From: Terriglobia bacterium | GTDB lineage: Bacteria > Acidobacteriota > Terriglobia > Terriglobales > Acidobacteriaceae | Direction: 5' to 3' | Length of the DNA stretch: 64,000 nt | Assembly (NCBI GenBank): GCA_020073385.1 | Contig: JAIQFH010000001.1 | Span: forward strand, 310,001 to 374,000 | Part shown: positions 1 to 64,000 of the stretch, one piece after another | How the letters are laid out: each line of letters starts with the position of its first letter | Numbering within the stretch: the first letter of the stretch is position 1 | Translations under genes and position numbers: made by a program | The notes under the pieces: generated by a model | Told to the model about the DNA's origin: nothing | Seen by the model: only the letters and a program-made list of their open reading frames with translations | Databases searched by the model: none

Positions 1-77
1 CGGCTGTCCGTCGAGCGAAGCTCGACTCTCCTCGGTCGGCACTCTTCTGATGTTGCCACCAGCTACAGAAACCACAA

Positions 78-99
78 AGCCGGGCTGGTTGGCCCGGCT
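78..99. terminator. GC-rich stem-loop
   Basis: The arms AGCCGGGC and GCCCGGCT pair perfectly around a 6-base loop. There is no clear T-run, so termination is only suggested. A second small hairpin (GTCGAGC-gaa-GCTCGAC) lies at 10-26. Both sit downstream of the minus-strand gene that ends at 266. Confidence 0.4.
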
Positions 100-265
100 G
101 TCCTACTGTGGAACTGGTTCGTCGGTCTTGTTTGGATCGGCAAGCCAGAATATCTAAAACTCGCTTGTCGCCGCGTCTTACCCCTCAGTCGCTGCGCAAT
201 CTCGCACAGCAACTCAGGATCCAGGTTCAAAGTTTCAAGGTGAAAGCTAAAGCCTCCGAACCCCG

Positions 266-523
266 TCACATCACCATGGCCAGGTTCTCCAATTCGTACT
301 GAAGAACTGGGATAGCACAGCCAGCCATTTCGACGCGTCCCGCTGCGTCGAGTGCTGCCGTGGGAGAAACCCCATATCCACGGCCCATCAGGAACACGCG
401 AAGCAATTCGGCGGCCTCGTAGGAATCGACCATGCCACCCTGGAGCAAGTCGTTCCGGAGCGCTGCCAGCTCCGTCATCGTGAACCTGTCTTTGTCGTTA
501 CCCACCATCGTCTCTTTCATCAT
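266..523 (-). CDS. Hypothetical protein, 85 aa
   Basis: I do not recognise a family. The protein is acidic and mostly helical, with no signal peptide or membrane segment and no cysteine pair. I chose the ATG at 523 because a GGAGG lies 11 bases upstream. In-frame ATGs further up, to 589, would give up to 107 residues but have poorer ribosome-binding sites. Its reading frame and amino-acid mix (MTELAALRNDLLQGG) look like a real protein rather than an antisense artefact. Function unknown; moderately sure it is a gene. Confidence 0.5.
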   Translation of the reverse strand: MMKETMVGNDKDRFTMTELAALRNDLLQGGMVDSYEAAELLRVFLMGRGYGVSPTAALDAAGRVEMAGCAIPVLQYELENLAMVM

Positions 524-589
524 GGCCGTCATCACCTCCGACTCCGACCTTTGCCTCATTAGACTCATCGGCACCTGTTGAAGTTGCAT

Positions 590-882
590 GCAATTGGGCT
601 GCCGTAAATCCCGTACCCTTGTGGATACGACCCCAAACGCCTGTAGTTCTATTAACCCTTGTGATTATCGGAAGTTGCGGGGAATGCTTTATGCCTTGAG
701 GAGGGCCATGGTGCCCTTCGTACCCACCAGTAATCTCAAAATTGACACAAAGTGTCGATTTCGGATGGCCGAGATTCAGCAGGGTGGTGGTGCAGGGGCA
801 TTCCCGGCTTGATCAGGAATGCGTTACTCAACCTTGAGGCCTTAAGGCCCCTATCGCATCTGGAGTCAACAGATTTGGTGAC
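590..882. other. Intergenic stretch without a recognised gene
   Basis: No convincing coding frame is visible. It holds a perfect palindrome GGCCTTAAGGCC at 838-849 and a short inverted repeat GACAC-aaa-GTGTC near 746-758. Either could be regulatory, but nothing ties them to a gene. Confidence 0.4.
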
Positions 883-1308
883 CTACGCCGGTTCCGGAAG
901 CTTCTCCTGCACCTGCGCCATCAAGCTCTCGAACTGCCTTTGTTCGAGGCAGACGGCGTGCTGGCCGTAGCGCGCCTCTCTTCCTGTCACGTGCCAGTAC
1001 GGCATCCAGCAGAACTGCTTGCCTCCACTGGTTTCGAGGACGACGAGAAAAGGATAGAACGTCACTTCTTCTTCCTCCTCTCCCAGCCAAGACTCCAGCT
1101 TGTCTGGCAGGAGCGCTGAGACCACTTTGTAATCGCTGTCTCCGGCGCCCAGTTGAAAGTCGAGACTTACATGAAGATCGCGGGTCGCACCGCAGGCTGG
1201 GCACGCTTCCGGGGCGGTTTTGGAGAAGTTGTAAAGCGTGTCGAAAAGCTTCTGGTGCGTCGGATATTTCTTATGACATTGAATACAGTAAAAGAATTGC
1301 GCAGCCAC
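883..1308 (-). CDS. Cys4 zinc-ribbon protein of unknown function, 141 aa
   Basis: Two CxxC pairs (CIQC near residue 8 and CPAC near residue 36) spaced like a zinc ribbon open the protein. The rest is a mixed alpha/beta domain with an acidic EEEEE run near residue 75. I place the start at the GTG at 1308, because a strong GGAGG lies 7 bases upstream; the longer frame to 1389 would begin with an arginine-rich stretch overlapping the neighbouring gene. The Trm112-like gene ends 58 bases upstream on the same strand, so the two are probably co-transcribed. Cytoplasmic; function not assignable from sequence. Confidence 0.65.
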   Translation of the reverse strand: MAAQFFYCIQCHKKYPTHQKLFDTLYNFSKTAPEACPACGATRDLHVSLDFQLGAGDSDYKVVSALLPDKLESWLGEEEEEVTFYPFLVVLETSGGKQFCWMPYWHVTGREARYGQHAVCLEQRQFESLMAQVQEKLPEPA

Positions 1309-1366
1309 GTCCGAGCCTCCTTTCCCGGAACTACGGAGTTCAGCCGCCAACTGCGATCGTCGCCGC

Positions 1367-1534
1367 CTAAGGCTCGACCGTAGCCTCATCCACCAGCATG
1401 ATGGGGATGTCGTCCTTCACCGCATACACCCGGTGGCACTGCGTGCATTTGAGACTTTCCGGATTCTGCCGGTACTCGAGTGACTGTCTGCAGGCTGGAC
1501 AAACCAGCATTTCCAGGAGGTCTTTGGCAACCAT
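1367..1534 (-). CDS. Trm112/YcaR-like (UPF0434) zinc-ribbon protein, 55 aa
   Basis: A compact zinc-ribbon protein with CPAC and CTQC pairs and the ending IPIML, typical of the Trm112/UPF0434 family. Eukaryotic and archaeal Trm112 activates tRNA and protein methyltransferases. Bacterial members are small and mostly uncharacterised, and are often found near cell-envelope or methyltransferase genes. The ATG at 1534 gives the family's usual N-terminus (MVAKDLLEML); an upstream in-frame ATG at 1555 is possible. It lies just before the Cys4 protein at 883-1308 on the same strand. Confidence 0.8.
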   Translation of the reverse strand: MVAKDLLEMLVCPACRQSLEYRQNPESLKCTQCHRVYAVKDDIPIMLVDEATVEP

Positions 1535-1703
1535 AACTCGGGCATTGTACGACACGCCCCGGAGCGGGACGTGTGACGAGGCTCACACGGGGAGGTTGCG
1601 GGGATCACCAAGATCAGGGGCCAGGGGCTAGGGGTCAGCTGCGGACAACCGGGTGTCAGACCTCAGCCCTCAGACCTAGGCACCCGACGCCCGACGCCCG
1701 ATG

Positions 1704-1815
1704 CCCGACCCCTGACCCCCGACCCCTGACCCCCGACCCCTGACCCCCGACCCCTGACCCCCGACCCCTGACCCCCGACCCCTGACCCCCGACCCCTGAC
1801 CCCCGACCCCTGACC
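1704..1815. repeat. 14-bp tandem repeat, 8 perfect copies
   Basis: The unit CCCGACCCCTGACC repeats eight times without a mismatch, at 1704, 1718, 1732, 1746, 1760, 1774, 1788 and 1802. Degenerate 7-bp half-units (CCCGACG) continue upstream to about 1683. The minus strand carries regularly spaced G3-G5 runs, so it could form G-quadruplexes. The array ends 45 bases before the folD start. A G-rich plus-strand patch at 1616-1640 (GGGGTCAG) can pair with the array and fold it back. Confidence 0.95.
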
Positions 1816-1860
1816 CTCGAAACATTCGCCGGTGTAAGATTTATTCGGAAGCCACTAATC

Positions 1861-2802
1861 ATGTCTGCCCTCATCCTCGATGGAACCAAGATCGCTCAGG
1901 ACATTCGTGCCGAAGTTGCGGCCGAAGTCAGGACCATGTCGGCTGCGGGCGTCCGGCCCGGGCTGGTGGTAGTGCTGGTTGGACACAACCCAGCTTCGGA
2001 GATTTACGTACGCGGAAAGGTAAAGGCCTGCGAAGAGGTCGGCGTCTACAGTGAGAAGCTGACTCCCCCAGAATCCATCACCACTGCCGAACTGCTCAAT
2101 CTGATCGAAGACTTGAACCGGCGCGAGGAGATCGACGGCATCCTCGTACAACTGCCTTTGCCTCGGCAGGTCGACTCGAAGAAGGTGCTGCTCGCGGTCG
2201 ATCCTGCCAAAGACGTCGATGGATTCCATCCCATGAATGTCGGATTCCTATCGACGCAGCGCCCGGGACTTGTTCCATGTACGCCCGCTGGCGTGATGGA
2301 GATTCTGAAGCGAAGCAACATCCCGATCGCCGGTCGCGATGCCGTTGTCGTAGGGCGAAGCGACATTGTTGGCAAGCCCGCGGCCATGCTGCTGACCAAT
2401 GCGAACGCGACGGTGACCATTTGCCATTCGAAGACGCACGATTTGCCGGGCGTATGCTGCCGCGCCGACATTCTCGTGGCAGCTATTGGCCGGGCGGGAA
2501 TGATCACCCGCGACTTTGTGAAACCCGGAGCGGCGGTGATCGATGTCGGCATGAACACGGTCACAGGTCCCGTGGAATTCCAGCGCTTTTTCGCCGGGAA
2601 CGCGAAGAGGGAAGAGACATTCCGCAAGAAGGGATCGACGTTGATTGGCGACGTGCATCCGGAAGTGGCGAACGTTGCAGGAGCGCTTACTCCGGTCCCG
2701 GGCGGCGTAGGGCCGCTGACCATCGCTATGCTGATGTTTAATACCGTGAAAGCGGCAAAGATGCGGCGCGGGAGCCGGGTGCCGGAGCTGTCGCACACCT
2801 AA
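1861..2802 (+). CDS. folD: Bifunctional methylenetetrahydrofolate dehydrogenase / methenyltetrahydrofolate cyclohydrolase FolD
   Basis: FolD interconverts 5,10-methylene-THF, 5,10-methenyl-THF and 10-formyl-THF, using NADP, in cytoplasmic one-carbon metabolism. The family signatures are present: YVRGKVKACEEVG with the catalytic lysine, VQLPLP, PCTPAGVMEIL, the nucleotide-binding GRSDIVGKP and the closing PVPGGVGPLTIAML. At 313 residues it is somewhat longer than the usual 285-295. The extra length is a loop before the final GD-H segment and a short C-terminal tail. The start ATG follows the G-quadruplex-prone tandem array closely, which may affect its transcription (inference). Confident assignment. 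Confidence 0.97.
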   Translation: MSALILDGTKIAQDIRAEVAAEVRTMSAAGVRPGLVVVLVGHNPASEIYVRGKVKACEEVGVYSEKLTPPESITTAELLNLIEDLNRREEIDGILVQLPLPRQVDSKKVLLAVDPAKDVDGFHPMNVGFLSTQRPGLVPCTPAGVMEILKRSNIPIAGRDAVVVGRSDIVGKPAAMLLTNANATVTICHSKTHDLPGVCCRADILVAAIGRAGMITRDFVKPGAAVIDVGMNTVTGPVEFQRFFAGNAKREETFRKKGSTLIGDVHPEVANVAGALTPVPGGVGPLTIAMLMFNTVKAAKMRRGSRVPELSHT

Positions 2803-2812
2803 ATGCCTGTTC

Positions 2813-2879
2813 ACCACAGAGGCTCAGAGACACGGAGAAGACAACGAGGACTTTCTCCGTGCCTCCGTGTCTCTGTGGT
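2813..2879. repeat. Palindromic intergenic repeat, family A
   Basis: The arms begin ACCACAGAG and end CTCTGTGGT, and also pair over CACGGAGAA/TTCTCCGTG. It fills the folD-coaE gap. Related hairpins recur at 4935, 13683, 14998, 21441, 33731 and 54494 in this window. Confidence 0.85.
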
Positions 2880-2900
2880 AAGAGCGCTCTCGGGAGCGCC

Positions 2901-3533
2901 ATGCTGAAAGTCGGGTTGACAGGGGGGATTGCATCCGGCAAGACGGTTGTTGGCGAGATGTTTGTGGCGCTTGGGGCGCACCTGGTCCAGGCTGATCGGA
3001 TAGCCCATTCCCTGATGCATCCGGGAGAGCCGGTTTATAACGAAGTGGTGCGGCAGTTTGGGCGGGAAATCCTCAATTCTGACGGAAGCGTAAATCGCGG
3101 AAAGCTGGCGGAACTGGCCTTCGGTCCTCCAGGGTCCGATAAGCGCTCTGCCCGCGTCGCGGACCTCAACAGGATCGTTCATCCAGCCGTGATTCGCAGC
3201 CAGGAGCAGTGGATGGATGCCGTCAGCCTGCAGGATCCGCATGGGGTCGCGATTGTCGAAGCGGCTTTGCTCATCGAAGCGGGGGCCGCCAAACGGTTTG
3301 ATCGGCTGATCGTGGTGACCTGCAATGTCGAGCAGCGTGCCGAACGATTCGCCAACCGCCAGAAGATCGATCTCGAAACAGCCCGGACCGAGGTTGCGCG
3401 GCGGATGGCGGCCCAGTTGCCGGACGAAGAAAAGACCAAAGTCGCCGATTACGTGATCGACAACTCCGGCCCGCTGGAACGTACCGTCGAACAAGTGCGA
3501 CAGGTCTGGGAGAAACTTCGAACAGCTCACTAA
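2901..3533 (+). CDS. coaE: Dephospho-CoA kinase
   Basis: CoaE phosphorylates the 3'-hydroxyl of dephospho-CoA with ATP, the last step of coenzyme A synthesis. The P-loop GLTGGIASGKT occupies residues 5-15. The CoA-domain signatures DADRIAH-like (QADRIAHSL) and VEAALLIEAG follow, and the length of 210 residues is normal. I take the ATG at 2901; an in-frame ATG at 2859 lies inside the palindromic repeat and would add a non-conserved leader. The gene stands alone between the family A repeat and the protease gene. Confidence 0.95.
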   Translation: MLKVGLTGGIASGKTVVGEMFVALGAHLVQADRIAHSLMHPGEPVYNEVVRQFGREILNSDGSVNRGKLAELAFGPPGSDKRSARVADLNRIVHPAVIRSQEQWMDAVSLQDPHGVAIVEAALLIEAGAAKRFDRLIVVTCNVEQRAERFANRQKIDLETARTEVARRMAAQLPDEEKTKVADYVIDNSGPLERTVEQVRQVWEKLRTAH

Positions 3534-3591
3534 CTCACCTCGGGGCCTAAATGCATCCCGGGAAGTGAGTTTGATTCTCGTTTACGAAACG

Positions 3592-3640
3592 AAACAATCA
3601 GTCCACGTGTTGTGCGATACCGGACACGTTCTGATTGTTT
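3592..3640. promoter_or_regulatory. Inverted repeat upstream of the protease gene
   Basis: The arms AAACAATCAG and CTGATTGTTT are perfect 10-base complements separated by 29 bases that contain partial internal pairing around ACGTGT. It could end coaE transcription or be an operator for the protease gene that starts 104 bases downstream. The sequence does not decide between these. Confidence 0.4.
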
Positions 3641-3744
3641 AGAATTAACCAGGGACCTTTGGGCGCCCGAATCACGTATTCGTCTTTAGGGTTCGAGATC
3701 AGGTCGGTCAAAACTCGAAATACCGACCACGGGGTATTCAAGCT

Positions 3745-4893
3745 ATGAAAGTTGTGCGGCCTTTGATCCTTGCGATGGCCATCGCGGGAGCATTCTTCTA
3801 CTTCACGACGTGGCGCTCGAATTCGGCCGGTGAACTGCATTCCACAAACTGGCTTTCCCGGCCTGATCAGGTGGAGATTACAGAAGCGGCGCAGGGAGAG
3901 ACGCTCGACGGAGAAGAGCAGAACAATATCTCCGTTTATAAGAAGAACATCCCGTCGGTGGTGAACGTGACTTCACGCGCCATGACCTTTGATTTCTTCT
4001 ATGGGCTGGTTCCACAGGAAGGACAGGGGTCGGGATTCGTGATCGATAAAGAAGGACACATTCTCACGAACTACCACGTGATCGCCGACGCCCGGCAGGT
4101 GGAAGTCACGATGCACAACCGTAAGAAATACAAGGCGACAGTGGTGGGCACGGACCCCTCGCACGATTTGGCAGTGATTCAGATCAAGGCGCCGGAACTG
4201 GTTCCGGCGGTGTTGGGGGATTCGCGCAACCTGCAGGTCGGACAGAAGGTATATGCCATCGGCAATCCCTTTGGACTGGCGGGTACGATGACCCGCGGAA
4301 TTGTGAGTTCGATCCGCCCGGTGCGCGAACCGAACGGGGCCATGATAGACGAGGCGATCCAGACCGATGCGGCGATCAATCCGGGCAATTCCGGTGGACC
4401 GCTCATGAATTGGCACGGCGAAGTGATTGGCATCAATACGATGATCCTTTCCAACTCAAATCAAAGCGCAGGCATCGGTTTTGCCATTCCTATCAACACC
4501 GCGAAGGCCGTGCTGAACGATCTGATGACCCTGGGCCGGGTAAAGCGTCCGGCGTTGGGCGTGCGTACGGTGCCGGTGAGTCCTGAACTGGCCGACGAGA
4601 TCGGATTGCCCGTCGATTTCGGATTGTTGATCATTGGCGTGGTGCCGGGTAGTTCCGCCGATCAGGCAGGGCTGCGCGCCGGAAGCGAGCGCGCTTACCT
4701 GGGCAACATTCCCATCATGCTCGGTGGAGACCTCATCGTGGCAATCGATGGCCAGAAGATCCAGGATCAGGACGACCTCACCCAGATGATGAACAATCAC
4801 CGCGCTGGCGACACGGTGAAAGTCACCATTTACCGGAATAAGAAGAAGATGGAAGTGGACGTATCACTGGGCGAAGCGCGGCAGCAGGTGTAG
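3745..4893 (+). CDS. DegP/HtrA-type periplasmic serine protease with one PDZ domain
   Basis: An N-terminal hydrophobic segment (residues 5-20) exports or anchors the protein. The trypsin-like domain carries the complete triad: His111 (TNYHVIAD), Asp141 (SHDLAVI) and Ser216 (NPGNSGGPL). A single PDZ domain follows from about residue 270 to 375 (ALGVRTVP ... GDLIVAIDGQ). The family degrades misfolded or damaged envelope proteins, with the PDZ domain recognising C-termini. At 382 residues with one PDZ it resembles DegS and the single-PDZ HtrA proteins more than two-PDZ DegP. It stands as a single gene with an inverted repeat in its upstream region. Confidence 0.93.
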   Translation: MKVVRPLILAMAIAGAFFYFTTWRSNSAGELHSTNWLSRPDQVEITEAAQGETLDGEEQNNISVYKKNIPSVVNVTSRAMTFDFFYGLVPQEGQGSGFVIDKEGHILTNYHVIADARQVEVTMHNRKKYKATVVGTDPSHDLAVIQIKAPELVPAVLGDSRNLQVGQKVYAIGNPFGLAGTMTRGIVSSIRPVREPNGAMIDEAIQTDAAINPGNSGGPLMNWHGEVIGINTMILSNSNQSAGIGFAIPINTAKAVLNDLMTLGRVKRPALGVRTVPVSPELADEIGLPVDFGLLIIGVVPGSSADQAGLRAGSERAYLGNIPIMLGGDLIVAIDGQKIQDQDDLTQMMNNHRAGDTVKVTIYRNKKKMEVDVSLGEARQQV

Positions 4894-4934
4894 GAGTGCG
4901 GCTCCCGGCATCCGGCTTCGGACCGCGCGCTTAA

Positions 4935-4968
4935 CCTTTGTGCTCCTTCGTGTCCTTGGTGGTTGAAG
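4935..4968. repeat. Family A repeat, partial copy
   Basis: The stretch contains TTTGTGCTCCTTCGTG and CCTTGGTGGTT, one arm of the hairpin family described at 2813-2879. The partner arm is not evident. Confidence 0.6.
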
Positions 4969-5138
4969 CCTTCCTCATCCGTCTTGAAAAGCTCTCCACT
5001 TCGCGTTAGTCTTCTTACCTGCCTATGACCGCCGTCCTTTAATTCGGCTCTCTGCATCTCTCGGGCGAATCGTGCGCGAATGCGCGCGCACGGCGCTCCA
5101 GCCCTAGGTGCGCTTCAACTCAAGAAAGGACATTCCCA

Positions 5139-5954
5139 ATGGAATTCGTAGATATGGCGCTCGCTCGTCGCCTGGAATCGTGCGAAGAGATGCCGCAAGT
5201 GCTGTACGCGAGAATCTTCAACAAGATGCGGCCTGAAATTGGGGCGGCGGAGGAAGAGATTTGTGGCGGTCACATGGCGTTTGCCGGACTCGGTTCTCCC
5301 ATCGGACGGGCCACCGGGGCAGGGCTCGATCAGCCGTTCACGAAAGATCACGTGGATCGAATTGAGCAGTTCTACCGCGAGCACAAAGCCCCATCGCAAG
5401 TGGATCTGACTCCGCTGCATGGCCCGGACGTGTTCGAGATGTTCAAAGAGCGAGGCTATGCGATCGCAGAGTTGAACAATGTGCTGTATCGCAAGCTGGA
5501 TCCGAAGGAAGACGTTCCGGCTCCTCCAGCCCACTGCGAGATCCGTCGTTCACCGGTCGAAGAGGCCGAAGTCGCGGGAGGGATCGTTGAGAGTGCGTTC
5601 TTTCCCGATGGCGCACCCGAGGCATATCGTGGACTGATCACCCCGCTGTATCAAATGGAGAACGCTCTTCCATTCGTAGCAACGATCGATGGAGAGCCGG
5701 TAGCGTGCGGTACGGGTCTGGTGATTCCCGAGCACAAGGTGTTTGCACTTTGTGGAGCGGGCACGCTCAGCGATTTTCGCAGACGCGGCCTGCAAACAGC
5801 TTTGTTGTGGGCCCGCATGCGTGCCGCAATCGAAGCGGGATGCGATTATGCAGTGGTGGTTACCCAGGGCGGGACAATCTCGCAGCGCAATGCCGAGCGA
5901 CTCGGTCTCCGCGTGGCGTACAGCAAGGTCACCGTGATCAAGCAGAGTCCGTAA
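5139..5954 (+). CDS. GNAT-family N-acetyltransferase
   Basis: The C-terminal half holds a GNAT acyl-CoA fold: substrate strand VACGTGLVIPEHKVFALCGAGTL, then the pyrophosphate loop RRRGLQTALL (about residues 217-226) and the closing NAERLGLRVAYSK. The N-terminal half (1-130) is a divergent second GNAT-like lobe, so the protein may be a tandem GNAT. Such enzymes acetylate small amines or protein N-termini; the substrate cannot be read from sequence. AAGAAAGGA eight bases before the ATG supports the start. The next gene is also a GNAT, but it is unrelated in detail and separated by a repeat. Confidence 0.85.
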   Translation: MEFVDMALARRLESCEEMPQVLYARIFNKMRPEIGAAEEEICGGHMAFAGLGSPIGRATGAGLDQPFTKDHVDRIEQFYREHKAPSQVDLTPLHGPDVFEMFKERGYAIAELNNVLYRKLDPKEDVPAPPAHCEIRRSPVEEAEVAGGIVESAFFPDGAPEAYRGLITPLYQMENALPFVATIDGEPVACGTGLVIPEHKVFALCGAGTLSDFRRRGLQTALLWARMRAAIEAGCDYAVVVTQGGTISQRNAERLGLRVAYSKVTVIKQSP

Positions 5955-5979
5955 TACTCTGGTCCGGCGGCAGCCTTGC

Positions 5980-6027
5980 TCGTGTAGGGGTGGACGCCTC
6001 GTCCGCCCCGCGAGCGAAGCGAGCGTG
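5980..6027. repeat. Family C repeat, copy 1
   Basis: A 48-base unit that begins TCGTGTAGGGGTGGACG and ends GCGAGCGAAGCGAGCGTG. It contains two potential hairpins (GGACG/CGTCC and CGCGAGC/GCTCGCG types). Copy 2 at 6677-6724 is the same apart from three bases. Confidence 0.9.
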
Positions 6028-6069
6028 GGTTTGACGCCGCGCCGCTGTAGAAACGCTACTATAGGAACG

Positions 6070-6684
6070 ATGACCTCCGACCTTAGTCTCCAGGGCAAAC
6101 ACATTCGACTGGAACCATTGGGCCATCACCATATCGACGGCTTGGTTGCGGCCGCAGCCGCTGATCCTTCTCTTTATCGCTGGAGCCCCGTTCCGCAAGG
6201 AAGGAGCGAAGCCACCACTTATATCGATACCGCCCTCGCATGGCGGGATGCGGGCACTGCGGTGCCATTCGCGATCATCCGCCTGCCAGATGAGACCGTG
6301 ATCGGATCAACACGTTTCTGGAACATCGAGCGCTGGGCCTGGCCTGCCGGCCATCCTTCCCACGGCCGTGACGTTCCGGATGCCTGTGAGATTGGCTACA
6401 CGTGGCTGGCGCGGTCCGCCGTGCGCACGGCCGCGAACACTGAGGCCAAACTGCTGATGCTGTGCCACGCTTTCGAAGTCTGGCAAGTGCTGCGCGTCTG
6501 CTTTCATACGGATGCCAGAAATCAACGTTCGCGCGCGGCGCTGGAGCGCATCGGTGCGCAATGCGAGGGCATCTTGCGCTCGCACAGAATGGCGGCGGAC
6601 TTCATCCCGCGTGATTCCGTCCGCTATTCGATCGTGGCCGCCGAGTGGCCATCGGTAAAACAGAGGCTGATCGCGTTCGTGTAG
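6070..6684 (+). CDS. RimJ/RimL-type GNAT acetyltransferase
   Basis: The 204-residue protein has the Acetyltransf_3 pattern: IRLEPLGHHHIDGL near the start, VIGSTRFWNI in the middle, EIGYTWLARSA, and VCFHTDARNQRSRAALERIGA at the acetyl-CoA end. Members acetylate ribosomal protein N-termini or small molecules; the substrate here is unknown. I chose the ATG at 6070. A TACTAT element ends 7 bases before it, so the transcript could have a very short or no leader. The stop codon TAG lies inside repeat family C copy 2, so the repeat defines the protein's C-terminus. Confidence 0.85.
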   Translation: MTSDLSLQGKHIRLEPLGHHHIDGLVAAAAADPSLYRWSPVPQGRSEATTYIDTALAWRDAGTAVPFAIIRLPDETVIGSTRFWNIERWAWPAGHPSHGRDVPDACEIGYTWLARSAVRTAANTEAKLLMLCHAFEVWQVLRVCFHTDARNQRSRAALERIGAQCEGILRSHRMAADFIPRDSVRYSIVAAEWPSVKQRLIAFV

Positions 6685-6724
6685 GGGCGGACGCCTCGCA
6701 CGCCCCGCGAGCGAAGCGAGCGTG
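6677..6724. repeat. Family C repeat, copy 2
   Basis: This copy differs from 5980-6027 at three of 48 positions and lies in the same orientation. Together the two copies bracket the RimJ-like gene, and the GTGTAG of this copy supplies its stop codon. The following 274 bases up to the next gene contain nothing I recognise. Confidence 0.9.
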
Positions 6725-6998
6725 AACGGGACATGTGCCGGCCGAAACGCCTACAGATCAACCGCAGCCCGCGGGCGTACATCCCTATCTGCTTCACGCG
6801 ATCGTCTCAGGCTCAATCCCGTAGAATTCTTCCCACGATAGAAGCGGATCGCTGTGGGCATATCAAAGACTTGCAGCAGTGGGACCACGCCGCGGATATT
6901 AACGGTATCTCCCAGCGCGAGGGGCCAGAATATTATCAAACGACCGGACCGGAATGCCGCCGGAGATCTTGCATAATCTAGTGGATCAAGAGGATGCC

Positions 6999-7364
6999 AT
7001 GAAAGTAGGCGAAATCCGCGAATACTGCCTGGGCTTTCCCGATGCCACGGAGAATCTGCAGTGGGGAGACGACCTCTGTTTCAAAATTCGCGGGAAGATC
7101 TTCGCCATAGTGGGCCTGGATAATCCCCGCCTCTGCTTCAAGTGCACTCCGGAAGCGTTTGCGGAACTGATTGAACGGGAGGACCTGCGTCCGGCGCCGT
7201 ACGTCGGCCGCTACAAGTGGGTGATGGCGGATCGGTTGGACGCACTTGGCGCCGACGAGACTAAGGAGTTGATTCGGCAGTCGCATTCCATGGTGGCGAA
7301 GAACACGAAGAAAAAGTCTGTCAGAAGCCGGGGGAAGGCCACGAAACGATCGAGGAAGAGATAG
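6999..7364 (+). CDS. MmcQ/YjbR (DUF419) family protein
   Basis: The 121-residue protein matches the YjbR/MmcQ fold, a small double-wing DNA-binding-like domain: CLGFPDATENLQWGDDLCFKI, IFAIVGLDNPRLCFKC, and the PAPYVGRYKWVMAD block with a conserved aromatic pair. The C-terminal 15-20 residues are very basic (KKKSVRSRGKATKRSRKR) and could bind nucleic acid. Members are widespread and uncharacterised. The ATG at 6999 is favoured over one at 6954, because it matches the family N-terminus and has AAGAGG upstream. Confidence 0.85.
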   Translation: MKVGEIREYCLGFPDATENLQWGDDLCFKIRGKIFAIVGLDNPRLCFKCTPEAFAELIEREDLRPAPYVGRYKWVMADRLDALGADETKELIRQSHSMVAKNTKKKSVRSRGKATKRSRKR

Positions 7365-7464
7365 ATGATAGACAGTTGTTCCGCCGCGGTTTGCATTGAA
7401 TCATTTGACTCTGCCCGCATGGCTCGGCTAGCCTCAAGAGTCCCATCAATTCCCTCAACCTGGC

Positions 7465-9219
7465 ATGCGATCTCCGCGTAAACTGCTGCTTTTGTGGCTG
7501 ACGCTCCTGGCTCTGGCGTGTTGTGCCTCCGCGTCCACACATCCGGTTCACGCGCTACACGGGATGGTGGTCAGCGTCCACGAACTGGCATCACAGGCGG
7601 GGCTTGAGATTCTGCAGAAGGGCGGGAATGCGGTGGATGCAGCCGTCGCGACCGGATTTGCCCTCACCGTCGTACATCCTCCGGCAGGAAATATCGGGGG
7701 CGGCGGCTTCATGCTGATTCGCATGGCCGACGGCAAGACTCACTTCCTCGATTATCGGGAGAAGGCTCCGGCAGCGGCGACCCGTGACATGTACCTCGAC
7801 TCGCAGGGCAATGTGATCGAGGGAGCCAGCGAATACGGCTACAAATCCATCGGCGTGCCGGGATCGGTGGCCGGGATGGTCACCGCCGAGAAGAAATTTG
7901 GCAAGCTTACGCTGAAGCAGGTGATAGCGCCCGCGATCAAGCTTGCTCGAGACGGATTCGCGTTGACTTGGGGCGAGGCTCGGGATCTGCATGATTCGCA
8001 TCTCGCAAACTTTCCGGAATCACGCCGGGTCTTCCAGCGCAATGGCGACTACTACAAGTCGGGAGAAGTTTTCCGCCAGCCTGACCTTGCGCGTACCTTG
8101 GAGCGAATCGCAGAGAACCCTGATGATTTTTATCACGGAGCGCTGGCGCACGAACTGGCAGCCGCCATGCAAAAGGGCGGAGGCCTAATTACCGCCGAAG
8201 ACCTCGCCCACTACGAAGTAAAAGAGCGCGAACCGGTGCACGGGAGCTATCGCGGCTATGACGTGATCAGCGCCCCGCCACCCTCTTCGGGCGGGACGGT
8301 GCTGATCGAATCGCTGAATATTCTGGAAGGCTACGATTTGGCGAAGATGGAGAGCCGGTCTGCACAGTCGATCCACTTCACCGTGGAAGGATTCCGCAGG
8401 GCCTTTTTCGATCGGGCGGAGTTCATGGGAGATCCGGACTTCTCCAAGATTCCCGTGGCCCAACTTCTGGACAAAAAATACGCCGCGGCATGGCGGGAAT
8501 CGATCGATCCGGAACATGCCAGCGTGAGCAAGGAATTAAAACGCCCGGCGATTTTCAGCGAGTTGGAACAATATGCTCAGTCGCACCCGCCTGCGGTTTC
8601 GCGGCGCGAATCGAACCACACGACCCATTACTCTGTGGTCGATGCCGAAGGCAATGCCGTTGCGGTGACCACCACCATCAACGACTGGTTTGGGTCGAGA
8701 GTAACTGCTGACGGCCTGGGATTTCTGTTGAACGATGAAATGGATGACTTCTCTTCGAAGCCCGGAGTTCCAAATGCCGACGGCCTGATTCAGGGCGCAG
8801 CAAATGAGATTGGTCCGGGGAAACGTCCGCTATCGTCGATGACGCCAACAATCGTCGTCCACAATGGAAAGACGGTGATGGTATTGGGCTCACCCGGCAG
8901 TTCGAAGATCATCACGACCGTTGCCAACGTGCTGATGGGAGTGGTCGATTATGGAATGAATCTGCAGGAATCGGTGAATGCGCCGCGATTCCACAATCAG
9001 TGGTTGCCCGATGTGGTAAATGTCGAGAAGTGGTTCTCTCCAGATACACTGAATGCACTCGGGAAAATGGGATACAAGGTCCAGGTTGGGCTGCACGACG
9101 GAGACGAAGCGTCGCCCTACTGGAGCGATGCTGAGTGCATTGCAGTCGATGAAAAGACGGGTGAACGCCTCGGCGCAACCGATGGTCGCAACAGCCGTGG
9201 CAAGGCCATGGGATACTAG
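7465..9219 (+). CDS. ggt: Gamma-glutamyltranspeptidase precursor
   Basis: Ggt cleaves the gamma-glutamyl bond of glutathione and related amides, transferring the glutamyl group to water or amino acids in the periplasm. The protein begins with a signal peptide (KLLLLWLTLLALACCASA). It contains the proenzyme cleavage site before Thr386 (HTTHYSVVDAEGNAVAVTTT), the catalytic nucleophile that becomes the N-terminus of the small subunit. Downstream PLSSMTPTIV and GSPGSSKIITTV form the substrate loops. The length of 584 is normal. It probably supports glutathione and amino-acid scavenging; it is a single gene followed by a long AT-rich hairpin. Confidence 0.96.
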   Translation: MRSPRKLLLLWLTLLALACCASASTHPVHALHGMVVSVHELASQAGLEILQKGGNAVDAAVATGFALTVVHPPAGNIGGGGFMLIRMADGKTHFLDYREKAPAAATRDMYLDSQGNVIEGASEYGYKSIGVPGSVAGMVTAEKKFGKLTLKQVIAPAIKLARDGFALTWGEARDLHDSHLANFPESRRVFQRNGDYYKSGEVFRQPDLARTLERIAENPDDFYHGALAHELAAAMQKGGGLITAEDLAHYEVKEREPVHGSYRGYDVISAPPPSSGGTVLIESLNILEGYDLAKMESRSAQSIHFTVEGFRRAFFDRAEFMGDPDFSKIPVAQLLDKKYAAAWRESIDPEHASVSKELKRPAIFSELEQYAQSHPPAVSRRESNHTTHYSVVDAEGNAVAVTTTINDWFGSRVTADGLGFLLNDEMDDFSSKPGVPNADGLIQGAANEIGPGKRPLSSMTPTIVVHNGKTVMVLGSPGSSKIITTVANVLMGVVDYGMNLQESVNAPRFHNQWLPDVVNVEKWFSPDTLNALGKMGYKVQVGLHDGDEASPYWSDAECIAVDEKTGERLGATDGRNSRGKAMGY

Positions 9220-9226
9220 TAAATCA

Positions 9227-9326
9227 ATTGTTGATTGTTGAATTTTGATTGTTGAATAGGAATTGTTGAGTAGAGGGCCATGCTTATGCCTTTTCATTCA
9301 ACCATCAACAATCATCATTCAACAAT
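9227..9326. repeat. AT-rich nested inverted repeat after ggt (family D)
   Basis: The 17-base arm ATTGTTGATTGTTGAAT (9227-9243) pairs with 9296-9312 at 16 of 17 positions, and a second pair, ATTGTTGAAT (9248-9257) with 9317-9326, is perfect. The base composition differs sharply from the flanking genes. It may end ggt transcription. Confidence 0.8.
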
Positions 9327-9341
9327 ATTCTAGGGATTCGC

Positions 9342-10166
9342 ATGCAGAGAGCAGTTTCAACCTATTTATTCGTGAAAGAGCGCCTGCATCCCGGCACCCT
9401 CGACGGGTTGACTCGTAGCGGTGTGCAGGCAATCGAGATCTTTGCGGCACGCCAGCATCTCGACTACGCCAACCGGAAGCAGCACGTGAAGGAAATCGCG
9501 GAATGGTTCCGGGGAAGCGGGATTCCGCTCAACTCGGTGCATTCGCCGCTCTACGCCGATTACGAGTGGGGACGCGCGGGTGCGCCTCCCCTCAACGTGG
9601 CGTCCACCGACCGTGCCGCCCGCGTTGACGCGATGGACGAGATCAAGCGCGCCCTTGAAATCGCAGAGCAGATTCCGTTCCGTTTTCTGGTGCAGCATCT
9701 GGGCACGCCCAACGAGAGTTTCAGCGAAAAGAAGTTCGAAGCGGCCATGACTTCGATTGAGCATTTGCGCGCGTTCGCGAAGCCGCTCGGTGTGAAGATT
9801 CTCCTGGAGAACATTCCCAACGAGCTTTCCACTCCCGACAAGTTGGTGGAAATGATCCGCAACGCGCATTTCGACGATGTCGGCGTGTGTTTCGACTTCG
9901 GGCATGCACACATAATGAGCTCTGTGCGTGAGTCTTTTGAGATCCTGCGCAACCAGGTCTGCTCCACGCACGTGCACGACAACGACAAGGATAAGGATCT
10001 GCATCTGTGGCCAGGGCAGGGAACCATCGATTGGAAGGAAGCCCTCGATCTGCTGCGCTCAGCCCCGCAGAGACCGCCTCTCCTGTTAGAGCTTGGAGAA
10101 GACGAGAAAGTGAATGCGCTCGAGAAATTGGGAGAAACGTTCGACAAGCTGGAAGCAACTGCATAA
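9342..10166 (+). CDS. Sugar phosphate isomerase/epimerase family protein (xylose-isomerase-like TIM barrel)
   Basis: This 274-residue TIM-barrel protein has the AP-endonuclease-2 / xylose-isomerase-like pattern of metal-binding residues: HSPLYADYEWG, LVQHLGTPNE, KILLENIPNE (Glu), VGVCFDFGHAHIM (Asp, His), CSTHVHDNDKDKDLHLWPGQGTIDW and LLLELGED (Glu). The family isomerises or epimerises sugars and inositols, or acts on abasic DNA. The short length and the HVHDND/WPGQGTIDW block favour the sugar group. No sugar operon is adjacent, so the substrate is unknown. Cytoplasmic. Confidence 0.88.
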   Translation: MQRAVSTYLFVKERLHPGTLDGLTRSGVQAIEIFAARQHLDYANRKQHVKEIAEWFRGSGIPLNSVHSPLYADYEWGRAGAPPLNVASTDRAARVDAMDEIKRALEIAEQIPFRFLVQHLGTPNESFSEKKFEAAMTSIEHLRAFAKPLGVKILLENIPNELSTPDKLVEMIRNAHFDDVGVCFDFGHAHIMSSVRESFEILRNQVCSTHVHDNDKDKDLHLWPGQGTIDWKEALDLLRSAPQRPPLLLELGEDEKVNALEKLGETFDKLEATA

Positions 10167-10520
10167 TTGAGTAATTGTTAAATTTGGTAATTGAGCAATC
10201 GCGTCACGGTGTCCGAGCGGATGTTTCCGTCGTGTCTGTTTTGAAAAGCCGTGGCTTAAGAGTGTGCATGAGAACTGCTTTTCAATCCGTGCTGTGGGAC
10301 AAGTGGGCAGGATTTGCGCCCCGGAGGGGGCGCCTGAGAATAGCCCGGCGCTTTCAGCGCCCGGGTAAAGTGGAACACTGAGCGCGTCCCGTAGGGACGC
10401 TTGAAAGTTCTCACGCGCACGTTTAGGCCGCGCCGTGCAGGCGGCGGTATGACGCGCCTTTAGGCGCTGAGGGTGAGTTCTTAAGATTACTCAAATGCCA
10501 AATTACCCAACCTTAAATCT
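10167..10520. repeat. Intergenic element with terminal inverted repeats and internal palindromes (possible MITE/REP cluster)
   Basis: An imperfect 20-base inverted repeat, matching at 17 positions, bounds the element: AATTTGGTAATTGAGCAATC at 10181-10200 and its complement at 10485-10504. Inside are palindromes: GCCCGGCGCTTTCAGCGCC type near 10340-10367, GCGTCCCGTAGGGACGC near 10384-10400, and GCGCCTTTAGGCGC near 10454-10467. No coding frame is convincing. A promoter for asnS must lie in or beside it. Confidence 0.6.
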
Positions 10521-11846
10521 ATGTCTTCACCCGTAACTACTATCTCAGAAATCGGCAAGCACGAAGGCCAGACGGTCACCATTCGCGGCTGGCTTTATAA
10601 CCTGCGCGAAAGCGGGAAGTTATTGTTCCCGCAATTTCGCGACGGATCGGGAATTATCCAAGGTGTCGTCCCCAAGAATGCGGTCACTCCGGAAGTGTTC
10701 GAAGCAATCAAGACGTTGACCCAGGAATCGAGCGTCATCGTCGAGGGCAAAGTGCGCGCCGATAAGCGCGCGCCCGGTGGATACGAACTCGACGTAGCCA
10801 ACGTGCAGGTCGTGCAGCGTGTCCCGGAAACGGATCCGTATCCCATCACGCCCAAGGAGCACGGCACCGACTTCCTGATGGAGCACCGCCACCTCTGGGT
10901 GCGCTCGCAGCGTCAGGCTGCGATCTTGCGCGTGAGGGCGGAGATCATCAAGGCGGCCCGGGACTTCTTCGACGAGCACGGATTCACCCTGACCGATCCG
11001 CCAATCATCACTCCCGCAGCGTGCGAGGGCACGACCACGCTTTTCCCCGTCGACTATTTTGATGAGCAGGCGTACCTGACACAATCGGGCCAGCTCTATG
11101 CCGAGGCTATGGCAATGGCGCTGGGCAAGGTGTATTCCTTCGGCCCAACGTTCCGCGCCGAGAAGTCAAAAACCCGCCGCCATCTCACTGAATTTTGGAT
11201 GGTGGAGCCGGAAGTGGCTTTCGCGACTCTCGACGACGTCATGGATATTGCCGAGGGCCTCATCAGCTTCATCGTGAAGCGATGTCTGGAACGCCGGCGC
11301 GTCGACTTGCAGACCATTGGCCGCGACATCTCCAAGCTGGAAAAGATCGAGCCTCCGTTTCCGCGAATCAGCTACGACGACGCCGTGAAGAACCTGCAGG
11401 AAGGCCACGCTAAAGGCGCGCTCGAATCGAAATTCGAGTGGGGTGGCGACCTCGGCTCCCCCGATGAAACCTATCTCTCGGCTCAATTCGACAAGCCGGT
11501 GATGGTGCATCGCTATCCCGCGAAGGTGAAGGCGTTCTATATGGAACCGGACCCGCAGCGACCGGAACTCGCGTTGTGCGTCGACGTGCTCGCGCCCGAA
11601 GGGTACGGAGAAATCATCGGCGGGTCACAGCGTATGGCCTCGCACGAATTGCTTCTACAGCGGATTCACGAACATGGCCTGCCGGAAGAAGCGTTCAAGT
11701 GGTATCTCGATCTGCGCAAGTTCGGCAGCGTGCCCCACGGCGGGTTCGGAATGGGTATCGAGCGCGCCGTTGCCTGGATCTGCGGCCTTGAGCATGTGCG
11801 CGAAACCATTCCGTTCCCCCGCATGTTGTACCGGTTGTATCCGTAA
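10521..11846 (+). CDS. asnS: Asparaginyl-tRNA synthetase
   Basis: AsnRS charges tRNA-Asn with asparagine. The N-terminal OB-fold anticodon-binding domain covers about 1-110 ([27 protein letters not shown]). The class II catalytic core follows, with motif 2 [21 protein letters not shown]-like and motif 3 [16 protein letters not shown]. The ending [15 protein letters not shown] is typical of AsnRS rather than AspRS. 441 residues is normal. The presence of AsnRS suggests direct charging rather than only the transamidation route. Confidence 0.96.
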
Positions 11847-11873
11847 ATGCTCAATCCCTGTGGGAGCATCTCC

Positions 11874-12716
11874 ATGAAGAGACTTCTCTTTCTGTTGCTC
11901 GTATTGTCGTTGCCAGCCATGGCTCAACGTCCTGAGCACACACTCGATATCCCGGTTGAAAAGTGGTCTGGGAAAACTATCATGCTGATCGGCGCGCATG
12001 CCGACGATGATGCAAATTCGCACGGCACCCTCGCGTTACTGCAGGCGCACGGAAACCAGGTTTACGTGGTAACGCTCACGACGGGAAATGTGGGGACGCA
12101 GGACCCCAACTTGTCCCGGACCCAATTAGCGGAGATCCGCCGCCACGAAGAGCTGGCAGCATTGGCGGAGTTGGGCATTCCTGCCGACCACTACATCAAT
12201 CTGGGTTACGACGATGGCCTGCTGGAATTTGAAGATCGTAAGGCCGTCGTGGAGAATCTCGTGCGCTGGATTCGGAAGCTACGTCCCACTGTGCTCATGT
12301 CATGGGACCCGGGTAAGAATTATCAGCGATGGCACAAGTCCGATCACCGTGCCGCCTCCTACTTGGCAGCCGATGCTGCCCGGGCAGCGATGTGGCGGTT
12401 GCTCTTCGAAGGCCAGATCACGCAAGAGGGACTGAAGGAGTACATGATTCCTGAGTACCTCTTCTACAACGACTACGATCATGACGATGAGAACACCTGG
12501 GTTGACATTAGCGATTTCGTGGAGAAGAAAGTGAATGCTTTCGCCAAATATGTAAGTCAGTACGGTCCGGGATGGAAGAATTACAAGGCGACTCTCTCGG
12601 ACACGGAACTGAAGCAGATGAAGGACGATTCCCGCAACCATGTCAGGATGAAAGACGGCAAGCCAGTCGAAGGATTCCGCTACTATAAAGGCCTGCCCGA
12701 CGGCTTGGGGAAATAG
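11874..12716 (+). CDS. Secreted PIG-L/LmbE family deacetylase
   Basis: A signal peptide (MKRLLFLLLVLSLPAMAQ) exports the protein. The LmbE/PIG-L domain follows with the zinc site AHADDDANSHG near residue 42, HEELAALAELGI, and SDHRAASYLAADAA with the third ligand. These enzymes remove N-acetyl groups from GlcNAc-containing or mycothiol-like substrates. The usual AHPDD has Ala for Pro here, but the metal-binding His and Asp are kept. GGGAG before the ATG at 11874 supports this start over the ATG at 11847, which abuts the asnS stop. It is likely co-transcribed with asnS. Confidence 0.85.
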   Translation: MKRLLFLLLVLSLPAMAQRPEHTLDIPVEKWSGKTIMLIGAHADDDANSHGTLALLQAHGNQVYVVTLTTGNVGTQDPNLSRTQLAEIRRHEELAALAELGIPADHYINLGYDDGLLEFEDRKAVVENLVRWIRKLRPTVLMSWDPGKNYQRWHKSDHRAASYLAADAARAAMWRLLFEGQITQEGLKEYMIPEYLFYNDYDHDDENTWVDISDFVEKKVNAFAKYVSQYGPGWKNYKATLSDTELKQMKDDSRNHVRMKDGKPVEGFRYYKGLPDGLGK

Positions 12717-12725
12717 TAAGACTCT

Positions 12726-13670
12726 ATGACGACCACTACCGTAAGCTCCACGAACATCTCTGGCCGTAAGATTCGCGTCATTGGAGTTCCCCTCGACCTC
12801 GGACAATCGCGCCGCGGCGTGGATATGGGCCCATCGGCTGTGCGCGTGGCGGGGCTGGAAGCTCGTCTTGAAGCCCTCGGCCATGAGGTTGAAGATGGCG
12901 GCAATGTACCGGTCGCGATTCCTGAGCAGAAAAAAGAAGGCGCTGCGAATGCCAAGTACTTGAAAGAGATCACGGCCACCTGTACCAAGCATGCTGAACT
13001 CGTGTTGAAGACACTCGAGGCCGGCAAGGTCCCCCTGGCGCTAGGCGGCGATCATTCCATGGCGGCCGGAACGGTTTCCGGTGTGGCCGAGTTCTACCGC
13101 AGACAGAACCGTCCTATCGGGCTGATCTGGATCGATGCCCACACCGACATCAACACGCCCGATTCCTCGCCGAGTGGCAACGTGCACGGAATGCCGCTGG
13201 CGGCGTTAATGGGACTCTGGTCTGGCGATCTCGCCAACATCTACGACTTTTCTCCGAAGGTGAAGCCTGAAAATTGTGTCCTCGTCGGTGTGCGCGACAT
13301 TGACGCCGTCGAGAAAGAGAACGTCCGCCGCGCCGGGATCGGCGTCTTCACCATGCGCGACATCGACGAGCGCGGTATGCGCACCGTGATGGAAGAGGCT
13401 CTCCGGATAGCCGGGCGCGGCACCGCCGGATATCACATCTCCCTCGACATGGATTGGGTCGATCCCGAAGACGCACCCGGCGTGGGCACTCCCGTGCGCG
13501 GAGGCGCGACCTATCGCGAGGCCCACCTTGCAATGGAGATCATCGCCGATCACGGTCGCATGCTGAGCTTTGAAATCGTCGAGGTGAATCCCGTAATCGA
13601 CGAGCACAACCAGACCGCGGATCTCGCAGTGGAATTGGCTCTGTCGGCGTTCGGGAAGAAGATCCTGTAA
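12726..13670 (+). CDS. rocF: Arginase
   Basis: Arginase hydrolyses L-arginine to ornithine and urea at a binuclear manganese centre. All metal ligands are present: His110 (GGDHS), Asp137, His139 and Asp141 (IDAHTD), and Asp241/Asp243 (SLDMDWVDP). The substrate loop TPDSSPSGNVHGMPLAALMG is typical of arginase rather than agmatinase. Length 314 is normal. The gene starts 9 bases after the deacetylase gene. Ornithine produced here could feed proline synthesis, but proBA in this window (55474-57479) is the glutamate route. Cytoplasmic. Confidence 0.94.
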   Translation: MTTTTVSSTNISGRKIRVIGVPLDLGQSRRGVDMGPSAVRVAGLEARLEALGHEVEDGGNVPVAIPEQKKEGAANAKYLKEITATCTKHAELVLKTLEAGKVPLALGGDHSMAAGTVSGVAEFYRRQNRPIGLIWIDAHTDINTPDSSPSGNVHGMPLAALMGLWSGDLANIYDFSPKVKPENCVLVGVRDIDAVEKENVRRAGIGVFTMRDIDERGMRTVMEEALRIAGRGTAGYHISLDMDWVDPEDAPGVGTPVRGGATYREAHLAMEIIADHGRMLSFEIVEVNPVIDEHNQTADLAVELALSAFGKKIL

Positions 13671-13682
13671 CTCCTCTGCGCC

Positions 13683-13738
13683 CCTCTGTGTCCCCTGTGG
13701 TGAAAGATCTTAGATGCTCACCACACGGGACACAGAGG
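13683..13738. repeat. Family A hairpin, near-perfect copy
   Basis: The 21-base arms at 13683-13703 and 13718-13738 pair at 20 positions, around the loop AAGATCTTAGATGC. It separates arginase from ddl and could fold in RNA as a terminator-like stem, though no T-run follows. Confidence 0.9.
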
Positions 13739-13800
13739 TACACGGAGGAATCTATCCTGCGATTGACGCACAACCGTCTCCCCGTCCACACTGAATAGTC

Positions 13801-14988
13801 ATGGAAAAGCTTCGAGTCGGAGTTCTTTTCGGCGGACGCAGCGGCGAACATGAAGTCTCGCTGCTCTCGGCTGCGTCGGTTCTTAATGCCATCGATAAAG
13901 AAAAGTATGAAGTTGTTCCCATCGGCATCACCAAGGATGGCCGCTGGCTCACAGCCGAACACGCCGAGAATCTTCTCACCGGCAAACTCATGCTTGAGCC
14001 GCGCAATCTGCGCGCCGGCGATCCGGACATCACGCAACCAGCAGCCGTACTCGCCCGCGGCGAGGCGGTGGTGGTGCCTCCGGAGCCAGTCCATCGCCAC
14101 AGCGGCCTGGTGCCATTCCAGACGGATTCTTCTCCCATGCGCCGCGCAGCCGATCGCGCCATCAACGTCGACGTGATCTTTCCCGTGCTCCACGGCACGT
14201 TTGGCGAGGACGGCACAATTCAGGGTCTGCTAGAACTCGCGGATATTCCCTACGTCGGCGCCGGCGTCCTCGGCTCCGCCGCAGGCATGGACAAAGACAT
14301 CATGAAATCTTTGTTCATCGCCGCCGGACTACCCATCGTGAAGCACGTGACCATCCTGCGCAGCGATTGGGCAAAAGACCCGAGGAAAGTGGAGAAGAGC
14401 GTCGCAAAATTGAAGTACCCGGTCTTCGTGAAACCAGCGAACCTGGGATCGTCCGTCGGCATCAGCAAAGCTCACAACAAGAAGGAACTCGGCCCGGCGA
14501 TCGAAGAAGCCGCAAAGTACGATCGCAAGATTGTGATCGAACAGGGCGTCGGAGGCAACAAAGACAAGGCCCGCGAAATCGAGTGCTCCGTCCTGGGCAA
14601 TGATGAAGCTGCTGCGTCTGTGCCGGGAGAAATTGTCCCCATCAAAGAGTTCTACGATTACAACGCCAAGTACCTCGACGAGGGATCGAAGCTGATCATC
14701 CCCGCCAAGCTTACGAAAGCCGAGACGAAGAAAGTCCAAGAGCTGGCCGTGAAGGCTTTCAAAGCGGTGGACTGTTCCGGCTTGGCACGTGTCGATTTCT
14801 TAATGGATCCGAAGACGCGGAAAATCTACGTGAACGAGATCAATACGATGCCCGGCTTCACCGCGATCAGCATGTATCCCAAGCTCTGGGCCGCATCGGG
14901 CCTGGAATATTCCGACCTGATTGACCGCCTAGTCCAACTAGGCATTGAGCGGCACGAGGACAAGAAGAAGAATCAATACAGTCGCTAA
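13801..14988 (+). CDS. ddl: D-alanine--D-alanine ligase
   Basis: Ddl joins two D-alanines with ATP for peptidoglycan precursors. The N-terminus [19 protein letters not shown] and the ATP-grasp blocks are diagnostic: [74 protein letters not shown]. At 395 residues it is longer than E. coli DdlB, because of an insertion at about 55-110 ([15 protein letters not shown] and beyond); long Ddl forms with such an insertion are common. The end [18 protein letters not shown] with Tyr/Met is of the D-Ala type. Cytoplasmic, single gene. Confidence 0.96.
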
Positions 14989-14997
14989 AACCCTTCA

Positions 14998-15075
14998 ACC
15001 ACAATCGGCACGAAGTGTCACGAAGGATTCTCAGACAAGAAGTCTTCCTCCGTGTACCTCTGTGCCCTCTGTGGT
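14998..15075. repeat. Family A repeat, imperfect inverted copy
   Basis: The segment opens ACCACAATCGGCACGAAG and closes TGTGCCCTCTGTGGT, with weak internal pairing. It lies between the convergent ends of ddl and the tannase-family gene. Confidence 0.75.
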
Positions 15076-15088
15076 GAATGCCTTTGAC

Positions 15089-16693
15089 TCACTTCTGGCA
15101 GACAAAGTTCGCGGCATCACTCGTATCCCCATTCCCCTTGTACTTCGTGGCCGACGGATACGGGCACAAAGGCCGCGTCATCGTCGCATGCGTGCGGTCC
15201 TGCCCTACGAACTTCGAAGCAATAACGGTCGAAGGCGCTGTCCCTCTTTCCACCCACTGCTCCAACGAAGCATCCAAACTATGCTGCGGATCGTCGAACT
15301 TCAGATCTCCGACCGCCCCGAATGAATCCGGCCCAGGTCCGCCGCCGCAGTGCTGCACGCCCGGCGCCATGTAGAGTCGCACAAAGGAGTCCACATCCTT
15401 TTGCCCCATCTTCTTGATCACGCTGTCGTAGTAATTGATCGTGTTCAGCGCCGTGATCGCCGGGTCATTCCAGCCGTGATACACAATCAACTTTCCGCCA
15501 CGAGCTTTGAACGGTTTCAAATCCGCATTTGTGGCGTTCAGCGCCTGCGCAGTTTTTTCGTTGGCAGCTTTCAAGTCCGAATCTACTTTGAACGTTTTGT
15601 AATCCCAGTCCGCTTTCTCGTAAACGAATCCGGAGAAAAATCCATTCCCGAAGAATGCCATCAGGCTCTTCGCCGGAGCCGGACCCGTGATCCACAGTCC
15701 CCAGCCGCCTTGACCTTCCTCAGCTCCAGGCAGATAACCGGGATAGACCACGTGTCCCTTGGAATCGAGCGTTCCCTCATAGAGCTTCTTCAGTGCCGTA
15801 ACCTGCGCAGCGGTCAAGCACTTGTCAGAATCTTCCGCCTTGCACTGGATCGTCGCCGGTTCGAAGTGACACTGCCGCGGATCATTCAGAATTCCGTCGC
15901 GCACCCCGTCGTCTTCGTCGCACGCTGCGTTCACGGCTGCGCCAATCGTAGGAATCTTCGCTGGAGGAATGAAACTCGCCGGATCCAGTGTCAGGGCCTG
16001 CGTATCGTAGGCCGCCGTTGTGAGCAGAGGCGTCCAGTTGTTCGCTGGAGCGCCCGCCAGAATCCCGTCATAGTCCTCGGGATATCGTTGCGCTTCCATC
16101 AGCGCCTCACGCCCACCGTCGGAACATCCAGCAAAGTATGAGCGCTGTGGAGCCTTCGCATAGTAAGCCTGAATCAAAGTCTTGGCCACGCGCGTCATCT
16201 CGTGAATCCCGCGATGGCCGAAGTCAACAACCTTCTCCGGATGTCCGATCGCCCAGGCCGCATCAATTGGTGATCCCGTATGCCCCGCGTCGGTCGCCGT
16301 CGCTGCGTATCCGTTCTTCACGGAGTTGGCGAGTTGCATGGCGTCAATCAGTCCCGCAAACCCGCCATTGCCGATACCTTGCAGCTTCCCATTCCAGCCT
16401 GACACTGGAAGCCAGACTTCGAGTTTGATGTCGGAATCAGAAGTCGGCTTGGCCTCCGCGACAACGCGGCAGAATGCCGGAAGACTCTTGTACAGCGCAG
16501 TGATGTCAACTCCGCTGAAGGGGGCTGGCGGCCCATTGAAAGTTCCCGCCGCAACTGTCTGCGCGAGAGTAATCGTGGCGTTCGGAACTTTCGCCCCACT
16601 CAGACGCTCGCACGCGTCCTGCGCCCAAGCCGCTATTCCCGAGAAAATCACAATGCAGACGATGGCCCATTCACAGCAATGTGTGCGTCGCAT
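15089..16693 (-). CDS. Secreted tannase/feruloyl esterase family hydrolase
   Basis: The 534-residue protein starts with a signal peptide (IVCIVIFSGIAAWAQ). It shows the tannase-family nucleophile elbow SYFAGCSDGGREALMEAQRYPEDYDGI with Ser191, the YDGILAGAPANNW block, and the C-terminal GGKLIVYHGWNDPAI and PGVQHCGGGPG segments carrying Asp and His. Members hydrolyse gallate or ferulate esters of plant polyphenols and cell-wall sugars. Paired cysteines next to the Ser and His (C190, HCGG) fit the disulfide typical of the family. The RBS AGGAGG precedes the ATG at 16693. Confidence 0.92.
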   Translation of the reverse strand: MRRTHCCEWAIVCIVIFSGIAAWAQDACERLSGAKVPNATITLAQTVAAGTFNGPPAPFSGVDITALYKSLPAFCRVVAEAKPTSDSDIKLEVWLPVSGWNGKLQGIGNGGFAGLIDAMQLANSVKNGYAATATDAGHTGSPIDAAWAIGHPEKVVDFGHRGIHEMTRVAKTLIQAYYAKAPQRSYFAGCSDGGREALMEAQRYPEDYDGILAGAPANNWTPLLTTAAYDTQALTLDPASFIPPAKIPTIGAAVNAACDEDDGVRDGILNDPRQCHFEPATIQCKAEDSDKCLTAAQVTALKKLYEGTLDSKGHVVYPGYLPGAEEGQGGWGLWITGPAPAKSLMAFFGNGFFSGFVYEKADWDYKTFKVDSDLKAANEKTAQALNATNADLKPFKARGGKLIVYHGWNDPAITALNTINYYDSVIKKMGQKDVDSFVRLYMAPGVQHCGGGPGPDSFGAVGDLKFDDPQHSLDASLEQWVERGTAPSTVIASKFVGQDRTHATMTRPLCPYPSATKYKGNGDTSDAANFVCQK

Positions 16694-16712
16694 GAATGCC
16701 TCCTGATTGCAA

Positions 16713-18371
16713 TTATTGCGGCCCAGCTTTTTCTATAAATGCCGCCTGATCTGCCTTCATCTTCTTCAGGCCGTCGCTAGGCAGATACACCATATGCCCG
16801 GCATCATAGGTCGCAAACGAAATGTTGTCGCGATATTTCTGCGGCAAGTTGAGATGATCGACCGTGTAGTTCGCCGCGTAGTAGGGCGTGGCCAGGTCAT
16901 AATAACCTTCCATCACCAGAATCTTGAGATAAGGATTCTTCACGATCGCCTGTCGCATCGCAGAAGCTGTATCAGGGAATCCCTGGATCGCCGATCCCCA
17001 ATCCCATGTATCACCGCCCGGGCCGCCTCTCGGCGCCCGCACGTTGTAGGGCATGTCGACCTTGTATCTCAGTTCGGTGCGCAGATAGTTATTGAACACC
17101 GAAGTGAACGGAGGCTGCGTCGCTGATCCCGTGGGATCGTAGAACGGCGTGTCGAGCAATCCGTTGGGATCGGGCCCGGTGTAGCGCCCGTCAAGCCGTC
17201 CTACCCGGAGCTTCTGATCGATCAGCAGATAGTGCGTGAACTTCTGAACGTTGATGCGCAAGTTCGCCTCGTCGATTACTTCCTTACTTAATCCAGTGAA
17301 GTGCGCGAGCTGGTCAACAATATTCTGTCGTTCCTGCGGCGCGAGCGCGTCTCCCTTGTCGAGCGCGTGCTCATACTCCGTAGAAGCCCACTGCTCCGCC
17401 TGCTGCCGGGCGTGATTCATATCCTGCGCCAGATCAGACGCCAGCTTGTGGTGATACCCGGCGATCATCGTGAACGACGGAATCAAAAAGACGTAAGGCT
17501 GGTCGTTAGTAGGATTGTCTTCCAGCGTTTCGAAATTCAGCACCGTCGACAGCAGCGTAATGCCGTTGAACGAGATGCCTCGGTCGGCGAGATATCCAGC
17601 GATGCCAGCCGCACGAGTCGTGCCATAACTCTCTCCCAGGATGAACAGCGGAGATGACCAGCGCTCGTTGCGGCTGATGTAGAGCCGTATGAATTCGCTG
17701 AAAGACTCGATGTCTCCCTTCACGCCCCAGAATTTCTTGAACATCTCCTGATCGGCGGCCCGGCTGAAACCCGTGCCAATCGCGTCGATCAGCACCAGGT
17801 CGCTCTTGTCCAGCAGCGTATAAGGATTGTCCTCGATGCGATACGGCGCCGGTGGCATAAATCCGTCGGGCTTGAGCACGACTTTGCGTGGACCGAGCGC
17901 GCCCATGTGCAGCCAGATCGATGCCGAGCCGGGTCCGCCGTTGAATGCGAACGTCAGAGGCCGCTTCGCCGCATCCTGCCCATCGAGCGTATAGGCGACG
18001 TAAAACATCTCTGCCTCAATCTTCCCGTCACCGCGCTTGATCGGCAGCCGTCCCGCTGTCGCGGTGTACTTGAGCGGTTTCCCGTCGACGGTGATCTGGT
18101 GATGCGTCACCACCGGCGGCACCTCAGTCATGTCGTAACGCTCTTCTTTGTCTTTCTCTCTATCCGCCGGGGCTTCGCGGATCGCGGGCTTCTGCTCGGG
18201 AGGCGTCTCCGGCTTCGGAGCGTTTTCCGCAGTTTTCTCTGCGGGCGGCGGTGTTGTCGTTTGCTTGCGTGGGGCGGCAGGTTTTGTCGAAGCAGGCTGT
18301 TGGGCAAAACAGAAAGTGCATGTCAGGCAAACAATACTCAGCAATGCAGCGGACACCAGATCTTTCTTCAT
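16713..18371 (-). CDS. Secreted S10 serine carboxypeptidase-like protein
   Basis: A signal peptide (residues 1-23) is followed by a Pro/Glu/Lys-rich linker (25-80) and the S10 domain. The oxyanion segment FNGGPGSAS (143-151), nucleophile Ser248 in LGESYGT, Asp in [10 protein letters not shown] and His in [10 protein letters not shown] complete the triad. The family removes C-terminal residues from peptides at acidic pH, and bacterial members are periplasmic or extracellular. Only 19 bases separate it from the tannase gene on the same strand, so the two may form an operon. Length 552. Confidence 0.92.
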
Positions 18372-18838
18372 CCGTCCCTCGCGAATTCAGTTATGCCCCT
18401 GGCAATCAAGACCTCTCCCGAGTGCAAAAAATTGTACACCCCGGCACGGAGAGCTATTCCGAACTTGTCATCCTGAGCCGCGGTTTATGCGGCGAAGGAC
18501 CTGTGCAACTCGCTGGCAGCGTCGATGCTGCCGGCAATTGGCAATTCGCCGGCGGCATCGCCAGCCCGCAGAGTTGCATAGGTCCTTTCGCCGCCAAAAG
18601 ACGGTGCCTCAGGATGACATGGCGAAGGCGTTTTCCATAGATCAATGTCCATTCGTCACAGACTTGGACACTGCACAGGAATTTGCTCAAACCCAATAGG
18701 GTCGCCGCTAGAACCTCGGACAGGCCGCGGATCGTATCGGCGTGCGATGGATCCTTCGCTACGCTCAAGATGACAAACTCACGGATTACACAAAAAAGTG
18801 AACAGCTTTGCACGGACGGAGAGAGCAGAAGCCCCTCC
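18372..18838. other. Intergenic region dominated by family B repeats
   Basis: It contains the 154-base palindrome at 18466-18619 and a shorter half-copy around 18745-18776 (GATCCTTCGCTACGCTCAAG). No gene is supported here. It separates the S10 peptidase gene from the permease gene on the minus strand. Confidence 0.6.
18466..18619. repeat. Family B long palindrome (TGTCATCCTGAG repeat)
   Basis: The ends TGTCATCCTGAG (18466-18477) and CTCAGGATGACA (18608-18619) are perfect complements. Inside, GGCGAAGGACCT/AGGTCCTTTCGCC, GCAACTC/GAGTTGC and GCTGGC/GCCAGC pair in order toward a centre near 18543, so nearly the whole unit folds into one stem. A half unit recurs at 39511-39550. Confidence 0.9.
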
Positions 18839-21319
18839 TCACTCCTCCCGCAACGCCTTCACCGGATCCAGTGCCGCAGCCCGCCGCGCCGGTATCCACG
18901 ACGAGAATGCCGCGATCAGTAAAAACAGCACCACCATCGCGACATAAGTCGCGGGATCGCTCGCCCGCACACCGACCAGCATCGCTGTCATCAGTCGCGT
19001 CAGTCCAAACGCCGCGACCAGGCCACACCCGATTCCAATCGCGCTCAGGCGGAATCCCTGGGCAACCACAAGTTGGAACACTCTGCCCGGTTCGGCGCCC
19101 AGCGCCATGCGAACGCCGATTTCGGCAGTGCGGTGTCGCACCGTGGTTGCCAGCACCCCATACAATCCCACTCCTGCTAGGACTCCCGCGACGGTCGCAA
19201 ACACCCCGATCAGCAGCAGCGAGAATCGCGTTCCCGATTGCGCCTTCTGCATGAGAGCATCCCCGGTCTGAATCTCGTTGACCACAACTTGCGAGTCCAC
19301 CTCACGCACCGCCGCGCTTACGACGTTTGCATAATTTGCCGGATCATTCCGCGTGCGAATCGTCCAGAAATTCACCGCGCCCGCTCCTACAAACGCATCC
19401 GTGAAATAAATCTGTTCCCGCCCGATTTCCGTCAGTGAGCTTTCACGCTGGTGCCCGACCACGCCAACGATCTGCACCCACTCCGCCTCCGGCGTGCGCA
19501 CACGAACCAGAATCCGGCGGCCCACTGCCGATTGTCCGTGGAATGCCTTCCTGGCAAGAAGGTCGTCGACTACCACAAAATCGCGCTTGGGTAAGTTGTC
19601 GTCCTCTGTAAACGTTCTGCCCTCGAGCAACCGAACGTGCATGGTTTCAAAGTATCCGGGCAGCACAATCGCATTGTCGGATGCCTGAAACTTGCTGGCG
19701 TCCGCCTGCGCCTCCTCGGTCCCCCAGCGGTTTGGAAAGAATCCGGGTTCGAATGGGAACCGGTTTGCTGCCGTCACGCTCTCCACGCCGGGAATCGAAC
19801 TCAGCCGGTCTTTCACTGCGCGCGCGAATACGGCGAGCTTCTCGGGTGTGTCTGCGTTTCGCGGCGTCCCGGCGATCTGGAAGATCAATAGCCGATGCGG
19901 GTCGAAACCCGGATCGATATGTTGCAGTTCGAAGAAGCTGCGGAACATCAATCCCGATCCGACCAGCAGCACAAAAGAAAGCGCCACCTCAGCCATCACG
20001 ACTACGCTTCGAAGTGCATTGCCTCCCATCAGTCCGGCATTTCGTCCCGAGCCGCGTAGCAGATTTGCAACGCCCGGCCGCGATGCGCGCCATGCCGGCA
20101 GCATGCCGAAAATCCCGATCGCCGCCAGGCACGCCAGCGCCGTGAACCCAAGCACCTGAAGGTTGATCTGGATCGTCTCCAGCCGCGGCAAGTCCTCCGG
20201 AGCCAGTCGTTGCAGGACGCGAATGCCCATCCATGCCAGTGCCAGCCCTCCAATCATGCCGATGACCGCTAGCATCGCCGCTTCCGTTAAGAGCGGCACC
20301 AGTAAGCGCCACCGGTTCCCGCCGAGTGCTGCCCTCACCGCAAGTTCGCGCTCCCGCAAGGATGCGCGTACCAGCAAAAGATTAGCCACGTTCGCGCACG
20401 CAATCAGCAGTAGAAAAACCGCCGCTCCCATCAGCGCCACGATTGCAGGACGCACCTTCGCAACCATGTGTTGCCGCAATGGCTCCAGCCCGATGTGGTA
20501 GCCGGCTGTTCCCGAAATCAGATAACTCTTCCGCGTTTCGGTGGCGACTTTCTCCACGGCCTGCAGTGCCTGGTCGAGCGTTGTTCCGGCTCTTAGTTTT
20601 CCAATCGCGCGAATCCCAAACTGATTTCTGTTGGCCGCATCGTAGTCAAGCCGATTCGCGATCCACACGTCGGGCGCAGGCTCCTCCTCTGCATCTGGCG
20701 GGAAGTAGAGCCGAAAATTCGGGGCCAGCACTCCCACCACGATCGGACTCGGTCCGTTTGCCGTCTTACCGATCGGGCGCCCCAGAATGGAATTATTCGC
20801 GCCAAAGCGGCGGCGGAAATACTCGTAGCTGAGCACGGCCATGACAGGCTTTTGCGCCGGTTGCGGAGCTCCTGCTGCAGCGGCCGGCTGTGGCGCGCCG
20901 TCCTCCTCTTGAAAGTCGCGTCCCATGACGACGGTCCCGCCCAGCATCCGAAAGAAATTGGTAGTGGCTACCGCCGTCTTGACCTCTTCGGGCGTGCCAT
21001 CGTCGTGAACGATGACCTGCCGGAAAGTGGTCACGCCGGCGTAATCTTCAAACGCGTTCTTCGTCCCATCGCGCATGTCGATGAAATCGGCATTCGAAAA
21101 TGGAAGGTCACGCACATGGCGCTGCCGCAATTCCATTCCCGCAAACACCAGCCGATCGGCATCCTTGTAGGGCAGCGGCTGCAACAAAACCGCATGGGTG
21201 ACGCTGAAGATTGCGGTGCTCGCCCCAATGCCGAGCGCAATCGTCACAACCGCAGTCAACGTGAACAGCGGACTCCGCCAGAGAACCCGAAGCGCGACCT
21301 TCCAATTCTGTAGTGCCAC
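18839..21319 (-). CDS. Orphan FtsX/MacB-type ABC transporter permease (ADOP family)
   Basis: This 826-residue membrane protein begins ALRVLWRSPLFTLTAVVTIALGIGASTAIFS, the hallmark of acidobacterial duplicated orphan permeases. It has two FtsX/MacB modules: a periplasmic core domain after the first helix, a three-helix FtsX block around 270-400 (FLLLIACANVANLLLVRA), a second periplasmic domain, and a final FtsX block ending IPARRAAALDPVKALREE. No ATPase gene is adjacent, as usual for the family. Its role is unknown; MacB relatives export peptides, toxins or lipoproteins. The start is GTG at 21319 with GGAGG five bases upstream. Confidence 0.9.
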   Translation of the reverse strand: MALQNWKVALRVLWRSPLFTLTAVVTIALGIGASTAIFSVTHAVLLQPLPYKDADRLVFAGMELRQRHVRDLPFSNADFIDMRDGTKNAFEDYAGVTTFRQVIVHDDGTPEEVKTAVATTNFFRMLGGTVVMGRDFQEEDGAPQPAAAAGAPQPAQKPVMAVLSYEYFRRRFGANNSILGRPIGKTANGPSPIVVGVLAPNFRLYFPPDAEEEPAPDVWIANRLDYDAANRNQFGIRAIGKLRAGTTLDQALQAVEKVATETRKSYLISGTAGYHIGLEPLRQHMVAKVRPAIVALMGAAVFLLLIACANVANLLLVRASLRERELAVRAALGGNRWRLLVPLLTEAAMLAVIGMIGGLALAWMGIRVLQRLAPEDLPRLETIQINLQVLGFTALACLAAIGIFGMLPAWRASRPGVANLLRGSGRNAGLMGGNALRSVVVMAEVALSFVLLVGSGLMFRSFFELQHIDPGFDPHRLLIFQIAGTPRNADTPEKLAVFARAVKDRLSSIPGVESVTAANRFPFEPGFFPNRWGTEEAQADASKFQASDNAIVLPGYFETMHVRLLEGRTFTEDDNLPKRDFVVVDDLLARKAFHGQSAVGRRILVRVRTPEAEWVQIVGVVGHQRESSLTEIGREQIYFTDAFVGAGAVNFWTIRTRNDPANYANVVSAAVREVDSQVVVNEIQTGDALMQKAQSGTRFSLLLIGVFATVAGVLAGVGLYGVLATTVRHRTAEIGVRMALGAEPGRVFQLVVAQGFRLSAIGIGCGLVAAFGLTRLMTAMLVGVRASDPATYVAMVVLFLLIAAFSSWIPARRAAALDPVKALREE

Positions 21320-21659
21320 AAAACCCTCCTGAGAGTTGGGGTCACATTATGCCTCATCGACGGCGCAGAAATGTCTCCTGGGAAAGTTGCTAGTGTAGTG
21401 CGTCAAACAGATCGACACTCACAAGTTACCGGTTTCCCCCGTGATCCTCTGTGCCCTCTGTGGTTAAAGCCTTTGACCTCGTCACCGACCACCACGGAGC
21501 ACGCGGATCGAGACAAAACACTTACGTTCACCATTTCCGACGCACTCCCGGCAAGAGTGAACCCCCACAGTGAGGACCGCCCGCTCATTGTAGTTAAGTC
21601 CTTGCAGTTCAATATTTTGCCCCTAAGTTATTGAGCCCCATAGATTAATTCACGATTCC
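21320..21659. other. Intergenic region left of the IS insertion
   Basis: It holds one arm of a family A repeat at 21441-21465 (CCTCTGTGCCCTCTGTGG) and no convincing gene. Together with the region right of the element it would rejoin as one intergenic spacer before the insertion. Confidence 0.5.
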
Positions 21660-21667
21660 ACGCTAAC
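21660..21667 (+). repeat. Target-site duplication, left copy (ACGCTAAC)
   Basis: The eight bases ACGCTAAC directly precede the left terminal inverted repeat and recur exactly at 24126-24133. An 8-bp duplication is characteristic of the IS1595 family. Confidence 0.93.
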
Positions 21668-21690
21668 GGCATTAATATACTTGCGGAATC
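21668..21690 (+). repeat. IS1595-type left terminal inverted repeat
   Basis: It begins GGCATTAATATACTTGCGG and ends GAATC. It pairs with the right end at 20 of 23 positions. Confidence 0.92.
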
Positions 21691-21804
21691 AAACCGCTAG
21701 TGTAATGATGTCGGAAAGCGAGAACCTGTGAGGTGTCAAATTCAAAATTAGCAGTCTCGCTCGTGCGCTCGCTATTTTGCGGGTTGCCAAGGCAGGAGAA
21801 ACGC

Positions 21805-22647
21805 ATGGCTGTCTTTGTGTCCGCGTCCGACGAGTCAGATGGCGGCCACCATCGTAGTAAGTTTTGGCATGGTGGTTGGCTAGCACCAGAAACTGACTGG
21901 TATACCTACTTTGCCCCTGCATGGCAGGAGCGAGTTTTAGATTCGGAACCAAAGATTCCGTTCCTCCACATGACGGATATACGCGATCCCCAGTGGCTTA
22001 GTGCGCACCATATCACTTGGGATGAGGCGCAGGAGAAATTGGACGCAGCTGCGGTGACGATTGCCCAAATGGGGAGCCTACATCCAATAGCCACAAACTC
22101 CAATGCTGGTGCATTTATTGATGCACACGGAAAAAAGAAGATCGTCCAAAATATAAGAGATAAAAGGGCCTACCGATACCTTGTCGATCACTTCTCGTTC
22201 AATGTCTATGTATTTGCAGTCTTGGATTATATCCACCATGAGCATCCAAGCACAGAGAAAGTCGATTTCGTAGTTGAGTTAAAAGAAGGGGTATTCGATA
22301 AACTGAAGCAGTTCTATGATACATTCGCGGATTCCCTCGCCTACCTGCATCGCCCTGAGTTAATCAAATATCTTGGGGAGCTAACAGCGGTTAGCAAGGA
22401 GCGCATTCCTGTACAAGCTGCCGATATGCTGTGCTGGCACATATCCCGCGCTGATTTGGGACTACTTAAAGGCCGTGATGAATTACGTGCGGCAATGATA
22501 TTCAACAGGTACGCTAACCCTATCGACATACAAGACGAGATCCACTTTGCGTTGGCGAAGAAATTTACGGAGACGTTGAATGAATCGAAAGACGGAGTTT
22601 CAAAAGTTCGACGACACAATGAAAGAACTAATCCAGGTGCGTCATGA
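21805..22647 (+). CDS. DUF3800-like protein (IS passenger gene 1)
   Basis: The 280-residue protein opens with a strand and an acidic motif, FVSASDESDGG, resembling the YxDESG start of DUF3800. That family is predicted to adopt an RNase H-like fold and recurs beside mobile elements. Other features fit: HMTDIRD, YRYLVDHFSFNVYVFAVLDYIHHEHP, and PVQAADMLCWHISRADLG, the usual late Asp block. The ATG at 21805 has AGGAG eight bases upstream; an in-frame ATG at 21733 lacks one. The next gene starts inside its last 68 bases. No function is proven; a nuclease role is inference. Confidence 0.75.
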   Translation: MAVFVSASDESDGGHHRSKFWHGGWLAPETDWYTYFAPAWQERVLDSEPKIPFLHMTDIRDPQWLSAHHITWDEAQEKLDAAAVTIAQMGSLHPIATNSNAGAFIDAHGKKKIVQNIRDKRAYRYLVDHFSFNVYVFAVLDYIHHEHPSTEKVDFVVELKEGVFDKLKQFYDTFADSLAYLHRPELIKYLGELTAVSKERIPVQAADMLCWHISRADLGLLKGRDELRAAMIFNRYANPIDIQDEIHFALAKKFTETLNESKDGVSKVRRHNERTNPGAS

Positions 22648-22756
22648 AGAATTAAAAGCAGAATTGGAGCGAGAGAAGGCGGGAAAAATAGCGCGGAAGG
22701 CTAAGAAGAAGCCTTCCGCTGAGGACCGCAATTCGGGAATAAAGGGGAGCGAATAA
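22580..22756 (+). CDS. Small charged, helical protein, 58 aa (IS passenger gene 2)
   Basis: This open frame begins ATG-AAT-CGA inside the DUF3800-like gene, in another frame, and ends TAA overlapping the next ATG (TAATG). The product is rich in Lys and Glu (MKELIQVRHEELKAELER, then EKAGKIARKAKKKP), predicting a short coiled coil and a basic tail. Coupling at both ends suggests a three-gene translationally linked cassette. No family is recognised. It could be a partner or inhibitor of the DUF3800-like protein, or a nucleic-acid-binding peptide. Confidence 0.6.
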   Translation: MNRKTEFQKFDDTMKELIQVRHEELKAELEREKAGKIARKAKKKPSAEDRNSGIKGSE

Positions 22757-23061
22757 TGGTTGCACTGCGTAAACAGTTCTGCGTGTCGCTAGAAGATATC
22801 AAATTCGTGTCGATTACATGCCAGCACTGCGGTGCAACCTTGACGCTGGATATGACGAGAACCACCGAGTCGCAAACAGAGCATAAGTTCTTTGCGCCCC
22901 GAACATGCCAAGTGTGCATGGAGCAGCATGACTCGGCAATTGCGAATCTGGATAATTTTCGCACTGCATATTGTTCGCTATCAGCGATCTCGAAAAGGCT
23001 TACTTTTTCGGGTGCTTCAGAGATCTCGATTTCGGACCGCGACGCCGATAAAACCGACTAG
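22756..23061 (+). CDS. Cys4 protein of unknown function, 101 aa (IS passenger gene 3)
   Basis: Two CxxC pairs (CQHCG near residue 22, CQVCM near residue 51) suggest a zinc ribbon about 25 residues across. The rest is hydrophilic. Its ATG overlaps the stop of the 58-residue gene, and its stop TAG shares the CTAG at 23058-23061 with the converging transposase stop. That tight packing supports a real gene within the element. No function can be assigned. Confidence 0.65.
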   Translation: MVALRKQFCVSLEDIKFVSITCQHCGATLTLDMTRTTESQTEHKFFAPRTCQVCMEQHDSAIANLDNFRTAYCSLSAISKRLTFSGASEISISDRDADKTD

Positions 23062-24077
23062 AACGGAACTTGTTCTTCTTCCGTCTTACCAGTGACCTCG
23101 GCGAAGGTGAGGCGCTTGCCGACGAACATTGGCAATGCAGTTTCGAATCGCTGCAAGTCGGTCATTGGAGTTTTGTCTTCATGTTTGCGGTGGTTGTACC
23201 GGAAAACTTGCTCATCGACGTAACGCTCAAGATGAAAAGGCTCGACAGCAACGTAGGTTCCCTTGAGAGTTCGCTTCAGCAGACTCCAAAAGTTTTCGAT
23301 GCCGTTAGTGTGAACCTGCCCGTTTACATAAGTCTCCATGTGGTTTACAACGTCATGAACAAAGTTATAGTTAACCTTGTCATATCCGACCGCTTCATCG
23401 GTATAGACCTTGGTGCCGTGCTTCACTTCACTCAACAGGGTAGCCTGGAGAGTCTCACGCTTTACGTTTGGAATCACTTTCGCGCGGACGGTGCGCAAAT
23501 CTCGGTCAAGCATTCCCATGACGGCAGTCTTGCCCATGGAGCCACCAGTGCGACCACCCTTTTCGGATATGAAACGCTCACGGCGATCCTTGTGCATATT
23601 CTTAAGTTTGCCGCCAACGAAAGTCTCATCGACTTCAACCGGGCCAGAGCCACCACCGATCTTGGTCTTGGTTCCGAACTTCTTAGCATTGAGCGAGAGC
23701 CCCAAGCGAATGCGGTGCAACATAAACCATGCCGACTTCTGGGTAACGCCGATGGCTTTGGCAATCTCGTAAGACGAAACCCCGTTCTTGCAGTTAGACA
23801 GCATCCAGACGGCAGTCAACCACTTATCCGCAGGGATCGGAGAGTCTTCCATCACGGTGCCGACCTTGGCCGAAAACTGGCGCTTGGGGTGGACACTCTT
23901 GCATTGCCACTTGCGCTGATTCTTCAGGAAAACCACGTCCTCCCGACCGCAACGGGGGCAGTACACGACGCCATCAGGGAACCGCAGGCGCTTCATGTAC
24001 TCCAGAGCATTATCAGGATTAGAGAAAAAGAGGATTGCGTCTTGCAATGTCTTTGGTTTCATGTTCTTGCCGTCCAT
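23058..24077 (-). CDS. IS1595-family transposase
   Basis: The 339-residue protein has the IS1595 (ISXO2-like) layout. An N-terminal zinc ribbon (YCPRCG ... WQCK) is followed by QFSAKVGTVMEDSPIP and a helix-turn-helix (SSYEIAKAIGVTQKSAWFMLHRIR). The catalytic domain has VEVDETFVGGK (first Asp), VYTDEAVGYDKV (second Asp) and HTNGIENFWSLLKRTLKGTY (third site and Lys). It cuts and pastes the element between the inverted repeats at 21668 and 24125. I use the ATG at 24077; a GTG at 24095 is also in frame. No frameshift is seen, so it may be active. Confidence 0.95.
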   Translation of the reverse strand: MDGKNMKPKTLQDAILFFSNPDNALEYMKRLRFPDGVVYCPRCGREDVVFLKNQRKWQCKSVHPKRQFSAKVGTVMEDSPIPADKWLTAVWMLSNCKNGVSSYEIAKAIGVTQKSAWFMLHRIRLGLSLNAKKFGTKTKIGGGSGPVEVDETFVGGKLKNMHKDRRERFISEKGGRTGGSMGKTAVMGMLDRDLRTVRAKVIPNVKRETLQATLLSEVKHGTKVYTDEAVGYDKVNYNFVHDVVNHMETYVNGQVHTNGIENFWSLLKRTLKGTYVAVEPFHLERYVDEQVFRYNHRKHEDKTPMTDLQRFETALPMFVGKRLTFAEVTGKTEEEQVPF

Positions 24078-24102
24078 ATGTATAAGGTAGCACACAGACG
24101 AT

Positions 24103-24125
24103 GATTCGTCAAGTATATTATTGCC
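24103..24125 (-). repeat. IS1595-type right terminal inverted repeat
   Basis: Read on the minus strand it begins GGCAATAATATACTTGACG and ends GAATC, matching the left end with three differences. Confidence 0.92.
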
Positions 24126-24133
24126 ACGCTAAC
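24126..24133 (+). repeat. Target-site duplication, right copy (ACGCTAAC)
   Basis: An exact repeat of 21660-21667, immediately outside the right terminal inverted repeat. Confidence 0.93.
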
Positions 24134-24236
24134 TTATAGATTCTATTGGACCCAGAGGGAGGGGGGATCGGCGCCTTCCCTGAACGGAGTCGAAGTGCGT
24201 CTTTCATGGTTGATGCATTCCTCCTCAACTTCCCCC

Positions 24237-24264
24237 TTGACGTCCGGTTGGTCGGTTCTATACC
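24237..24264 (+). promoter_or_regulatory. Predicted sigma-70-type promoter for the riboswitch operon
   Basis: TTGACG (24237-24242) and TATACC (24259-24264) are separated by 16 bases. Transcription would begin near 24271, about 30 bases before the SAM riboswitch. The position relative to the aptamer supports the call. Confidence 0.55.
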
Positions 24265-24299
24265 ATCACGAGAACAAGTTCGCTCTTCGGAGCGGACCT

Positions 24300-24417
24300 G
24301 AATTTCATGCAGAGTGGCTGAGGGACGAGCCCTGAGACGCCACGGCAACCGATCCGGGATCATATATCTCGGATGTCTGGTGCCAACTCTCTCCTGGAAA
24401 CAGGGAACATGGGATTC
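24300..24417 (+). ncRNA. SAM-I (S-box) riboswitch aptamer
   Basis: The core sequence follows the SAM-I consensus: GAGTGGCTGAGGGACGAGCCC, then TGAGACGCCACGGCAACC, a variable hairpin, and GGTGCCAACTC. Helix P1 forms between GAATTTCATG (24300-24309) and CATGGGATTC (24408-24417), with ten pairs including two G-U. The P4 hairpin TCCTG-gaaa-CAGGGA follows GTGCCAA. S-adenosylmethionine binding normally switches off methionine or sulfur genes, so the downstream PLP enzyme and carrier protein should be repressed when SAM is abundant. Confidence 0.92.
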
Positions 24418-24446
24418 GGCAAGCGCGCTGTATTTGCTTTCCGATA

Positions 24447-24487
24447 GCCTCTTTTCCTTTTCCTGGAAAAAGAGGCCATAGTTTTTT
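24447..24487 (+). terminator. Intrinsic terminator of the riboswitch (expression platform)
   Basis: GCCTCTTTTCC pairs with GGAAAAAGAGGC (24447-24475), and a run of six T follows at 24482-24487. It sits between the aptamer and the gene at 24567, as expected for SAM-controlled premature termination. Confidence 0.75.
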
Positions 24488-24566
24488 ATGGCCAATTTTT
24501 CCGGCTCGTCCTCAGCTATTCGCAAGTGATTCCGAGTTTTCGGAATAAGAAAGGCGAGTAGCCGTC

Positions 24567-25868
24567 ATGTCTCACTACGAATTGCGGTGCCGCGAATGCG
24601 GACGGACGTGGGGAAACCAGCCCCGCTCCATCTGCGACGATTGTTTCTCCCCCCTCGAAGTCGCTTACGACTACGACGCATTGAAAGCTTCTGTCAGTCG
24701 TGAGCGCATCTCGCAGCGGGCACCGAACATGTGGCGCTACTCCGAACTGTTGCCCCTCCCCCCAAGCTTCACCCCGCGTTTGCCGGTTGGCTTCACGCCG
24801 CTCTTCAACGCGCCGCAGTTGGCGCAGAAGTTGAGCGGCACTGCTGCTGCAGGAAATCTGTACATCAAGAACGACGCAGTTTGTCTTCCCACGTTGAGCT
24901 TCAAGGATCGTGTCGTTGCCGTAGCCCTCTCCCAAGCTCGTGCTTTTGGCTTCGACACCGTCTCGTGTTCCTCGACGGGAAACCTGGCAAACGCGGTTGC
25001 TGCACACGCGGCGCGCGAAGGCCTGAAGGCATGGATCTTCATCCCGTCTGATCTCGAGCCTGCGAAGATTCTCGGCACGAACGTTTTCGGCGCCAAGGTT
25101 GTACGCATCGCCGGGAACTACGATCAGGTCAACCGCCTCTGCTCGCAGATCGCAGACGAACATCGTTGGGGATTCGTGAATGTCAACCTGCGTCCGTACT
25201 ACGCGGAAGGATCCAAGACCGTCGGATTTGAGATCGCCGAACAACTCGGCTGGCGTCTGCCCGACAACATCGTCTGCCCTATGGCTGGCGGATCGTTAAT
25301 CACCAAGATCAGGAAAGCGTTCGATGAACTGATCAAACTAGGTCTGGTCGAACCGAAGGAAGTGAAGTTCTTCGGCGCGCAAGCGACCGGATGCTCTCCG
25401 ATCTCGACTGCGGTAAAGAGCGGCAGTCCTGAGATCGAACCGCAGAAGCCGAATACCATCGCGCGCTCGCTCGCGATCGGTAATCCCGCCGACGGACACT
25501 ACGCCATCAAGACCATCAAGAACAGCGGAGGATGGAGTGAAGACGTCAGCGATCCGGAAGTGGTCGACTCGATCCGTCTGCTCGCGGAGAGCGAAGGCAT
25601 CTTCACCGAAACCGCAGGCGGAGTTACGGTCGGTTGTGCTGGCAAGTTATATCGTCAAGACCGTATTCTGCCGGATGAAACCACGGTGCTGTGCATCACC
25701 GGAAATGGTTTGAAGACCACGGATGTGCTCGCTGGTGTGTACAAGACAGAGCGGCCGATCGCTCCGAAGCTCGCGGAGTTCGAGGCGCATCTGCAGCAGA
25801 CGCTGGACTTGGATGAAGTTCCCGGCGTTGTCGCCGCAGCGCAAGAAGCCGCGGAGATTGGAGCATAG
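24567..25868 (+). CDS. thrC: Threonine synthase-like PLP enzyme under SAM-riboswitch control
   Basis: An N-terminal zinc ribbon (CRECG near residue 8, CDDC near residue 23) precedes a fold-type II PLP domain. The PLP lysine is Lys113 (TLSFKDR), the phosphate loop is SSTGNLANA, and ITGNGLKTTD closes the site. By family it converts O-phosphohomoserine to threonine. Control by a SAM riboswitch and pairing, 2 bases apart, with a MoaD/ThiS-like sulfur carrier suggest instead that it may use O-phosphohomoserine, or a related ester, with carrier thiocarboxylate to make homocysteine, as CysM does with CysO for cysteine. The family call is firm; the alternative activity is inference. Confidence 0.85.
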   Translation: MSHYELRCRECGRTWGNQPRSICDDCFSPLEVAYDYDALKASVSRERISQRAPNMWRYSELLPLPPSFTPRLPVGFTPLFNAPQLAQKLSGTAAAGNLYIKNDAVCLPTLSFKDRVVAVALSQARAFGFDTVSCSSTGNLANAVAAHAAREGLKAWIFIPSDLEPAKILGTNVFGAKVVRIAGNYDQVNRLCSQIADEHRWGFVNVNLRPYYAEGSKTVGFEIAEQLGWRLPDNIVCPMAGGSLITKIRKAFDELIKLGLVEPKEVKFFGAQATGCSPISTAVKSGSPEIEPQKPNTIARSLAIGNPADGHYAIKTIKNSGGWSEDVSDPEVVDSIRLLAESEGIFTETAGGVTVGCAGKLYRQDRILPDETTVLCITGNGLKTTDVLAGVYKTERPIAPKLAEFEAHLQQTLDLDEVPGVVAAAQEAAEIGA

Positions 25869-25870
25869 GC

Positions 25871-26152
25871 ATGCCGATTACGGTCAGCATTCCAACCGCA
25901 TTGCGACGTCATACCGAAGGAGTGGCCTCGATCACGTGTGCCGCGGCGAATCTTGGTGATTTGTTCTCGGTGCTCGACGAGAAGTTCCCCGACCTGAAGC
26001 CGCACCTGCGTGACGACAAGGGCCAGATTCGCCGTTTCCTGAACATCTACGTGAACGAAGAGGACATCCGCTTTCTGGGCGGACCATCCTACGCGTTTCA
26101 GGAAGGCGACGAAGTGCTGCTGGTGCCATCGATCGCGGGCGGCGCGCAGTAG
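25871..26152 (+). CDS. MoaD/ThiS-family sulfur-carrier protein with a GGAQ tail
   Basis: The 93-residue beta-grasp protein shows ITVSIPTALRRHT at the start, the LFSVLDEKFP helix, FLNIYVNEEDIRFLGG and the closing EGDEVLLVPSIAGG followed by Ala-Gln. Carriers of this family are adenylated and thiocarboxylated on a C-terminal Gly-Gly. The extra Ala-Gln would have to be removed first, as JAMM-type peptidases do for QbsE and HcyS. No such peptidase or E1-like enzyme lies nearby. Its start 2 bases after the ThrC-like gene indicates one operon. It could serve cysteine, homocysteine or molybdopterin synthesis; the context favours a sulfur amino acid. Confidence 0.85.
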   Translation: MPITVSIPTALRRHTEGVASITCAAANLGDLFSVLDEKFPDLKPHLRDDKGQIRRFLNIYVNEEDIRFLGGPSYAFQEGDEVLLVPSIAGGAQ

Positions 26153-26550
26153 TCCGGCACTTAAATTCCACCCTGCAGCGAATCGAGTTGGATATCGCGC
26201 GTACCTCACGTGCAGCGCTCAATTTGGAGTTCCCCACTGATCACAGAAACATCTTGCCAACATTGGTTGTGATCTCCTGTTGGTTCTCTGCTAACGTTCG
26301 CACGTTTTGTGTGCGTAGATCTCGGGAAATCTACAAGACGGTTCAACACACCTGTGCGCACAGATTCCTCTTTGGATGTGAGGTTTCGAGCGCGATTGCG
26401 ATTGAAGAATTTACATTTCGATGACCACAATTCACGCTATCGCTTTCACGTCGACAACGTCTGAATCGGCATCGTCGCCGCGCCCGCAGCGGAGTTTGCC
26501 GTCTCAGTTGCAACGAACGAGGATGCGCGGCAGCGATTCCGGAGTGGTCT
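26153..26550. other. Intergenic region with nothing recognised
   Basis: The 398 bases are mixed in composition and show no convincing gene, strong hairpin or repeat. A promoter for the TPR-protein gene is expected near its right end but is not obvious. Confidence 0.4.
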
Positions 26551-27546
26551 ATGACGGGTCGCTCAATCGCGGTAGTTCTTCTTCTCCTCGGCAGAGCCTG
26601 CGCACAATTTGGATCTACATCCTCTGACGTCGTAGCACGACTGCGGGTACGAGTCACCTTCGGGGATCATGCTCCCTGTAACTCCTCGACTCGCGTTGTG
26701 CTCACTGGAGCCATGGGCTTCGCCCTCGCGGAAGGGCCGGTGAACGGCGAATGCACGGCAGAATTCTTCGACGTGCCATCTGGACGATATCGTGTAACCG
26801 TGCAAGGTGCAGACGCCTCGAATGCTGACGAAGGCGATGTCGAGGTCAATTCGGTTGTCACTCAGGACCTGGAAGTTCGGGCAAAGCACACTGAAGACTC
26901 GGATCCGAGTGCGTGGACCGCACACGCAAGCTTCATCTCGGTGAAAGATCTCGGAGTTCCATCAAACGCCGCAAAGGAATTCGAGAAAGCGAGTCGTCTG
27001 ATCGCAAAGCAAGACTGGGCAAAAGCTACAGAACGCCTGCAAAAGGGCCTTGCACTTTATCCCAATTACGCGACCGGATACAACAATCTCGGCGCGGTCT
27101 ATTCCTTCTTGGGAAACAACGCGCAAGCGCGCGAGGCGTTGCAACAAGCGATTAGCCTGGATGATCGTCTGGCGCCAGCGTACGTCAACCTCGGTCGTCT
27201 CAGTTTTCTGGAGAAGGACTATCCCGCTGCGGAATCTCTGTTAACCCGAGCCATCAGTCTGGCTCCCACTGAGAATGCAGAAGAACTGTTTCTGCTCGCT
27301 TACTCTCAGCTCACCGATCATCATCTGGATCAGGCCCTTCAGACAAGCCGACAAGGACACACTGCAAACCTGAATCACCACGCCTATTTGCACCTGGTTG
27401 CTGCCAACGCTTGCGAGCAACAGAGCAAGATCGCGGATTCGATGTCCGAGTTGGAAGCTTACCTTAGCGAAGAACCAAACGGCGTTCGGTCAGAGAAAGT
27501 CCGAAAAGCCTTGGCAACATTTCAGGCGCAAACTGCGGCACGTTGA
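26551..27546 (+). CDS. Secreted TPR-repeat protein with a carboxypeptidase-regulatory-like N-domain
   Basis: A signal peptide (SIAVVLLLLGRACAQ) precedes a beta-sandwich domain at about 28-110 (RVRVTFGDHAPCNSSTRVVLTG ... AEFFDVPSGRYRVTVQG), like the CarboxypepD regulatory fold. TPR units follow from 145 to 320 (DWAKATERLQKGLALYPNYATGY, NNAQAREALQQAISLDDRLAPAY, DYPAAESLLTRAISLAP). Proteins of this layout are abundant in Acidobacteriota and probably scaffold envelope complexes; no partner is evident here. The start lacks a strong ribosome-binding site. Confidence 0.78.
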   Translation: MTGRSIAVVLLLLGRACAQFGSTSSDVVARLRVRVTFGDHAPCNSSTRVVLTGAMGFALAEGPVNGECTAEFFDVPSGRYRVTVQGADASNADEGDVEVNSVVTQDLEVRAKHTEDSDPSAWTAHASFISVKDLGVPSNAAKEFEKASRLIAKQDWAKATERLQKGLALYPNYATGYNNLGAVYSFLGNNAQAREALQQAISLDDRLAPAYVNLGRLSFLEKDYPAAESLLTRAISLAPTENAEELFLLAYSQLTDHHLDQALQTSRQGHTANLNHHAYLHLVAANACEQQSKIADSMSELEAYLSEEPNGVRSEKVRKALATFQAQTAAR

Positions 27547-27562
27547 GCGCCGCTACAGCGGA

Positions 27563-28546
27563 CTAGTATTGCGGCTCGGCTGAAACTTGTCCGGTTGATA
27601 AGCGCAGTTCTTTCGAACGATCGATGACCCACTGCGGAAATACTGGCGCTCCTTGCGGAATCTTGCCTTGCGTGATGGCCCAGTGATCGATCCAGCCGGT
27701 TCCTTCTTCTCCCACGTAGGTATCGGGCAAGCTGTAGACGGGGTCGCTAAGAGCGTCTTGCAGCGGGATGAAGCGATACCCTCGTTTGCGCAGAACGTCG
27801 AGCAACTCGCCGATGTGATCGGCTTCCAGATTGCTCGCATGCAGTAACAGAATCTGTTTTGGTTCGTAACCCACGAGCTTGGCGGATTGCTGCTCGGAGT
27901 AGGCGAATACCGCGTCGTGGTAAGCGAGATAGTCCTTCACAATTTGTTGTTGCATGGCTGTATCATTGCGCTTCTTGGCGTCTTCGTAGATGCCGGCGAA
28001 TGCCCAATCCCATCCATCCAACGTGATTGGTGCGATCCGATATCCGCGCCGCGTTAGAAATTCTTCGGCCTTGCGGCGGGTTTCGAGATCGCGGCCGGTG
28101 TCCAGATAGGGGTGGCGGAAGTAGCGCAGCTTCATCTTGCGCTGCGCCACCAGCATGCGTGTGACGGTCTCACCCTGGACGACATCGTCTTCCCAATCTT
28201 TCAATTCCCGCTGGTTGAGTGACATGTGGCTGAAGGTGTGATTACCCAGTTCGAATCCGTAATCGAGCCACATCTGCAATGCCTTGATGCGCTCGTCGAC
28301 CTCTCCGGGTTTGTAGAGCTTCTTCTCGTTCACGAATCCAACCACCGGAATCTTCTGGTCTCGCAGCGTCGTCAGCAGCTTAGTGGTCATGGCCGTGATA
28401 TCGGCAGCGGGCAAGCGGTCGGCCATCCCAGCGGGAAGGTCGTCAATCGTGACTGCGACCTGACGATCGAGTTTGGGCGCTTGGGAGAAAGTGCACGGGC
28501 TGAATACAACTAACAAAGGGATGACGAAAAGAAGCCGTCGGGTCAT
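27563..28546 (-). CDS. Secreted polysaccharide deacetylase (NodB-domain, CE4)
   Basis: After a signal peptide (LLFVIPLLVVFSPCTFSQ) the NodB domain begins with VAVTIDDLPAG, carrying the catalytic and metal Asp at 35-36, and GNHTFSHMSLNQ with the H-x3-H zinc pair. Later motifs RYFRHPYLDTG and ILLLHASNLEAD complete the site. CE4 enzymes de-N-acetylate chitin oligomers or peptidoglycan, or de-O-acetylate xylan. The ATG at 28546 is preceded by GGAGG; upstream in-frame codons would add a non-homologous leader. It faces the TetR operon divergently. Confidence 0.9.
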   Translation of the reverse strand: MTRRLLFVIPLLVVFSPCTFSQAPKLDRQVAVTIDDLPAGMADRLPAADITAMTTKLLTTLRDQKIPVVGFVNEKKLYKPGEVDERIKALQMWLDYGFELGNHTFSHMSLNQRELKDWEDDVVQGETVTRMLVAQRKMKLRYFRHPYLDTGRDLETRRKAEEFLTRRGYRIAPITLDGWDWAFAGIYEDAKKRNDTAMQQQIVKDYLAYHDAVFAYSEQQSAKLVGYEPKQILLLHASNLEADHIGELLDVLRKRGYRFIPLQDALSDPVYSLPDTYVGEEGTGWIDHWAITQGKIPQGAPVFPQWVIDRSKELRLSTGQVSAEPQY

Positions 28547-28677
28547 GCGATTCCTCCAGAGAACTTGGAACGGAAGGCCTATTAAAGCACGAGGAAAGTT
28601 CGCCGGATCATGATTGTTCTGCTCAAATCTCATCTGGCAAGAAGAACTGGCGAATCTCCGCATGTCCGGGTAGAATC

Positions 28678-28695
28678 TAACTAACTGGTTAATTA
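28678..28695. promoter_or_regulatory. Imperfect palindrome at the TetR start (candidate operator)
   Basis: TAACTAACTGGTTAATTA matches its own complement at 14 of 18 positions and touches the ATG of the TetR-family gene. TetR proteins typically bind such sites in their own promoter. It lies between divergent genes. Confidence 0.45.
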
Positions 28696-29403
28696 ATGAA
28701 TATGTCTCGCGTTTTGCATCGTCGTAACACGTGGCATGGCCGCCGGATGGGATCTCGCGGCCAGCCTGAGGAGAGTCGCGCCGCCATCCTGCGGGCAGCC
28801 GCGTACGAGTTTGCCGAGTATGGCATTGCGGGGGCCCGCACTGACACGATTGCCCGTGAGGCACGGGTCAACAAGGCGCTCCTGTATTACTACTTCAAAG
28901 ATAAGGAAACGCTTTATGGCGCGGTGCTGGACGATGCGTTTTCTGGTTTGAAGAAGACTGTGTTTCAGGTGCTTGACGGTGATCTGCCGCCGCGCGAGAA
29001 GATCCTCGCCTATGCGGGAGCGTATTTTGATTTCATCGCTTTGAACCAACTGTACCCGCGACTGATGCAGCGCGAAATGATGCGGGCGCGGGAGGGCCAA
29101 TCTCCGCACATCGAGAAGGTCATCAAGAATTACATCCAGCCGATTTTTCTCCGGGTCAGCGAAGTGCTGCGGCAGGGAATTGCTGAGGGATACTTCCGTC
29201 CGGTAAATCCCGCGCATTTCGTGCAATCTATCGTGGCCATGATCGTCTTCTACTTCAGCAGTGCGCCGATGATGCAGAAGATCGTGGGCTTCAATCCTTT
29301 AACGCCGGAGCGAATCGCGGAGCGGCGGGCCTCGGCGCTGGATTTCATTTCCGCCGCGTTGTTCCTGCCCAAACGTAACGCCTCACAAGGAGCACGTTCA
29401 TGA
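28696..29403 (+). CDS. TetR/AcrR-family transcriptional regulator (CecR-like)
   Basis: The N-terminal helix-turn-helix (AILRAAAYEFAEYGIAGARTDTIAREARVNKALLYYYFKDKETLYG, about 28-75) is followed by a ligand domain with ALNQLYPRLMQREMM, as in the CecR/YbiH group with its DUF1956-type C-domain. It probably represses the efflux genes that follow, whose first ATG overlaps its stop (ATGA). The start is uncertain: ATG at 28696 or 28702, or at 28747 (MGSRGQPEE), which better fits typical TetR length. A palindrome overlaps the first start. Confidence 0.87.
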   Translation: MNMSRVLHRRNTWHGRRMGSRGQPEESRAAILRAAAYEFAEYGIAGARTDTIAREARVNKALLYYYFKDKETLYGAVLDDAFSGLKKTVFQVLDGDLPPREKILAYAGAYFDFIALNQLYPRLMQREMMRAREGQSPHIEKVIKNYIQPIFLRVSEVLRQGIAEGYFRPVNPAHFVQSIVAMIVFYFSSAPMMQKIVGFNPLTPERIAERRASALDFISAALFLPKRNASQGARS

Positions 29404-30491
29404 GCGCGCGCAATCGATTCTTTATTCTTCTGGGCATCATCTTCATCGCTGCAGCGACCTATTACTTCTTTTCTGCCGATCACTCGCGGGACATGGTGCT
29501 GATCGGCACTGTGGACGCCAATCAGGTGATCGTTAGCGCGCAAGTCGAAGGGCGCATACAAAAACTCCTGGTGGATGAGGGGACGCCTGTGAAGGTCGGC
29601 GACTTGATCGCAGTGCTCGATCCCTCAGAGTTACAGGCGCAAGACGCGGCAGCTACGGCGACGATCAGCAGTCTGCAACATAAAGTTGCGGAGATGCAGC
29701 ATACGGAAGAATCGACATCGGGCTCGACGAGCAGCGACGTGGCGAACGCGGAAGCCAAAGTCTCGTCAGCGAAGGCTCAGTTGCTGCAGGCGAAAGCAAC
29801 ACTCGATCGCACGGAAAGCGACAGCCGCCGGATCATCGCGCTGGCAAAGGCAGGAATCGCTTCCGATCAGGAGCGCGTTCAGGCGGAAACTAATCTGCAA
29901 GCGGCGCAAGCGACGGTCCAAGCGCAACAGGATCTGGTGACAGCGGCAGGTGCGGATCTGAAGGCAGCGATTGCGCGAACCCACCAGGCCAATGCGGCAA
30001 AGAGTACTGTGGCCGCCACGGAGGCTGATCTCAAGAACGCGATGGCGCTGAAAAATCAAATGGCGGTTCGGCTAGGGTACACGAATGTTTACGCCCCGGT
30101 GAGCGGAACCGTCTCTGTGCGCGCGGCCCGGCAAGGTGAAGTTGTGAATATAGGCGCACCAATCGTCACAATCGTCGATCTCAGCGATACCTGGGCGCGA
30201 GCGGCGATTCCTGAAACCTACGCCGACCATATTGGTTATGGCGACATGCTTCGCGTGCGTCTTCCCGGCGGAACGGTTACCAGCGGCAAGGTGTTCTTCA
30301 AGGGAGTCGAGGGTGACTTCGCCACGCAACGCGATGTCAGCCGCCGCAAACGCGACATCAAGACCATCGTCTTGAAAGTGCGGCTCGATAATCCGAAGGG
30401 CGCTTACGTACCCGGAATGACTGCAGAAGTTCTGGTTTCACCCGAACAACTGAAGAATGGTGCGGCGCAAAACGCAAAGGCCTCGGAGTGA
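29400..30491 (+). CDS. HlyD/EmrA-type membrane fusion protein (YbhG-like)
   Basis: One N-terminal membrane helix (FFILLGIIFIAAATYYFF) anchors the protein. A biotinyl-lipoyl half (VIVSAQVEGRIQKLLVDEGTPVKVGDLIAVLDP), a long Ala/Gln-rich coiled coil (about 80-215), the second lipoyl half (YAPVSGTVSVRAARQGEVVNIGAPIVTIVD) and a beta-barrel follow. It links an inner-membrane ABC exporter to the outer membrane. It overlaps the TetR gene by 4 bases and the ATPase gene follows directly, so the four genes form one operon like E. coli cecR-ybhGFSR. Confidence 0.92.
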   Translation: MSARNRFFILLGIIFIAAATYYFFSADHSRDMVLIGTVDANQVIVSAQVEGRIQKLLVDEGTPVKVGDLIAVLDPSELQAQDAAATATISSLQHKVAEMQHTEESTSGSTSSDVANAEAKVSSAKAQLLQAKATLDRTESDSRRIIALAKAGIASDQERVQAETNLQAAQATVQAQQDLVTAAGADLKAAIARTHQANAAKSTVAATEADLKNAMALKNQMAVRLGYTNVYAPVSGTVSVRAARQGEVVNIGAPIVTIVDLSDTWARAAIPETYADHIGYGDMLRVRLPGGTVTSGKVFFKGVEGDFATQRDVSRRKRDIKTIVLKVRLDNPKGAYVPGMTAEVLVSPEQLKNGAAQNAKASE

Positions 30492-30493
30492 TC

Positions 30494-31564
30494 ATGGCAG
30501 CTGAATCCAATGCAAAGCCGGATGCTCCGAACCATACGCTTGAACGGCCGGTCTACGATCCCAAGGCGCCGTCAGCGATCGAAGTTGAGCACATCGTGAA
30601 AAAGTACGGTGACTTTACCGCCGTGGACGACGTCTCCTTCAGCGTAAAAGAAGGCGAGATCTTCGGACTGCTCGGTCCGAACGGCGCGGGGAAATCAACG
30701 CTGATTCGCATGATGACGACCCTCATCCCGATCACATCGGGGAAGGCTCGCATTGCGGGACACGACGTCGCTAAAGAACCGAATGCCGCGCGTCGAATGA
30801 TCGGCGTAATTCCGCAAGCTCTTACCAGCGATCTCGATCTCACCGTCGAAGAAAACATGAATATCTACGCCAAGCTCTACGACGTTCCGGCGAAACAGCG
30901 TAAAAAATCAATCGATGAACTTCTGGAACTGGTCGATCTCACCAAGTGGCGGAATGCGCAGACCAAGACTCTCTCCGGAGGGATGCGGCGGCGTCTGGAA
31001 ATCGCACGCGGGCTGGTTCATCATCCCCGGATCTTCTTTCTCGACGAACCGACGACCGGTCTGGACCCTGTTTCCCGTGTTGCCGTGTGGGAGATGCTAG
31101 GGAACATCAAGGAGCACCGCCAGTTGACAATTCTCATCACGACCCACTACATGGATGAGGCCGACCGGTTGTGCGACCGCATCGCGATTGTGGATCACGG
31201 CAAACTCGTGGCCCTGGATACACCGATGGCACTAAAGGCGAGCGTGCCGGGATCGACGGTCATCGAAGTTCAGTTCGAGAATCCTCCCGGCGACCTGGAG
31301 CAGAAGCTGCATACGCTCGATGACGTCACATCGGTGCAGCACGAGGGAGCGGGTATGTTTCGCGTGCTGACCAGCGACGGCTCGCGCACGACGACTGAAT
31401 TGGTCGAAATGGCGGTGCACAACGGAGTGCGGGTAAAGACGCTCACCGTTCAGAACACAACCCTGGACGACGCCTTCGTTCACTACACGGGGCGGCAACT
31501 TCGTGACGAATTGCAGAAGGCTCATGCCTTTGTGATGCCACCAAGGCCGGGCCTGCAACCGTGA
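30494..31564 (+). CDS. ABC exporter ATP-binding subunit (DrrA/YbhF-like)
   Basis: The nucleotide-binding domain shows Walker A (LLGPNGAGKST), the signature LSGGMRRRLEIARG, Walker B (RIFFLDEPTTGLDP) and the H-loop TTHYMDEADRL. The C-terminal 80 residues form the DrrA-type extension (STVIEVQFENPPGDLEQKL and beyond). It powers the permease encoded next, probably to expel drugs or lipophilic compounds. GGAG five bases before the ATG at 30494 favours that start; a GTG at 30488 overlaps the preceding stop. E. coli YbhF is a double ATPase, whereas this protein has a single domain. Confidence 0.93.
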   Translation: MAAESNAKPDAPNHTLERPVYDPKAPSAIEVEHIVKKYGDFTAVDDVSFSVKEGEIFGLLGPNGAGKSTLIRMMTTLIPITSGKARIAGHDVAKEPNAARRMIGVIPQALTSDLDLTVEENMNIYAKLYDVPAKQRKKSIDELLELVDLTKWRNAQTKTLSGGMRRRLEIARGLVHHPRIFFLDEPTTGLDPVSRVAVWEMLGNIKEHRQLTILITTHYMDEADRLCDRIAIVDHGKLVALDTPMALKASVPGSTVIEVQFENPPGDLEQKLHTLDDVTSVQHEGAGMFRVLTSDGSRTTTELVEMAVHNGVRVKTLTVQNTTLDDAFVHYTGRQLRDELQKAHAFVMPPRPGLQP

Positions 31565-31600
31565 TTGGCCTCACAGAGTAAAGACTTGGAGTTTTAATCG

Positions 31601-32713
31601 ATGAACCGAATGATGGCAATTGTGGAGCGCGAGATGCGCAAGTTCTTCCGCTCACCGGCGCTGATGCTGGCGTCGATGATCTTTCCTCTAGTGCAGCTCA
31701 TCATTCTGGGCAACGCATTCGGCGGGAAGATTCACGATGCTAAGATCGCAATTGTCGATCAGGACGGAGGCCCGCAGGCTCTCAGGATACGCGAGGCGTT
31801 TGATTCGGTACGTGCCAACATCCGCACATTTACGCCGATCACTTACGACAGTGACAAGCGGGCAGCCGAAGACGTGCGCAACGGCAAATTGCAAGGCGCG
31901 GTCATCATTCCACCGCAGTTCTCGCGGCGCGTCTATGAGCAGAACCATCCGCAGATTGTGCTGGTAGTGGATAACAGTGACAACTTCATGAGTTCAGCGG
32001 TCGAGGCCGAGCTCAGTGAACTGACCAACGCTCTGAACCAGCCGGCAGCGACGCCGCGCATTGTGCAGCAGACGGCGCTGAGCATCGTAGAGCTTTATCC
32101 CTATATCGAGTACATGAAATATCTGCTGCCGGGTTCACTCGTGCTGGCCATGTTCGTGTCGGTCATGATTGGCGGGGGCATGCTGTATATCGACGACAAA
32201 GCCCGTGGCGTCCACGAAGGCTACCTGGTCACGCCGATCACGAAGCTGGAGCTTGTTCTGGGATTGAATCTGGCGGGCGCGATCAAGGCCGTCATGACGG
32301 GCGCGATCATCGTGGGAATTGGATCGATGCTGGCAGGAGTGGGGACGATCTTTAATCCGACGACGATGGTCGGACTGGTGATCATGATCGTTTTGACCTC
32401 ATTAGCCCTGAACACGATGATGTTCCTGCTGATGGTGCGCATTGAAGATCCGCTGGTGCCACGCGCCATGTTCGGCATTCTCAATACGCTGCTGTTTTTT
32501 CCTAGCGGCTCGGTCTATCCGATTCAGGCATTTCCGCCATGGCTGCGCGCGATCGCGAGATGCGATCCGTTTACGTACGCGGTGGATGGGTTCAAGTGCC
32601 TGCTGCTGAAGGAGACTACTTTGTCGGCGGTGTGGGGGGACATGCTGTTTCTGGGCGTGTTCGCGACGGTTACACTGGGCATCGCGATTCCATTGTTCAA
32701 ACGGACGCTGTAG
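31601..32713 (+). CDS. ABC-2 type exporter permease (YbhS/YbhR-like)
   Basis: This 370-residue inner-membrane protein has a first helix after MRKFFRSPALMLASMIFPLVQLIILG, a large periplasmic loop (about 45-170, DAKIAIVDQDGG ... IVQQTALSIV), and five further helices ending in LFLGVFATVTLGIAIPLF. The segment FFPSGSVYPIQAFPPWLRAI is typical of ABC-2 permeases. It completes the tripartite exporter with the HlyD and ATPase subunits. Only one permease gene is present, so a homodimer is likely, unlike the YbhS/YbhR pair. Confidence 0.92.
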   Translation: MNRMMAIVEREMRKFFRSPALMLASMIFPLVQLIILGNAFGGKIHDAKIAIVDQDGGPQALRIREAFDSVRANIRTFTPITYDSDKRAAEDVRNGKLQGAVIIPPQFSRRVYEQNHPQIVLVVDNSDNFMSSAVEAELSELTNALNQPAATPRIVQQTALSIVELYPYIEYMKYLLPGSLVLAMFVSVMIGGGMLYIDDKARGVHEGYLVTPITKLELVLGLNLAGAIKAVMTGAIIVGIGSMLAGVGTIFNPTTMVGLVIMIVLTSLALNTMMFLLMVRIEDPLVPRAMFGILNTLLFFPSGSVYPIQAFPPWLRAIARCDPFTYAVDGFKCLLLKETTLSAVWGDMLFLGVFATVTLGIAIPLFKRTL

Positions 32714-32772
32714 AGTGCTGCTTGGCGCCCGGCGGGCGAGTTGCCCGCCGGACAACCGCTGAGAGGGCAGTG

Positions 32773-33291
32773 CTATTTGGCTTTGATATCCGCTGACGCT
32801 CGCGTGGTTTCCCAATCGAGGTTCATCGCGCACCCGTTGCCGGACTTCTCATAGGAGATCGTGAAGTTTTCGACGGGCGCCGGAAGCTTCGATACTTTCA
32901 TGTCGACGCGAGCGAGATCCTTGTCCTGTCCAGGGTACTGAGTGCCCCATTCGCCAGTTCCCTTGCTGATCACCAGGCTCCACTTGTCTGCGTTGGGCAC
33001 GGTGAAGATCGTATACTTGCCGGCTGGAACATTCGTTCCGCCGACGACGATGTCGGAGCTCGTCACGAAGGTTGTGGCTTCATTTGCGCCCGTGCGCCAC
33101 ACTTCGCCAAAGGGGACGAGGCCACCGTAAATCTTGCGTCCCTTCATGCGCGGGCTGGAATAATCTGTCTTGACCGTTTTGCCGCCGCCAAGGTCGCAAG
33201 AGGCCGAAGCGGCCGGACTCGGACGCTGAGCGAAACAGGCGGTGGCGGCTAGAGATGCGAACAGCGCGAGGAGGGCGATTCTTTTCTGCAT
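32773..33291 (-). CDS. DUF2911 family secreted protein
   Basis: A signal peptide (ALLALFASLAATACFAQ) is followed by the DUF2911 domain: VKTDYSSPRMKGRKIYGGLVPFGEVWRTGANEATTF, then PAGKYTIFTVP and a Trp-rich beta segment. The family is common in Bacteroidota and Acidobacteriota, is periplasmic, and has no assigned function. GGAGA precedes the ATG at 33291. It converges with the permease gene across a GC-rich hairpin near 32725-32755 (GCCCGGCGGGC / GCCCGCCGG). Confidence 0.85.
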   Translation of the reverse strand: MQKRIALLALFASLAATACFAQRPSPAASASCDLGGGKTVKTDYSSPRMKGRKIYGGLVPFGEVWRTGANEATTFVTSSDIVVGGTNVPAGKYTIFTVPNADKWSLVISKGTGEWGTQYPGQDKDLARVDMKVSKLPAPVENFTISYEKSGNGCAMNLDWETTRASADIKAK

Positions 33292-33399
33292 GGTTTCTCC
33301 TTGTGAGTAGCTGGAATAGCAAGAGTTCTTTGACGTTTGAGATTTGATTTTGTCAGCGGCCCATTATCCTCCACGGCGTAGCGCAGTTACAATCGTTGC

Positions 33400-33657
33400 A
33401 TGCCGGTATTCGACGAGAAGCAGGAAGAACTGGAGCATTTCGAAACCATGATGGGTGTTCCGCGCGGGCGACTGGCTGTCACTATGGACACCATCACCGA
33501 TGCCATGGCGCTGGTCGGTCAGCACGGCGTCTACTGCCAGAGCCAGCGCTGGCCGGGCAAGCCGGTGATGGATATTCAGTTGATCATGAAGAACCTGACT
33601 GACGCGAAGGAACTCATTCAGAGCGTGATGGAAGAATTGAAGAAGTCGCGCGAATGA
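33400..33657 (+). CDS. Hypothetical protein, 85 aa
   Basis: This small acidic protein is mostly helical (DEKQEELEHFETMMG, LTDAKELIQSVMEELKKSRE) with a short central beta segment containing the single Cys (GVYCQSQRW). No signal peptide or known motif is visible. A TACAAT box ends 6 bases before the ATG, which would place transcription start at or near the initiation codon, suggesting a leaderless message. It reads as a genuine gene from its codon pattern; the function is unknown. Confidence 0.6.
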   Translation: MPVFDEKQEELEHFETMMGVPRGRLAVTMDTITDAMALVGQHGVYCQSQRWPGKPVMDIQLIMKNLTDAKELIQSVMEELKKSRE

Positions 33658-33730
33658 TTTTGCATCTCGCGCAGATGGCTGCATTGAAGCAGACCTGAAC
33701 TTTCCGAAAGGGTAGAAGCACAAAACATTA

Positions 33731-33826
33731 ACCACAAAGGGCACCCTTCGACCTCGCTCAGGGCAGGCTAGGCGTACGAAGGAAAACAACTCAGAGTTCT
33801 TCGTGAGACTTCGTGCCCTTTGTGGC
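33731..33826. repeat. Family A repeat with long spacer
   Basis: ACCACAAAGGGCAC (33731-33744) pairs with GTGCCCTTTGTGGC (33813-33826) at 13 of 14 positions. The spacer contains a CTTCGACCTCGCTCAGG segment. It lies between the 85-residue gene and the GH27 gene. Confidence 0.8.
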
Positions 33827-33834
33827 TGATGCCT

Positions 33835-35043
33835 TTAGGGTTTGACAGTGACCATCACCACGGCGTGGGGCGCGACGCGGGAGGAGAACTTCGCTGTCAC
33901 CTTCCCGAGATCCTTGTGTTCCCACAGATCACGCACTGAGGCGCTGAGAGTTTTCGGATAACCGAGATCCTCCCAATTCGCAGTGATCTCTTGTTCGGAC
34001 TCGCCGCGGTTGAGTAGGATTATGGCGCGGCTGCCATCCTTCATTTGCTTCGCCCAAACTTCCAGATCTCCATTCTTGGCAACGCGTTCTCCTTCGCGTC
34101 CGAGCGGATCCTGATCGACGGCGATCACTTCTTTGTTCGTTAGAATGTCGTGAATCTCTGGACGCATATTGCGCAGGTCATTTCCGGCGATCAGTGGCGC
34201 GGCCAGGATCGCCCATAAACTGAAGTGCGTGCGATACTCGATGTCGGTCATTCCGCCATTGCCTACTTCGAGCATGTCGGGATCATTCCAATGACCCGGT
34301 CCGGCATAGGATTGCAATCCGACCTGCTGATCGAGGATGGCCAGCACACCGTTTGAACAGCAACTACCGTCCGGCCACTTTTGCTTGCCGCCCCATCGGT
34401 CGTTAATGTCACCCGTGGTACGCCACAAATTGCCGCCGACCTCCTGGCCCCAAAGCCATGGCTTGGCGGTTCCCCATTCGCAGATGCTGAGCACGATGGG
34501 GCGTCCGGAGGCGTCGAGAGCAGCGCGGATGTTGGCGTACGAAGCCTTGGCATCCTGGGTACTCGCGTGGCACCAGTCGTACTTCAGATAATCCACGCCC
34601 CAGGCGGCATATTGCACGGCGTCTTGATATTCATGGCCGAGGCCGCCGGGACGTCCCGCACAGGTTTTCGATCCCGCGTCAGAATAAACGCCGAACTTCA
34701 GACCTAACGAGTGGATGTAATCTCCTACGGCCTTCATGCCGTGCGGGAAGCGCTGCGGATCGACGACGATACTGGCATTCGCATCGCGGCTTACCTGCCA
34801 GCAATCGTCGATGTTGACGTACACATATCCGGCATCTTTCATGCCCGACTTCACCACCGCGTCGGCCATGCCTTTGATCATGTCTTCGCTCACGTTGCAG
34901 GCGAACTTGTTCCACGAGTTCCATCCCATGGGAGGAGTGAGCGCGAGGTTGGCGGAAGGAGATGGCTTTTCTTGAGCAACCGCGGCGGAGATCAAGAACG
35001 ATACGAACAGACAGAAGGCGACCACGAGGGCAGTCTTTTTCAT
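33835..35043 (-). CDS. Secreted GH27 alpha-galactosidase
   Basis: A signal peptide (residues 1-23) leads into the GH27 barrel: LTPPMGWNSWN, YVNIDDCWQ, LKFGVYSDAG, the nucleophile Asp156 in YLKYDWC, and the acid/base Asp254 in GHWNDPDMLEVGN. A C-terminal beta-sandwich covers about 310-402 (GDLEVWAKQMKDGSRAIILLNRG). The enzyme removes terminal alpha-galactose from galactomannan, raffinose-type sugars or glycolipids, or acts on related alpha-N-acetylgalactosamine or arabinopyranose. 402 residues is normal. Periplasmic or extracellular. Confidence 0.93.
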   Translation of the reverse strand: MKKTALVVAFCLFVSFLISAAVAQEKPSPSANLALTPPMGWNSWNKFACNVSEDMIKGMADAVVKSGMKDAGYVYVNIDDCWQVSRDANASIVVDPQRFPHGMKAVGDYIHSLGLKFGVYSDAGSKTCAGRPGGLGHEYQDAVQYAAWGVDYLKYDWCHASTQDAKASYANIRAALDASGRPIVLSICEWGTAKPWLWGQEVGGNLWRTTGDINDRWGGKQKWPDGSCCSNGVLAILDQQVGLQSYAGPGHWNDPDMLEVGNGGMTDIEYRTHFSLWAILAAPLIAGNDLRNMRPEIHDILTNKEVIAVDQDPLGREGERVAKNGDLEVWAKQMKDGSRAIILLNRGESEQEITANWEDLGYPKTLSASVRDLWEHKDLGKVTAKFSSRVAPHAVVMVTVKP

Positions 35044-35334
35044 GCGATTGTTTTACCAGAACCAGTCGGCAGCGGTACAGGAAGGGTTAAGAAGGGGCGA
35101 TCCAGGACGATTGCCCCACGATGCTTATTGTGCAAGTTCGTCCGTCTTGCTGCCGGGTCCGCAGGTGCCCGTGGCGCCGCCGACTCACGACGACTGCCTG
35201 TCACAAACCATCCGTTACTCGACGAGGCAAACACACGGTAAGGTTAAGTGGCGCATTAACCATATCACTCAATCGATCTAAGCCCGGTTTACAATCTTCC
35301 TTCTGTCTATCCCGATATTCAAAGGAGCCTCTAC
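35044..35334. other. Divergent intergenic region
   Basis: It separates the GH27 gene (minus) from the TolB-like gene (plus) and should hold both promoters. I see no strong repeat or small gene. AAAGGAG seven bases before 35335 is the ribosome-binding site of the TolB-like gene. Confidence 0.4.
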
Positions 35335-36846
35335 GTGGCGACTATCCGCGCCTACTCATGGTTGGTTCTAGTTGCACTTTCCGCCCTTGTGTCTCATGAA
35401 TTTTTGCAGGCCCAGATAGATGCTCCCGTGGGCATCTTCGAACATCATGGCGATGTGGGCACCGTGTTACATGCTGGATCGGTCGACTACGACGGGGGTA
35501 AGAAGATCTACACGATCTCCGGCAGCGGGGAGAACATGTGGTCGACTGTGGATGCGTTCCAGTTTGTCTGGAAGAAGATGTCGGGGGACGTGTCATTGTC
35601 CGCTGACATTGGATTCCTGACCAGAACGGGGAACGAACACAAAAAGGCTGTGCTCATGCTGCGCCAGAGCCTGGATGGCGATTCGGTTTACGCCGATGTT
35701 GCGCTGCACGCGAGCGGACTGACGTCACTGCAATTCCGCGGCGAGAAAGGCGCAATGACGCGGGAGGTTCAATCGAATCTCTCCGGCCCCAAGCGTCTGC
35801 GCATAGTGAAGCGGGGAGATTACGTGTACATGGCGCTCGGCGCGGAGGCCGTTCACCCTGCGGGTGGCTGGCTTCGCATTCCGCTGCAGGGCTCATTCTA
35901 TGTGGGGTTGGGAGTCTGCTCGCACGACAAAGATGTGGTGGAGCAGGCCGTGTTCTCGAACGTCGAGCTGACGCAGCCGGCGGCTTCTTCTGGCGAGTCG
36001 GTTCTTTACAGCACCTTGGAGACGGTCGACGTCGATTCCGCGGATCGTCGGGTTGCATATTTGGCGCGGGGCCGCTTTGAAGCGCCCAACTGGACGCGGG
36101 ATGGCAAAGAATTCTTGTTCAATCGCGACGGCCACCTTGATCGCCTCCCGGTGAGCGGAGGCGTGCCAGCAAAGATCGATACCGGCTTTGCGACTCGTCT
36201 CAACAACGACCACGGCATATCGCCCGACGCGACGCAACTTGCCATCAGCGACAATTCGCAGGGCGATCACGAATCACTTGTGTATCTCGCGCCCATCGGT
36301 GGAGGTACTCCGCGTCGCATCACGCAGAAGTCTCCTTCGTACTGGCATGGCTGGTCTCCCGACGGGAAGACGCTGGCGTTCGTCGGGCAGCGGAACGATG
36401 ATTTCGATATCTACACGATTCCTGCGGCAGGCGGAGAAGAAACGAAACTCACGACTGCGAAGGGCCTCGACGATGGCCCGGAATATTCTCCTGACGGAAA
36501 ATACATCTACTTCAACTCTGAACGCACCGGCCACATGCAAATCTGGCGCATGAAGGCCGACGGCGGCGAGCAAGAGCAGGTATTCTCTGACGAACTGAAC
36601 AACTGGTTTCCGCACATTTCGCCCGACGGGAAGTGGATGGTATTTCTGACGTACGGCGCGGACGTGAAGGGCCATCCCGAGAATAAAGATGTCATGTTGC
36701 GTTTGATGTCACTCGCGGACAGGAAGATCACCGCGCTGGCGAAACTGTTCGGAGGGCAGGGAACGATTAACGTGCCTTCGTGGTCGCCCGACAGCAAGCA
36801 GGTGGCATTCGTCAGCTATATGCTGATCCCGCCGGAGAGCAAGTAG
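35335..36846 (+). CDS. Secreted TolB-like beta-propeller protein with DUF1349-like N-domain
   Basis: The start is GTG with AAAGGAG upstream. A signal peptide ends near LQAQ (residue 27). Residues 30-205 resemble a concanavalin-like DUF1349 domain ([34 protein letters not shown]). Residues 215-500 are PD40/TolB propeller blades with the repeated SPDGK pattern ([48 protein letters not shown]). Such proteins are abundant in Acidobacteriota; they are probably periplasmic sugar- or protein-binding scaffolds. It lies among glycan hydrolases. Confidence 0.88.
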
Positions 36847-36852
36847 ATAACC

Positions 36853-38352
36853 CTACTCCGGAGCCTGAAACGGCGACGCGGGCAGCCCCTCGCGGTTGTA
36901 CAGATTGCAAGTCGGATTCGGAGCCCATGCGTATCGAACAGAAATCGGATCGGGTACCGTGGAACTCGAGACGATCACCGACGACCCGTCAATCTTCGCG
37001 TCTGCAGCAACATACTTCCCATCTGTTCCTGCAACTTCGAATCCAGTGAGCGGGCCACTTTTGGCAGTGAGTCCGGCAGCGTGATCGAACCAGATCCGTA
37101 GCGCGTGATCCTCGCGCGTGAGTTGCCGGTAGAGAGGGCCGGACCACTCCAGCTTTTCACCGTAGGAAATCGCGCGCGCTGCGCGTGCCAGGCGCAGTCC
37201 TACATCCAACTTGTTCTTGGGGTGAATATCGACCGGGTCTCCGATATCGATCGTCACCGCCATGCCCGTATTTCGCAGCGCAAGGGCCTGTCGCTGCGCA
37301 TCGCGGACCTCGGGCCAACGGCCATCGGGCTCTGTATTCCAATTCGCGATTTGAACAAAGAGAAAAGGGACGTCGCCTTCATCCCATGCGCGGCGCCAAT
37401 CGCTGATCATGGTCTGGAACAGGTGGGCATAGAGCGGAGCTCTCGGCCCGGAATTGGCTTCGCCCTGATACCAGATCACTCCGCGAATCGCAAACGGCGT
37501 CAACGGTGCAATCATTCCATTGAAAAGCGCGGCCGGAGCCCAGGCGGCAAAGTCGGGATGCCATTTTCTCCAAAGGGCAGGCTTGCCCTCAGCCTTCGCC
37601 TGTTCGACTGCTTTCTGATAGTCACGTTCCTCCAGCGCCTGGCGCGTAAGAACAGACTCGCGCTCGTCCACCATTTTTGCGCGCTCTGCAAAGACGGGCA
37701 TCAGAGATGCGTCAGCGGACAACGTGTGCATGCTGGTCCAGGATTCGGCAGCAGTTCCGCCCCAGAAGGTCTCAATTAATCCGATCGGTACATTTATCTT
37801 CTGATGGATGTCGCGAGCAAAGTAGTAGGCCACTGCCGAAGACTCAGCAACATTCTCTGGCGTGCACGGAGCCCAGGTTTTCGCTTCCACGTCCGAGCGC
37901 GGATAGTCGGATGGGCGATGCTCCACTCGAAAGATGCGAATCTTCGGATATTGTGCTGCGGCGATCTCCGTGTCCGGATTCGCAAGCTCCTTCATGGGGA
38001 ACTCCATATTGGATTGCCCGGAGGCGACCCAGACATCGCCGACCAGGATGTCGTTCAGCTGGATCGTATTCGATGCCCTGATCACCATCTGAAATGGTCC
38101 GCCTGCCTCACCGGGAGACAGATATATGTTCCAGAGGCCAAGGTCATCGGCGGTGGTGGATTGAGTTTCGCCGCGAAATGTGACCGAGACGCTTTCATGC
38201 TCGGATGCTTTGCCCCACACATGCACTGGCAGTCCGCGCTGCACGACCATGTGATCAGCCAGCAGCGAAGGCAGCGTGATTTCGGCTCGAGCGGAAATCG
38301 CGGCAATGATCAGAAGATAAGAGGCTGCTACGGCGACACGAGCAGGCTTCAT
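36853..38352 (-). CDS. Secreted sialate O-acetylesterase-like SGNH esterase
   Basis: A signal peptide (1-23) precedes SASA-family blocks: SLLADHMVVQRGLPVHVWGKA, the nucleophile Ser114 in VASGQSNMEFPM, ETFWGGTAAESW, GVIWYQGEANSG, and DPVDIHPKNKLDVGLRLA with the catalytic Asp-x-x-His. These enzymes remove O-acetyl groups from sialic acid or from plant polysaccharides such as acetylated xylan or pectin. No sialic-acid genes are nearby, so plant glycan is more likely. It converges with the TolB-like gene across 6 bases. 499 residues. Confidence 0.92.
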   Translation of the reverse strand: MKPARVAVAASYLLIIAAISARAEITLPSLLADHMVVQRGLPVHVWGKASEHESVSVTFRGETQSTTADDLGLWNIYLSPGEAGGPFQMVIRASNTIQLNDILVGDVWVASGQSNMEFPMKELANPDTEIAAAQYPKIRIFRVEHRPSDYPRSDVEAKTWAPCTPENVAESSAVAYYFARDIHQKINVPIGLIETFWGGTAAESWTSMHTLSADASLMPVFAERAKMVDERESVLTRQALEERDYQKAVEQAKAEGKPALWRKWHPDFAAWAPAALFNGMIAPLTPFAIRGVIWYQGEANSGPRAPLYAHLFQTMISDWRRAWDEGDVPFLFVQIANWNTEPDGRWPEVRDAQRQALALRNTGMAVTIDIGDPVDIHPKNKLDVGLRLARAARAISYGEKLEWSGPLYRQLTREDHALRIWFDHAAGLTAKSGPLTGFEVAGTDGKYVAADAKIDGSSVIVSSSTVPDPISVRYAWAPNPTCNLYNREGLPASPFQAPE

Positions 38353-38402
38353 GGCGAGTCCCTCTGGATGGAATGAAACGAGAAACTGTAGCAGCCGGTT
38401 GG

Positions 38403-39455
38403 CTAGCGTTCAACTTTCTGATCGAAGAACTTAGCCATCAGTTCGAGAGCTTCCCGAGTTTCTGGCAGTTGGAAGTGATACCAGAAGGCGTGAGGCAGGG
38501 CTTCGAATACCACTAACTGTGAATCGTCTCCAGCATGCAGCAGTGCGCGATGAAAGATAGCGGTGTCACTCAGCAGCAGATCGCGAGTGCTCGTGACCAG
38601 CAGGCTTGGCGGCCAACTGTGAAGGTCGGCAAATAGAGGCGAGAGTACGGGATCTTTGCGATCAGTCTTGCCAACGTACTGATCGTCTGGCAGATGCTGT
38701 GGGTCGACGGGGTGCAGTTGCCCTGGGAATCCGTTGAGCGTGAATAGTTGGCGCGAGTCGCCGGGGCGGCTAAAGTCGGCGAGGCTGGAGAAAACGCCCA
38801 ACGCGCCCGGCAGCGGGAGTCCCAGCTGCTTCAGCTTCACCGTAACTTCACAAGTCAGAATCGCACCCGCCGATGTTCCGAAGAGTCCGATGCTGCGCGG
38901 CTTGTAGGTTTTCAGGAGTTCCTTGTAGACCGCCACAACGTCGTCGACGGCAGCGGGGAAAGGATTTTCCGGCGCCAGGCGATAGTAGACCGAGACAACT
39001 TTCATCTTCGCCAGATTCGAGATAGGGACACCCTCGATCAACGATCCTGAATCCGAGTTGAAGCCTCCGCCGTGCAGGTTGATCAGGACGCGAGTCTTGT
39101 TCTCGGCGGGCATGGTCATCGGGGTAATGATGTCGGTGCGAACCCCGGCCGTCGTCGCTTCCTCCACGTTGACGGGATACAGCTTCCGCGCCTCGGCGGA
39201 ATCCTGGGCACGCCAGGCGTCGGTACGGGCGCGCCGCTCGGCAAGTGTCTCGGGGCCAGGTGTTGTGTGAGTCAGCGATTCGAGCCAGGTCTGCGCTTCC
39301 GGGCTGATGGTGGCAGGCATCGGCACCACGCGGGTTATGTGGGCTGTGCCGTCGGCGTCAAAGGTTGCGGAACCTGCTGGGGAAGCTGGATTAGATTGGG
39401 CGTTTCCATAAACTGTCAACACAATGAGCGCCAGCGTGCTGGTTTGTTTTCTCAT
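38403..39455 (-). CDS. Secreted alpha/beta-hydrolase (HSL/acetyl-esterase family)
   Basis: The protein has an export signal (STLALIVLTVYGNAQ), then the HSL oxyanion motif HGGGFNSDSGS, the nucleophile elbow GLFGTSAGAIL, and late Asp and His (STRDLLLSDT; ALPHAFWYHF). It hydrolyses short-chain esters. It sits 50 bases before the sialate O-acetylesterase gene on the same strand, so the two esterases are probably co-transcribed. 350 residues is typical of the family with a signal peptide. Confidence 0.9.
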   Translation of the reverse strand: MRKQTSTLALIVLTVYGNAQSNPASPAGSATFDADGTAHITRVVPMPATISPEAQTWLESLTHTTPGPETLAERRARTDAWRAQDSAEARKLYPVNVEEATTAGVRTDIITPMTMPAENKTRVLINLHGGGFNSDSGSLIEGVPISNLAKMKVVSVYYRLAPENPFPAAVDDVVAVYKELLKTYKPRSIGLFGTSAGAILTCEVTVKLKQLGLPLPGALGVFSSLADFSRPGDSRQLFTLNGFPGQLHPVDPQHLPDDQYVGKTDRKDPVLSPLFADLHSWPPSLLVTSTRDLLLSDTAIFHRALLHAGDDSQLVVFEALPHAFWYHFQLPETREALELMAKFFDQKVER

Positions 39456-39510
39456 GGGAAGTTTGTATCAGAGTGTATGGTGACTGCCAATAGGACGACG
39501 CGAAGCACCC

Positions 39511-39550
39511 GTGCAGCTTGCATAGGTCCTTCGCTTCGCTCAGGATGACA
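39511..39550. repeat. Family B repeat, half copy
   Basis: GTGCAGCTTGCATAGGTCC, then TTCGCTTCGCTCAGGATGACA, the right arm of the unit at 18466-18619. It lies between the esterase and acyl-CoA dehydrogenase genes. Confidence 0.85.
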
Positions 39551-39570
39551 ACGGTATAGAACGAACGCGC

Positions 39571-41370
39571 CTAGGCCAGTGTGTACTTTCCGCGCTCGGT
39601 CATCTTCTGCGCGATCTGCTGCCGCAGTTCGACGGTATTGAACGGTTCATACTTCGCGAGCCTGCGCAGAATCGCGAGCTGGGTTCGCATCATGTCGCCG
39701 TCGGCCACGGCGGCGATTACTTTGCGTGCCGCAGATTCAACCTTCTCCATCGACTGCGACAGATAAACGCGAGTCATGGCTACGGGCAATGCTGCGCCCG
39801 ACTCACCCTTGCTCTCGACGATCTTCTGCGCGCGCAATACGGCAGACTCCATCGCGTATGTCTCAATGGTCATATCGGCGATCGCGCCCATGATTTCCTG
39901 CTGATCCTGAATTGCCTGCATGTATTTCTGCGTGGCCGAGCCGGCTGCGAACAGCCCTAGCTTCTTGGCTTGCGCGACCACTTTGCGCTCCTCAGCCAGA
40001 GCACCTTCGACTTCCTCTCCCATTGAAGGGCCCGAGAGTACTTCATCCATCAGCTTCTTGATGGCCGGCATGAGCGGCAACTGGCCGGTCATCGCGCGCT
40101 TCAGCAGGAATCCGGTGATGATCAGCCGGTTGATTTCGTTCGTCCCTTCAAAGATGCGGTTGATGCGTGCATCGCGATACGCGCGCTCGGCGGGATACTC
40201 CTCGACAAAGCCATAGCCTGCGTAGATCTGAACCGTCTCGTCGACGACGTAATCAATCATCTCCGAGCCCCAGACCTTGATGATCGAGCACTCGACCGCG
40301 TATTCCTCAATGGCCTTCAATGTCTGCTTTGCAGCGTCTGCAGCGGATTTGTCGACTTCGCTGAGAGCGGCATCCATCAGGGCGACGGTGCGATATACCA
40401 GCGACTCGCCGACAAACAGCAGTGTCGCCATGTTGGCAATCTTTTCGCGCACCAGTCCGAAATCTGCGATGACCTTATTGAATGCCTTACGCTGTTTGGC
40501 ATAGCCGATGGCGTTTTCCAGTGACACGCGCCCGCCGCCAACACACATCGCGCCCAGCTTGAAGCGTCCGATATTCAGGATGTTGAAAGCGATCAGGTGA
40601 CCCTTGCCGACTTCTCCCAGTAAGTTTTCAACCGGAACCTTGCAATCGTTCAGAATGATGGGGCAAGTCGATGAACCTCGAATTCCCATCTTGTGCTCTT
40701 CGGCGCCAACGGAAAATCCGGGAAAAGTTTTCTCGACGAGAAAAGCAGAGAATTTCTCGCCATCGATCTTCGCGAAGACGGTGAACAGATCGGCGAACCC
40801 GGCATTCGTGATCCACATTTTCTCGCCGTTCAGGATGTAATGCTTGCCATCGGGAGAGAGCGTGGCGCGAGTGCGGCAGTTCAATGCGTCGGAGCCTGAA
40901 GTTGACTCAGACAACGCGTAAGCACCGATGATTTCTCCGGCACCCAGGCGCGCCAGATATTTTTTCTTCTGCTCTTCCGTGCCGAAATAGACGATGGGCA
41001 GAGTCCCGATGCCCGTGTGTCCGCCCCATGTCGTGGCAAATCCGGCGTACTTGGCGATGTGATCGGCAATCACTGCCGCTGTAACCTTGTCCATCTCTAA
41101 TCCGCCGTAGGATTCGGGGATCTCGACTGAACTCAGACCCAACTCGCCCGCTTTTCGCAGAAGGTTACGTGTGACGGAGAAATCCTTGTGCTCGATCTTC
41201 TCGATGTTGGGAACGATTTCGTTGACGGCGAACTCTTCCGCCGTCTGCCCAATGAGCTGATGCTGCTCGCTGAAATCCTCCGGCGTGAAGACTTCCTCGG
41301 GGCTCCGGGTTTCGAGCAGAAAGCTGCCTCCCGAGATTTTGGTTTTTGGAACTGTGGTGGTCGTTGCCAT
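39571..41370 (-). CDS. fadE: Acyl-CoA dehydrogenase, FadE-type
   Basis: The flavoprotein oxidises acyl-CoA to trans-2-enoyl-CoA in beta-oxidation. Blocks include ESYGGLEMDKVTAAVIADHIAKYAG, YALSESTSGSDALNCRT, WITNAGFADLFTVFAK, the FAD-binding region CVGGGRVSLENAIGYAKQRKAF and YAGYGFVEEYPAERAYRDARINRIFEGTNEINR with the catalytic region. At 599 residues it has the extra C-terminal helical domain of B. subtilis FadE (594) rather than the 380-residue short type. With fadA and fadN upstream on the same strand it forms a complete cycle. Confidence 0.94.
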   Translation of the reverse strand: MATTTTVPKTKISGGSFLLETRSPEEVFTPEDFSEQHQLIGQTAEEFAVNEIVPNIEKIEHKDFSVTRNLLRKAGELGLSSVEIPESYGGLEMDKVTAAVIADHIAKYAGFATTWGGHTGIGTLPIVYFGTEEQKKKYLARLGAGEIIGAYALSESTSGSDALNCRTRATLSPDGKHYILNGEKMWITNAGFADLFTVFAKIDGEKFSAFLVEKTFPGFSVGAEEHKMGIRGSSTCPIILNDCKVPVENLLGEVGKGHLIAFNILNIGRFKLGAMCVGGGRVSLENAIGYAKQRKAFNKVIADFGLVREKIANMATLLFVGESLVYRTVALMDAALSEVDKSAADAAKQTLKAIEEYAVECSIIKVWGSEMIDYVVDETVQIYAGYGFVEEYPAERAYRDARINRIFEGTNEINRLIITGFLLKRAMTGQLPLMPAIKKLMDEVLSGPSMGEEVEGALAEERKVVAQAKKLGLFAAGSATQKYMQAIQDQQEIMGAIADMTIETYAMESAVLRAQKIVESKGESGAALPVAMTRVYLSQSMEKVESAARKVIAAVADGDMMRTQLAILRRLAKYEPFNTVELRQQIAQKMTERGKYTLA

Positions 41371-41464
41371 CGTCCGTCCCCCAAATAAAAACGCCGGCTG
41401 CGAAAAGCTGGCGGAAAGGCTGATGCAATTCTAATGCTGCGGGCGAGGGAATGATAGTTTGACC

Positions 41465-41500
41465 AAGAATAGTCCGGCTCGTTGGAGCCGGACTATTCTT
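41465..41500. terminator. Strong perfect stem-loop terminator
   Basis: AAGAATAGTCCGGCTC pairs perfectly with GAGCCGGACTATTCTT over 16 bases with the loop GTTG. T-rich ends on both strands make it a plausible terminator, for the minus-strand gene ending at 41529. The fadE gene then needs its own promoter downstream of it. Confidence 0.8.
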
Positions 41501-41528
41501 TGCATGGCTTTGAACTGTTCACGTTTGG

Positions 41529-42569
41529 CTAATGCTGAAAATCAAAGCTCAGGAAATCGAACCATGGCGTCGAATCATAGACAGAGAGGCCATATCCCGA
41601 TGAATTGGCGGAAATGGACTGCATCCGGCATTGCTGATATCGCGCGAACAAACTCTGGCGCAGGTTTTCCTCGCTCTGCCAAGCAGTCGTCGTCTCCGAG
41701 CACTCCTGCGCAGGGCCATTCCCGCAGGCGCTTTGCCGAATGGACTGAGCGTCTCGCACACGTCTTTCCTGACGATCCAGATCTCTGCGCAGCGCGAAGC
41801 AGTTGTCCAGGAAGCGCGTCTGATAAAGGCAAGCGTTGCCGTTCCAAATCTCTCCCGCTGAACACTGGTAACGCGCGTGGCCGCAGGACATGCCATTCCC
41901 GATCTGCCCTGGCCTGCACACTGCGACGGGCGGACTAACGCAGGCGCCGCCACTGTGCACCTGCCCGACTGGACAGATCGGAGTGCACCGCCCTTTCGGG
42001 CAGATGGGTCTTGGCAGGTACAAAGCTGGTTTGGCCTCCACTTTCGGTTGTGGCCTTCGGAACGGATGCCGCAGGAAGGTGAAGAAGCTCCGTTTTTCGG
42101 GTACGACCGCGCGCTGGGGCATGCCTGACTTTGGCTCATGAATGCGACGCACCTTCGATGAGGAGTTCTCAATTCCGTTCCGCGAATTTACCAGGCTCGT
42201 TCCATGTTCATTCTTGCCGCGCGCACTCGATCCGTTCGGGATCGACGTGCCGCCCGAGGGATGGCCACTGTTGGAGCCATGACTACTCGTGGAGCTAGAC
42301 CCGCTGCCTGCGCTGTGGCCTCCACCCGAACTGTGACTGCCTCCACCCGAACTGTGGCTGCTGCCGCCACCCGAATAGCTGGACCCGCCGCCGGAAGTGT
42401 GACTGCCACCGCCGAAACTGCCGCCCGAATAACTGGAGCCTCCTGAGGAACTGCTGTGTGAGCCGCCGCCGGAAGAACTGCTGGAACTGCTGCTACTGGA
42501 GGAATGTTGCGCCAGGGTGAAGGATGCAAATAACAAAAGCGCGGTTAGAGACAGGCCGGAGAGCCGCAT
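41529..42569 (-). CDS. Secreted Ser/Gly-rich low-complexity protein with Cys-rich C-terminus
   Basis: A signal peptide (LSLTALLLFASFTLAQ) leads to a low-complexity segment of about 110 residues of Ser, Gly, His and Tyr, built from repeats such as SSGGGSHSSGGG. A basic linker follows, then about 150 residues with many cysteines (CPKGRCTPICPVGQVHSGGACV, CRPGQIGNG, CSAGEIWNGNACL) in repeated C-P/A-G-x-I/V-x-N/S-G patterns, then a helix. GGAGG precedes the ATG at 42569. It looks like a surface or matrix protein; no family is recognised. Confidence 0.75.
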   Translation of the reverse strand: MRLSGLSLTALLLFASFTLAQHSSSSSSSSSSSGGGSHSSSSGGSSYSGGSFGGGSHTSGGGSSYSGGGSSHSSGGGSHSSGGGHSAGSGSSSTSSHGSNSGHPSGGTSIPNGSSARGKNEHGTSLVNSRNGIENSSSKVRRIHEPKSGMPQRAVVPEKRSFFTFLRHPFRRPQPKVEAKPALYLPRPICPKGRCTPICPVGQVHSGGACVSPPVAVCRPGQIGNGMSCGHARYQCSAGEIWNGNACLYQTRFLDNCFALRRDLDRQERRVRDAQSIRQSACGNGPAQECSETTTAWQSEENLRQSLFARYQQCRMQSISANSSGYGLSVYDSTPWFDFLSFDFQH

Positions 42570-42702
42570 AAAGCACCTCCTACCAACCACGCGATTAAGG
42601 GCTGGGGATGCCGTGCGTGGTATGACACTAACGTCCACTCACAGGGTACTCTTTCCCGTGTAAATGAGCGTAGCGATCGAGTAAAGAAGTGTTTAGAGAA
42701 GG

Positions 42703-43098
42703 TTACCGCCCGGACGAGTCTGTTTGTATATCCACCTTCTTCAGGCGATAGCGACTCGCCGGCTGACAGGTCGAATAGCCGACGGGATGAACAGAATCAG
42801 AATCTTTGTTATCGCGTGCCACTACATAGCTGCGAATCTTATAGCAGAGCGTGTCATCCCCCGGTCGCGCGTCCGCCCGCACGGCTATAGGGTCGAGTTG
42901 CCGCCATTGAAGACTACTCTCCCTCGCGTCTGTTGATTGGTTCAGAACGATCCTCCACGGATCTGAGGTTGTGACCCGAGCGGATCTTTCGGGTTCGGCG
43001 CTTCGGTTCGAGCGAGTCGTCGAGGAGACTTGTTCTTGAGCGAAGGCTGACGCCGTGCAGATCAGCACAACGACTGGAAGAAAGCGGACCGGGGGCAT
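42703..43098 (-). CDS. Secreted hypothetical protein, 131 aa
   Basis: A signal peptide (FLPVVVLICTASAFAQ) is followed by a Ser/Arg-rich stretch and a small domain with two cysteines (DTLCYKIRSYVVARD, GYSTCQPASRYRLKKVDI) that could form a disulfide. AAGGAGG before the ATG at 43098 supports the start. Short proteins ending in a CxP...R(Y/F)xLK segment occur next to other secreted acidobacterial genes, but I cannot name the family. Confidence 0.65.
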   Translation of the reverse strand: MPPVRFLPVVVLICTASAFAQEQVSSTTRSNRSAEPERSARVTTSDPWRIVLNQSTDARESSLQWRQLDPIAVRADARPGDDTLCYKIRSYVVARDNKDSDSVHPVGYSTCQPASRYRLKKVDIQTDSSGR

Positions 43099-43135
43099 AG
43101 GAACCTCCTTGCGCAAATTATAGCGCCGCTTGTCT

Positions 43136-44311
43136 CTAGGCGTTCTCGAATATCCCTGCTGCTCCCATGCCGCCACCCACGCACATGGTAACCATCCCGT
43201 AGCGGGCCTTCCGGCGCTTCATTTCACGGATTACGGTCGCCGTAAGTTTGGCGCCGGTGCACCCCAAGGGATGTCCCAGCGCGATCGCCCCGCCATTAGG
43301 ATTGACCTTCTCAGGATCGAGGCCGCCTTCCTTGATCACTGCCAACGATTGTGCGGCAAACGCCTCATTCAACTCGATGACACCAATGTCGGAGAGCTTG
43401 AGCCCGGCCATCTTCAAGGCCTTCGGAATTGCGAACACCGGCCCGAGTCCCATTTCCTCAGGTTTGTATCCGGCTGTGGCGAACGAAACGTATCGAGCCA
43501 GCGGCTTGATACCCAACGCATGCGCCCGTTCGGCCGACATCACGATCGCAGCGGCAGCACCATCGGACATCTGTGATGAATTTCCGGCAGTCACGGTGCC
43601 TTTGACATGGAAGGCCGCCTTCAGCGCGTGCAGTGCTTCCAGCGACGTATCTGCGCGCGGACCCTCGTCGATCTTGAAGACAATCTCATGACGCTTCGGC
43701 TTTGACCCGTTGGGAGTGCTGAAGCTAACCGGCACCGGCACGAGTTCATCCTCGAACTTCCCCGCTTCGATCGCTGCCAGCGCTTTCTGATGGCTGCGTA
43801 GCGAGAACTCGTCGGCGGCCTCGCGCGTGATCCCAAATCGCTGCGCCAGTCGCTCGGCTGTTAATCCCATCGAAAGATAAGCGTCCGGATAGTGATCGAC
43901 CAGCCACGGATTCGGCGAAATCTTGTGGCCGCCCATGGGAATCATCGACATCGACTCGGTTCCGCCCGCTACGATCACTTCCGCACCGCCCGACATGATT
44001 CGCTCTGCGGCCATGGCAATGGCCTGCAATCCGGAAGAACAGAAGCGATTGATCGTCAACGCCGATACTTCGACCGGCAGACCGGCTCGCAGCGAAGCAA
44101 TGCGGGCGACGTTCATGCCCTGCTCGGCCTCGGGCATGGCGCAGCCGATGATCACGTCTTCTATTTCCTTCGCGTCCAGTTGTGGCACGCGGTCGAGCGC
44201 TCCCTTGATCGCCACCGCGGCCAATTCATCTGGACGCGTGGCGCGAAGCGTGCCCTTAAAAGCGCGGCCTACTGGCGTCCGCACCGACGATGCAATGATC
44301 ACGTCCCGCAT
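43136..44311 (-). CDS. fadA: Acetyl-CoA C-acyltransferase (thiolase)
   Basis: Thiolase cleaves 3-ketoacyl-CoA with CoA in the last step of beta-oxidation. The nucleophile Cys91 is in [14 protein letters not shown]. His lies in [18 protein letters not shown], and the second Cys in [14 protein letters not shown]. 391 residues is normal. AGGAGG precedes the ATG. It follows the DUF3455 gene by about 56 bases and the fadN gene beyond it, as in Bacillus fadNAE. Confidence 0.96.
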
Positions 44312-44367
44312 AAATCCTCCTGAATTCTTCTAGTTTGATGTCCGGCGCTCAGTGATCGCTTCATGCC

Positions 44368-44925
44368 TTACTTCTCGGGGGCATAAAAGTAGTAGTCGGC
44401 ACTGTATGCGCTCTTCGTCTCCGCGCCTTTGTGAGACTCGTCGCAAGCATCATTTCCCGGTTTGCCGCCATGGGTGTGTACGCGCTGAATCTTAGTGACC
44501 TTCGAGAGCGCACCTTTGCCGGCGTTTTTGATGACATCAACCAGCAGCCAGGGGATCGAATCCGAATCGAGGGAGTCGACGTGCCCGACCGCCTTTCCCG
44601 TCACCTCGCTGCCGTCTTTTAACTTCCAGGTCGGGCCGGCAGAATGCTGCCCTATGACCTTGTCTTTGCGATCTTTCAGTTCGGCGTCGGGAGCCTTCAG
44701 CGTCCAACTGTATTTGCCCGCATCGTCGGCCTGACAGGTATAGATCTGCGAACCGGAAGCGCGCACGAAGAGCACCGGCTGAAGCCCCTCTGGGATAGCA
44801 ATCGCATCAGGTACATCCGGCGCGGATTCCTGCTGCGGAGCGTCTTTCTGCGCGCTTGCGATGCTGGCTGCGAGCAGCACAATTGTTAGTGCGATCCAAC
44901 TCAAGGCATGATCAATGCGGCGCAT
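44368..44925 (-). CDS. DUF3455 family secreted protein
   Basis: After a signal peptide (WIALTIVLLAASIASAQ) the DUF3455 domain starts PDAIAIPEGLQPVLFVRASGSQIYTC, continues WTLKAPDAELKD and GPTWKLKDGSEVTGKAV, and ends with VHTHGGKPGNDACDE and YSADYYFY. The family occurs in fungi and bacteria, is secreted and has no assigned function. The gene starts 4 bases after fadN and so is probably in the same transcript, an unexpected place for an exported protein. Confidence 0.85.
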   Translation of the reverse strand: MRRIDHALSWIALTIVLLAASIASAQKDAPQQESAPDVPDAIAIPEGLQPVLFVRASGSQIYTCQADDAGKYSWTLKAPDAELKDRKDKVIGQHSAGPTWKLKDGSEVTGKAVGHVDSLDSDSIPWLLVDVIKNAGKGALSKVTKIQRVHTHGGKPGNDACDESHKGAETKSAYSADYYFYAPEK

Positions 44926-44929
44926 AGAT

Positions 44930-47365
44930 TCAATTCCTCAGCGTCTTCCCGGTTTTCAACGTGTACTGAATTCTTTCCTGTGTCTTGCGTTCGCCGCAAA
45001 GTGATTTGAAGCCCTCGCGCTCCAAGTCCAGAATGTACTGCTCGCTGACTGGCGTGCCGGGGGTGACATTGCCGCCGCACAGAACCTCAGCGATCTTGCC
45101 TCCAAGCTTCACTTCGTAGTCGGTGATGAAATCCCCTTGCCTCATAAGATGCACGCCCATCTTGAGAGCGGCCAGAAGACTCTCGCCCGGCGCGGGGATG
45201 TGGGCACGACGCACTGGCGGTTCGTAGCCAGCCCGCGCCAACTCAAGCGCCCGAGCCTTGGCATCGGAGAGAACGCGTTCGCGGTTCATCGTGATGTGGT
45301 CGGAATCGGAGAGGAATCCCAATGCACGGGCCTCGTGCGCCGAGGTTGCGACTTTGGCGGTGGCGATCGTCTCGAAGGCCTTTTTCATGGCCTCCAACAT
45401 CTCGACCGAACCTGCCAAAGCATCGCCGGAAGACTTGCCTTTCGATGCCGCCGCCGTATCAACGGCCCGCAGCAGCATTTCTTTGCATCCGCCGCCGCCC
45501 GGCAGCAGGCCGACTCCCACTTCTACGAGCCCGGTATAAAGCTCGGCATGCGGTTGTCGCGCCGCGGCGTGCAGAGAAATCTCGGTACCCCCTCCGAGGC
45601 ACAGCCCGAACGGCGCCGACACCACTGGTTTGGGTGAAAACTTGACAGCCTGGGTCATTCCCTGGAACTGGCGAATCGCGAGATCAACGTCGTCCCATTC
45701 TTCTTCCTGCACGCTCATGAGCAGGAGCATGAGATTCGCGCCAACCGAGAAATTCGTCGCATCGTTGGTAATCACAAACGCGTCGAAGTTGTCGCCTGGT
45801 CCGCCCGGCTTGAGCGCTTGCGTGATCAAGCCGATGATGTCGGTACCGAGCGAGTTCATCTTGCTATGGAACTCGAGACAGGCAACGCCATCGCCGAGAT
45901 CTACGAGGGAAGCGCCGGAGTTCTTTTTGACCACGCCGTTCGACTTCTTCGCAACCGTAACCGACCAGACTCCACTGGGAACCAGGAGCAGTTCCCAGTT
46001 CTCAGTTCCCAGTTCCCAGTATTTGCGACCAGAAGGTGATTTTGGATCGTCTGCATACCAGGATTTCTGTCCCGCCGCGAGCAGTTTCTCAACATTGGCC
46101 GCTACCGGCTTGCCTTCTTTCTTCATGCGGGTAACGGTGGCCTCGATGCCTGCCGCGTCCCACAACTCGAACGGACCCAGTTCCCAGTTGAAGCCCAGCT
46201 TCATTGCGCGGTCGATCTCAACGATTGAGTCTGAAATTTCTGGTACGCGATTTGCCGCATAGGTCCAAAGATCCGAAAGTGCTGCCCAGAGAAAAGCTCC
46301 GGCCTTATCGCCCTTCTGGGGACCGCTGCCGTCGAGGCCCAGCAGCGTGCGCAATCGCGCGCCCGTGTCCTCGACGTTCTTCGCCATATCGAGCGCAGGG
46401 AACTTCGGCTTGTGGCGAGGGTGATATTCCAGCGTCTTCCAGTCGATGGCGAGCCGCTCGTCTTCCTTACCTTCTCCGCCTTTCACCTTCTTGTAGAAAC
46501 CGCCCTTAGTCTTGTCGCCCAGCCACTTGTTGTGCAGCATCTTCTTGAAGAACTCGGGCAGTTGCAGATCGCTGCGTTCGTCGCGAACATTAGCCGTCAT
46601 GTTGCTGACGACGTGCCCAAGGATGTCGAGTCCGACCAGATCGATGGTGCGGAATGTCGCCGACTTCGGCCATCCGACAGCCTGTCCGGTGAGAGCATCC
46701 ACCTCTTCGATGGTCAGTCCCATCTCCTGCATCAGCCGGATGACGTTCAGCACCGAGAACGTGCCGATGCGGTTGCCGATGAAGTTCGGCGTGTCTTTGG
46801 CGATGACGACACCTTTGCCCAAACGCACGTCACAGAAGTGAGAGATGGCGTCGATCGCATACCGATCCGCCTCGGGTGTCGGAATAATTTCCAGCAGCCG
46901 CATGTAGCGCGGAGGGTTGAAAAAGTGCGTTCCGAACCAGACTCGCCGGAAGTCGTCGGAGAAACCCTCTGCAATCTTGCCGACTGGCAGACCGCTCGTA
47001 TTCGTGGTGATGATCGTGCCCGGCTTGCGAATTGCTTCTACCTTTTTCAGCAAGCTCCGCTTGATGTCGAGGTTCTCGACCACGGCCTCGATGATCCAAT
47101 CGACCTCCGCCAATTTTTTCAAATCATCTTCAAAATTTCCCACCGTGACCAGCCGCGCGAGCGACGCATCCATGAACGCGGCAGGTTTCGATTTCTTCGC
47201 CGCATCGAGGCCTGCGGCCGCGATTTTGTTCCGCGCCGGCACATCGGCGTCTGGCGGGACGATATCCAGCAAATAGCTTGGAATGCCGGCATTGGCAAAA
47301 TGCGCGGCAATACGCGCGCCCATGGTTCCGGCGCCCAGAATGGCAACTTTATGAATGCGCTTCAT
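44930..47365 (-). CDS. fadN: 3-hydroxyacyl-CoA dehydrogenase / enoyl-CoA hydratase, FadN-type
   Basis: The 811-residue bifunctional enzyme has the Rossmann dehydrogenase first (VAILGAGTMGARIAAHFANAG, then HFFNPPRYMRLLEIIPT), the dehydrogenase C-domain to about 440, and an enoyl-CoA hydratase domain from about 490 (ACLEFHSKMNSLG, LCLGGGTEISLHAA, EVGVGLLPGGGGCKEML). This order is that of B. subtilis FadN, reversed from E. coli FadB. It hydrates enoyl-CoA and oxidises 3-hydroxyacyl-CoA. The linker at residues 449-460 is encoded by 7-base repeats (AGTTCCC type, 45989-46021). Confidence 0.94.
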   Translation of the reverse strand: MKRIHKVAILGAGTMGARIAAHFANAGIPSYLLDIVPPDADVPARNKIAAAGLDAAKKSKPAAFMDASLARLVTVGNFEDDLKKLAEVDWIIEAVVENLDIKRSLLKKVEAIRKPGTIITTNTSGLPVGKIAEGFSDDFRRVWFGTHFFNPPRYMRLLEIIPTPEADRYAIDAISHFCDVRLGKGVVIAKDTPNFIGNRIGTFSVLNVIRLMQEMGLTIEEVDALTGQAVGWPKSATFRTIDLVGLDILGHVVSNMTANVRDERSDLQLPEFFKKMLHNKWLGDKTKGGFYKKVKGGEGKEDERLAIDWKTLEYHPRHKPKFPALDMAKNVEDTGARLRTLLGLDGSGPQKGDKAGAFLWAALSDLWTYAANRVPEISDSIVEIDRAMKLGFNWELGPFELWDAAGIEATVTRMKKEGKPVAANVEKLLAAGQKSWYADDPKSPSGRKYWELGTENWELLLVPSGVWSVTVAKKSNGVVKKNSGASLVDLGDGVACLEFHSKMNSLGTDIIGLITQALKPGGPGDNFDAFVITNDATNFSVGANLMLLLMSVQEEEWDDVDLAIRQFQGMTQAVKFSPKPVVSAPFGLCLGGGTEISLHAAARQPHAELYTGLVEVGVGLLPGGGGCKEMLLRAVDTAAASKGKSSGDALAGSVEMLEAMKKAFETIATAKVATSAHEARALGFLSDSDHITMNRERVLSDAKARALELARAGYEPPVRRAHIPAPGESLLAALKMGVHLMRQGDFITDYEVKLGGKIAEVLCGGNVTPGTPVSEQYILDLEREGFKSLCGERKTQERIQYTLKTGKTLRN

Positions 47366-47516
47366 GATCAGGCCTCGACGGAGAGTCCGTCTCCGTCACT
47401 CGGATTTTGGGAAAACACGGGACTGGCAAAAGAGATGACTTTACGATCGCCTCGACTGGGGAAATGTGTCGTGGCCATGGTAATTCCACCGGGGGATATT
47501 TTTCCAGAGGAGCCGA

Positions 47517-48014
47517 TCAGAAGTCGGTGTGCGCAATCACATACTCGAGAGCTTGTCGCGCCATCTGTTTTTCGCCCTTGTAGGCCAGCAGTTTCGCCGC
47601 ATCCTGCAGCCGGATCCAGGCCGCACGCGCCACCTCAACTCTCATCGCTTCAGAAATGTGGTCGATCTCCCCCGACTCATAGCGCAGCAGGTAAAAGCTG
47701 ACGATTTTGAACACTCGTTGGCCGTCTCCCCAGGTACGCACATACATGTATTTGATGTCGGCAAGTTTTGTCACAGGCGATGCCGTGATCCCGGTCTCCT
47801 CTCGCACCTCTCGCAGCGCGGCCTCCAGAGCCTTTTCCCCGGGATCCACCAGGCCCTTCGGCAAACAGAGCACGGGTTTGTTCTTCTTGCCCGATTGTCG
47901 TTTCTTGGACGTCGGTGAGGACGATGCATCTCCGGCCGGCTCGATTGCCGCCACCCACCACTCGCCATCCTTTTGCTGGACGACCACCCCACCGGCCGAA
48001 ATCTCGCGCACCAT
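47517..48014 (-). CDS. NUDIX hydrolase
   Basis: The complete NUDIX box GLVDPGEKALEAALREVREETGI (G-x5-E-x7-R-E-x2-E-E-x-G) sits at about residues 55-77 of 165. The protein starts EISAGGVVVQQKDGEWWVAAIEP and carries a basic insertion before the box (SKKRQSGKKNKPV). Such enzymes hydrolyse nucleoside diphosphates linked to another group, for example diadenosine polyphosphates; the form with the ...CLPKGLVDPGE loop resembles Ap4A-type members. It precedes fadN by 151 bases on the same strand. Confidence 0.9.
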   Translation of the reverse strand: MVREISAGGVVVQQKDGEWWVAAIEPAGDASSSPTSKKRQSGKKNKPVLCLPKGLVDPGEKALEAALREVREETGITASPVTKLADIKYMYVRTWGDGQRVFKIVSFYLLRYESGEIDHISEAMRVEVARAAWIRLQDAAKLLAYKGEKQMARQALEYVIAHTDF

Positions 48015-48211
48015 ACAGTCGGCAACTTAGCAGGAATACAGGTACTTCGCCAACTGCATGATGCTTCGATGGTAACTGGTTACTATTCTTAGAGTAACGC
48101 CGGGTGGTACCCTCGTGCCCTTTACAGCCTTACCCCAGAATGTGGCATCTTATATACAGACGGGGTTTTAGCGGTTCTGGCTGCCCTTGGCCAGAGGATG
48201 TGGGGTTCACC

Positions 48212-49138
48212 GTGAAAAGTCTGGGGAAGATTATTCGCTCGGTTCAGGCCTTTGGCCGCGAACTTTCCCGGAAGCCCGCTGTTCCACCGGTTTCGTCCCG
48301 CATACCAGCCATCGGGGTAGCTTTAGGTGGAGGCTTCGCCCGCGGGATCGCTCACATTGGAGTCTTGAAAGTCCTCGAGCAGGAAAGTATTCCCATCCGT
48401 GTGGTGACCGGCACCAGCGTCGGGGCGCTGATCGGTGCCTGCTACTGCAGCGGATTGTCTCTCGCCGAGATGGAAGAGGTGGCGCGCAACAGCCGCTTCA
48501 CCAGTTTCGCGCGCTGGACGCTCTCGCGTTACGGCTTCGCGTCCAACGATCGGATGGTCTCGTTTCTGACCCGAACCCTGAAGTGCAAAACGTTTGAGGA
48601 TCTGCGTATTCCGCTCGGAGTGACGGCAACCGACTTCAACACCGGAGAAGGTGTGGTGTTTCACTCCGGGACGATCATCGACCCCATCCGCGCCAGTTGC
48701 GCCTATCCTGGCATGTTCCTGCCCGTGCAGATTCGCGGGCGGCACTTGGTCGACGGCATGTTGTCGCATCCCGTGCCCACGCGCCCGCTTCGTGATATGG
48801 GCGCCGACCGCGTATTGGCGGTACACCTGAAGGGCACATGGTCGAACGGCGGCCCTCCGCGGCATCTCTTCGACGTGATTGGACAGTCCTTTGCAATCGC
48901 GCAGGATGCGATGTCGTCTCTGTGGCGAGGTGCGGCTGATCTTGTCGTCGAACCCGATGTGGCCGGATTTGGCTATGATGACTTCAAACGCGCCGCCGAC
49001 CTGATCAAAGTTGGCGAAGTTGCCATGCGGAAGGCACTGCCGGAGGTTCGCAAATGGATCGAGGCACCTGCCGAAGCCACTAATCCCACAGTCGATCACC
49101 GTTCCGAGCCGCGAACCGCGCCCATGCCAGCGGACTGA
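48212..49138 (+). CDS. Patatin-like phospholipase (RssA/YchK-type)
   Basis: The patatin domain has the oxyanion loop VALGGGFARGIAHIGVLKVLE, the nucleophile GTSVGALIGACYCSG and the catalytic Asp in VDGMLSHPVP. Family members hydrolyse acyl esters of phospholipids. I start at the GTG at 48212, which has GTGGGG upstream; an ATG at 48104 would add a leader without homology. No signal peptide is seen, so it is probably cytoplasmic or membrane-associated. 308 residues fits the RssA group. Confidence 0.88.
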   Translation: MKSLGKIIRSVQAFGRELSRKPAVPPVSSRIPAIGVALGGGFARGIAHIGVLKVLEQESIPIRVVTGTSVGALIGACYCSGLSLAEMEEVARNSRFTSFARWTLSRYGFASNDRMVSFLTRTLKCKTFEDLRIPLGVTATDFNTGEGVVFHSGTIIDPIRASCAYPGMFLPVQIRGRHLVDGMLSHPVPTRPLRDMGADRVLAVHLKGTWSNGGPPRHLFDVIGQSFAIAQDAMSSLWRGAADLVVEPDVAGFGYDDFKRAADLIKVGEVAMRKALPEVRKWIEAPAEATNPTVDHRSEPRTAPMPAD

Positions 49139-49334
49139 ATTCCTTTCCAGATGTGAGCCCCATCACTGCGTATTTGCGGTTCTTGCGTGACTATTCTTGC
49201 TGCTAACTTCTTCCGCTTCTCAAATAGCTTTATCCAGGAAAGTCAGCGACCTTCAGAGATGCGGCTAAGAACTTAGAGGACTGATCGAACGAGGCCAAGG
49301 GGACCGAGTCGACGGACGCGGCCAGGATGTCCCC

Positions 49335-51488
49335 ATGCAGGCCACTCTTTCCCATTACCGTATCCTTGAGCAGATCGGCGCTGGAGGCATGGGTGTTGTC
49401 TATCGCGCCCATGACGAGCGCCTTGACCGCGACGTCGCTCTCAAAGTCCTTCCTACCACCACCGCGATCGAGTCTGATGCCCGCAAGCGCTTTCGCAAGG
49501 AAGCGCTGATGCTCTCGAAACTCAATCACCCCAACATTGCCACTGTGCATGACTTCGATACTCAGGATGGCACTGATTTCCTGGTCGAGGAGTTCATTGA
49601 TGGCCTGTCTCTGGATGTCATGCTGGCGAGCGGTCCTCTCTCGGACAAAGAGATCGTCAATCTCGGATTGCAACTGGCCGAAGGCTTGGCAGCGGCACAC
49701 GAGCACGGTGTGATTCACCGCGACCTCAAGCCCTCGAATGTGCGCGTCACGCCTGATGCGCGGCTCAAGATTCTTGATTTCGGACTAGCGGTCATACGCG
49801 GCAAACCCAGTCCCACCGCTGTCACAGAAAGCTTGAGTGAAACCAGAGGAATTGCCGGCACCTTGCCTTACATGGCACCGGAGCAATTGCTTCGAGGCAA
49901 ACTGGATGCCCGCACCGACATCTGGGCCCTTGGTTGCGTGCTATACGAGATGGCGACGGGACGCAGACCTTTTCTCGGATCGGAAGCGGCCCTGACCGAC
50001 GCGATTCTGCACGATTCGCCGTCGGCTCCCAGCAGAGTCAATCCGCGGATTGACGCGGCATTCGATCCGGTGATTCAGAAGTGCCTGGCGAAAGACCCGC
50101 AGTGTCGCTATTCGTCGGCAGGCGAAATTGTTGTCGACCTGCGTCGACGGCCCTCCGTAGCCACGTCGCCTCAGCCGCGGCCACAGTGGAGGCGATGGCT
50201 GCCTGCGCTTGTGCTCGTTGTTCTCATCATGCCGCACACCAGCAGCGGAGGTTATCCTGCGCCTGTTTTCCCATCCAATCCTTCCGCCGAGCTGCCCGAC
50301 ACGTACCTGGTCCCCCACGAATCGTATCTCCAGGGACAAAAATATCTCGAGCGTTGGGACAAACCGGCCAACCTGGATCATGCCACCCGTTTGTTTGAGG
50401 AAGCCGTAAAATCCGATCCTGATTTTGCCCTCGGCTACAGCGCTCTCGCAGAAGTGGACTGGGCACGATACCGCCTCGATCACGATTCCCACTGGGTCGA
50501 AGATGCCGAGAAGAATTGCAGGCGTGCCGCGGAGTTGAAACACGAACTGCCGGCCGTCTACGTCACACTGGCCCGCGTTCACAACGGAAGAGGGCAGAAC
50601 AATCTCGCGCTGCAGGAGATCCAGCACGCTTTACAACTCGAACCACACGATGCCGACGCTCTTCTGACGGAAGCCACCTTGTATGCCAGCATGGGCCAGC
50701 AAGACAGGGCTGAGAACACCTACAAGAGAGCGGCAGCCCTTCGCCCACAGTACTGGGGCGGCTTCTACGAACTGGGAGCCTTCTACTACCGCACTGGGCG
50801 CAATGCGGAGGCTGCCACTGAGTTCGAACACGTCCTGAAAATGACTCCCGACAACGCTCTGGCGCAAGCGACCGCCGGAGGAGTGCTGCAACTCCTGCAC
50901 AGAGACGCCGAGGCCGAGCAACACCTCAGGAGTTCGATCCAATTACAGCCAAGCTACGCGGCCTACACCAATCTGGGCGCCTTGTACCTACGGCAGAGGC
51001 GCTGGGCGGAAGCCGCGTCGACGACGCACAAGGCGTTAGAGATTAATGCCAGCGATTGGAATGCATGGGCCAATCTGGGCCTCGCGCTTGAGTGGCTGAA
51101 TCGCAAAAGCGAAGCCGAACAGGCGTATCGCAACGAACAGGCGCGGCTGGAGGCGCTCTTGAAAATCGGTGGCGACGACGCCGAGGTGCTGGCAGAACTC
51201 GGACTCGTCTACTCCAGATGGCATTTGCGGGAGAAGGTGGTGCCACTGATCGAAGCGGCACTGGCGCGTGCTCCCGACGATCCCAACATCCTTGCCACGG
51301 CCAGCGAAGCCTACGAAAACCTCGGCGACCGGAGCCTCGCGCTTGAGTTCGTGAAGAAAGCACTTGCCCGTGGTCTGACGCTAGAGGAACTGACAAACAA
51401 TCCTGGACAAAGAAGATTAATTTTGGACTCTCGCTTTCGCGAGATCGCTCGACAATTTGATAAGAACTTCAACCCTGCCCGGCAATAA
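49335..51488 (+). CDS. Transmembrane Ser/Thr protein kinase with C-terminal TPR repeats
   Basis: The kinase domain (about 8-270) is complete: Gly loop GAGGMGVVYRA, Lys37 in VALKVL, Glu in the C-helix, catalytic HRDLKPSN with Asp130, DFG with Asp148 and MAPEQLL. A membrane helix follows near 288-302 (WLPALVLVVLIMPH). The outer part, 330-700, is TPR repeats (ALGYSALAEVDWARY, NLALQEIQHALQLEPHDADAL, NAEAATEFEHVLKMTPDNALAQA, RWAEAASTTHKALEINASDW). PknB-like kinases with TPR sensors are common in Acidobacteriota and Myxococcota. The gene just after may be a partner. Confidence 0.94.
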   Translation: MQATLSHYRILEQIGAGGMGVVYRAHDERLDRDVALKVLPTTTAIESDARKRFRKEALMLSKLNHPNIATVHDFDTQDGTDFLVEEFIDGLSLDVMLASGPLSDKEIVNLGLQLAEGLAAAHEHGVIHRDLKPSNVRVTPDARLKILDFGLAVIRGKPSPTAVTESLSETRGIAGTLPYMAPEQLLRGKLDARTDIWALGCVLYEMATGRRPFLGSEAALTDAILHDSPSAPSRVNPRIDAAFDPVIQKCLAKDPQCRYSSAGEIVVDLRRRPSVATSPQPRPQWRRWLPALVLVVLIMPHTSSGGYPAPVFPSNPSAELPDTYLVPHESYLQGQKYLERWDKPANLDHATRLFEEAVKSDPDFALGYSALAEVDWARYRLDHDSHWVEDAEKNCRRAAELKHELPAVYVTLARVHNGRGQNNLALQEIQHALQLEPHDADALLTEATLYASMGQQDRAENTYKRAAALRPQYWGGFYELGAFYYRTGRNAEAATEFEHVLKMTPDNALAQATAGGVLQLLHRDAEAEQHLRSSIQLQPSYAAYTNLGALYLRQRRWAEAASTTHKALEINASDWNAWANLGLALEWLNRKSEAEQAYRNEQARLEALLKIGGDDAEVLAELGLVYSRWHLREKVVPLIEAALARAPDDPNILATASEAYENLGDRSLALEFVKKALARGLTLEELTNNPGQRRLILDSRFREIARQFDKNFNPARQ

Positions 51489-51523
51489 CCCTGATGGGCA
51501 GGCCGGCCCCTTGAGGAGAAACC

Positions 51524-51922
51524 ATGTCTACCATCACGCTAATCAAGCTTTCAGAAATCGTCGTCAACAGACCCGCGCCGAAACCGGACGGGAAAAATCT
51601 CTGGATTGACATCGACATAAATCTAAGTAAGTCCACTGCGCTCATCCACTCCCAGCAGGAGGAGTCCGTCGGCACGCACAAACAAAGAACGGTGACATTC
51701 CGTGCCGATCATGACTGCTCGTTGAGATTCAGCAATCCAGCAGTGTTCAACCGGGGTTCGATCTCATTAATTGCATACAGGCAAACAGCTCTGGAGGTGA
51801 GAGATGAGATCAGGCAAGTCGAAACATCTTACGAGGTTTATGTAGGGACAGAAATCGAAGGCGGGGCGGAGTTAGTTAGTGGCGTCGCCGCTATGGGCGG
51901 TCCCCATATCGTAGTGCCGTAG
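51524..51922 (+). CDS. Hypothetical beta-rich protein, 132 aa, downstream of the kinase
   Basis: GAGGAGA five bases before the ATG and a 35-base gap after the kinase gene suggest co-transcription. The protein is mostly beta strand with few motifs (LWIDIDINLSKSTALI, RTVTFRADHDCSLRFSNPAVF). It has one cysteine and no signal peptide. Several Ser/Thr could be kinase targets, but that is inference. No family recognised. Confidence 0.65.
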   Translation: MSTITLIKLSEIVVNRPAPKPDGKNLWIDIDINLSKSTALIHSQQEESVGTHKQRTVTFRADHDCSLRFSNPAVFNRGSISLIAYRQTALEVRDEIRQVETSYEVYVGTEIEGGAELVSGVAAMGGPHIVVP

Positions 51923-51936
51923 CGAAGTGAACATCA

Positions 51937-51957
51937 GCCCGGCCGCACAGGCCGGGC
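51937..51957. terminator. Stem-loop terminator between convergent genes
   Basis: GCCCGGCC and GGCCGGGC pair perfectly around GCACA, followed on the plus strand by ATTTCTC. It probably ends the kinase transcript. Confidence 0.65.
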
Positions 51958-52052
51958 ATTTCTCAAGAGCCTGCTGACGCAATTGAGGGAACTGCGGCCG
52001 CTCATCCCGCTATGGACCGCGGTTGCCGATGAAGTGTGCCTCGGCAACCGGA

Positions 52053-52991
52053 TTAAGCAAACGCTGCTCGATCTCCCGAGAGGAGACAGAGTCTTTCCGC
52101 CAAAGACTCGATGAGTTCCCGCTTGGCCAACCGTTTCAGCCAGCGTTCTGGGATACCGCATTCGCCATAATAAGCACCTGCCAACTGTCCGAAGACCGCG
52201 CCACAGGTGTCGGCATCGCCGCCGAGGTTCACCGCCAGACGACAGCCTTCTGCAAACGTCTTACTGCGATAGAACGCCCACAGAGCCGCCTCCAAGGTTT
52301 TCACGACGTACCCGGTAGTTTCGATAACCGGAGGTTCTCGTTTTGTGAACGAACCGCGGGCGATCTCGTCGATCTCCCGGACCAAAGGATTCCTGTCCCA
52401 ATAGCCAGCGACCGGTGTGTAAGCGGACGAGAGAAGGGTATTCTTATCGACTCCCTGCACCGCTCCGACCAGCAACGCCGCAAAATAGCGGCAAGCGTCG
52501 GTCGCTGCTTGTGCTCCGTGCGTTGTGCGCGAGGATTCGCCGGAATACTCAATGGCTCTTTCGGGATTCTCTGACCAGCACAGCGGCACGGGACACAAAC
52601 GCATCAGTGAGCCGTTGCCGGCCGACATTTCACTGGGGACGGAGTAGACCTTGTGCGTGCGCTCGAACCGATCGAGTGCAGTTCGCACAGTGTTGCCAAT
52701 GTCGAAGCAGCATCCGTTGCTGCTCATGTAGCCCGTTCTGTACCAGCGAAGGTAACGTTCCAGTTGGTCACGGGGATCGAAACCCCGGCATTCGACCAGG
52801 CTCTCGGCAAGGCAAAGTGCCATGGAGGTGTCGTCAGTCCACTCCCCCGGTTCCAGTTGAAAGACTCCACCGCCGGTGATTTCCAGAACTGGTTCGAACG
52901 TGCCAGGTTCCTGGAACTCAACTGTCGTACCCAGTGCGTCTCCGGTGGCGAGTCCCAGTAGGCATCCTCGGAATCGCGCGACCTTGTCCAT
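52053..52991 (-). CDS. ADP-ribosylglycohydrolase family protein (DraG/ARH-like)
   Basis: The all-helical ARH fold is marked by the two metal-binding blocks [17 protein letters not shown] and [22 protein letters not shown], and starts [16 protein letters not shown]. These enzymes remove ADP-ribose from proteins or small molecules using two Mg ions, as DraG does for nitrogenase reductase. No ADP-ribosyltransferase or nif gene is in the window, so the target is unknown. 312 residues. The PLP decarboxylase gene ends upstream on the same strand. Confidence 0.93.
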
Positions 52992-53002
52992 GGTTCATTA
53001 CG

Positions 53003-54442
53003 CTAACTGCGTCCGGATTCTGCCTCCTCACGAATCCTCTTCCACGCGTTCTCGACGTGCCGCGCTTTCGTATTCATCTGCCCCACGGATAACCGCAATG
53101 TCAGCTTGCCATTCAGCTTCGTGTGGGTCAGGCACAGATCTCCGCTCTGGTTCAGCCGGTCCATGATCGCCTGATTCGTCGCGTCTCCGCTTTTGTGCCG
53201 GAAGCAGACTAGATTCAGCGGCACCGGCGCGGCCAGTTCGAAACGGCCGTCACTCTTTACCCAGCCAGCGAACTCTTGCGCCAGTCGCACATGCTCGCGG
53301 ACGTTGTGCTGCAGGCCTTCAATCCCATAGTGCCGGATCACGAACCAGAGCTTCAGTGATCGGAAACGCCGTCCCAGTTGGATATGCCAGTCCCGGTAGT
53401 CGATCACTGCTCCCGACTCCGTCGCCTGGTTTCGCAAATACTCCGGCAAAATGCTCAGCGTTTGAATCAGAGCCTTTCGATCTGCTACCCAGAAGCAGCT
53501 GCAATCGAAATTCGCTCCCATCCATTTATGCGGGTTGAAATTGTAGCTGTCAGCCAGTTCGACTCCATCTTGGAGATGGCGGAATTCTGGGCAGACCATG
53601 GCTGTGCCTGACATGGCTGCATCGACATGGAGCCACAGATTATTCTTCTGGCAGATCTCTCCAATCGCTCGAACGGGATCCATCGCGTTTGAAGATGTCG
53701 TCCCCACCGTCGCACAAACAAAGCAAGGAACAAGCCCGGCTTTGCGATCGGCGTCCGCCTGGCGTGCAAGCACATCGGACTTCATCGCGAACTTATCGTC
53801 GACTTCAATCAGCCGGAGATTGTCCGTTCCTATACCCGCGATCATCGCTGCTTTCTCCAGCGACGAATGCGTTTGCGTCGATGCGTAGGCTACCAGACGG
53901 CCGTTCCCACCCTTCTTGTTCGTGGAGTAGCCGCTGGCACGCTCGCGCGCCGCCAGCAGCGCGCATAGCACGGCGCTGGAGGCGGTGTCTTGAATCACTC
54001 CGCCACCGGTACTCGAAGAGAGAAATGTCTGCGGCAGCCCTAGCATCCCCACCAACCAGTCCATGACATGCGTTTCCAACTCAGTGCAGGCTGGACTCGT
54101 CGACCACAGCATTCCCTGCACACCCAAACCGGAAGCAAGCAGGTCCCCCAATATTCCAGGGCCGGATGCGTTACACGGAAAGTACGCGAACCAATTCGGC
54201 GACTGCCAGTGTGTGACGCCCGGCAGGATCAACTGGTCGACGTCCTTGAGAAGCGTGTCGAACGACTCGCCGTTGGCTGGCGGGGTCGCCGGCAGCGAGG
54301 CGCGAATCTGTCCAGGCTTCACCTGCGACAGCACGGGGAAGGATTCAATCCGTGATTGGTAATCGGCGATCCAATCCACCACGGCATGACCGTAGCGACG
54401 GAACTCCTCGGGCGTCATGTGAAATGATTTTTCCTGGGGCAC
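53003..54442 (-). CDS. Aromatic-L-amino-acid decarboxylase-like PLP enzyme
   Basis: The 479-residue group II decarboxylase shows His192 stacking on PLP (STQTHSSLEKAA), Asp274 in LHVDAAMSGT and the PLP lysine Lys306 in FNPHKWMG. The N-terminal HWQSPNWFAYFP and QDTASSAVLCALLAARERA match tryptophan/tyrosine/DOPA decarboxylases. It would form an amine such as tryptamine, tyramine or phenylethylamine. The start is GTG at 54442, with an ATG 24 bases later as an alternative. 12 bases separate it from the ARH gene, so they may be co-transcribed. Confidence 0.92.
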   Translation of the reverse strand: MPQEKSFHMTPEEFRRYGHAVVDWIADYQSRIESFPVLSQVKPGQIRASLPATPPANGESFDTLLKDVDQLILPGVTHWQSPNWFAYFPCNASGPGILGDLLASGLGVQGMLWSTSPACTELETHVMDWLVGMLGLPQTFLSSSTGGGVIQDTASSAVLCALLAARERASGYSTNKKGGNGRLVAYASTQTHSSLEKAAMIAGIGTDNLRLIEVDDKFAMKSDVLARQADADRKAGLVPCFVCATVGTTSSNAMDPVRAIGEICQKNNLWLHVDAAMSGTAMVCPEFRHLQDGVELADSYNFNPHKWMGANFDCSCFWVADRKALIQTLSILPEYLRNQATESGAVIDYRDWHIQLGRRFRSLKLWFVIRHYGIEGLQHNVREHVRLAQEFAGWVKSDGRFELAAPVPLNLVCFRHKSGDATNQAIMDRLNQSGDLCLTHTKLNGKLTLRLSVGQMNTKARHVENAWKRIREEAESGRS

Positions 54443-54493
54443 GGGGGACCTCGGTGAACAGCAAATGCTATCAGAGCGAGCTCTGAACAGGGC

Positions 54494-54524
54494 TTCCTTC
54501 GTGAACCTTCGTGGCCTTTGTGGC
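54494..54524. repeat. Family A repeat, partial copy
   Basis: CTTCCTTCGTGAACCTTCGTGG and CCTTTGTGGCT, one arm of the family A unit, in the short gap between the methyltransferase and the decarboxylase. Confidence 0.65.
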
Positions 54525-54536
54525 TATTGCTCTTTG

Positions 54537-55340
54537 CTAGCCCCGACCACCACCAAGCCGTCCGAAATACACTCGCGTCTTGTAATCAAAAGCCACGCGT
54601 CCGCCTTCGGCGTGCTTCTCAAAGATGCGCAGCAATTCGCGGAGCATGGGTTCATGCTTCGGATGCCCCGGCCCCGGCGCGTACGACGACGACAGCAACC
54701 GCCCTTCGAGGCCGGCGTAATCGAACTCCTGCCGCATGGGATACACGTGCTCGACGTATGGCGCCGGATCGAAAAATTCATTCACCGCGTCGGTGGTGCG
54801 CTCGTGCCGCACCTCTTCATAGTCTGTGCCGTAGGTCAGCAAGAGCTGCTCATAATCGCGCAAAAACGGAGTTGTATCGACCTCGCGTTCATTCCACAAG
54901 AGCACCAGCCACCCCCCGGGCTTCAGGATCCGCGAGAGTTCCCGCCGCGCCCGCTCCCGATCAAACCAGTGCGCCGCTTGGGCCGCGGTGACGAAATCAA
55001 CGCTCGCGTCCGGTAGTGTGGTCGCCTCGGCATTGCCATCGATGCTGGTGAACGTGGGAAATCCCGCCAGCAGTCGCTCACCCGCCTGCCGCATGTCCAC
55101 GTTGGGCTCGACTCCATATACCGGGTTTCCATTCTCCAACAACATCTTGGTCCATATACCCGTTCCCGACGCGATATCAGCAATCAAGTGCGCGGGCATT
55201 AATTCGCACTCTTTCTTCAGAGTCTCAATCACCTGGGGTGGATATCCCGGTCGATAACGAACGTAGTTCGCGACCCGATCGGAGAAGCGGCTGGTAGCGT
55301 TGGAGGCTGGCATGGTAGTAACCGAGGCAGGATTTTTCAC
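54537..55340 (-). CDS. Class I SAM-dependent methyltransferase (Methyltransf_11 type)
   Basis: The SAM-binding Rossmann fold shows motif I LIADIASGTGIWTKMLLENG, YGVEPNVDMRQAGE, the motif II region DGNAEATTLPDASVDFVTAAQAAHWFDRERARRELSRIL and KPGGWLVLLWNERE. The DADR-like N-terminus (RFSDRVANYVRYRPGYPPQVIE) resembles the YafE/UbiE-type small-molecule group. The substrate is unknown. The frame opens at a GTG (55340); an ATG at 55310 is equally plausible. It diverges from proB across about 130 bases. Confidence 0.88.
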   Translation of the reverse strand: MKNPASVTTMPASNATSRFSDRVANYVRYRPGYPPQVIETLKKECELMPAHLIADIASGTGIWTKMLLENGNPVYGVEPNVDMRQAGERLLAGFPTFTSIDGNAEATTLPDASVDFVTAAQAAHWFDRERARRELSRILKPGGWLVLLWNEREVDTTPFLRDYEQLLLTYGTDYEEVRHERTTDAVNEFFDPAPYVEHVYPMRQEFDYAGLEGRLLSSSYAPGPGHPKHEPMLRELLRIFEKHAEGGRVAFDYKTRVYFGRLGGGRG

Positions 55341-55473
55341 CTTGCCAAGAAAGCCATTCTAACGGCACGATAGAGGTGTTGTCCCACCCCGCGGGAGGCT
55401 GTGTTCTCCAGGTCGGAGCAACACGGCAGCGAATGGCAAGCGAAATTCGCGCCCTGCAGCAGCCAAGCACAAG

Positions 55474-56226
55474 ATGCGCGTAGTCATCAAAGTCGGCACC
55501 AGTCTTATTGCTCCTGGCGGGCAGATCGATATCCATCTGCTGCGCGGCATGGTGGACCAGTTCGATCTCTCGAAGAATGAATACCTGATCGTCACATCCG
55601 GAGCCATAGCCGCCGGCATGTCGGGCCTTGATCTGCAGAAGCGCCCCAGCGATGTACCGCGCATGCAGGCGTGTGCCGCCGTCGGCCAGAGCAAGCTCAT
55701 GCACACCTATGAGCGCTTGTTCTTCGGCAAGAAGGTCGTCGCGCAACTGCTGCTTTCCAGCGACGACTTCACTTCGCCGGTTCGCTATCGGAACCTTCAA
55801 AATACACTGGCCGAGTTGCTGGGCATGGGAGTTGTCCCGATCGTGAACGAGAACGACAGCGTTTCCGTGCGTGAACTCGAAGGTGCTTTCGGGGATAACG
55901 ACGAACTCAGTTCTCTGCTGGCCACGGCTGTAAAGGCCGACTGGCTGCTTCTGCTTACTAATGTCGACGGTTTCCTTGTTCCCAACGGACGAAAGAAGCC
56001 GAAGATTCAGCGCGTCATCCGCAAGCTCACGCCTGCGTTGGACGCGCAGTGCAATGGCAAGAGTGCGCTCGGACGTGGTGGCATGATTTCGAAACTGCGC
56101 GCCGCGAAACTGGCCAGCGAAGGCGGAGTCCACGTCGCCATCGTGAACGGCCGGAATCCTCATGCAATTTCGCTGGGGATGGCGCGCAAGATCGGAACCT
56201 ATTTTCCTCCGCAGAAGACAACCTGA
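55474..56226 (+). CDS. proB: Glutamate 5-kinase, short form without PUA domain
   Basis: ProB phosphorylates glutamate to gamma-glutamyl phosphate, the first step of proline synthesis. The amino-acid-kinase fold has RVVIKVGTSLI, YLIVTSGAIAAGM, AVGQSKLMHTYERLF, VPIVNENDSVSV, the FGDNDELSSLLA ATP and Mg block, and GRGGMISKLRAAKLAS. At 250 residues it ends after the kinase domain and lacks the C-terminal PUA domain of E. coli ProB (367). The stop overlaps the proA ATG (TGATG), so the two are translationally coupled. No clear ribosome-binding site is seen. Confidence 0.94.
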   Translation: MRVVIKVGTSLIAPGGQIDIHLLRGMVDQFDLSKNEYLIVTSGAIAAGMSGLDLQKRPSDVPRMQACAAVGQSKLMHTYERLFFGKKVVAQLLLSSDDFTSPVRYRNLQNTLAELLGMGVVPIVNENDSVSVRELEGAFGDNDELSSLLATAVKADWLLLLTNVDGFLVPNGRKKPKIQRVIRKLTPALDAQCNGKSALGRGGMISKLRAAKLASEGGVHVAIVNGRNPHAISLGMARKIGTYFPPQKTT

Positions 56227-57479
56227 TGGCCACGACTCTTGCCAACACGGTCTCAACGCAGGAGAAGTTGCTGCGTGCCCGCGCGGCCAGCGCGAAGCTG
56301 GCGCAATTGTCGACGGAAGAGAAGAATCGACTGCTGCTTGCGATTGCGGACGCTGTAGAAGCTCATGAGAAGGATATTCTCGCGGCTAATCGTGCGGATA
56401 TCGAACACTCCCGTCTCGAGGGTGCGATGCGCGACCGCCTGATGCTCACGCCGGCCCGAGTCAAAGACACGGCCCGCGGCGTGCGCGATGTTGCTGCCCT
56501 GCCGGATCCGATCGGCGAGACGCTTGCCGAGTGGACGAAGGAGAATGGACTGCGCATCCGCAAGGTGCGCGTTCCCCTCGGAGTTGTCGGCATCATCTAT
56601 GAATCCCGCCCGAACGTCACCGTCGATACAGCCGTGCTCGCGCTCAAGACCGGCAACGCCATCGTCCTCCGCGGCGGTAAGGAAGCGGCTCGGAGTAATC
56701 AACGTCTGGTCGAAATCATGGCCGCGGTCCGCGGAGTTCCCGAGGGAGCGATCGAGTTGCTGGACTCAAGCACGCGTCAGACCGTGCACGAACTCATCAA
56801 GGCGCGTGGGTTAGTCGATGTCATCATTCCCCGCGGTGGCGCCGGACTGATCACCTTCGTGACTGAGAATTCAGCTGTCCCCGTGATTGAAACCGGGGCA
56901 GGGAACTGCCACATCTTCGTCGACGCCTCCGCAGACTTCGACATGGCCGACCGAATCGTGATCAATGCCAAGACGCAGCGTCCGTCGGTCTGCAACGCGG
57001 CCGAGAAGTTGCTGGTCCACGAGCGCGTTGCGTCGGCATACATTCCGCGAATCGCAAAAAAGCTGATCGATGCAGGAGTGGAACTCCACGGGGATGGTAA
57101 GTCGCGGACTCTGGCAGCCGGATTGCCGGTTTTACCCGCGACAGATCAGGAATGGTACGAAGAATACTTGCGTCTATGCATGGCGATCGCAGTAGTCGCC
57201 GATGTGAACGATGCTATTGCGCATATCAACAAATACTCGACCCGGCACTCCGATTCAATCGTCACCGGTGACGAGGCGAATGCGCGCAAGTTCCTTCGTG
57301 AAGTCGACTCGGCCGCCGTCTACTGGAACGCCTCGACGCGCTTTACCGATGGCGCCGAATTTGGTTTCGGAGCCGAGATGGGCATCAGCACCCAGAAACT
57401 TCACTGTCGCGGGCCTTTTGCTCTCGTCGAACTAACGTCATCGAAGTACGAGATCATTGGGACGGGGCAAGTTAGGTAA
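56226..57479 (+). CDS. proA: Gamma-glutamyl phosphate reductase
   Basis: ProA reduces gamma-glutamyl phosphate with NADPH to glutamate semialdehyde. The catalytic Cys256 lies in TQRPSVCNAAEKLL. Other marks are GVVGIIYESRPNVTVD, ALKTGNAIVLRGGKEA, PRGGAGLI and FGFGAEMGISTQKLHCRGPF. 417 residues is normal. The ATG at 56226 overlaps the proB stop, and a longer in-frame start at 56049 would lie within proB. The usual proC is not in the window. Confidence 0.96.
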   Translation: MATTLANTVSTQEKLLRARAASAKLAQLSTEEKNRLLLAIADAVEAHEKDILAANRADIEHSRLEGAMRDRLMLTPARVKDTARGVRDVAALPDPIGETLAEWTKENGLRIRKVRVPLGVVGIIYESRPNVTVDTAVLALKTGNAIVLRGGKEAARSNQRLVEIMAAVRGVPEGAIELLDSSTRQTVHELIKARGLVDVIIPRGGAGLITFVTENSAVPVIETGAGNCHIFVDASADFDMADRIVINAKTQRPSVCNAAEKLLVHERVASAYIPRIAKKLIDAGVELHGDGKSRTLAAGLPVLPATDQEWYEEYLRLCMAIAVVADVNDAIAHINKYSTRHSDSIVTGDEANARKFLREVDSAAVYWNASTRFTDGAEFGFGAEMGISTQKLHCRGPFALVELTSSKYEIIGTGQVR

Positions 57480-57503
57480 GAGGTAGTCGATTCATGACTG
57501 CCA

Positions 57504-57902
57504 TTAGCGCCAAACACCTACTCTCATCACGTCAAAATGGTGGTCGTAGGTCCAGACGTCTACCTTCAGACGAATAGCCACGACTGCTGCAACCGCATCG
57601 AATAACGTGATCGACTGATCCGTGAGTGCTCGAATTCTTGCCGCAGCTTGCCAATAATCCTCTGACGTCGGATTGACGAGAGCCGTTTGGGCCACGTCCA
57701 GCAGCCAGTGCGACGCGACATCCCTGCCCAAACGAAACATAATCAGAGAGTAAGCCTCGAGCAATGTCGAGTAGAGGATCACGATCTCCTGCCGGTCGCG
57801 GTTCAGCTTCTGCAGTTCCAGAAGGGCTCGTGCGTGGTGCGCATCTTCCGGGTCGACGGCTGCGTACAACGGACCTGTGTCCGCCAGCACTGCGCGCATC
57901 AC
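57504..57902 (-). CDS. PIN-domain toxin (VapC-like ribonuclease)
   Basis: The 132-residue PIN domain keeps the acidic residues expected at the Mg site: Asp8 (VLADTGPLYAAVD), Glu49 (TLLEAYSL), Asp102 (LFDAVAAVVA) and Asp120 (VWTYDHHFDVM). VapC-like enzymes cut tRNA or rRNA when not bound by antitoxin. Its first ATG overlaps the antitoxin stop by four bases (ATGA), the classic order antitoxin then toxin. It lies between proA and the M28 peptidase on the opposite strand. Confidence 0.88.
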   Translation of the reverse strand: MMRAVLADTGPLYAAVDPEDAHHARALLELQKLNRDRQEIVILYSTLLEAYSLIMFRLGRDVASHWLLDVAQTALVNPTSEDYWQAAARIRALTDQSITLFDAVAAVVAIRLKVDVWTYDHHFDVMRVGVWR

Positions 57903-58144
57903 TTCTTATTAAGGCCCGTCAGGTAAAGGTCGTGGTTTTGACTGATGTCGCTGCGCCCGCTCCCTTTCTTCGCTGGCGTGATCTTCAGAGGCCGGAATTC
58001 GCGCAGAAATCCGCGTTCTCGCAGGTACTCTCGCAAAGCCGCCTGCATGAGGGTCGTGAGCGAGGGAGGAGCCTCTTGCGATTGCAGGTAGTCGTCCATG
58101 GCCTTGGCAAGGTCGTCGGGAAAAGTCATCGTGGCTCGCTTCAT
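57899..58144 (-). CDS. Ribbon-helix-helix antitoxin (VapB-like)
   Basis: The N-terminal strand KRATMTFPDDLAKAMDDYL, then helices SLTTLMQAALREYLRERG, fit the ribbon-helix-helix DNA-binding fold. The basic, flexible tail (LKITPAKKGSGRSD) would wrap the toxin. 81 residues. The palindrome and direct repeats immediately upstream (58168-58197) are a likely autorepression site. Confidence 0.85.
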   Translation of the reverse strand: MKRATMTFPDDLAKAMDDYLQSQEAPPSLTTLMQAALREYLRERGFLREFRPLKITPAKKGSGRSDISQNHDLYLTGLNKK

Positions 58145-58167
58145 GCCAGCATTATATCATTGTGCGG

Positions 58168-58197
58168 CACCATATGGTGAAATTGGTGAAATTGGTG
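58168..58197. promoter_or_regulatory. Candidate operator of the toxin-antitoxin pair
   Basis: A perfect palindrome CACCATATGGTG (58168-58179) is followed at once by two copies of AAATTGGTG (58180-58188, 58189-58197). It lies 24 bases upstream of the antitoxin start. Confidence 0.55.
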
Positions 58198-58295
58198 CAA
58201 ATACGAATATAAAGCAAATCTAGAGATCGGCCAGGATGCTATTCCCAACAGGGGCAAGCGCCTGTGCTACCTTACTAACTTTCACGTCGGAACCA

Positions 58296-60473
58296 ATGAG
58301 AGTCCTTTTCGCAGCGCTTCTCTCCTCCGCCATCCTCTTCCTTGCCTCGTCGGCACCGTCTGGTGGGAAGGCTCCAGCCTCCCCCGGTGCAGCCGCAACG
58401 ATCTTTGGTTTTCGCAAAGCTGCGGCGGAAACTGCCGCCGAAACACAATTCCTGTCCGTGCCCGATTCCAGGCTTGCCGAAGAGCATTTACGCATCCTGA
58501 CTAAGTCGCCTCACATGGCGGGCACCATCGAAGACAAAGCAACGGCGGACTACGTCGCCAAGAAATTTCGCGATGCCGGTCTTGATACTGAAATCGTCGA
58601 GTACAAGGTCTGGATCAACTATCCCGCTGAGATCAGCGTGGACTTGACCGAGCCTGCGGGTGTCGAGATGCATGGCCCGACACGTGAGCATGTCAGCAAG
58701 GATCCTTACCAGGATGATCCCCGAGTCGTTCTGCCGTTCAGCGGTATGTCTCCTTCGGGAGATGTCGAAGCCGACGTGGTATATGCGAATTACGGCACGC
58801 CGGAAGATTTCGAAAAGCTGGACAAGCTCAAAGTCAGCGTACGCGGCAAGATCGTGCTCGTCCGCTACGGCCAGAACTTCCGTGGAGTGAAAGTCTTTGT
58901 CGCGCAGGAGCACGGTGCGGCCGGAATGATCATCTATTCCGATCCTGCAGACGATGGCTGGCGCCGCGGCGACAAATATCCCGATGGGCCATGGCGCCCG
59001 GACACCGGAGTGCAGCGCGGATCCATCGGCTACATGTTCGAGTTCCCCGGCGATCCAACAACGCCGGGTGTAGCGTCGACTCCCTCACTGCCCGACTCGC
59101 AGAGAATCTCTCCCGACGCTTCCGCGCAGATGCCGAAGATTCCAGTGACTCCACTCTCCTATCGCGATATCTGGCCGGTGTTGGAACATCTCGGCGGGCC
59201 GGATTCTCCGCGCGAGTGGCAAGGAGCCCTGCCTTTCACCTATCACGTCGGGCCGGGCCCGACCAAACTGCGCATGCGTCTGAAGCAGGATTATCAATAC
59301 CGCACGCTCTGGGACGTGATCGGCCGCGCGCAGGGCACCGAGTTGCCGGAACAATGGGTCGTCGCGGGCAATCATCGAGACGCCTGGGTCTACGGCGCGG
59401 TCGACCCCAACAGCGGAACGGCGGCGATGCTCGAAGCGGTGCACGGCGTTGGTGAATTACTGCGGGCGGGTTGGAAGCCGAAGCGCACGCTCGTCTTCGC
59501 GAGTTGGGACGGCGAAGAAGAGGGACTGATGGGTTCCACCGAATGGGTGGAGCAGCATGAGGTTGAACTGCGGAATTCTCCTGCATACTTCAATGTGGAT
59601 GTTGCAGTCTCAGGAGCAAAGTTCAGCGCCTCTGCCGCTCCCAGCCTCAAGCAGTTCCTGCGCGACATCACCAAGGTTGTGCCAAGTCCCAAGGGCGGCA
59701 CCGTGTACGAGGCTTGGCAAAAAGCATCGCAGCCGGAAGCAACTCCCTCTACGCAATCGCCGGCCGAAGCGGTCGGCGAAAATCACCGTTTGCCGGCGGC
59801 GCAGGTGAAGTCTGATGTGCCCGTCGGTGATCTGGGCAGCGGGTCCGATTACACCGCCTTTTTTCAGCACCTCGGAGTTCCCTCGAGCGATGTGAGTTCG
59901 AGCGGACCCTACGGCGTTTACCACTCCGCGTTCGACAATTTTGCCTGGTTCAAAAAGTACGGAGATCCGGATTTCGTCTACGAACAGCAGATGGCCCGCG
60001 TGTTTGGGCTGGAAGCTGTGCGCATGGCGAATGCCGACGTCCTGCCCTATGACTACGAAGAATACGGCAAGGAAGTTGTCGCCTATCTCGACGCGGCGAA
60101 AAGGCGGTCTGACGACAAATTCGGGCCTCACGCACTCAACTTCGATGCGGTAAACACCGCGGCCCACCATTTCGAGTCGGCCGGGACGAAGATCCTGGCG
60201 AAGCAGAAGAATCCACCGGCGGACGCTTCGCGGCTGAATCAGGCGCTGCTGGGCACCGAGCGCGCTCTGCTTGCGCCTCAGGGCTTGCCGCATCGGCCCT
60301 GGTTCCGCCATGTCATCTATGCGCCGGGAGAGTACACCGGCTACGCGGCGGTGGTGATCCCGGGAGTGAACGAGGCCATCGATAAGGGCGACAGCGAGCG
60401 GGTGCGACAACAATTAGCTATCTTGACGTCAGCCCTGGAGCGCGCGGCGAAAACGATGGAAGGATACCGCTAG
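58296..60473 (+). CDS. Secreted M28 peptidase, glutamate carboxypeptidase II-like
   Basis: A signal peptide (VLFAALLSSAILFLASSA) is followed by a PA domain (GKIVLVRYGQNFRGVKVFVAQEHGAAGMIIYSDP), the M28 zinc domain and a TFR-type dimerisation domain at the end. Zinc ligands are visible in GNHRDAWVYGAVDPNSG, WDGEEEGLMGS and GVYHSAFDNF, with NVDVAVSG between. The 725-residue layout is that of PSMA/NAALADase, which removes C-terminal glutamate from peptides or poly-gamma-glutamate. The ATG at 58296 gives a proper signal peptide; an ATG at 58236 is also in frame. The MarC gene follows after one base. Confidence 0.93.
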   Translation: MRVLFAALLSSAILFLASSAPSGGKAPASPGAAATIFGFRKAAAETAAETQFLSVPDSRLAEEHLRILTKSPHMAGTIEDKATADYVAKKFRDAGLDTEIVEYKVWINYPAEISVDLTEPAGVEMHGPTREHVSKDPYQDDPRVVLPFSGMSPSGDVEADVVYANYGTPEDFEKLDKLKVSVRGKIVLVRYGQNFRGVKVFVAQEHGAAGMIIYSDPADDGWRRGDKYPDGPWRPDTGVQRGSIGYMFEFPGDPTTPGVASTPSLPDSQRISPDASAQMPKIPVTPLSYRDIWPVLEHLGGPDSPREWQGALPFTYHVGPGPTKLRMRLKQDYQYRTLWDVIGRAQGTELPEQWVVAGNHRDAWVYGAVDPNSGTAAMLEAVHGVGELLRAGWKPKRTLVFASWDGEEEGLMGSTEWVEQHEVELRNSPAYFNVDVAVSGAKFSASAAPSLKQFLRDITKVVPSPKGGTVYEAWQKASQPEATPSTQSPAEAVGENHRLPAAQVKSDVPVGDLGSGSDYTAFFQHLGVPSSDVSSSGPYGVYHSAFDNFAWFKKYGDPDFVYEQQMARVFGLEAVRMANADVLPYDYEEYGKEVVAYLDAAKRRSDDKFGPHALNFDAVNTAAHHFESAGTKILAKQKNPPADASRLNQALLGTERALLAPQGLPHRPWFRHVIYAPGEYTGYAAVVIPGVNEAIDKGDSERVRQQLAILTSALERAAKTMEGYR

Positions 60474-60474
60474 C

Positions 60475-61122
60475 ATGGTCCCCGCTCATGCATTGGGACA
60501 TTTCCTGCGAACCCTTTCGGGCTCCGCCGTCGCCACCTTCCTGGCCTTGTTTCCCATCGTCGATCCCTTTGGCGGGATCCCGGTCTTCTTCACTATGACC
60601 TCATCATGGCCCCCCCGAGACCGCTACCGCACTGCACTCAAGACAGGCGTCTGGGTCTTCGTCATCCTGGTCACGTTTCTATTCTTTGGCAGATTCGTAT
60701 TGCACTTCTTCGGCATCTCTCTTCCTGTCCTCAAAATCGCCGGCGGACTGATTGTTGCCAACACCGCTTGGGGCATGGTGACCTCCCATGCGCGCATAAG
60801 TCCCGAAGAAAGCCAGGAGGCCGAGGACAAGGAAGACATATCTCTAACCCCACTGGCGATGCCGTTGATGTCGGGACCCGGTGCAATTGGCGTGGTGATG
60901 GCTCTCGCAGCGAATGTCGACAACTGGGAAGCATATGTGGGGATGGTGATCGGCATCTCCGCCATCGCGTTGAGCGTGGTGCTGTTCTTCTGGCTAGGCG
61001 GTCCTCTGGTGCGCCGTTTGGGACCGAGCGCGGTGGGTGCCATCAACAAGGTGTTCGGATTTCTGATCCTGGCGATCGCCGTTCAGTTGGTTTCGGATGG
61101 TATAGCTGATTTCAGGAGTTGA
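60475..61122 (+). CDS. MarC/UPF0056 family integral membrane protein
   Basis: The 215-residue protein has six predicted helices and the MarC signatures ALFPIVDPFGGIPVFF near the N-terminus and LTPLAMPLMSGPGAIGVVMAL in the middle. The family is named after the E. coli mar locus but is not itself an established drug exporter. It starts one base after the peptidase stop and is probably in the same transcript. Confidence 0.92.
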   Translation: MVPAHALGHFLRTLSGSAVATFLALFPIVDPFGGIPVFFTMTSSWPPRDRYRTALKTGVWVFVILVTFLFFGRFVLHFFGISLPVLKIAGGLIVANTAWGMVTSHARISPEESQEAEDKEDISLTPLAMPLMSGPGAIGVVMALAANVDNWEAYVGMVIGISAIALSVVLFFWLGGPLVRRLGPSAVGAINKVFGFLILAIAVQLVSDGIADFRS

Positions 61123-61231
61123 ATGCAAGTCCCACCTTCTCTCGAATCAACCGGCTCCTAAATCGAGCCGGAACTATCCGTCTCCTGATTGCGTATCAAC
61201 ATGTGGCGCTGGTGCGCCCAAGAGGTGCTCC

Positions 61232-61864
61232 GTGTCTCAAAGACCGTCCCTTCAAGGTTTGCAACTCCACAAAGCCTTTCTGTTTTGTCTCTTCCTCGTC
61301 CCATTCTGTGCGGCGAGCGACTGGCGCTACGAAGAGACGCACACCGACTCCCGCGAGTTCGTTTCCGGTGGGTATGTGCATGTGCGGCTCAGTGTTGGTG
61401 ACCTGCACATCAAGCGCGGCGATTCCACAAAAATCCGGCTGGAGTACACGGTGAAGTCGCGCCGGGAAAGCAATGTAAAGGAGGCCCGGGTCGATTTCAA
61501 CATCAGGGGGAACGACGCAACCGTCGAGTTCCACGCTCCAACAGGTGGCAACACGCAATTCGAGGTTGAGTTGGAAGTTCCCGTAAGTACTCATCTCGAC
61601 GTGCACCAGAAGGTCGGGGATCTAACCGTCGATAGCATCGAGGGCGACAAAGACCTCAACCTGGGAGTCGGCGATATCCGCATTTCCACGGGACGTTCGG
61701 GCTATCGCCTGGTCAAGGCGAGTACGGGCATCGGCGATGTGAACAGCGATGGCTACGGCGAGACTCGCGGCTGGCTCGGCAAGACGCTCAAGTATCACGG
61801 CGACGGCAAATACGAGCTGCGCGCACACGTTGGCGTGGGAGATATCAAGCTGGAAGGTCAGTAA
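61232..61864 (+). CDS. Secreted DUF4097-like beta-helix protein
   Basis: The start is GTG. A signal peptide (FLFCLFLVPFCAASDW) leads to repeated short strands with the G-D pattern: VHVRLSVGDLHIKRGDSTKI, QKVGDLTVDSIEGDKDLNLGVGDIRI, STGIGDVNSDG, HVGVGDIKLEG. These turns are typical of DUF4097/DUF4098, predicted right-handed beta-helix envelope proteins sometimes tied to anti-sigma signalling. At 210 residues it is on the short side. Function unknown. Confidence 0.78.
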   Translation: MSQRPSLQGLQLHKAFLFCLFLVPFCAASDWRYEETHTDSREFVSGGYVHVRLSVGDLHIKRGDSTKIRLEYTVKSRRESNVKEARVDFNIRGNDATVEFHAPTGGNTQFEVELEVPVSTHLDVHQKVGDLTVDSIEGDKDLNLGVGDIRISTGRSGYRLVKASTGIGDVNSDGYGETRGWLGKTLKYHGDGKYELRAHVGVGDIKLEGQ

Positions 61865-61963
61865 GATCCATTCGGAACAGTCTTTGTTCTGAACCGTAGG
61901 GCACGAGATTGGGTTAGTCCGGCCGCCCTTTGTTACATTTTCCGAACTAAGCCTTTCTGTCTG

Positions 61964-61991
61964 TTGACAATGCCCCAGACTCTGCTAAAGT
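61964..61991 (+). promoter_or_regulatory. Predicted sigma-70-type promoter
   Basis: TTGACA (61964-61969), a 16-base spacer and TAAAGT (61986-61991) lie about 40 bases before the ATG at 62031. The -35 box is a perfect consensus. Confidence 0.5.
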
Positions 61992-62030
61992 GAGCCCCGC
62001 CAAGTAGGCTTCCCCCGTCTCGAGGTCTCG

Positions 62031-64000
62031 ATGGCGCCTTCCAAAATGTTTGGTCGTACCCCTGCGCACACTAAAGCTCAACACAGCGACAATGCTCCGA
62101 CGACCTTCGATCAAGTGCTTGATCGCGAACTGGATCGGGTTAAGGATTCCCGCACGAAACGCGATGTGCCGGTTGACGCGCGCTCGGACAACCTGATCGG
62201 ACTCGCGTTCTCCGGGGGAGGCATCCGCAGCGCGACGTTCAACCTTGGGATTTTGCAGGCCTTCGCGCAGAAAGAACTGCTGCGCAAATTCGACTACCTG
62301 TCGACTGTTTCCGGAGGCGGATACATCGGATCGTGGCTGGCGGCGTTGACCCGTCGAATCACCGCTCCGATGGCGGTACCCTCGTTCGCCGAGGTCGAAA
62401 AGGCCCTGTGTCCAGGCAAGCACGAACCGAACCGGCGCGCTGAGACCCCGGCTGTGCACTGGTTGCGGTTGTACAGCAACTATCTGACGCCGCACACAGG
62501 GGTTGTTTCCGGGGACACATGGGCGATGATTGGAACCTGGCTGCGAAATGTCATCCTGAACCAGACGATCCTAGGGATGGTGTTCGTAAGTATCTTCGTA
62601 CTATGCCAGAGCGCGTTGGTGCCTCTAATCAATGCGACCGAGAACAACAACGGCATCGGCTTGTTCATCGCCGGAGGAGTGGTGCTCTTCCTTGCGGCGG
62701 TGGCGATGGCCGTCAATGTGGTGTCGGAAAATCCTCCGCAGTTTGTCGGCAACACGCGGCTGCAACGGTTAAAGGCTTGGTTTCGGAGGATCCAAGTCAC
62801 CGCGACCGTGATGCTCCCGTTCGTCGTGGCCTGTGTCTTGCTGAATTGCGCGTTCTGGGAAAGGACGGACTTCGGGGAAGAGTCGATCTGGTATTGGGCG
62901 GCCGCAGGAGCAGTTTTTTATTTCGCAGTGTGGGGAATTGTAGCGCTGATGGCTTGGACGAGGCGCCACTGGCGCAAACGTCAGAACAAATCAACAAGGC
63001 TGATGATTTCCAACACCGCGTTACTGATTTTCTCGCCAGTGGCCGGCGCCGCCGGCGGTTGTTTGGTGTATGCCTACGTTTTGCTGCTCAATCATCTGCC
63101 GCCCTGGATTTATGCCAGTACGGACTGGGTAGTGGCGGTTTTCGGCAGCGGCGTGTTGATGGTAATCACTTTGTTGGTGGGCGTGGTGCACCTGGGACTC
63201 GTGGGTCGCGGCTCCATGGACGTGGTACGGGAATGGTGGGCGCGGCTGGGCGGATACCTGATGTTGATCACGATTGGCTGGATTCTCCTGGCCGGAACGA
63301 GCGCCTTTGCACCGCTGGGAGTACGGTGGCTATTCACGTTTAAGGTACCGTCATTCACGGCCATCGCACTCTGGGTTCTGCACAACTTCGCGGGAGTGAA
63401 AGCCGCCAGCAGCGCGAAAACCAGCGGGAAGAAGACCGACGATCCGAACGCCAAGAAGGACAGCGCTTCCAATTCCGATGACAAGGGAACCAGCGACTCC
63501 TGGATGACGAAGGCGTTTAAATCGCCGCAAGTTTTGAACGCGCTCGCGAAAGCGGCGCCTTACGTGTTCATCGTGGGACTTGTGCTGCTGCTCAGCACGG
63601 TTGTGCATATTGGAGCCGGGCTGGCCTTCGACAAGACCTTCGAAGAGACGGCGAAGCTGTGGAATCTGAGCAGCGGCGAAAGTTTTAAGGAATTGTCGGG
63701 GCACTATTGGAATATCGTAGGCGGCCTTCCACCGTTGTGGATGGCCGGGCTTGGTGGAATTTTCTTTCTCGCCGCCCTTGCATTGTCATGGCGGGTGGAT
63801 GTGAATGACTTCTCTCTCCATCACTTCTACCGGAACCGGCTGGTGCGATGTTATCTGGGAGCTTCGAATCCTGACCGTAAGGCAGAGCCCTTCACCGGTT
63901 TCGATCCTGACGACGACCTGGCGCTCTGTGAACTCGCGGATAACTATCCGGGACCCTATCCAATTCTCAACGCTGCCTTGAACATCACCGCCGGCGAGGA
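62031..64000 (+). CDS. Large membrane patatin-like phospholipase (partial, runs off the window)
   Basis: No stop codon appears before the window ends, so only about 656 residues are visible. Residues 55-115 form a patatin start: LIGLAFSGGGIRSATFNLGILQAF (oxyanion loop) and YLSTVSGGGYIGSWLAAL (nucleophile Ser in VSGGG). From about 175 to 590 are at least eight hydrophobic helices (MVFVSIFVLCQSALVPLI, LFIAGGVVLFLAAVAMAV, YVFIVGLVLLLSTVVHIGA, GIFFLAALALSW). The DFSLHHFYRNRLVRCYLGA block follows. The catalytic Asp must lie beyond the window, so the lipase fold is interrupted by a membrane domain. A good promoter precedes it. Confidence 0.85.
   Translation, partial: MAPSKMFGRTPAHTKAQHSDNAPTTFDQVLDRELDRVKDSRTKRDVPVDARSDNLIGLAFSGGGIRSATFNLGILQAFAQKELLRKFDYLSTVSGGGYIGSWLAALTRRITAPMAVPSFAEVEKALCPGKHEPNRRAETPAVHWLRLYSNYLTPHTGVVSGDTWAMIGTWLRNVILNQTILGMVFVSIFVLCQSALVPLINATENNNGIGLFIAGGVVLFLAAVAMAVNVVSENPPQFVGNTRLQRLKAWFRRIQVTATVMLPFVVACVLLNCAFWERTDFGEESIWYWAAAGAVFYFAVWGIVALMAWTRRHWRKRQNKSTRLMISNTALLIFSPVAGAAGGCLVYAYVLLLNHLPPWIYASTDWVVAVFGSGVLMVITLLVGVVHLGLVGRGSMDVVREWWARLGGYLMLITIGWILLAGTSAFAPLGVRWLFTFKVPSFTAIALWVLHNFAGVKAASSAKTSGKKTDDPNAKKDSASNSDDKGTSDSWMTKAFKSPQVLNALAKAAPYVFIVGLVLLLSTVVHIGAGLAFDKTFEETAKLWNLSSGESFKELSGHYWNIVGGLPPLWMAGLGGIFFLAALALSWRVDVNDFSLHHFYRNRLVRCYLGASNPDRKAEPFTGFDPDDDLALCELADNYPGPYPILNAALNITAGE

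Follow-up and report, generated by a model that had tools for sequence, protein, structure and literature searches.

A SAM-I riboswitch operon in an Acidobacteriota genome as a probable relative of the MetM/MetO homocysteine synthesis pathway

Introduction

Why does a gene resembling threonine synthase (ThrC) lie behind a SAM-I riboswitch and directly ahead of a gene for a ThiS-like sulfur carrier? The question is raised by a 64,000-nucleotide stretch of DNA (the window) that forms part of contig C128 of an Acidobacteriota genome (8.23 Mb in 140 contigs). The original prediction for this locus was a thiocarboxylate-dependent route to homocysteine with O-phosphohomoserine as substrate, in a pairing of genes thought to be uncharacterised.

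Sulfur transfer from small carrier proteins is known from the CysO/CysM/Mec+ system of Mycobacterium tuberculosis. Krishnamoorthy and Begley reportedly described, in 2011, the HcyS/HcyD proteins of Wolinella succinogenes acting with MetY, where a protein thiocarboxylate is said to give the sulfur of homocysteine. The HcyS carrier reportedly bears a residue beyond GlyGly that is to be removed, and MetY is said to be a PF01053 enzyme that uses O-acetylhomoserine. Thiocarboxylated MetO is likewise said to have been described as the sulfur source for MetM by Hasebe and colleagues in 2024.

The available text of PMC12172450 credits Hasebe et al. (2024; doi 10.1128/aem.01247-24) with identifying a homocysteine synthase, MetM, in Streptomyces and notes cyanobacterial homologues; use of O-phosphohomoserine by MetM appears in the title of that work as cited. 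The same text reports that S. albulus metM is preceded by a SAM riboswitch, and it sets a carrier gene of Microcystis against metO of S. albulus. The supposition that the pairing had not been characterised thus did not stand.

Results

Organization of the locus and its leader

The arrangement of SAM-I element, ThrC-like enzyme and carrier was confirmed to be real (Table 1). The two open reading frames had been taken for a fold-type II PLP enzyme and a beta-grasp carrier separated by 2 bases, and both assignments and the spacing held. The enzyme matched PALP (PF00291, 212 bits) and TIGR00260 (262.8 bits, cut-off 167.1), and the carrier matched ThiS (PF02597, 41.1 bits, cut-off 22.5), its closest solved relative being CysO (3dwg, E 2.7e-20). 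The consensus scan returned 2 sigma-70-like promoter sites in the region where 0.7 were expected, which is near chance.

Table 1. Features of the operon, in window coordinates.
Feature	Position	Strand	Basis
Candidate sigma-70-like promoter (TTGACG ... TACCAT)	24237..24266	+	Consensus scan, 9/12 positions matching
SAM-I (S-box) riboswitch aptamer	24302..24415	+	Rfam RF00162; isolated fold with closed P1
Possible expression-platform hairpin, GCCTCTTTTCC / GGAAAAAGAGGC	24447..24476	+	Inferred from minimum-energy folds
Terminator-like hairpin (24474-24493), then T-tract	24474..24500	+	Fold z-score
metM-like gene: ThrC-homologous fold-type II PLP enzyme, 433 aa	24567..25868	+	ORF, profile matches, tree
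metO-like gene: beta-grasp sulfur carrier, 93 aa, C-terminus ...SIAGGAQ	25871..26152	+	ORF, PF02597
GlyGly codons (26138-26143) and extra C-terminal AlaGln codons (26144-26149)	26138..26149	+	Sequence, comparison with relatives

The SAM-I aptamer, predicted at 24300-24417, was recovered by RF00162 with 66.1 bits (E 3.5e-13 in 64 kb), a score above the gathering value of 44.4 across the whole model (positions 1-108). Folded in isolation, the aptamer closed its P1 helix through AUUUCAUG/CAUGGGAU (z -2.74). The accompanying terminator was borne out weakly: the segment 24470-24500, hairpin plus T-tract, folded better than its own shuffles (z -4.84), but a pattern scan of 24100-26400 found 3 terminator-like sites against 2.7 expected, a chance level. 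When the leader was folded to its energy minimum, nucleotides 24388-24412 on the aptamer's 3′ side paired with 24448-24473, a pairing that competes with both the aptamer and the possible expression-platform hairpin, while the terminator-like hairpin stayed formed. Because this hairpin was kept in the competing fold, minimum-energy folding of the leader did not separate a terminator/antiterminator pair with two exclusive states. By analogy with other SAM-I elements, from which the direction and mechanism of the switch are taken, high SAM would close the aptamer and lower expression of both genes.

The enzyme groups apart from threonine synthases

One explanation of the locus takes the enzyme for a threonine synthase, whether ordinary or bifunctional, with the carrier serving some other thiolation and the riboswitch tuning threonine through shared aspartate-family flux. 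The TIGR00260 score agrees with this, as do the nearest solved structures in sequence, which are threonine synthases; since it exceeds the TIGR00260 cut-off, a gene of this kind would probably be annotated as threonine synthase. The N-terminus of the enzyme carries Cys8-Cys11/Cys23-Cys26, and the presumed PLP lysine is Lys113 in LSFKDR.

A tree of 107 proteins placed all 85 MetM proteins (85/85) in one clade with a support of 0.949, separate from 22 ThrC proteins that included both other ThrC homologues of the same genome. The enzyme passes the TIGR00260 cut-off but groups apart from ThrC, and it lies outside a threonine-gene context. Sampling covered 26 of the 80 named loci described below, with cyanobacteria other than Microcystis represented; S. 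albulus MetM and the Microcystis ThrC were not included, and the actinomycete in the MetM clade was a Nonomuraea protein from a locus of identical gene order. Seventeen positions set the MetM clade apart from ThrC, which argues against a threonine synthase. At one of these the enzyme has Leu140, in the loop STGNL, where 17 of 19 proteins of the ThrC set have Ala and the four solved ThrC structures shown have Thr.

After eliminating phosphate from its substrate, ThrC adds water at C-beta, whereas the sulfur of homocysteine has to arrive at C-gamma. MetM must therefore trap an earlier intermediate, for which the changed residues of the STGNL loop are candidates. The proposal that a thiocarboxylate simply takes the place of water in the ThrC reaction thus has to be amended on chemical grounds. 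Conversion of O-phosphohomoserine and the carrier thiocarboxylate to homocysteine is the best reading of the mechanism.

Survey of the phylum Acidobacteriota

Across 247 genomes of the phylum, among them the window's own, scores with the enzyme as query fell into 58 full-length matches of at least 419 bits plus two contig-edge fragments, followed by matches of at most 253 bits. The former 60 were taken as the MetM group and the next 90 among the matches listed as the ThrC comparison. Neighbouring carriers were sought among 150 carrier matches listed, so that carriers weaker than E ~1e-9 could escape the adjacency count, and three SAM-I rows below the cut-off were left out.

A survey of thrC neighbours had been proposed as a check on the prediction. 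Among the carriers listed, one lay within 1.5 kb downstream of 33/60 members of the MetM group, and a SAM-I element lay upstream of 32/60 within 500 bp and of 37/60 within 6 kb; within the same 1.5 kb and 500 bp, the 90 ThrC matches listed had neither a carrier nor a SAM-I element (0/90 each). Of the SAM-I sites over the cut-off in the 60 MetM-group genomes, 37 of 41 lay within 6 kb upstream of MetM. Because the order SAM-I/enzyme/carrier recurs in other genomes and is absent from the ordinary ThrC matches listed, it is more than chance, and the same zero counts speak against a threonine synthase under SAM control. In Bacillota, the available text of PMC12452182 describes hom1 genes with SAM riboswitches and thrC genes with only T-boxes.

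The MetM group itself was heterogeneous. The 30 matches of at least 500 bits had an adjacent carrier in 28 cases and a SAM-I element in 21; for the diverged half (28 matches, 419 to <500 bits) the counts were 3 and 11, so that a neighbouring carrier was mostly not found there, a point in favour of the threonine synthase explanation. Family searches around diverged members in four genomes found homoserine dehydrogenase, a GHMP kinase, another ThrC-like gene and aspartokinase, together with CysH, siroheme synthase and sulfite reductase. Such neighbourhoods fit a joint supply of O-phosphohomoserine and sulfide. Since the diverged half mostly lacks an adjacent carrier and some members lie beside hom, thrB or lysC, part of the MetM group may be ThrC. 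A cysH-thrC fusion is noted in three Thermoplasmata assemblies in the available text of PMC11237513.

The distribution of MetM was compared with that of homoserine acyltransferase, scored as MetX of at least 200 bits (among the matches listed) or MetA over the cut-off. Of the 247 genomes, 6 had both, 54 MetM only, 72 acyltransferase only and 115 neither (Fisher p 2.3e-5, for related genomes whose counts are not independent), and in all six genomes with both, MetM came from the diverged, low-scoring half. Within the window's own family, 21 of 26 genomes had MetM only, 4 acyltransferase only, 1 neither and 0 both. In these 21 MetM genomes the carrier was adjacent in 20, and SAM-I was found in 20, the exception being a gene cut by a contig end. 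These data suggest that this family uses the MetM/MetO route in place of the acyl-homoserine one, which again counts against a threonine synthase.

Gene context and relatives in named genomes

In one genome of the survey (G169), the gene calls and Pfam/NCBIfam matches gave the order SAM-I, ThiF-type E1, cysteine desulfurase, MetM, MetO, and similarity to the G169 proteins located an E1 and a desulfurase behind SAM-I in four further genomes. MetH was identified by Pfam upstream of MetM in another genome, and MetH-like genes were recognised there in several relatives by reading of the gene calls.

A scan of the contigs of named genomes gave 587 relatives, of which the best 80 were kept. These 80 came from Acidobacteriota, Nitrospirota, Nitrospinota, cyanobacteria, Planctomycetes, Verrucomicrobia, Deltaproteobacteria and others, and 73 of them had a carrier no more than 3.8 kb downstream. 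The nearest were Acidobacteria and Candidatus Sulfotelmatobacter metagenome-assembled genomes (MAGs), with enzymes 96% and 90% identical, and the phylum of the window was deduced from them. The locus of Nonomuraea gerenzanensis held SAM-I, MetM (52.9% identity) and a MetO ending in GG, in that order, and was one of 7 among 17 named loci scanned that had SAM-I upstream (Nonomuraea and six others), at distances of 44 bp to 2.3 kb.

In the available text of PMC12172450, a Microcystis ThrC encoded beside a metO-like gene and 51.6% identical to S. albulus MetM acted as a threonine synthase in vitro; when given sulfide it yielded only an unidentified peak near methionine, and cellular methionine did not rise. 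These results favour the threonine synthase explanation and make it less likely that every member of the group is a MetM.

Other routes in the same genome

The genome has 11 PALP matches, among them two ThrC homologues besides the operon enzyme, at C76 and C94; the suggested check for a second thrC thus found two further ThrC genes. The C76 protein (451 aa, TIGR00260 271 bits) is followed by a homoserine kinase gene, thrB (TIGR00191, 215 bits, cut-off 168). With a ThrC already paired to ThrB and a third homologue present, and with neither SAM-I nor a listed carrier beside the 90 ThrC matches listed, a threonine-only function was rejected. We consider the threonine synthase explanation as a whole improbable.

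MetX was not found in the genome. The best match (TIGR01392, 103 bits, C28) was rejected, as it belongs to another hydrolase (NF005071, 554 bits, cut-off 305); for contrast, four genomes of the same family had MetX matches of 376-397 bits among the matches listed. MetA and HcyBio (DUF39) had no match in the genome. The acyl-homoserine route and the DUF39 route to homocysteine were rejected accordingly. Given the other ThrC genes and the missing MetX, MetA and HcyBio, the operon gene is therefore not the only thrC of a genome with complete sulfide-dependent homocysteine synthesis.

Two full-length PF01053 enzymes, at C76 (410 aa) and C113 (385 aa), were left without an assigned function, as neither exceeded the cut-off of any NCBIfam model among the 25 best shown. 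The C113 gene sits after a CysK-type gene and scored highest as cystathionine gamma-lyase/homocysteine desulfhydrase, so that from its sequence and position the enzyme looks like one of reverse transsulfuration.

The genome encodes four ThiS-family carriers. One, CysO-like and ending in GGAA, adjoins a MoeZ-type ThiF-rhodanese protein (C116), and a CysM-like gene lies beside a JAMM protease gene (C121). These genes bear on the idea that the operon makes another thiol, for instance that it turns O-phosphoserine into cysteine as CysM/CysO do. A mycobacterial CysO as the closest solved relative of the carrier is in keeping with this idea, but profile and solved-structure comparisons made the partner enzyme ThrC-like, with no CysM/CysK-family membership, the genome has these separate CysM- and CysO-type genes, and SAM control points to methionine. 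A CysM-type function was rejected, and the wider idea of another thiol is very unlikely.

The second, and only other, SAM-I element of the genome (C135) lies upstream of a NifS/IscS-type cysteine desulfurase gene and a methyltransferase gene. Plant cystathionine gamma-synthase acts on O-phosphohomoserine, and a PF01053 enzyme might make homocysteine in this way with the operon as an accessory, which the two NCBIfam-unassigned proteins allow; with the C113 gene placed as for reverse transsulfuration and neither SAM-I element preceding a PF01053 gene, this explanation is very unlikely.

The carrier and its probable maturation

The GlyGly of the carrier is not terminal, two residues (AlaGln) lying beyond it, and from this sequence the carrier is therefore probably trimmed after GlyGly before use. 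The extension is common: of the carriers in the phylum set, 21 were extended past GlyGly (20 from the window's own family and one other) and 13 ended in GG, and the 73 carriers of named genomes comprised 37 extended, 33 GG-ended and 3 unclassified. Five of the named extensions ran to about 80 residues, and a NIL domain was found in 3/3 tested.

Among the matches listed, a JAMM protein of at least 65 bits was present in 21/21 genomes with extended carriers and in 7/13 with GG-terminal ones. Five of the six GG-terminal genomes that had no JAMM belong to one family, and five genomes of the window's own family that have no MetM still carry JAMM among the matches listed; JAMM may thus serve CysO alone. 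The link from JAMM to MetO maturation is accordingly weak, and the trimming protease is a guess.

Discussion

The operon is very probably one for MetM/MetO-type homocysteine synthesis, and we put the probability of this reading at about 0.87. Its basis was observed: the genes, their order, the riboswitch family, the clade, the missing alternative routes and the co-occurrence. MoeZ with its rhodanese domain, the JAMM protease and thrB, all in the genome, add to it. The idea of a homocysteine route is thereby supported, and the operon is a well-supported relative of a described pathway in a further phylum and not a new system. Counted on the other side were the TIGR00260 equivalog score, the activity of the Microcystis relative, the diverged half of the group with all six acyltransferase overlaps, the non-terminal GlyGly, the two PF01053 enzymes and the leader folds.

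For the catalysis by MetM, the sulfur source and the trimming of MetO, we infer the following scheme. Homoserine kinase (C76) would provide O-phosphohomoserine. MetO would be trimmed, exposing a C-terminal GlyGly, and the MoeZ-like E1 would adenylate it for addition of sulfur as a thiocarboxylate, the sulfur probably passing from a cysteine desulfurase through the rhodanese domain of MoeZ. MetM would then take up O-phosphohomoserine on PLP and eliminate phosphate, and attack of the carrier sulfur at C-gamma would give homocysteine.

The closest known system is MetM/MetO of Streptomyces albulus, which, as far as the available text of PMC12172450 shows, shares the ThrC-homologous enzyme, the neighbouring carrier, the upstream SAM riboswitch and the presumed substrate O-phosphohomoserine. 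The present operon differs in belonging to Acidobacteriota and in a MoeZ-type E1 and a cysteine desulfurase encoded elsewhere in the genome, the desulfurase under its own SAM-I; its carrier, with GG followed by AQ, may differ as well. HcyS/HcyD-MetY of Wolinella resembles it in the thiocarboxylate donor for homocysteine and in a carrier extended past GlyGly, but the partner in the window is a fold-type II enzyme and not a PF01053 protein, and its genome lacks homoserine acyltransferase. CysO/CysM/Mec+ shares with the genome the closely related carrier, a JAMM protease and MoeZ; here, however, the partner is ThrC-like and SAM-controlled, and the product would be homocysteine. A DUF39 (HcyBio)/NIL-ferredoxin route, described for methanogens and Desulfovibrio in the available text of PMC5764234, is also an alternative synthesis of homocysteine, and NIL occurs in both, as NIL-MetO fusions in some named genomes, but HcyBio was not found in the window's genome.

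The maturation of the carrier and the details of regulation, unlike the pathway itself, were not found described. No account of a capped carrier, a carrier-NIL fusion, a cysteine desulfurase under a second SAM-I or an operon of this kind in Acidobacteria was found in the literature searched, which covered few subscription papers. A tentative extension of the scheme, to which we give slightly less than even odds, is that MetO is a capped pro-carrier in the window's own family and in several phyla, with a NIL domain as the cap in some, that it is trimmed by a JAMM protease which also serves the CysO branch, and that in this genome the SAM-I on the desulfurase lets SAM act on sulfur supply as well.

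Genomes of such kind may look like methionine auxotrophs. Relatives of MetM, as judged from the best 80 of 587, reach cyanobacteria, Nitrospinota, Planctomycetes and an actinomycete. If the capped pro-carrier extension is true, SAM would govern homocysteine synthesis in this genome at two points, the enzyme and the supply of its sulfur.

Sulfur carriers and their partner genes

The genes of the proposed homocysteine route were found together with those of sulfur-carrier activation in four genomes of the phylum survey. At a single locus in each (L116, L118, L119 and L122 of genomes G128, G153, G169 and G019, respectively), a SAM-I riboswitch was accompanied by a ThiF-type E1, a cysteine desulfurase, the ThrC-homologous enzyme MetM and the sulfur carrier MetO. 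MetO ends in GG in all four, and no JAMM protease, the candidate trimmer of residues beyond the carrier GlyGly, was present at 65 bits or above for these genomes among the matches listed.

Among the named contigs, the best 80 of 587 relatives, a MetO-like carrier downstream of metM was fused after an internal GG to a C-terminal domain at five loci (L210, L194, L209, L234 and L239). The fused domain was NIL (PF09383) in all three fusions tested; L209 and L234 were judged by reading. This arrangement suggests that the carrier is part of a polyprotein or has a tail that senses methionine. Separately, a CysO-like carrier adjoining MoeZ in the source genome (L036:5997-6311, contig C116) has an AGGAA end, with residues past GlyGly as in MetO.

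Variation in MetM

The cysteines of the MetM N-terminal ribbon are partly replaced by serine in genomes G179 and G225 (loci L115 and L114 between them; YELYSKESGKSYG...ICDES), so that a zinc site may be lost in these enzymes. In G210, a genome of the source organism's own family, the matches listed included no MetM-group protein and no homoserine acyltransferase (MetX or MetA) that reached the thresholds applied; HcyBio was not found there either.

Riboswitch contexts

Coordinates of riboswitches and associated genes
Feature	Location	Strand	Remarks
IS1595-family transposase gene	window 23058-24095	-	immediately upstream of the metM SAM-I riboswitch
SAM-I riboswitch, second of the source genome	C135:34927-35040		
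NifS/IscS-type cysteine desulfurase + class I methyltransferase gene	L032:7149-8354 = C135:35148-36353		behind the second SAM-I
SAM-II type (SAM_alpha) riboswitch match	L120:6285-6359	-	genome G235; 36.3 bits vs gathering 36

When the two SAM-I elements of the source genome were compared, the aptamer on contig C135 was similar to that of metM, and their expression platforms differed. In G235 the SAM_alpha match lies upstream of metM, metO and a gene resembling short-chain dehydrogenases; if the match is real, this metM/metO operon would be under a different class of SAM riboswitch.
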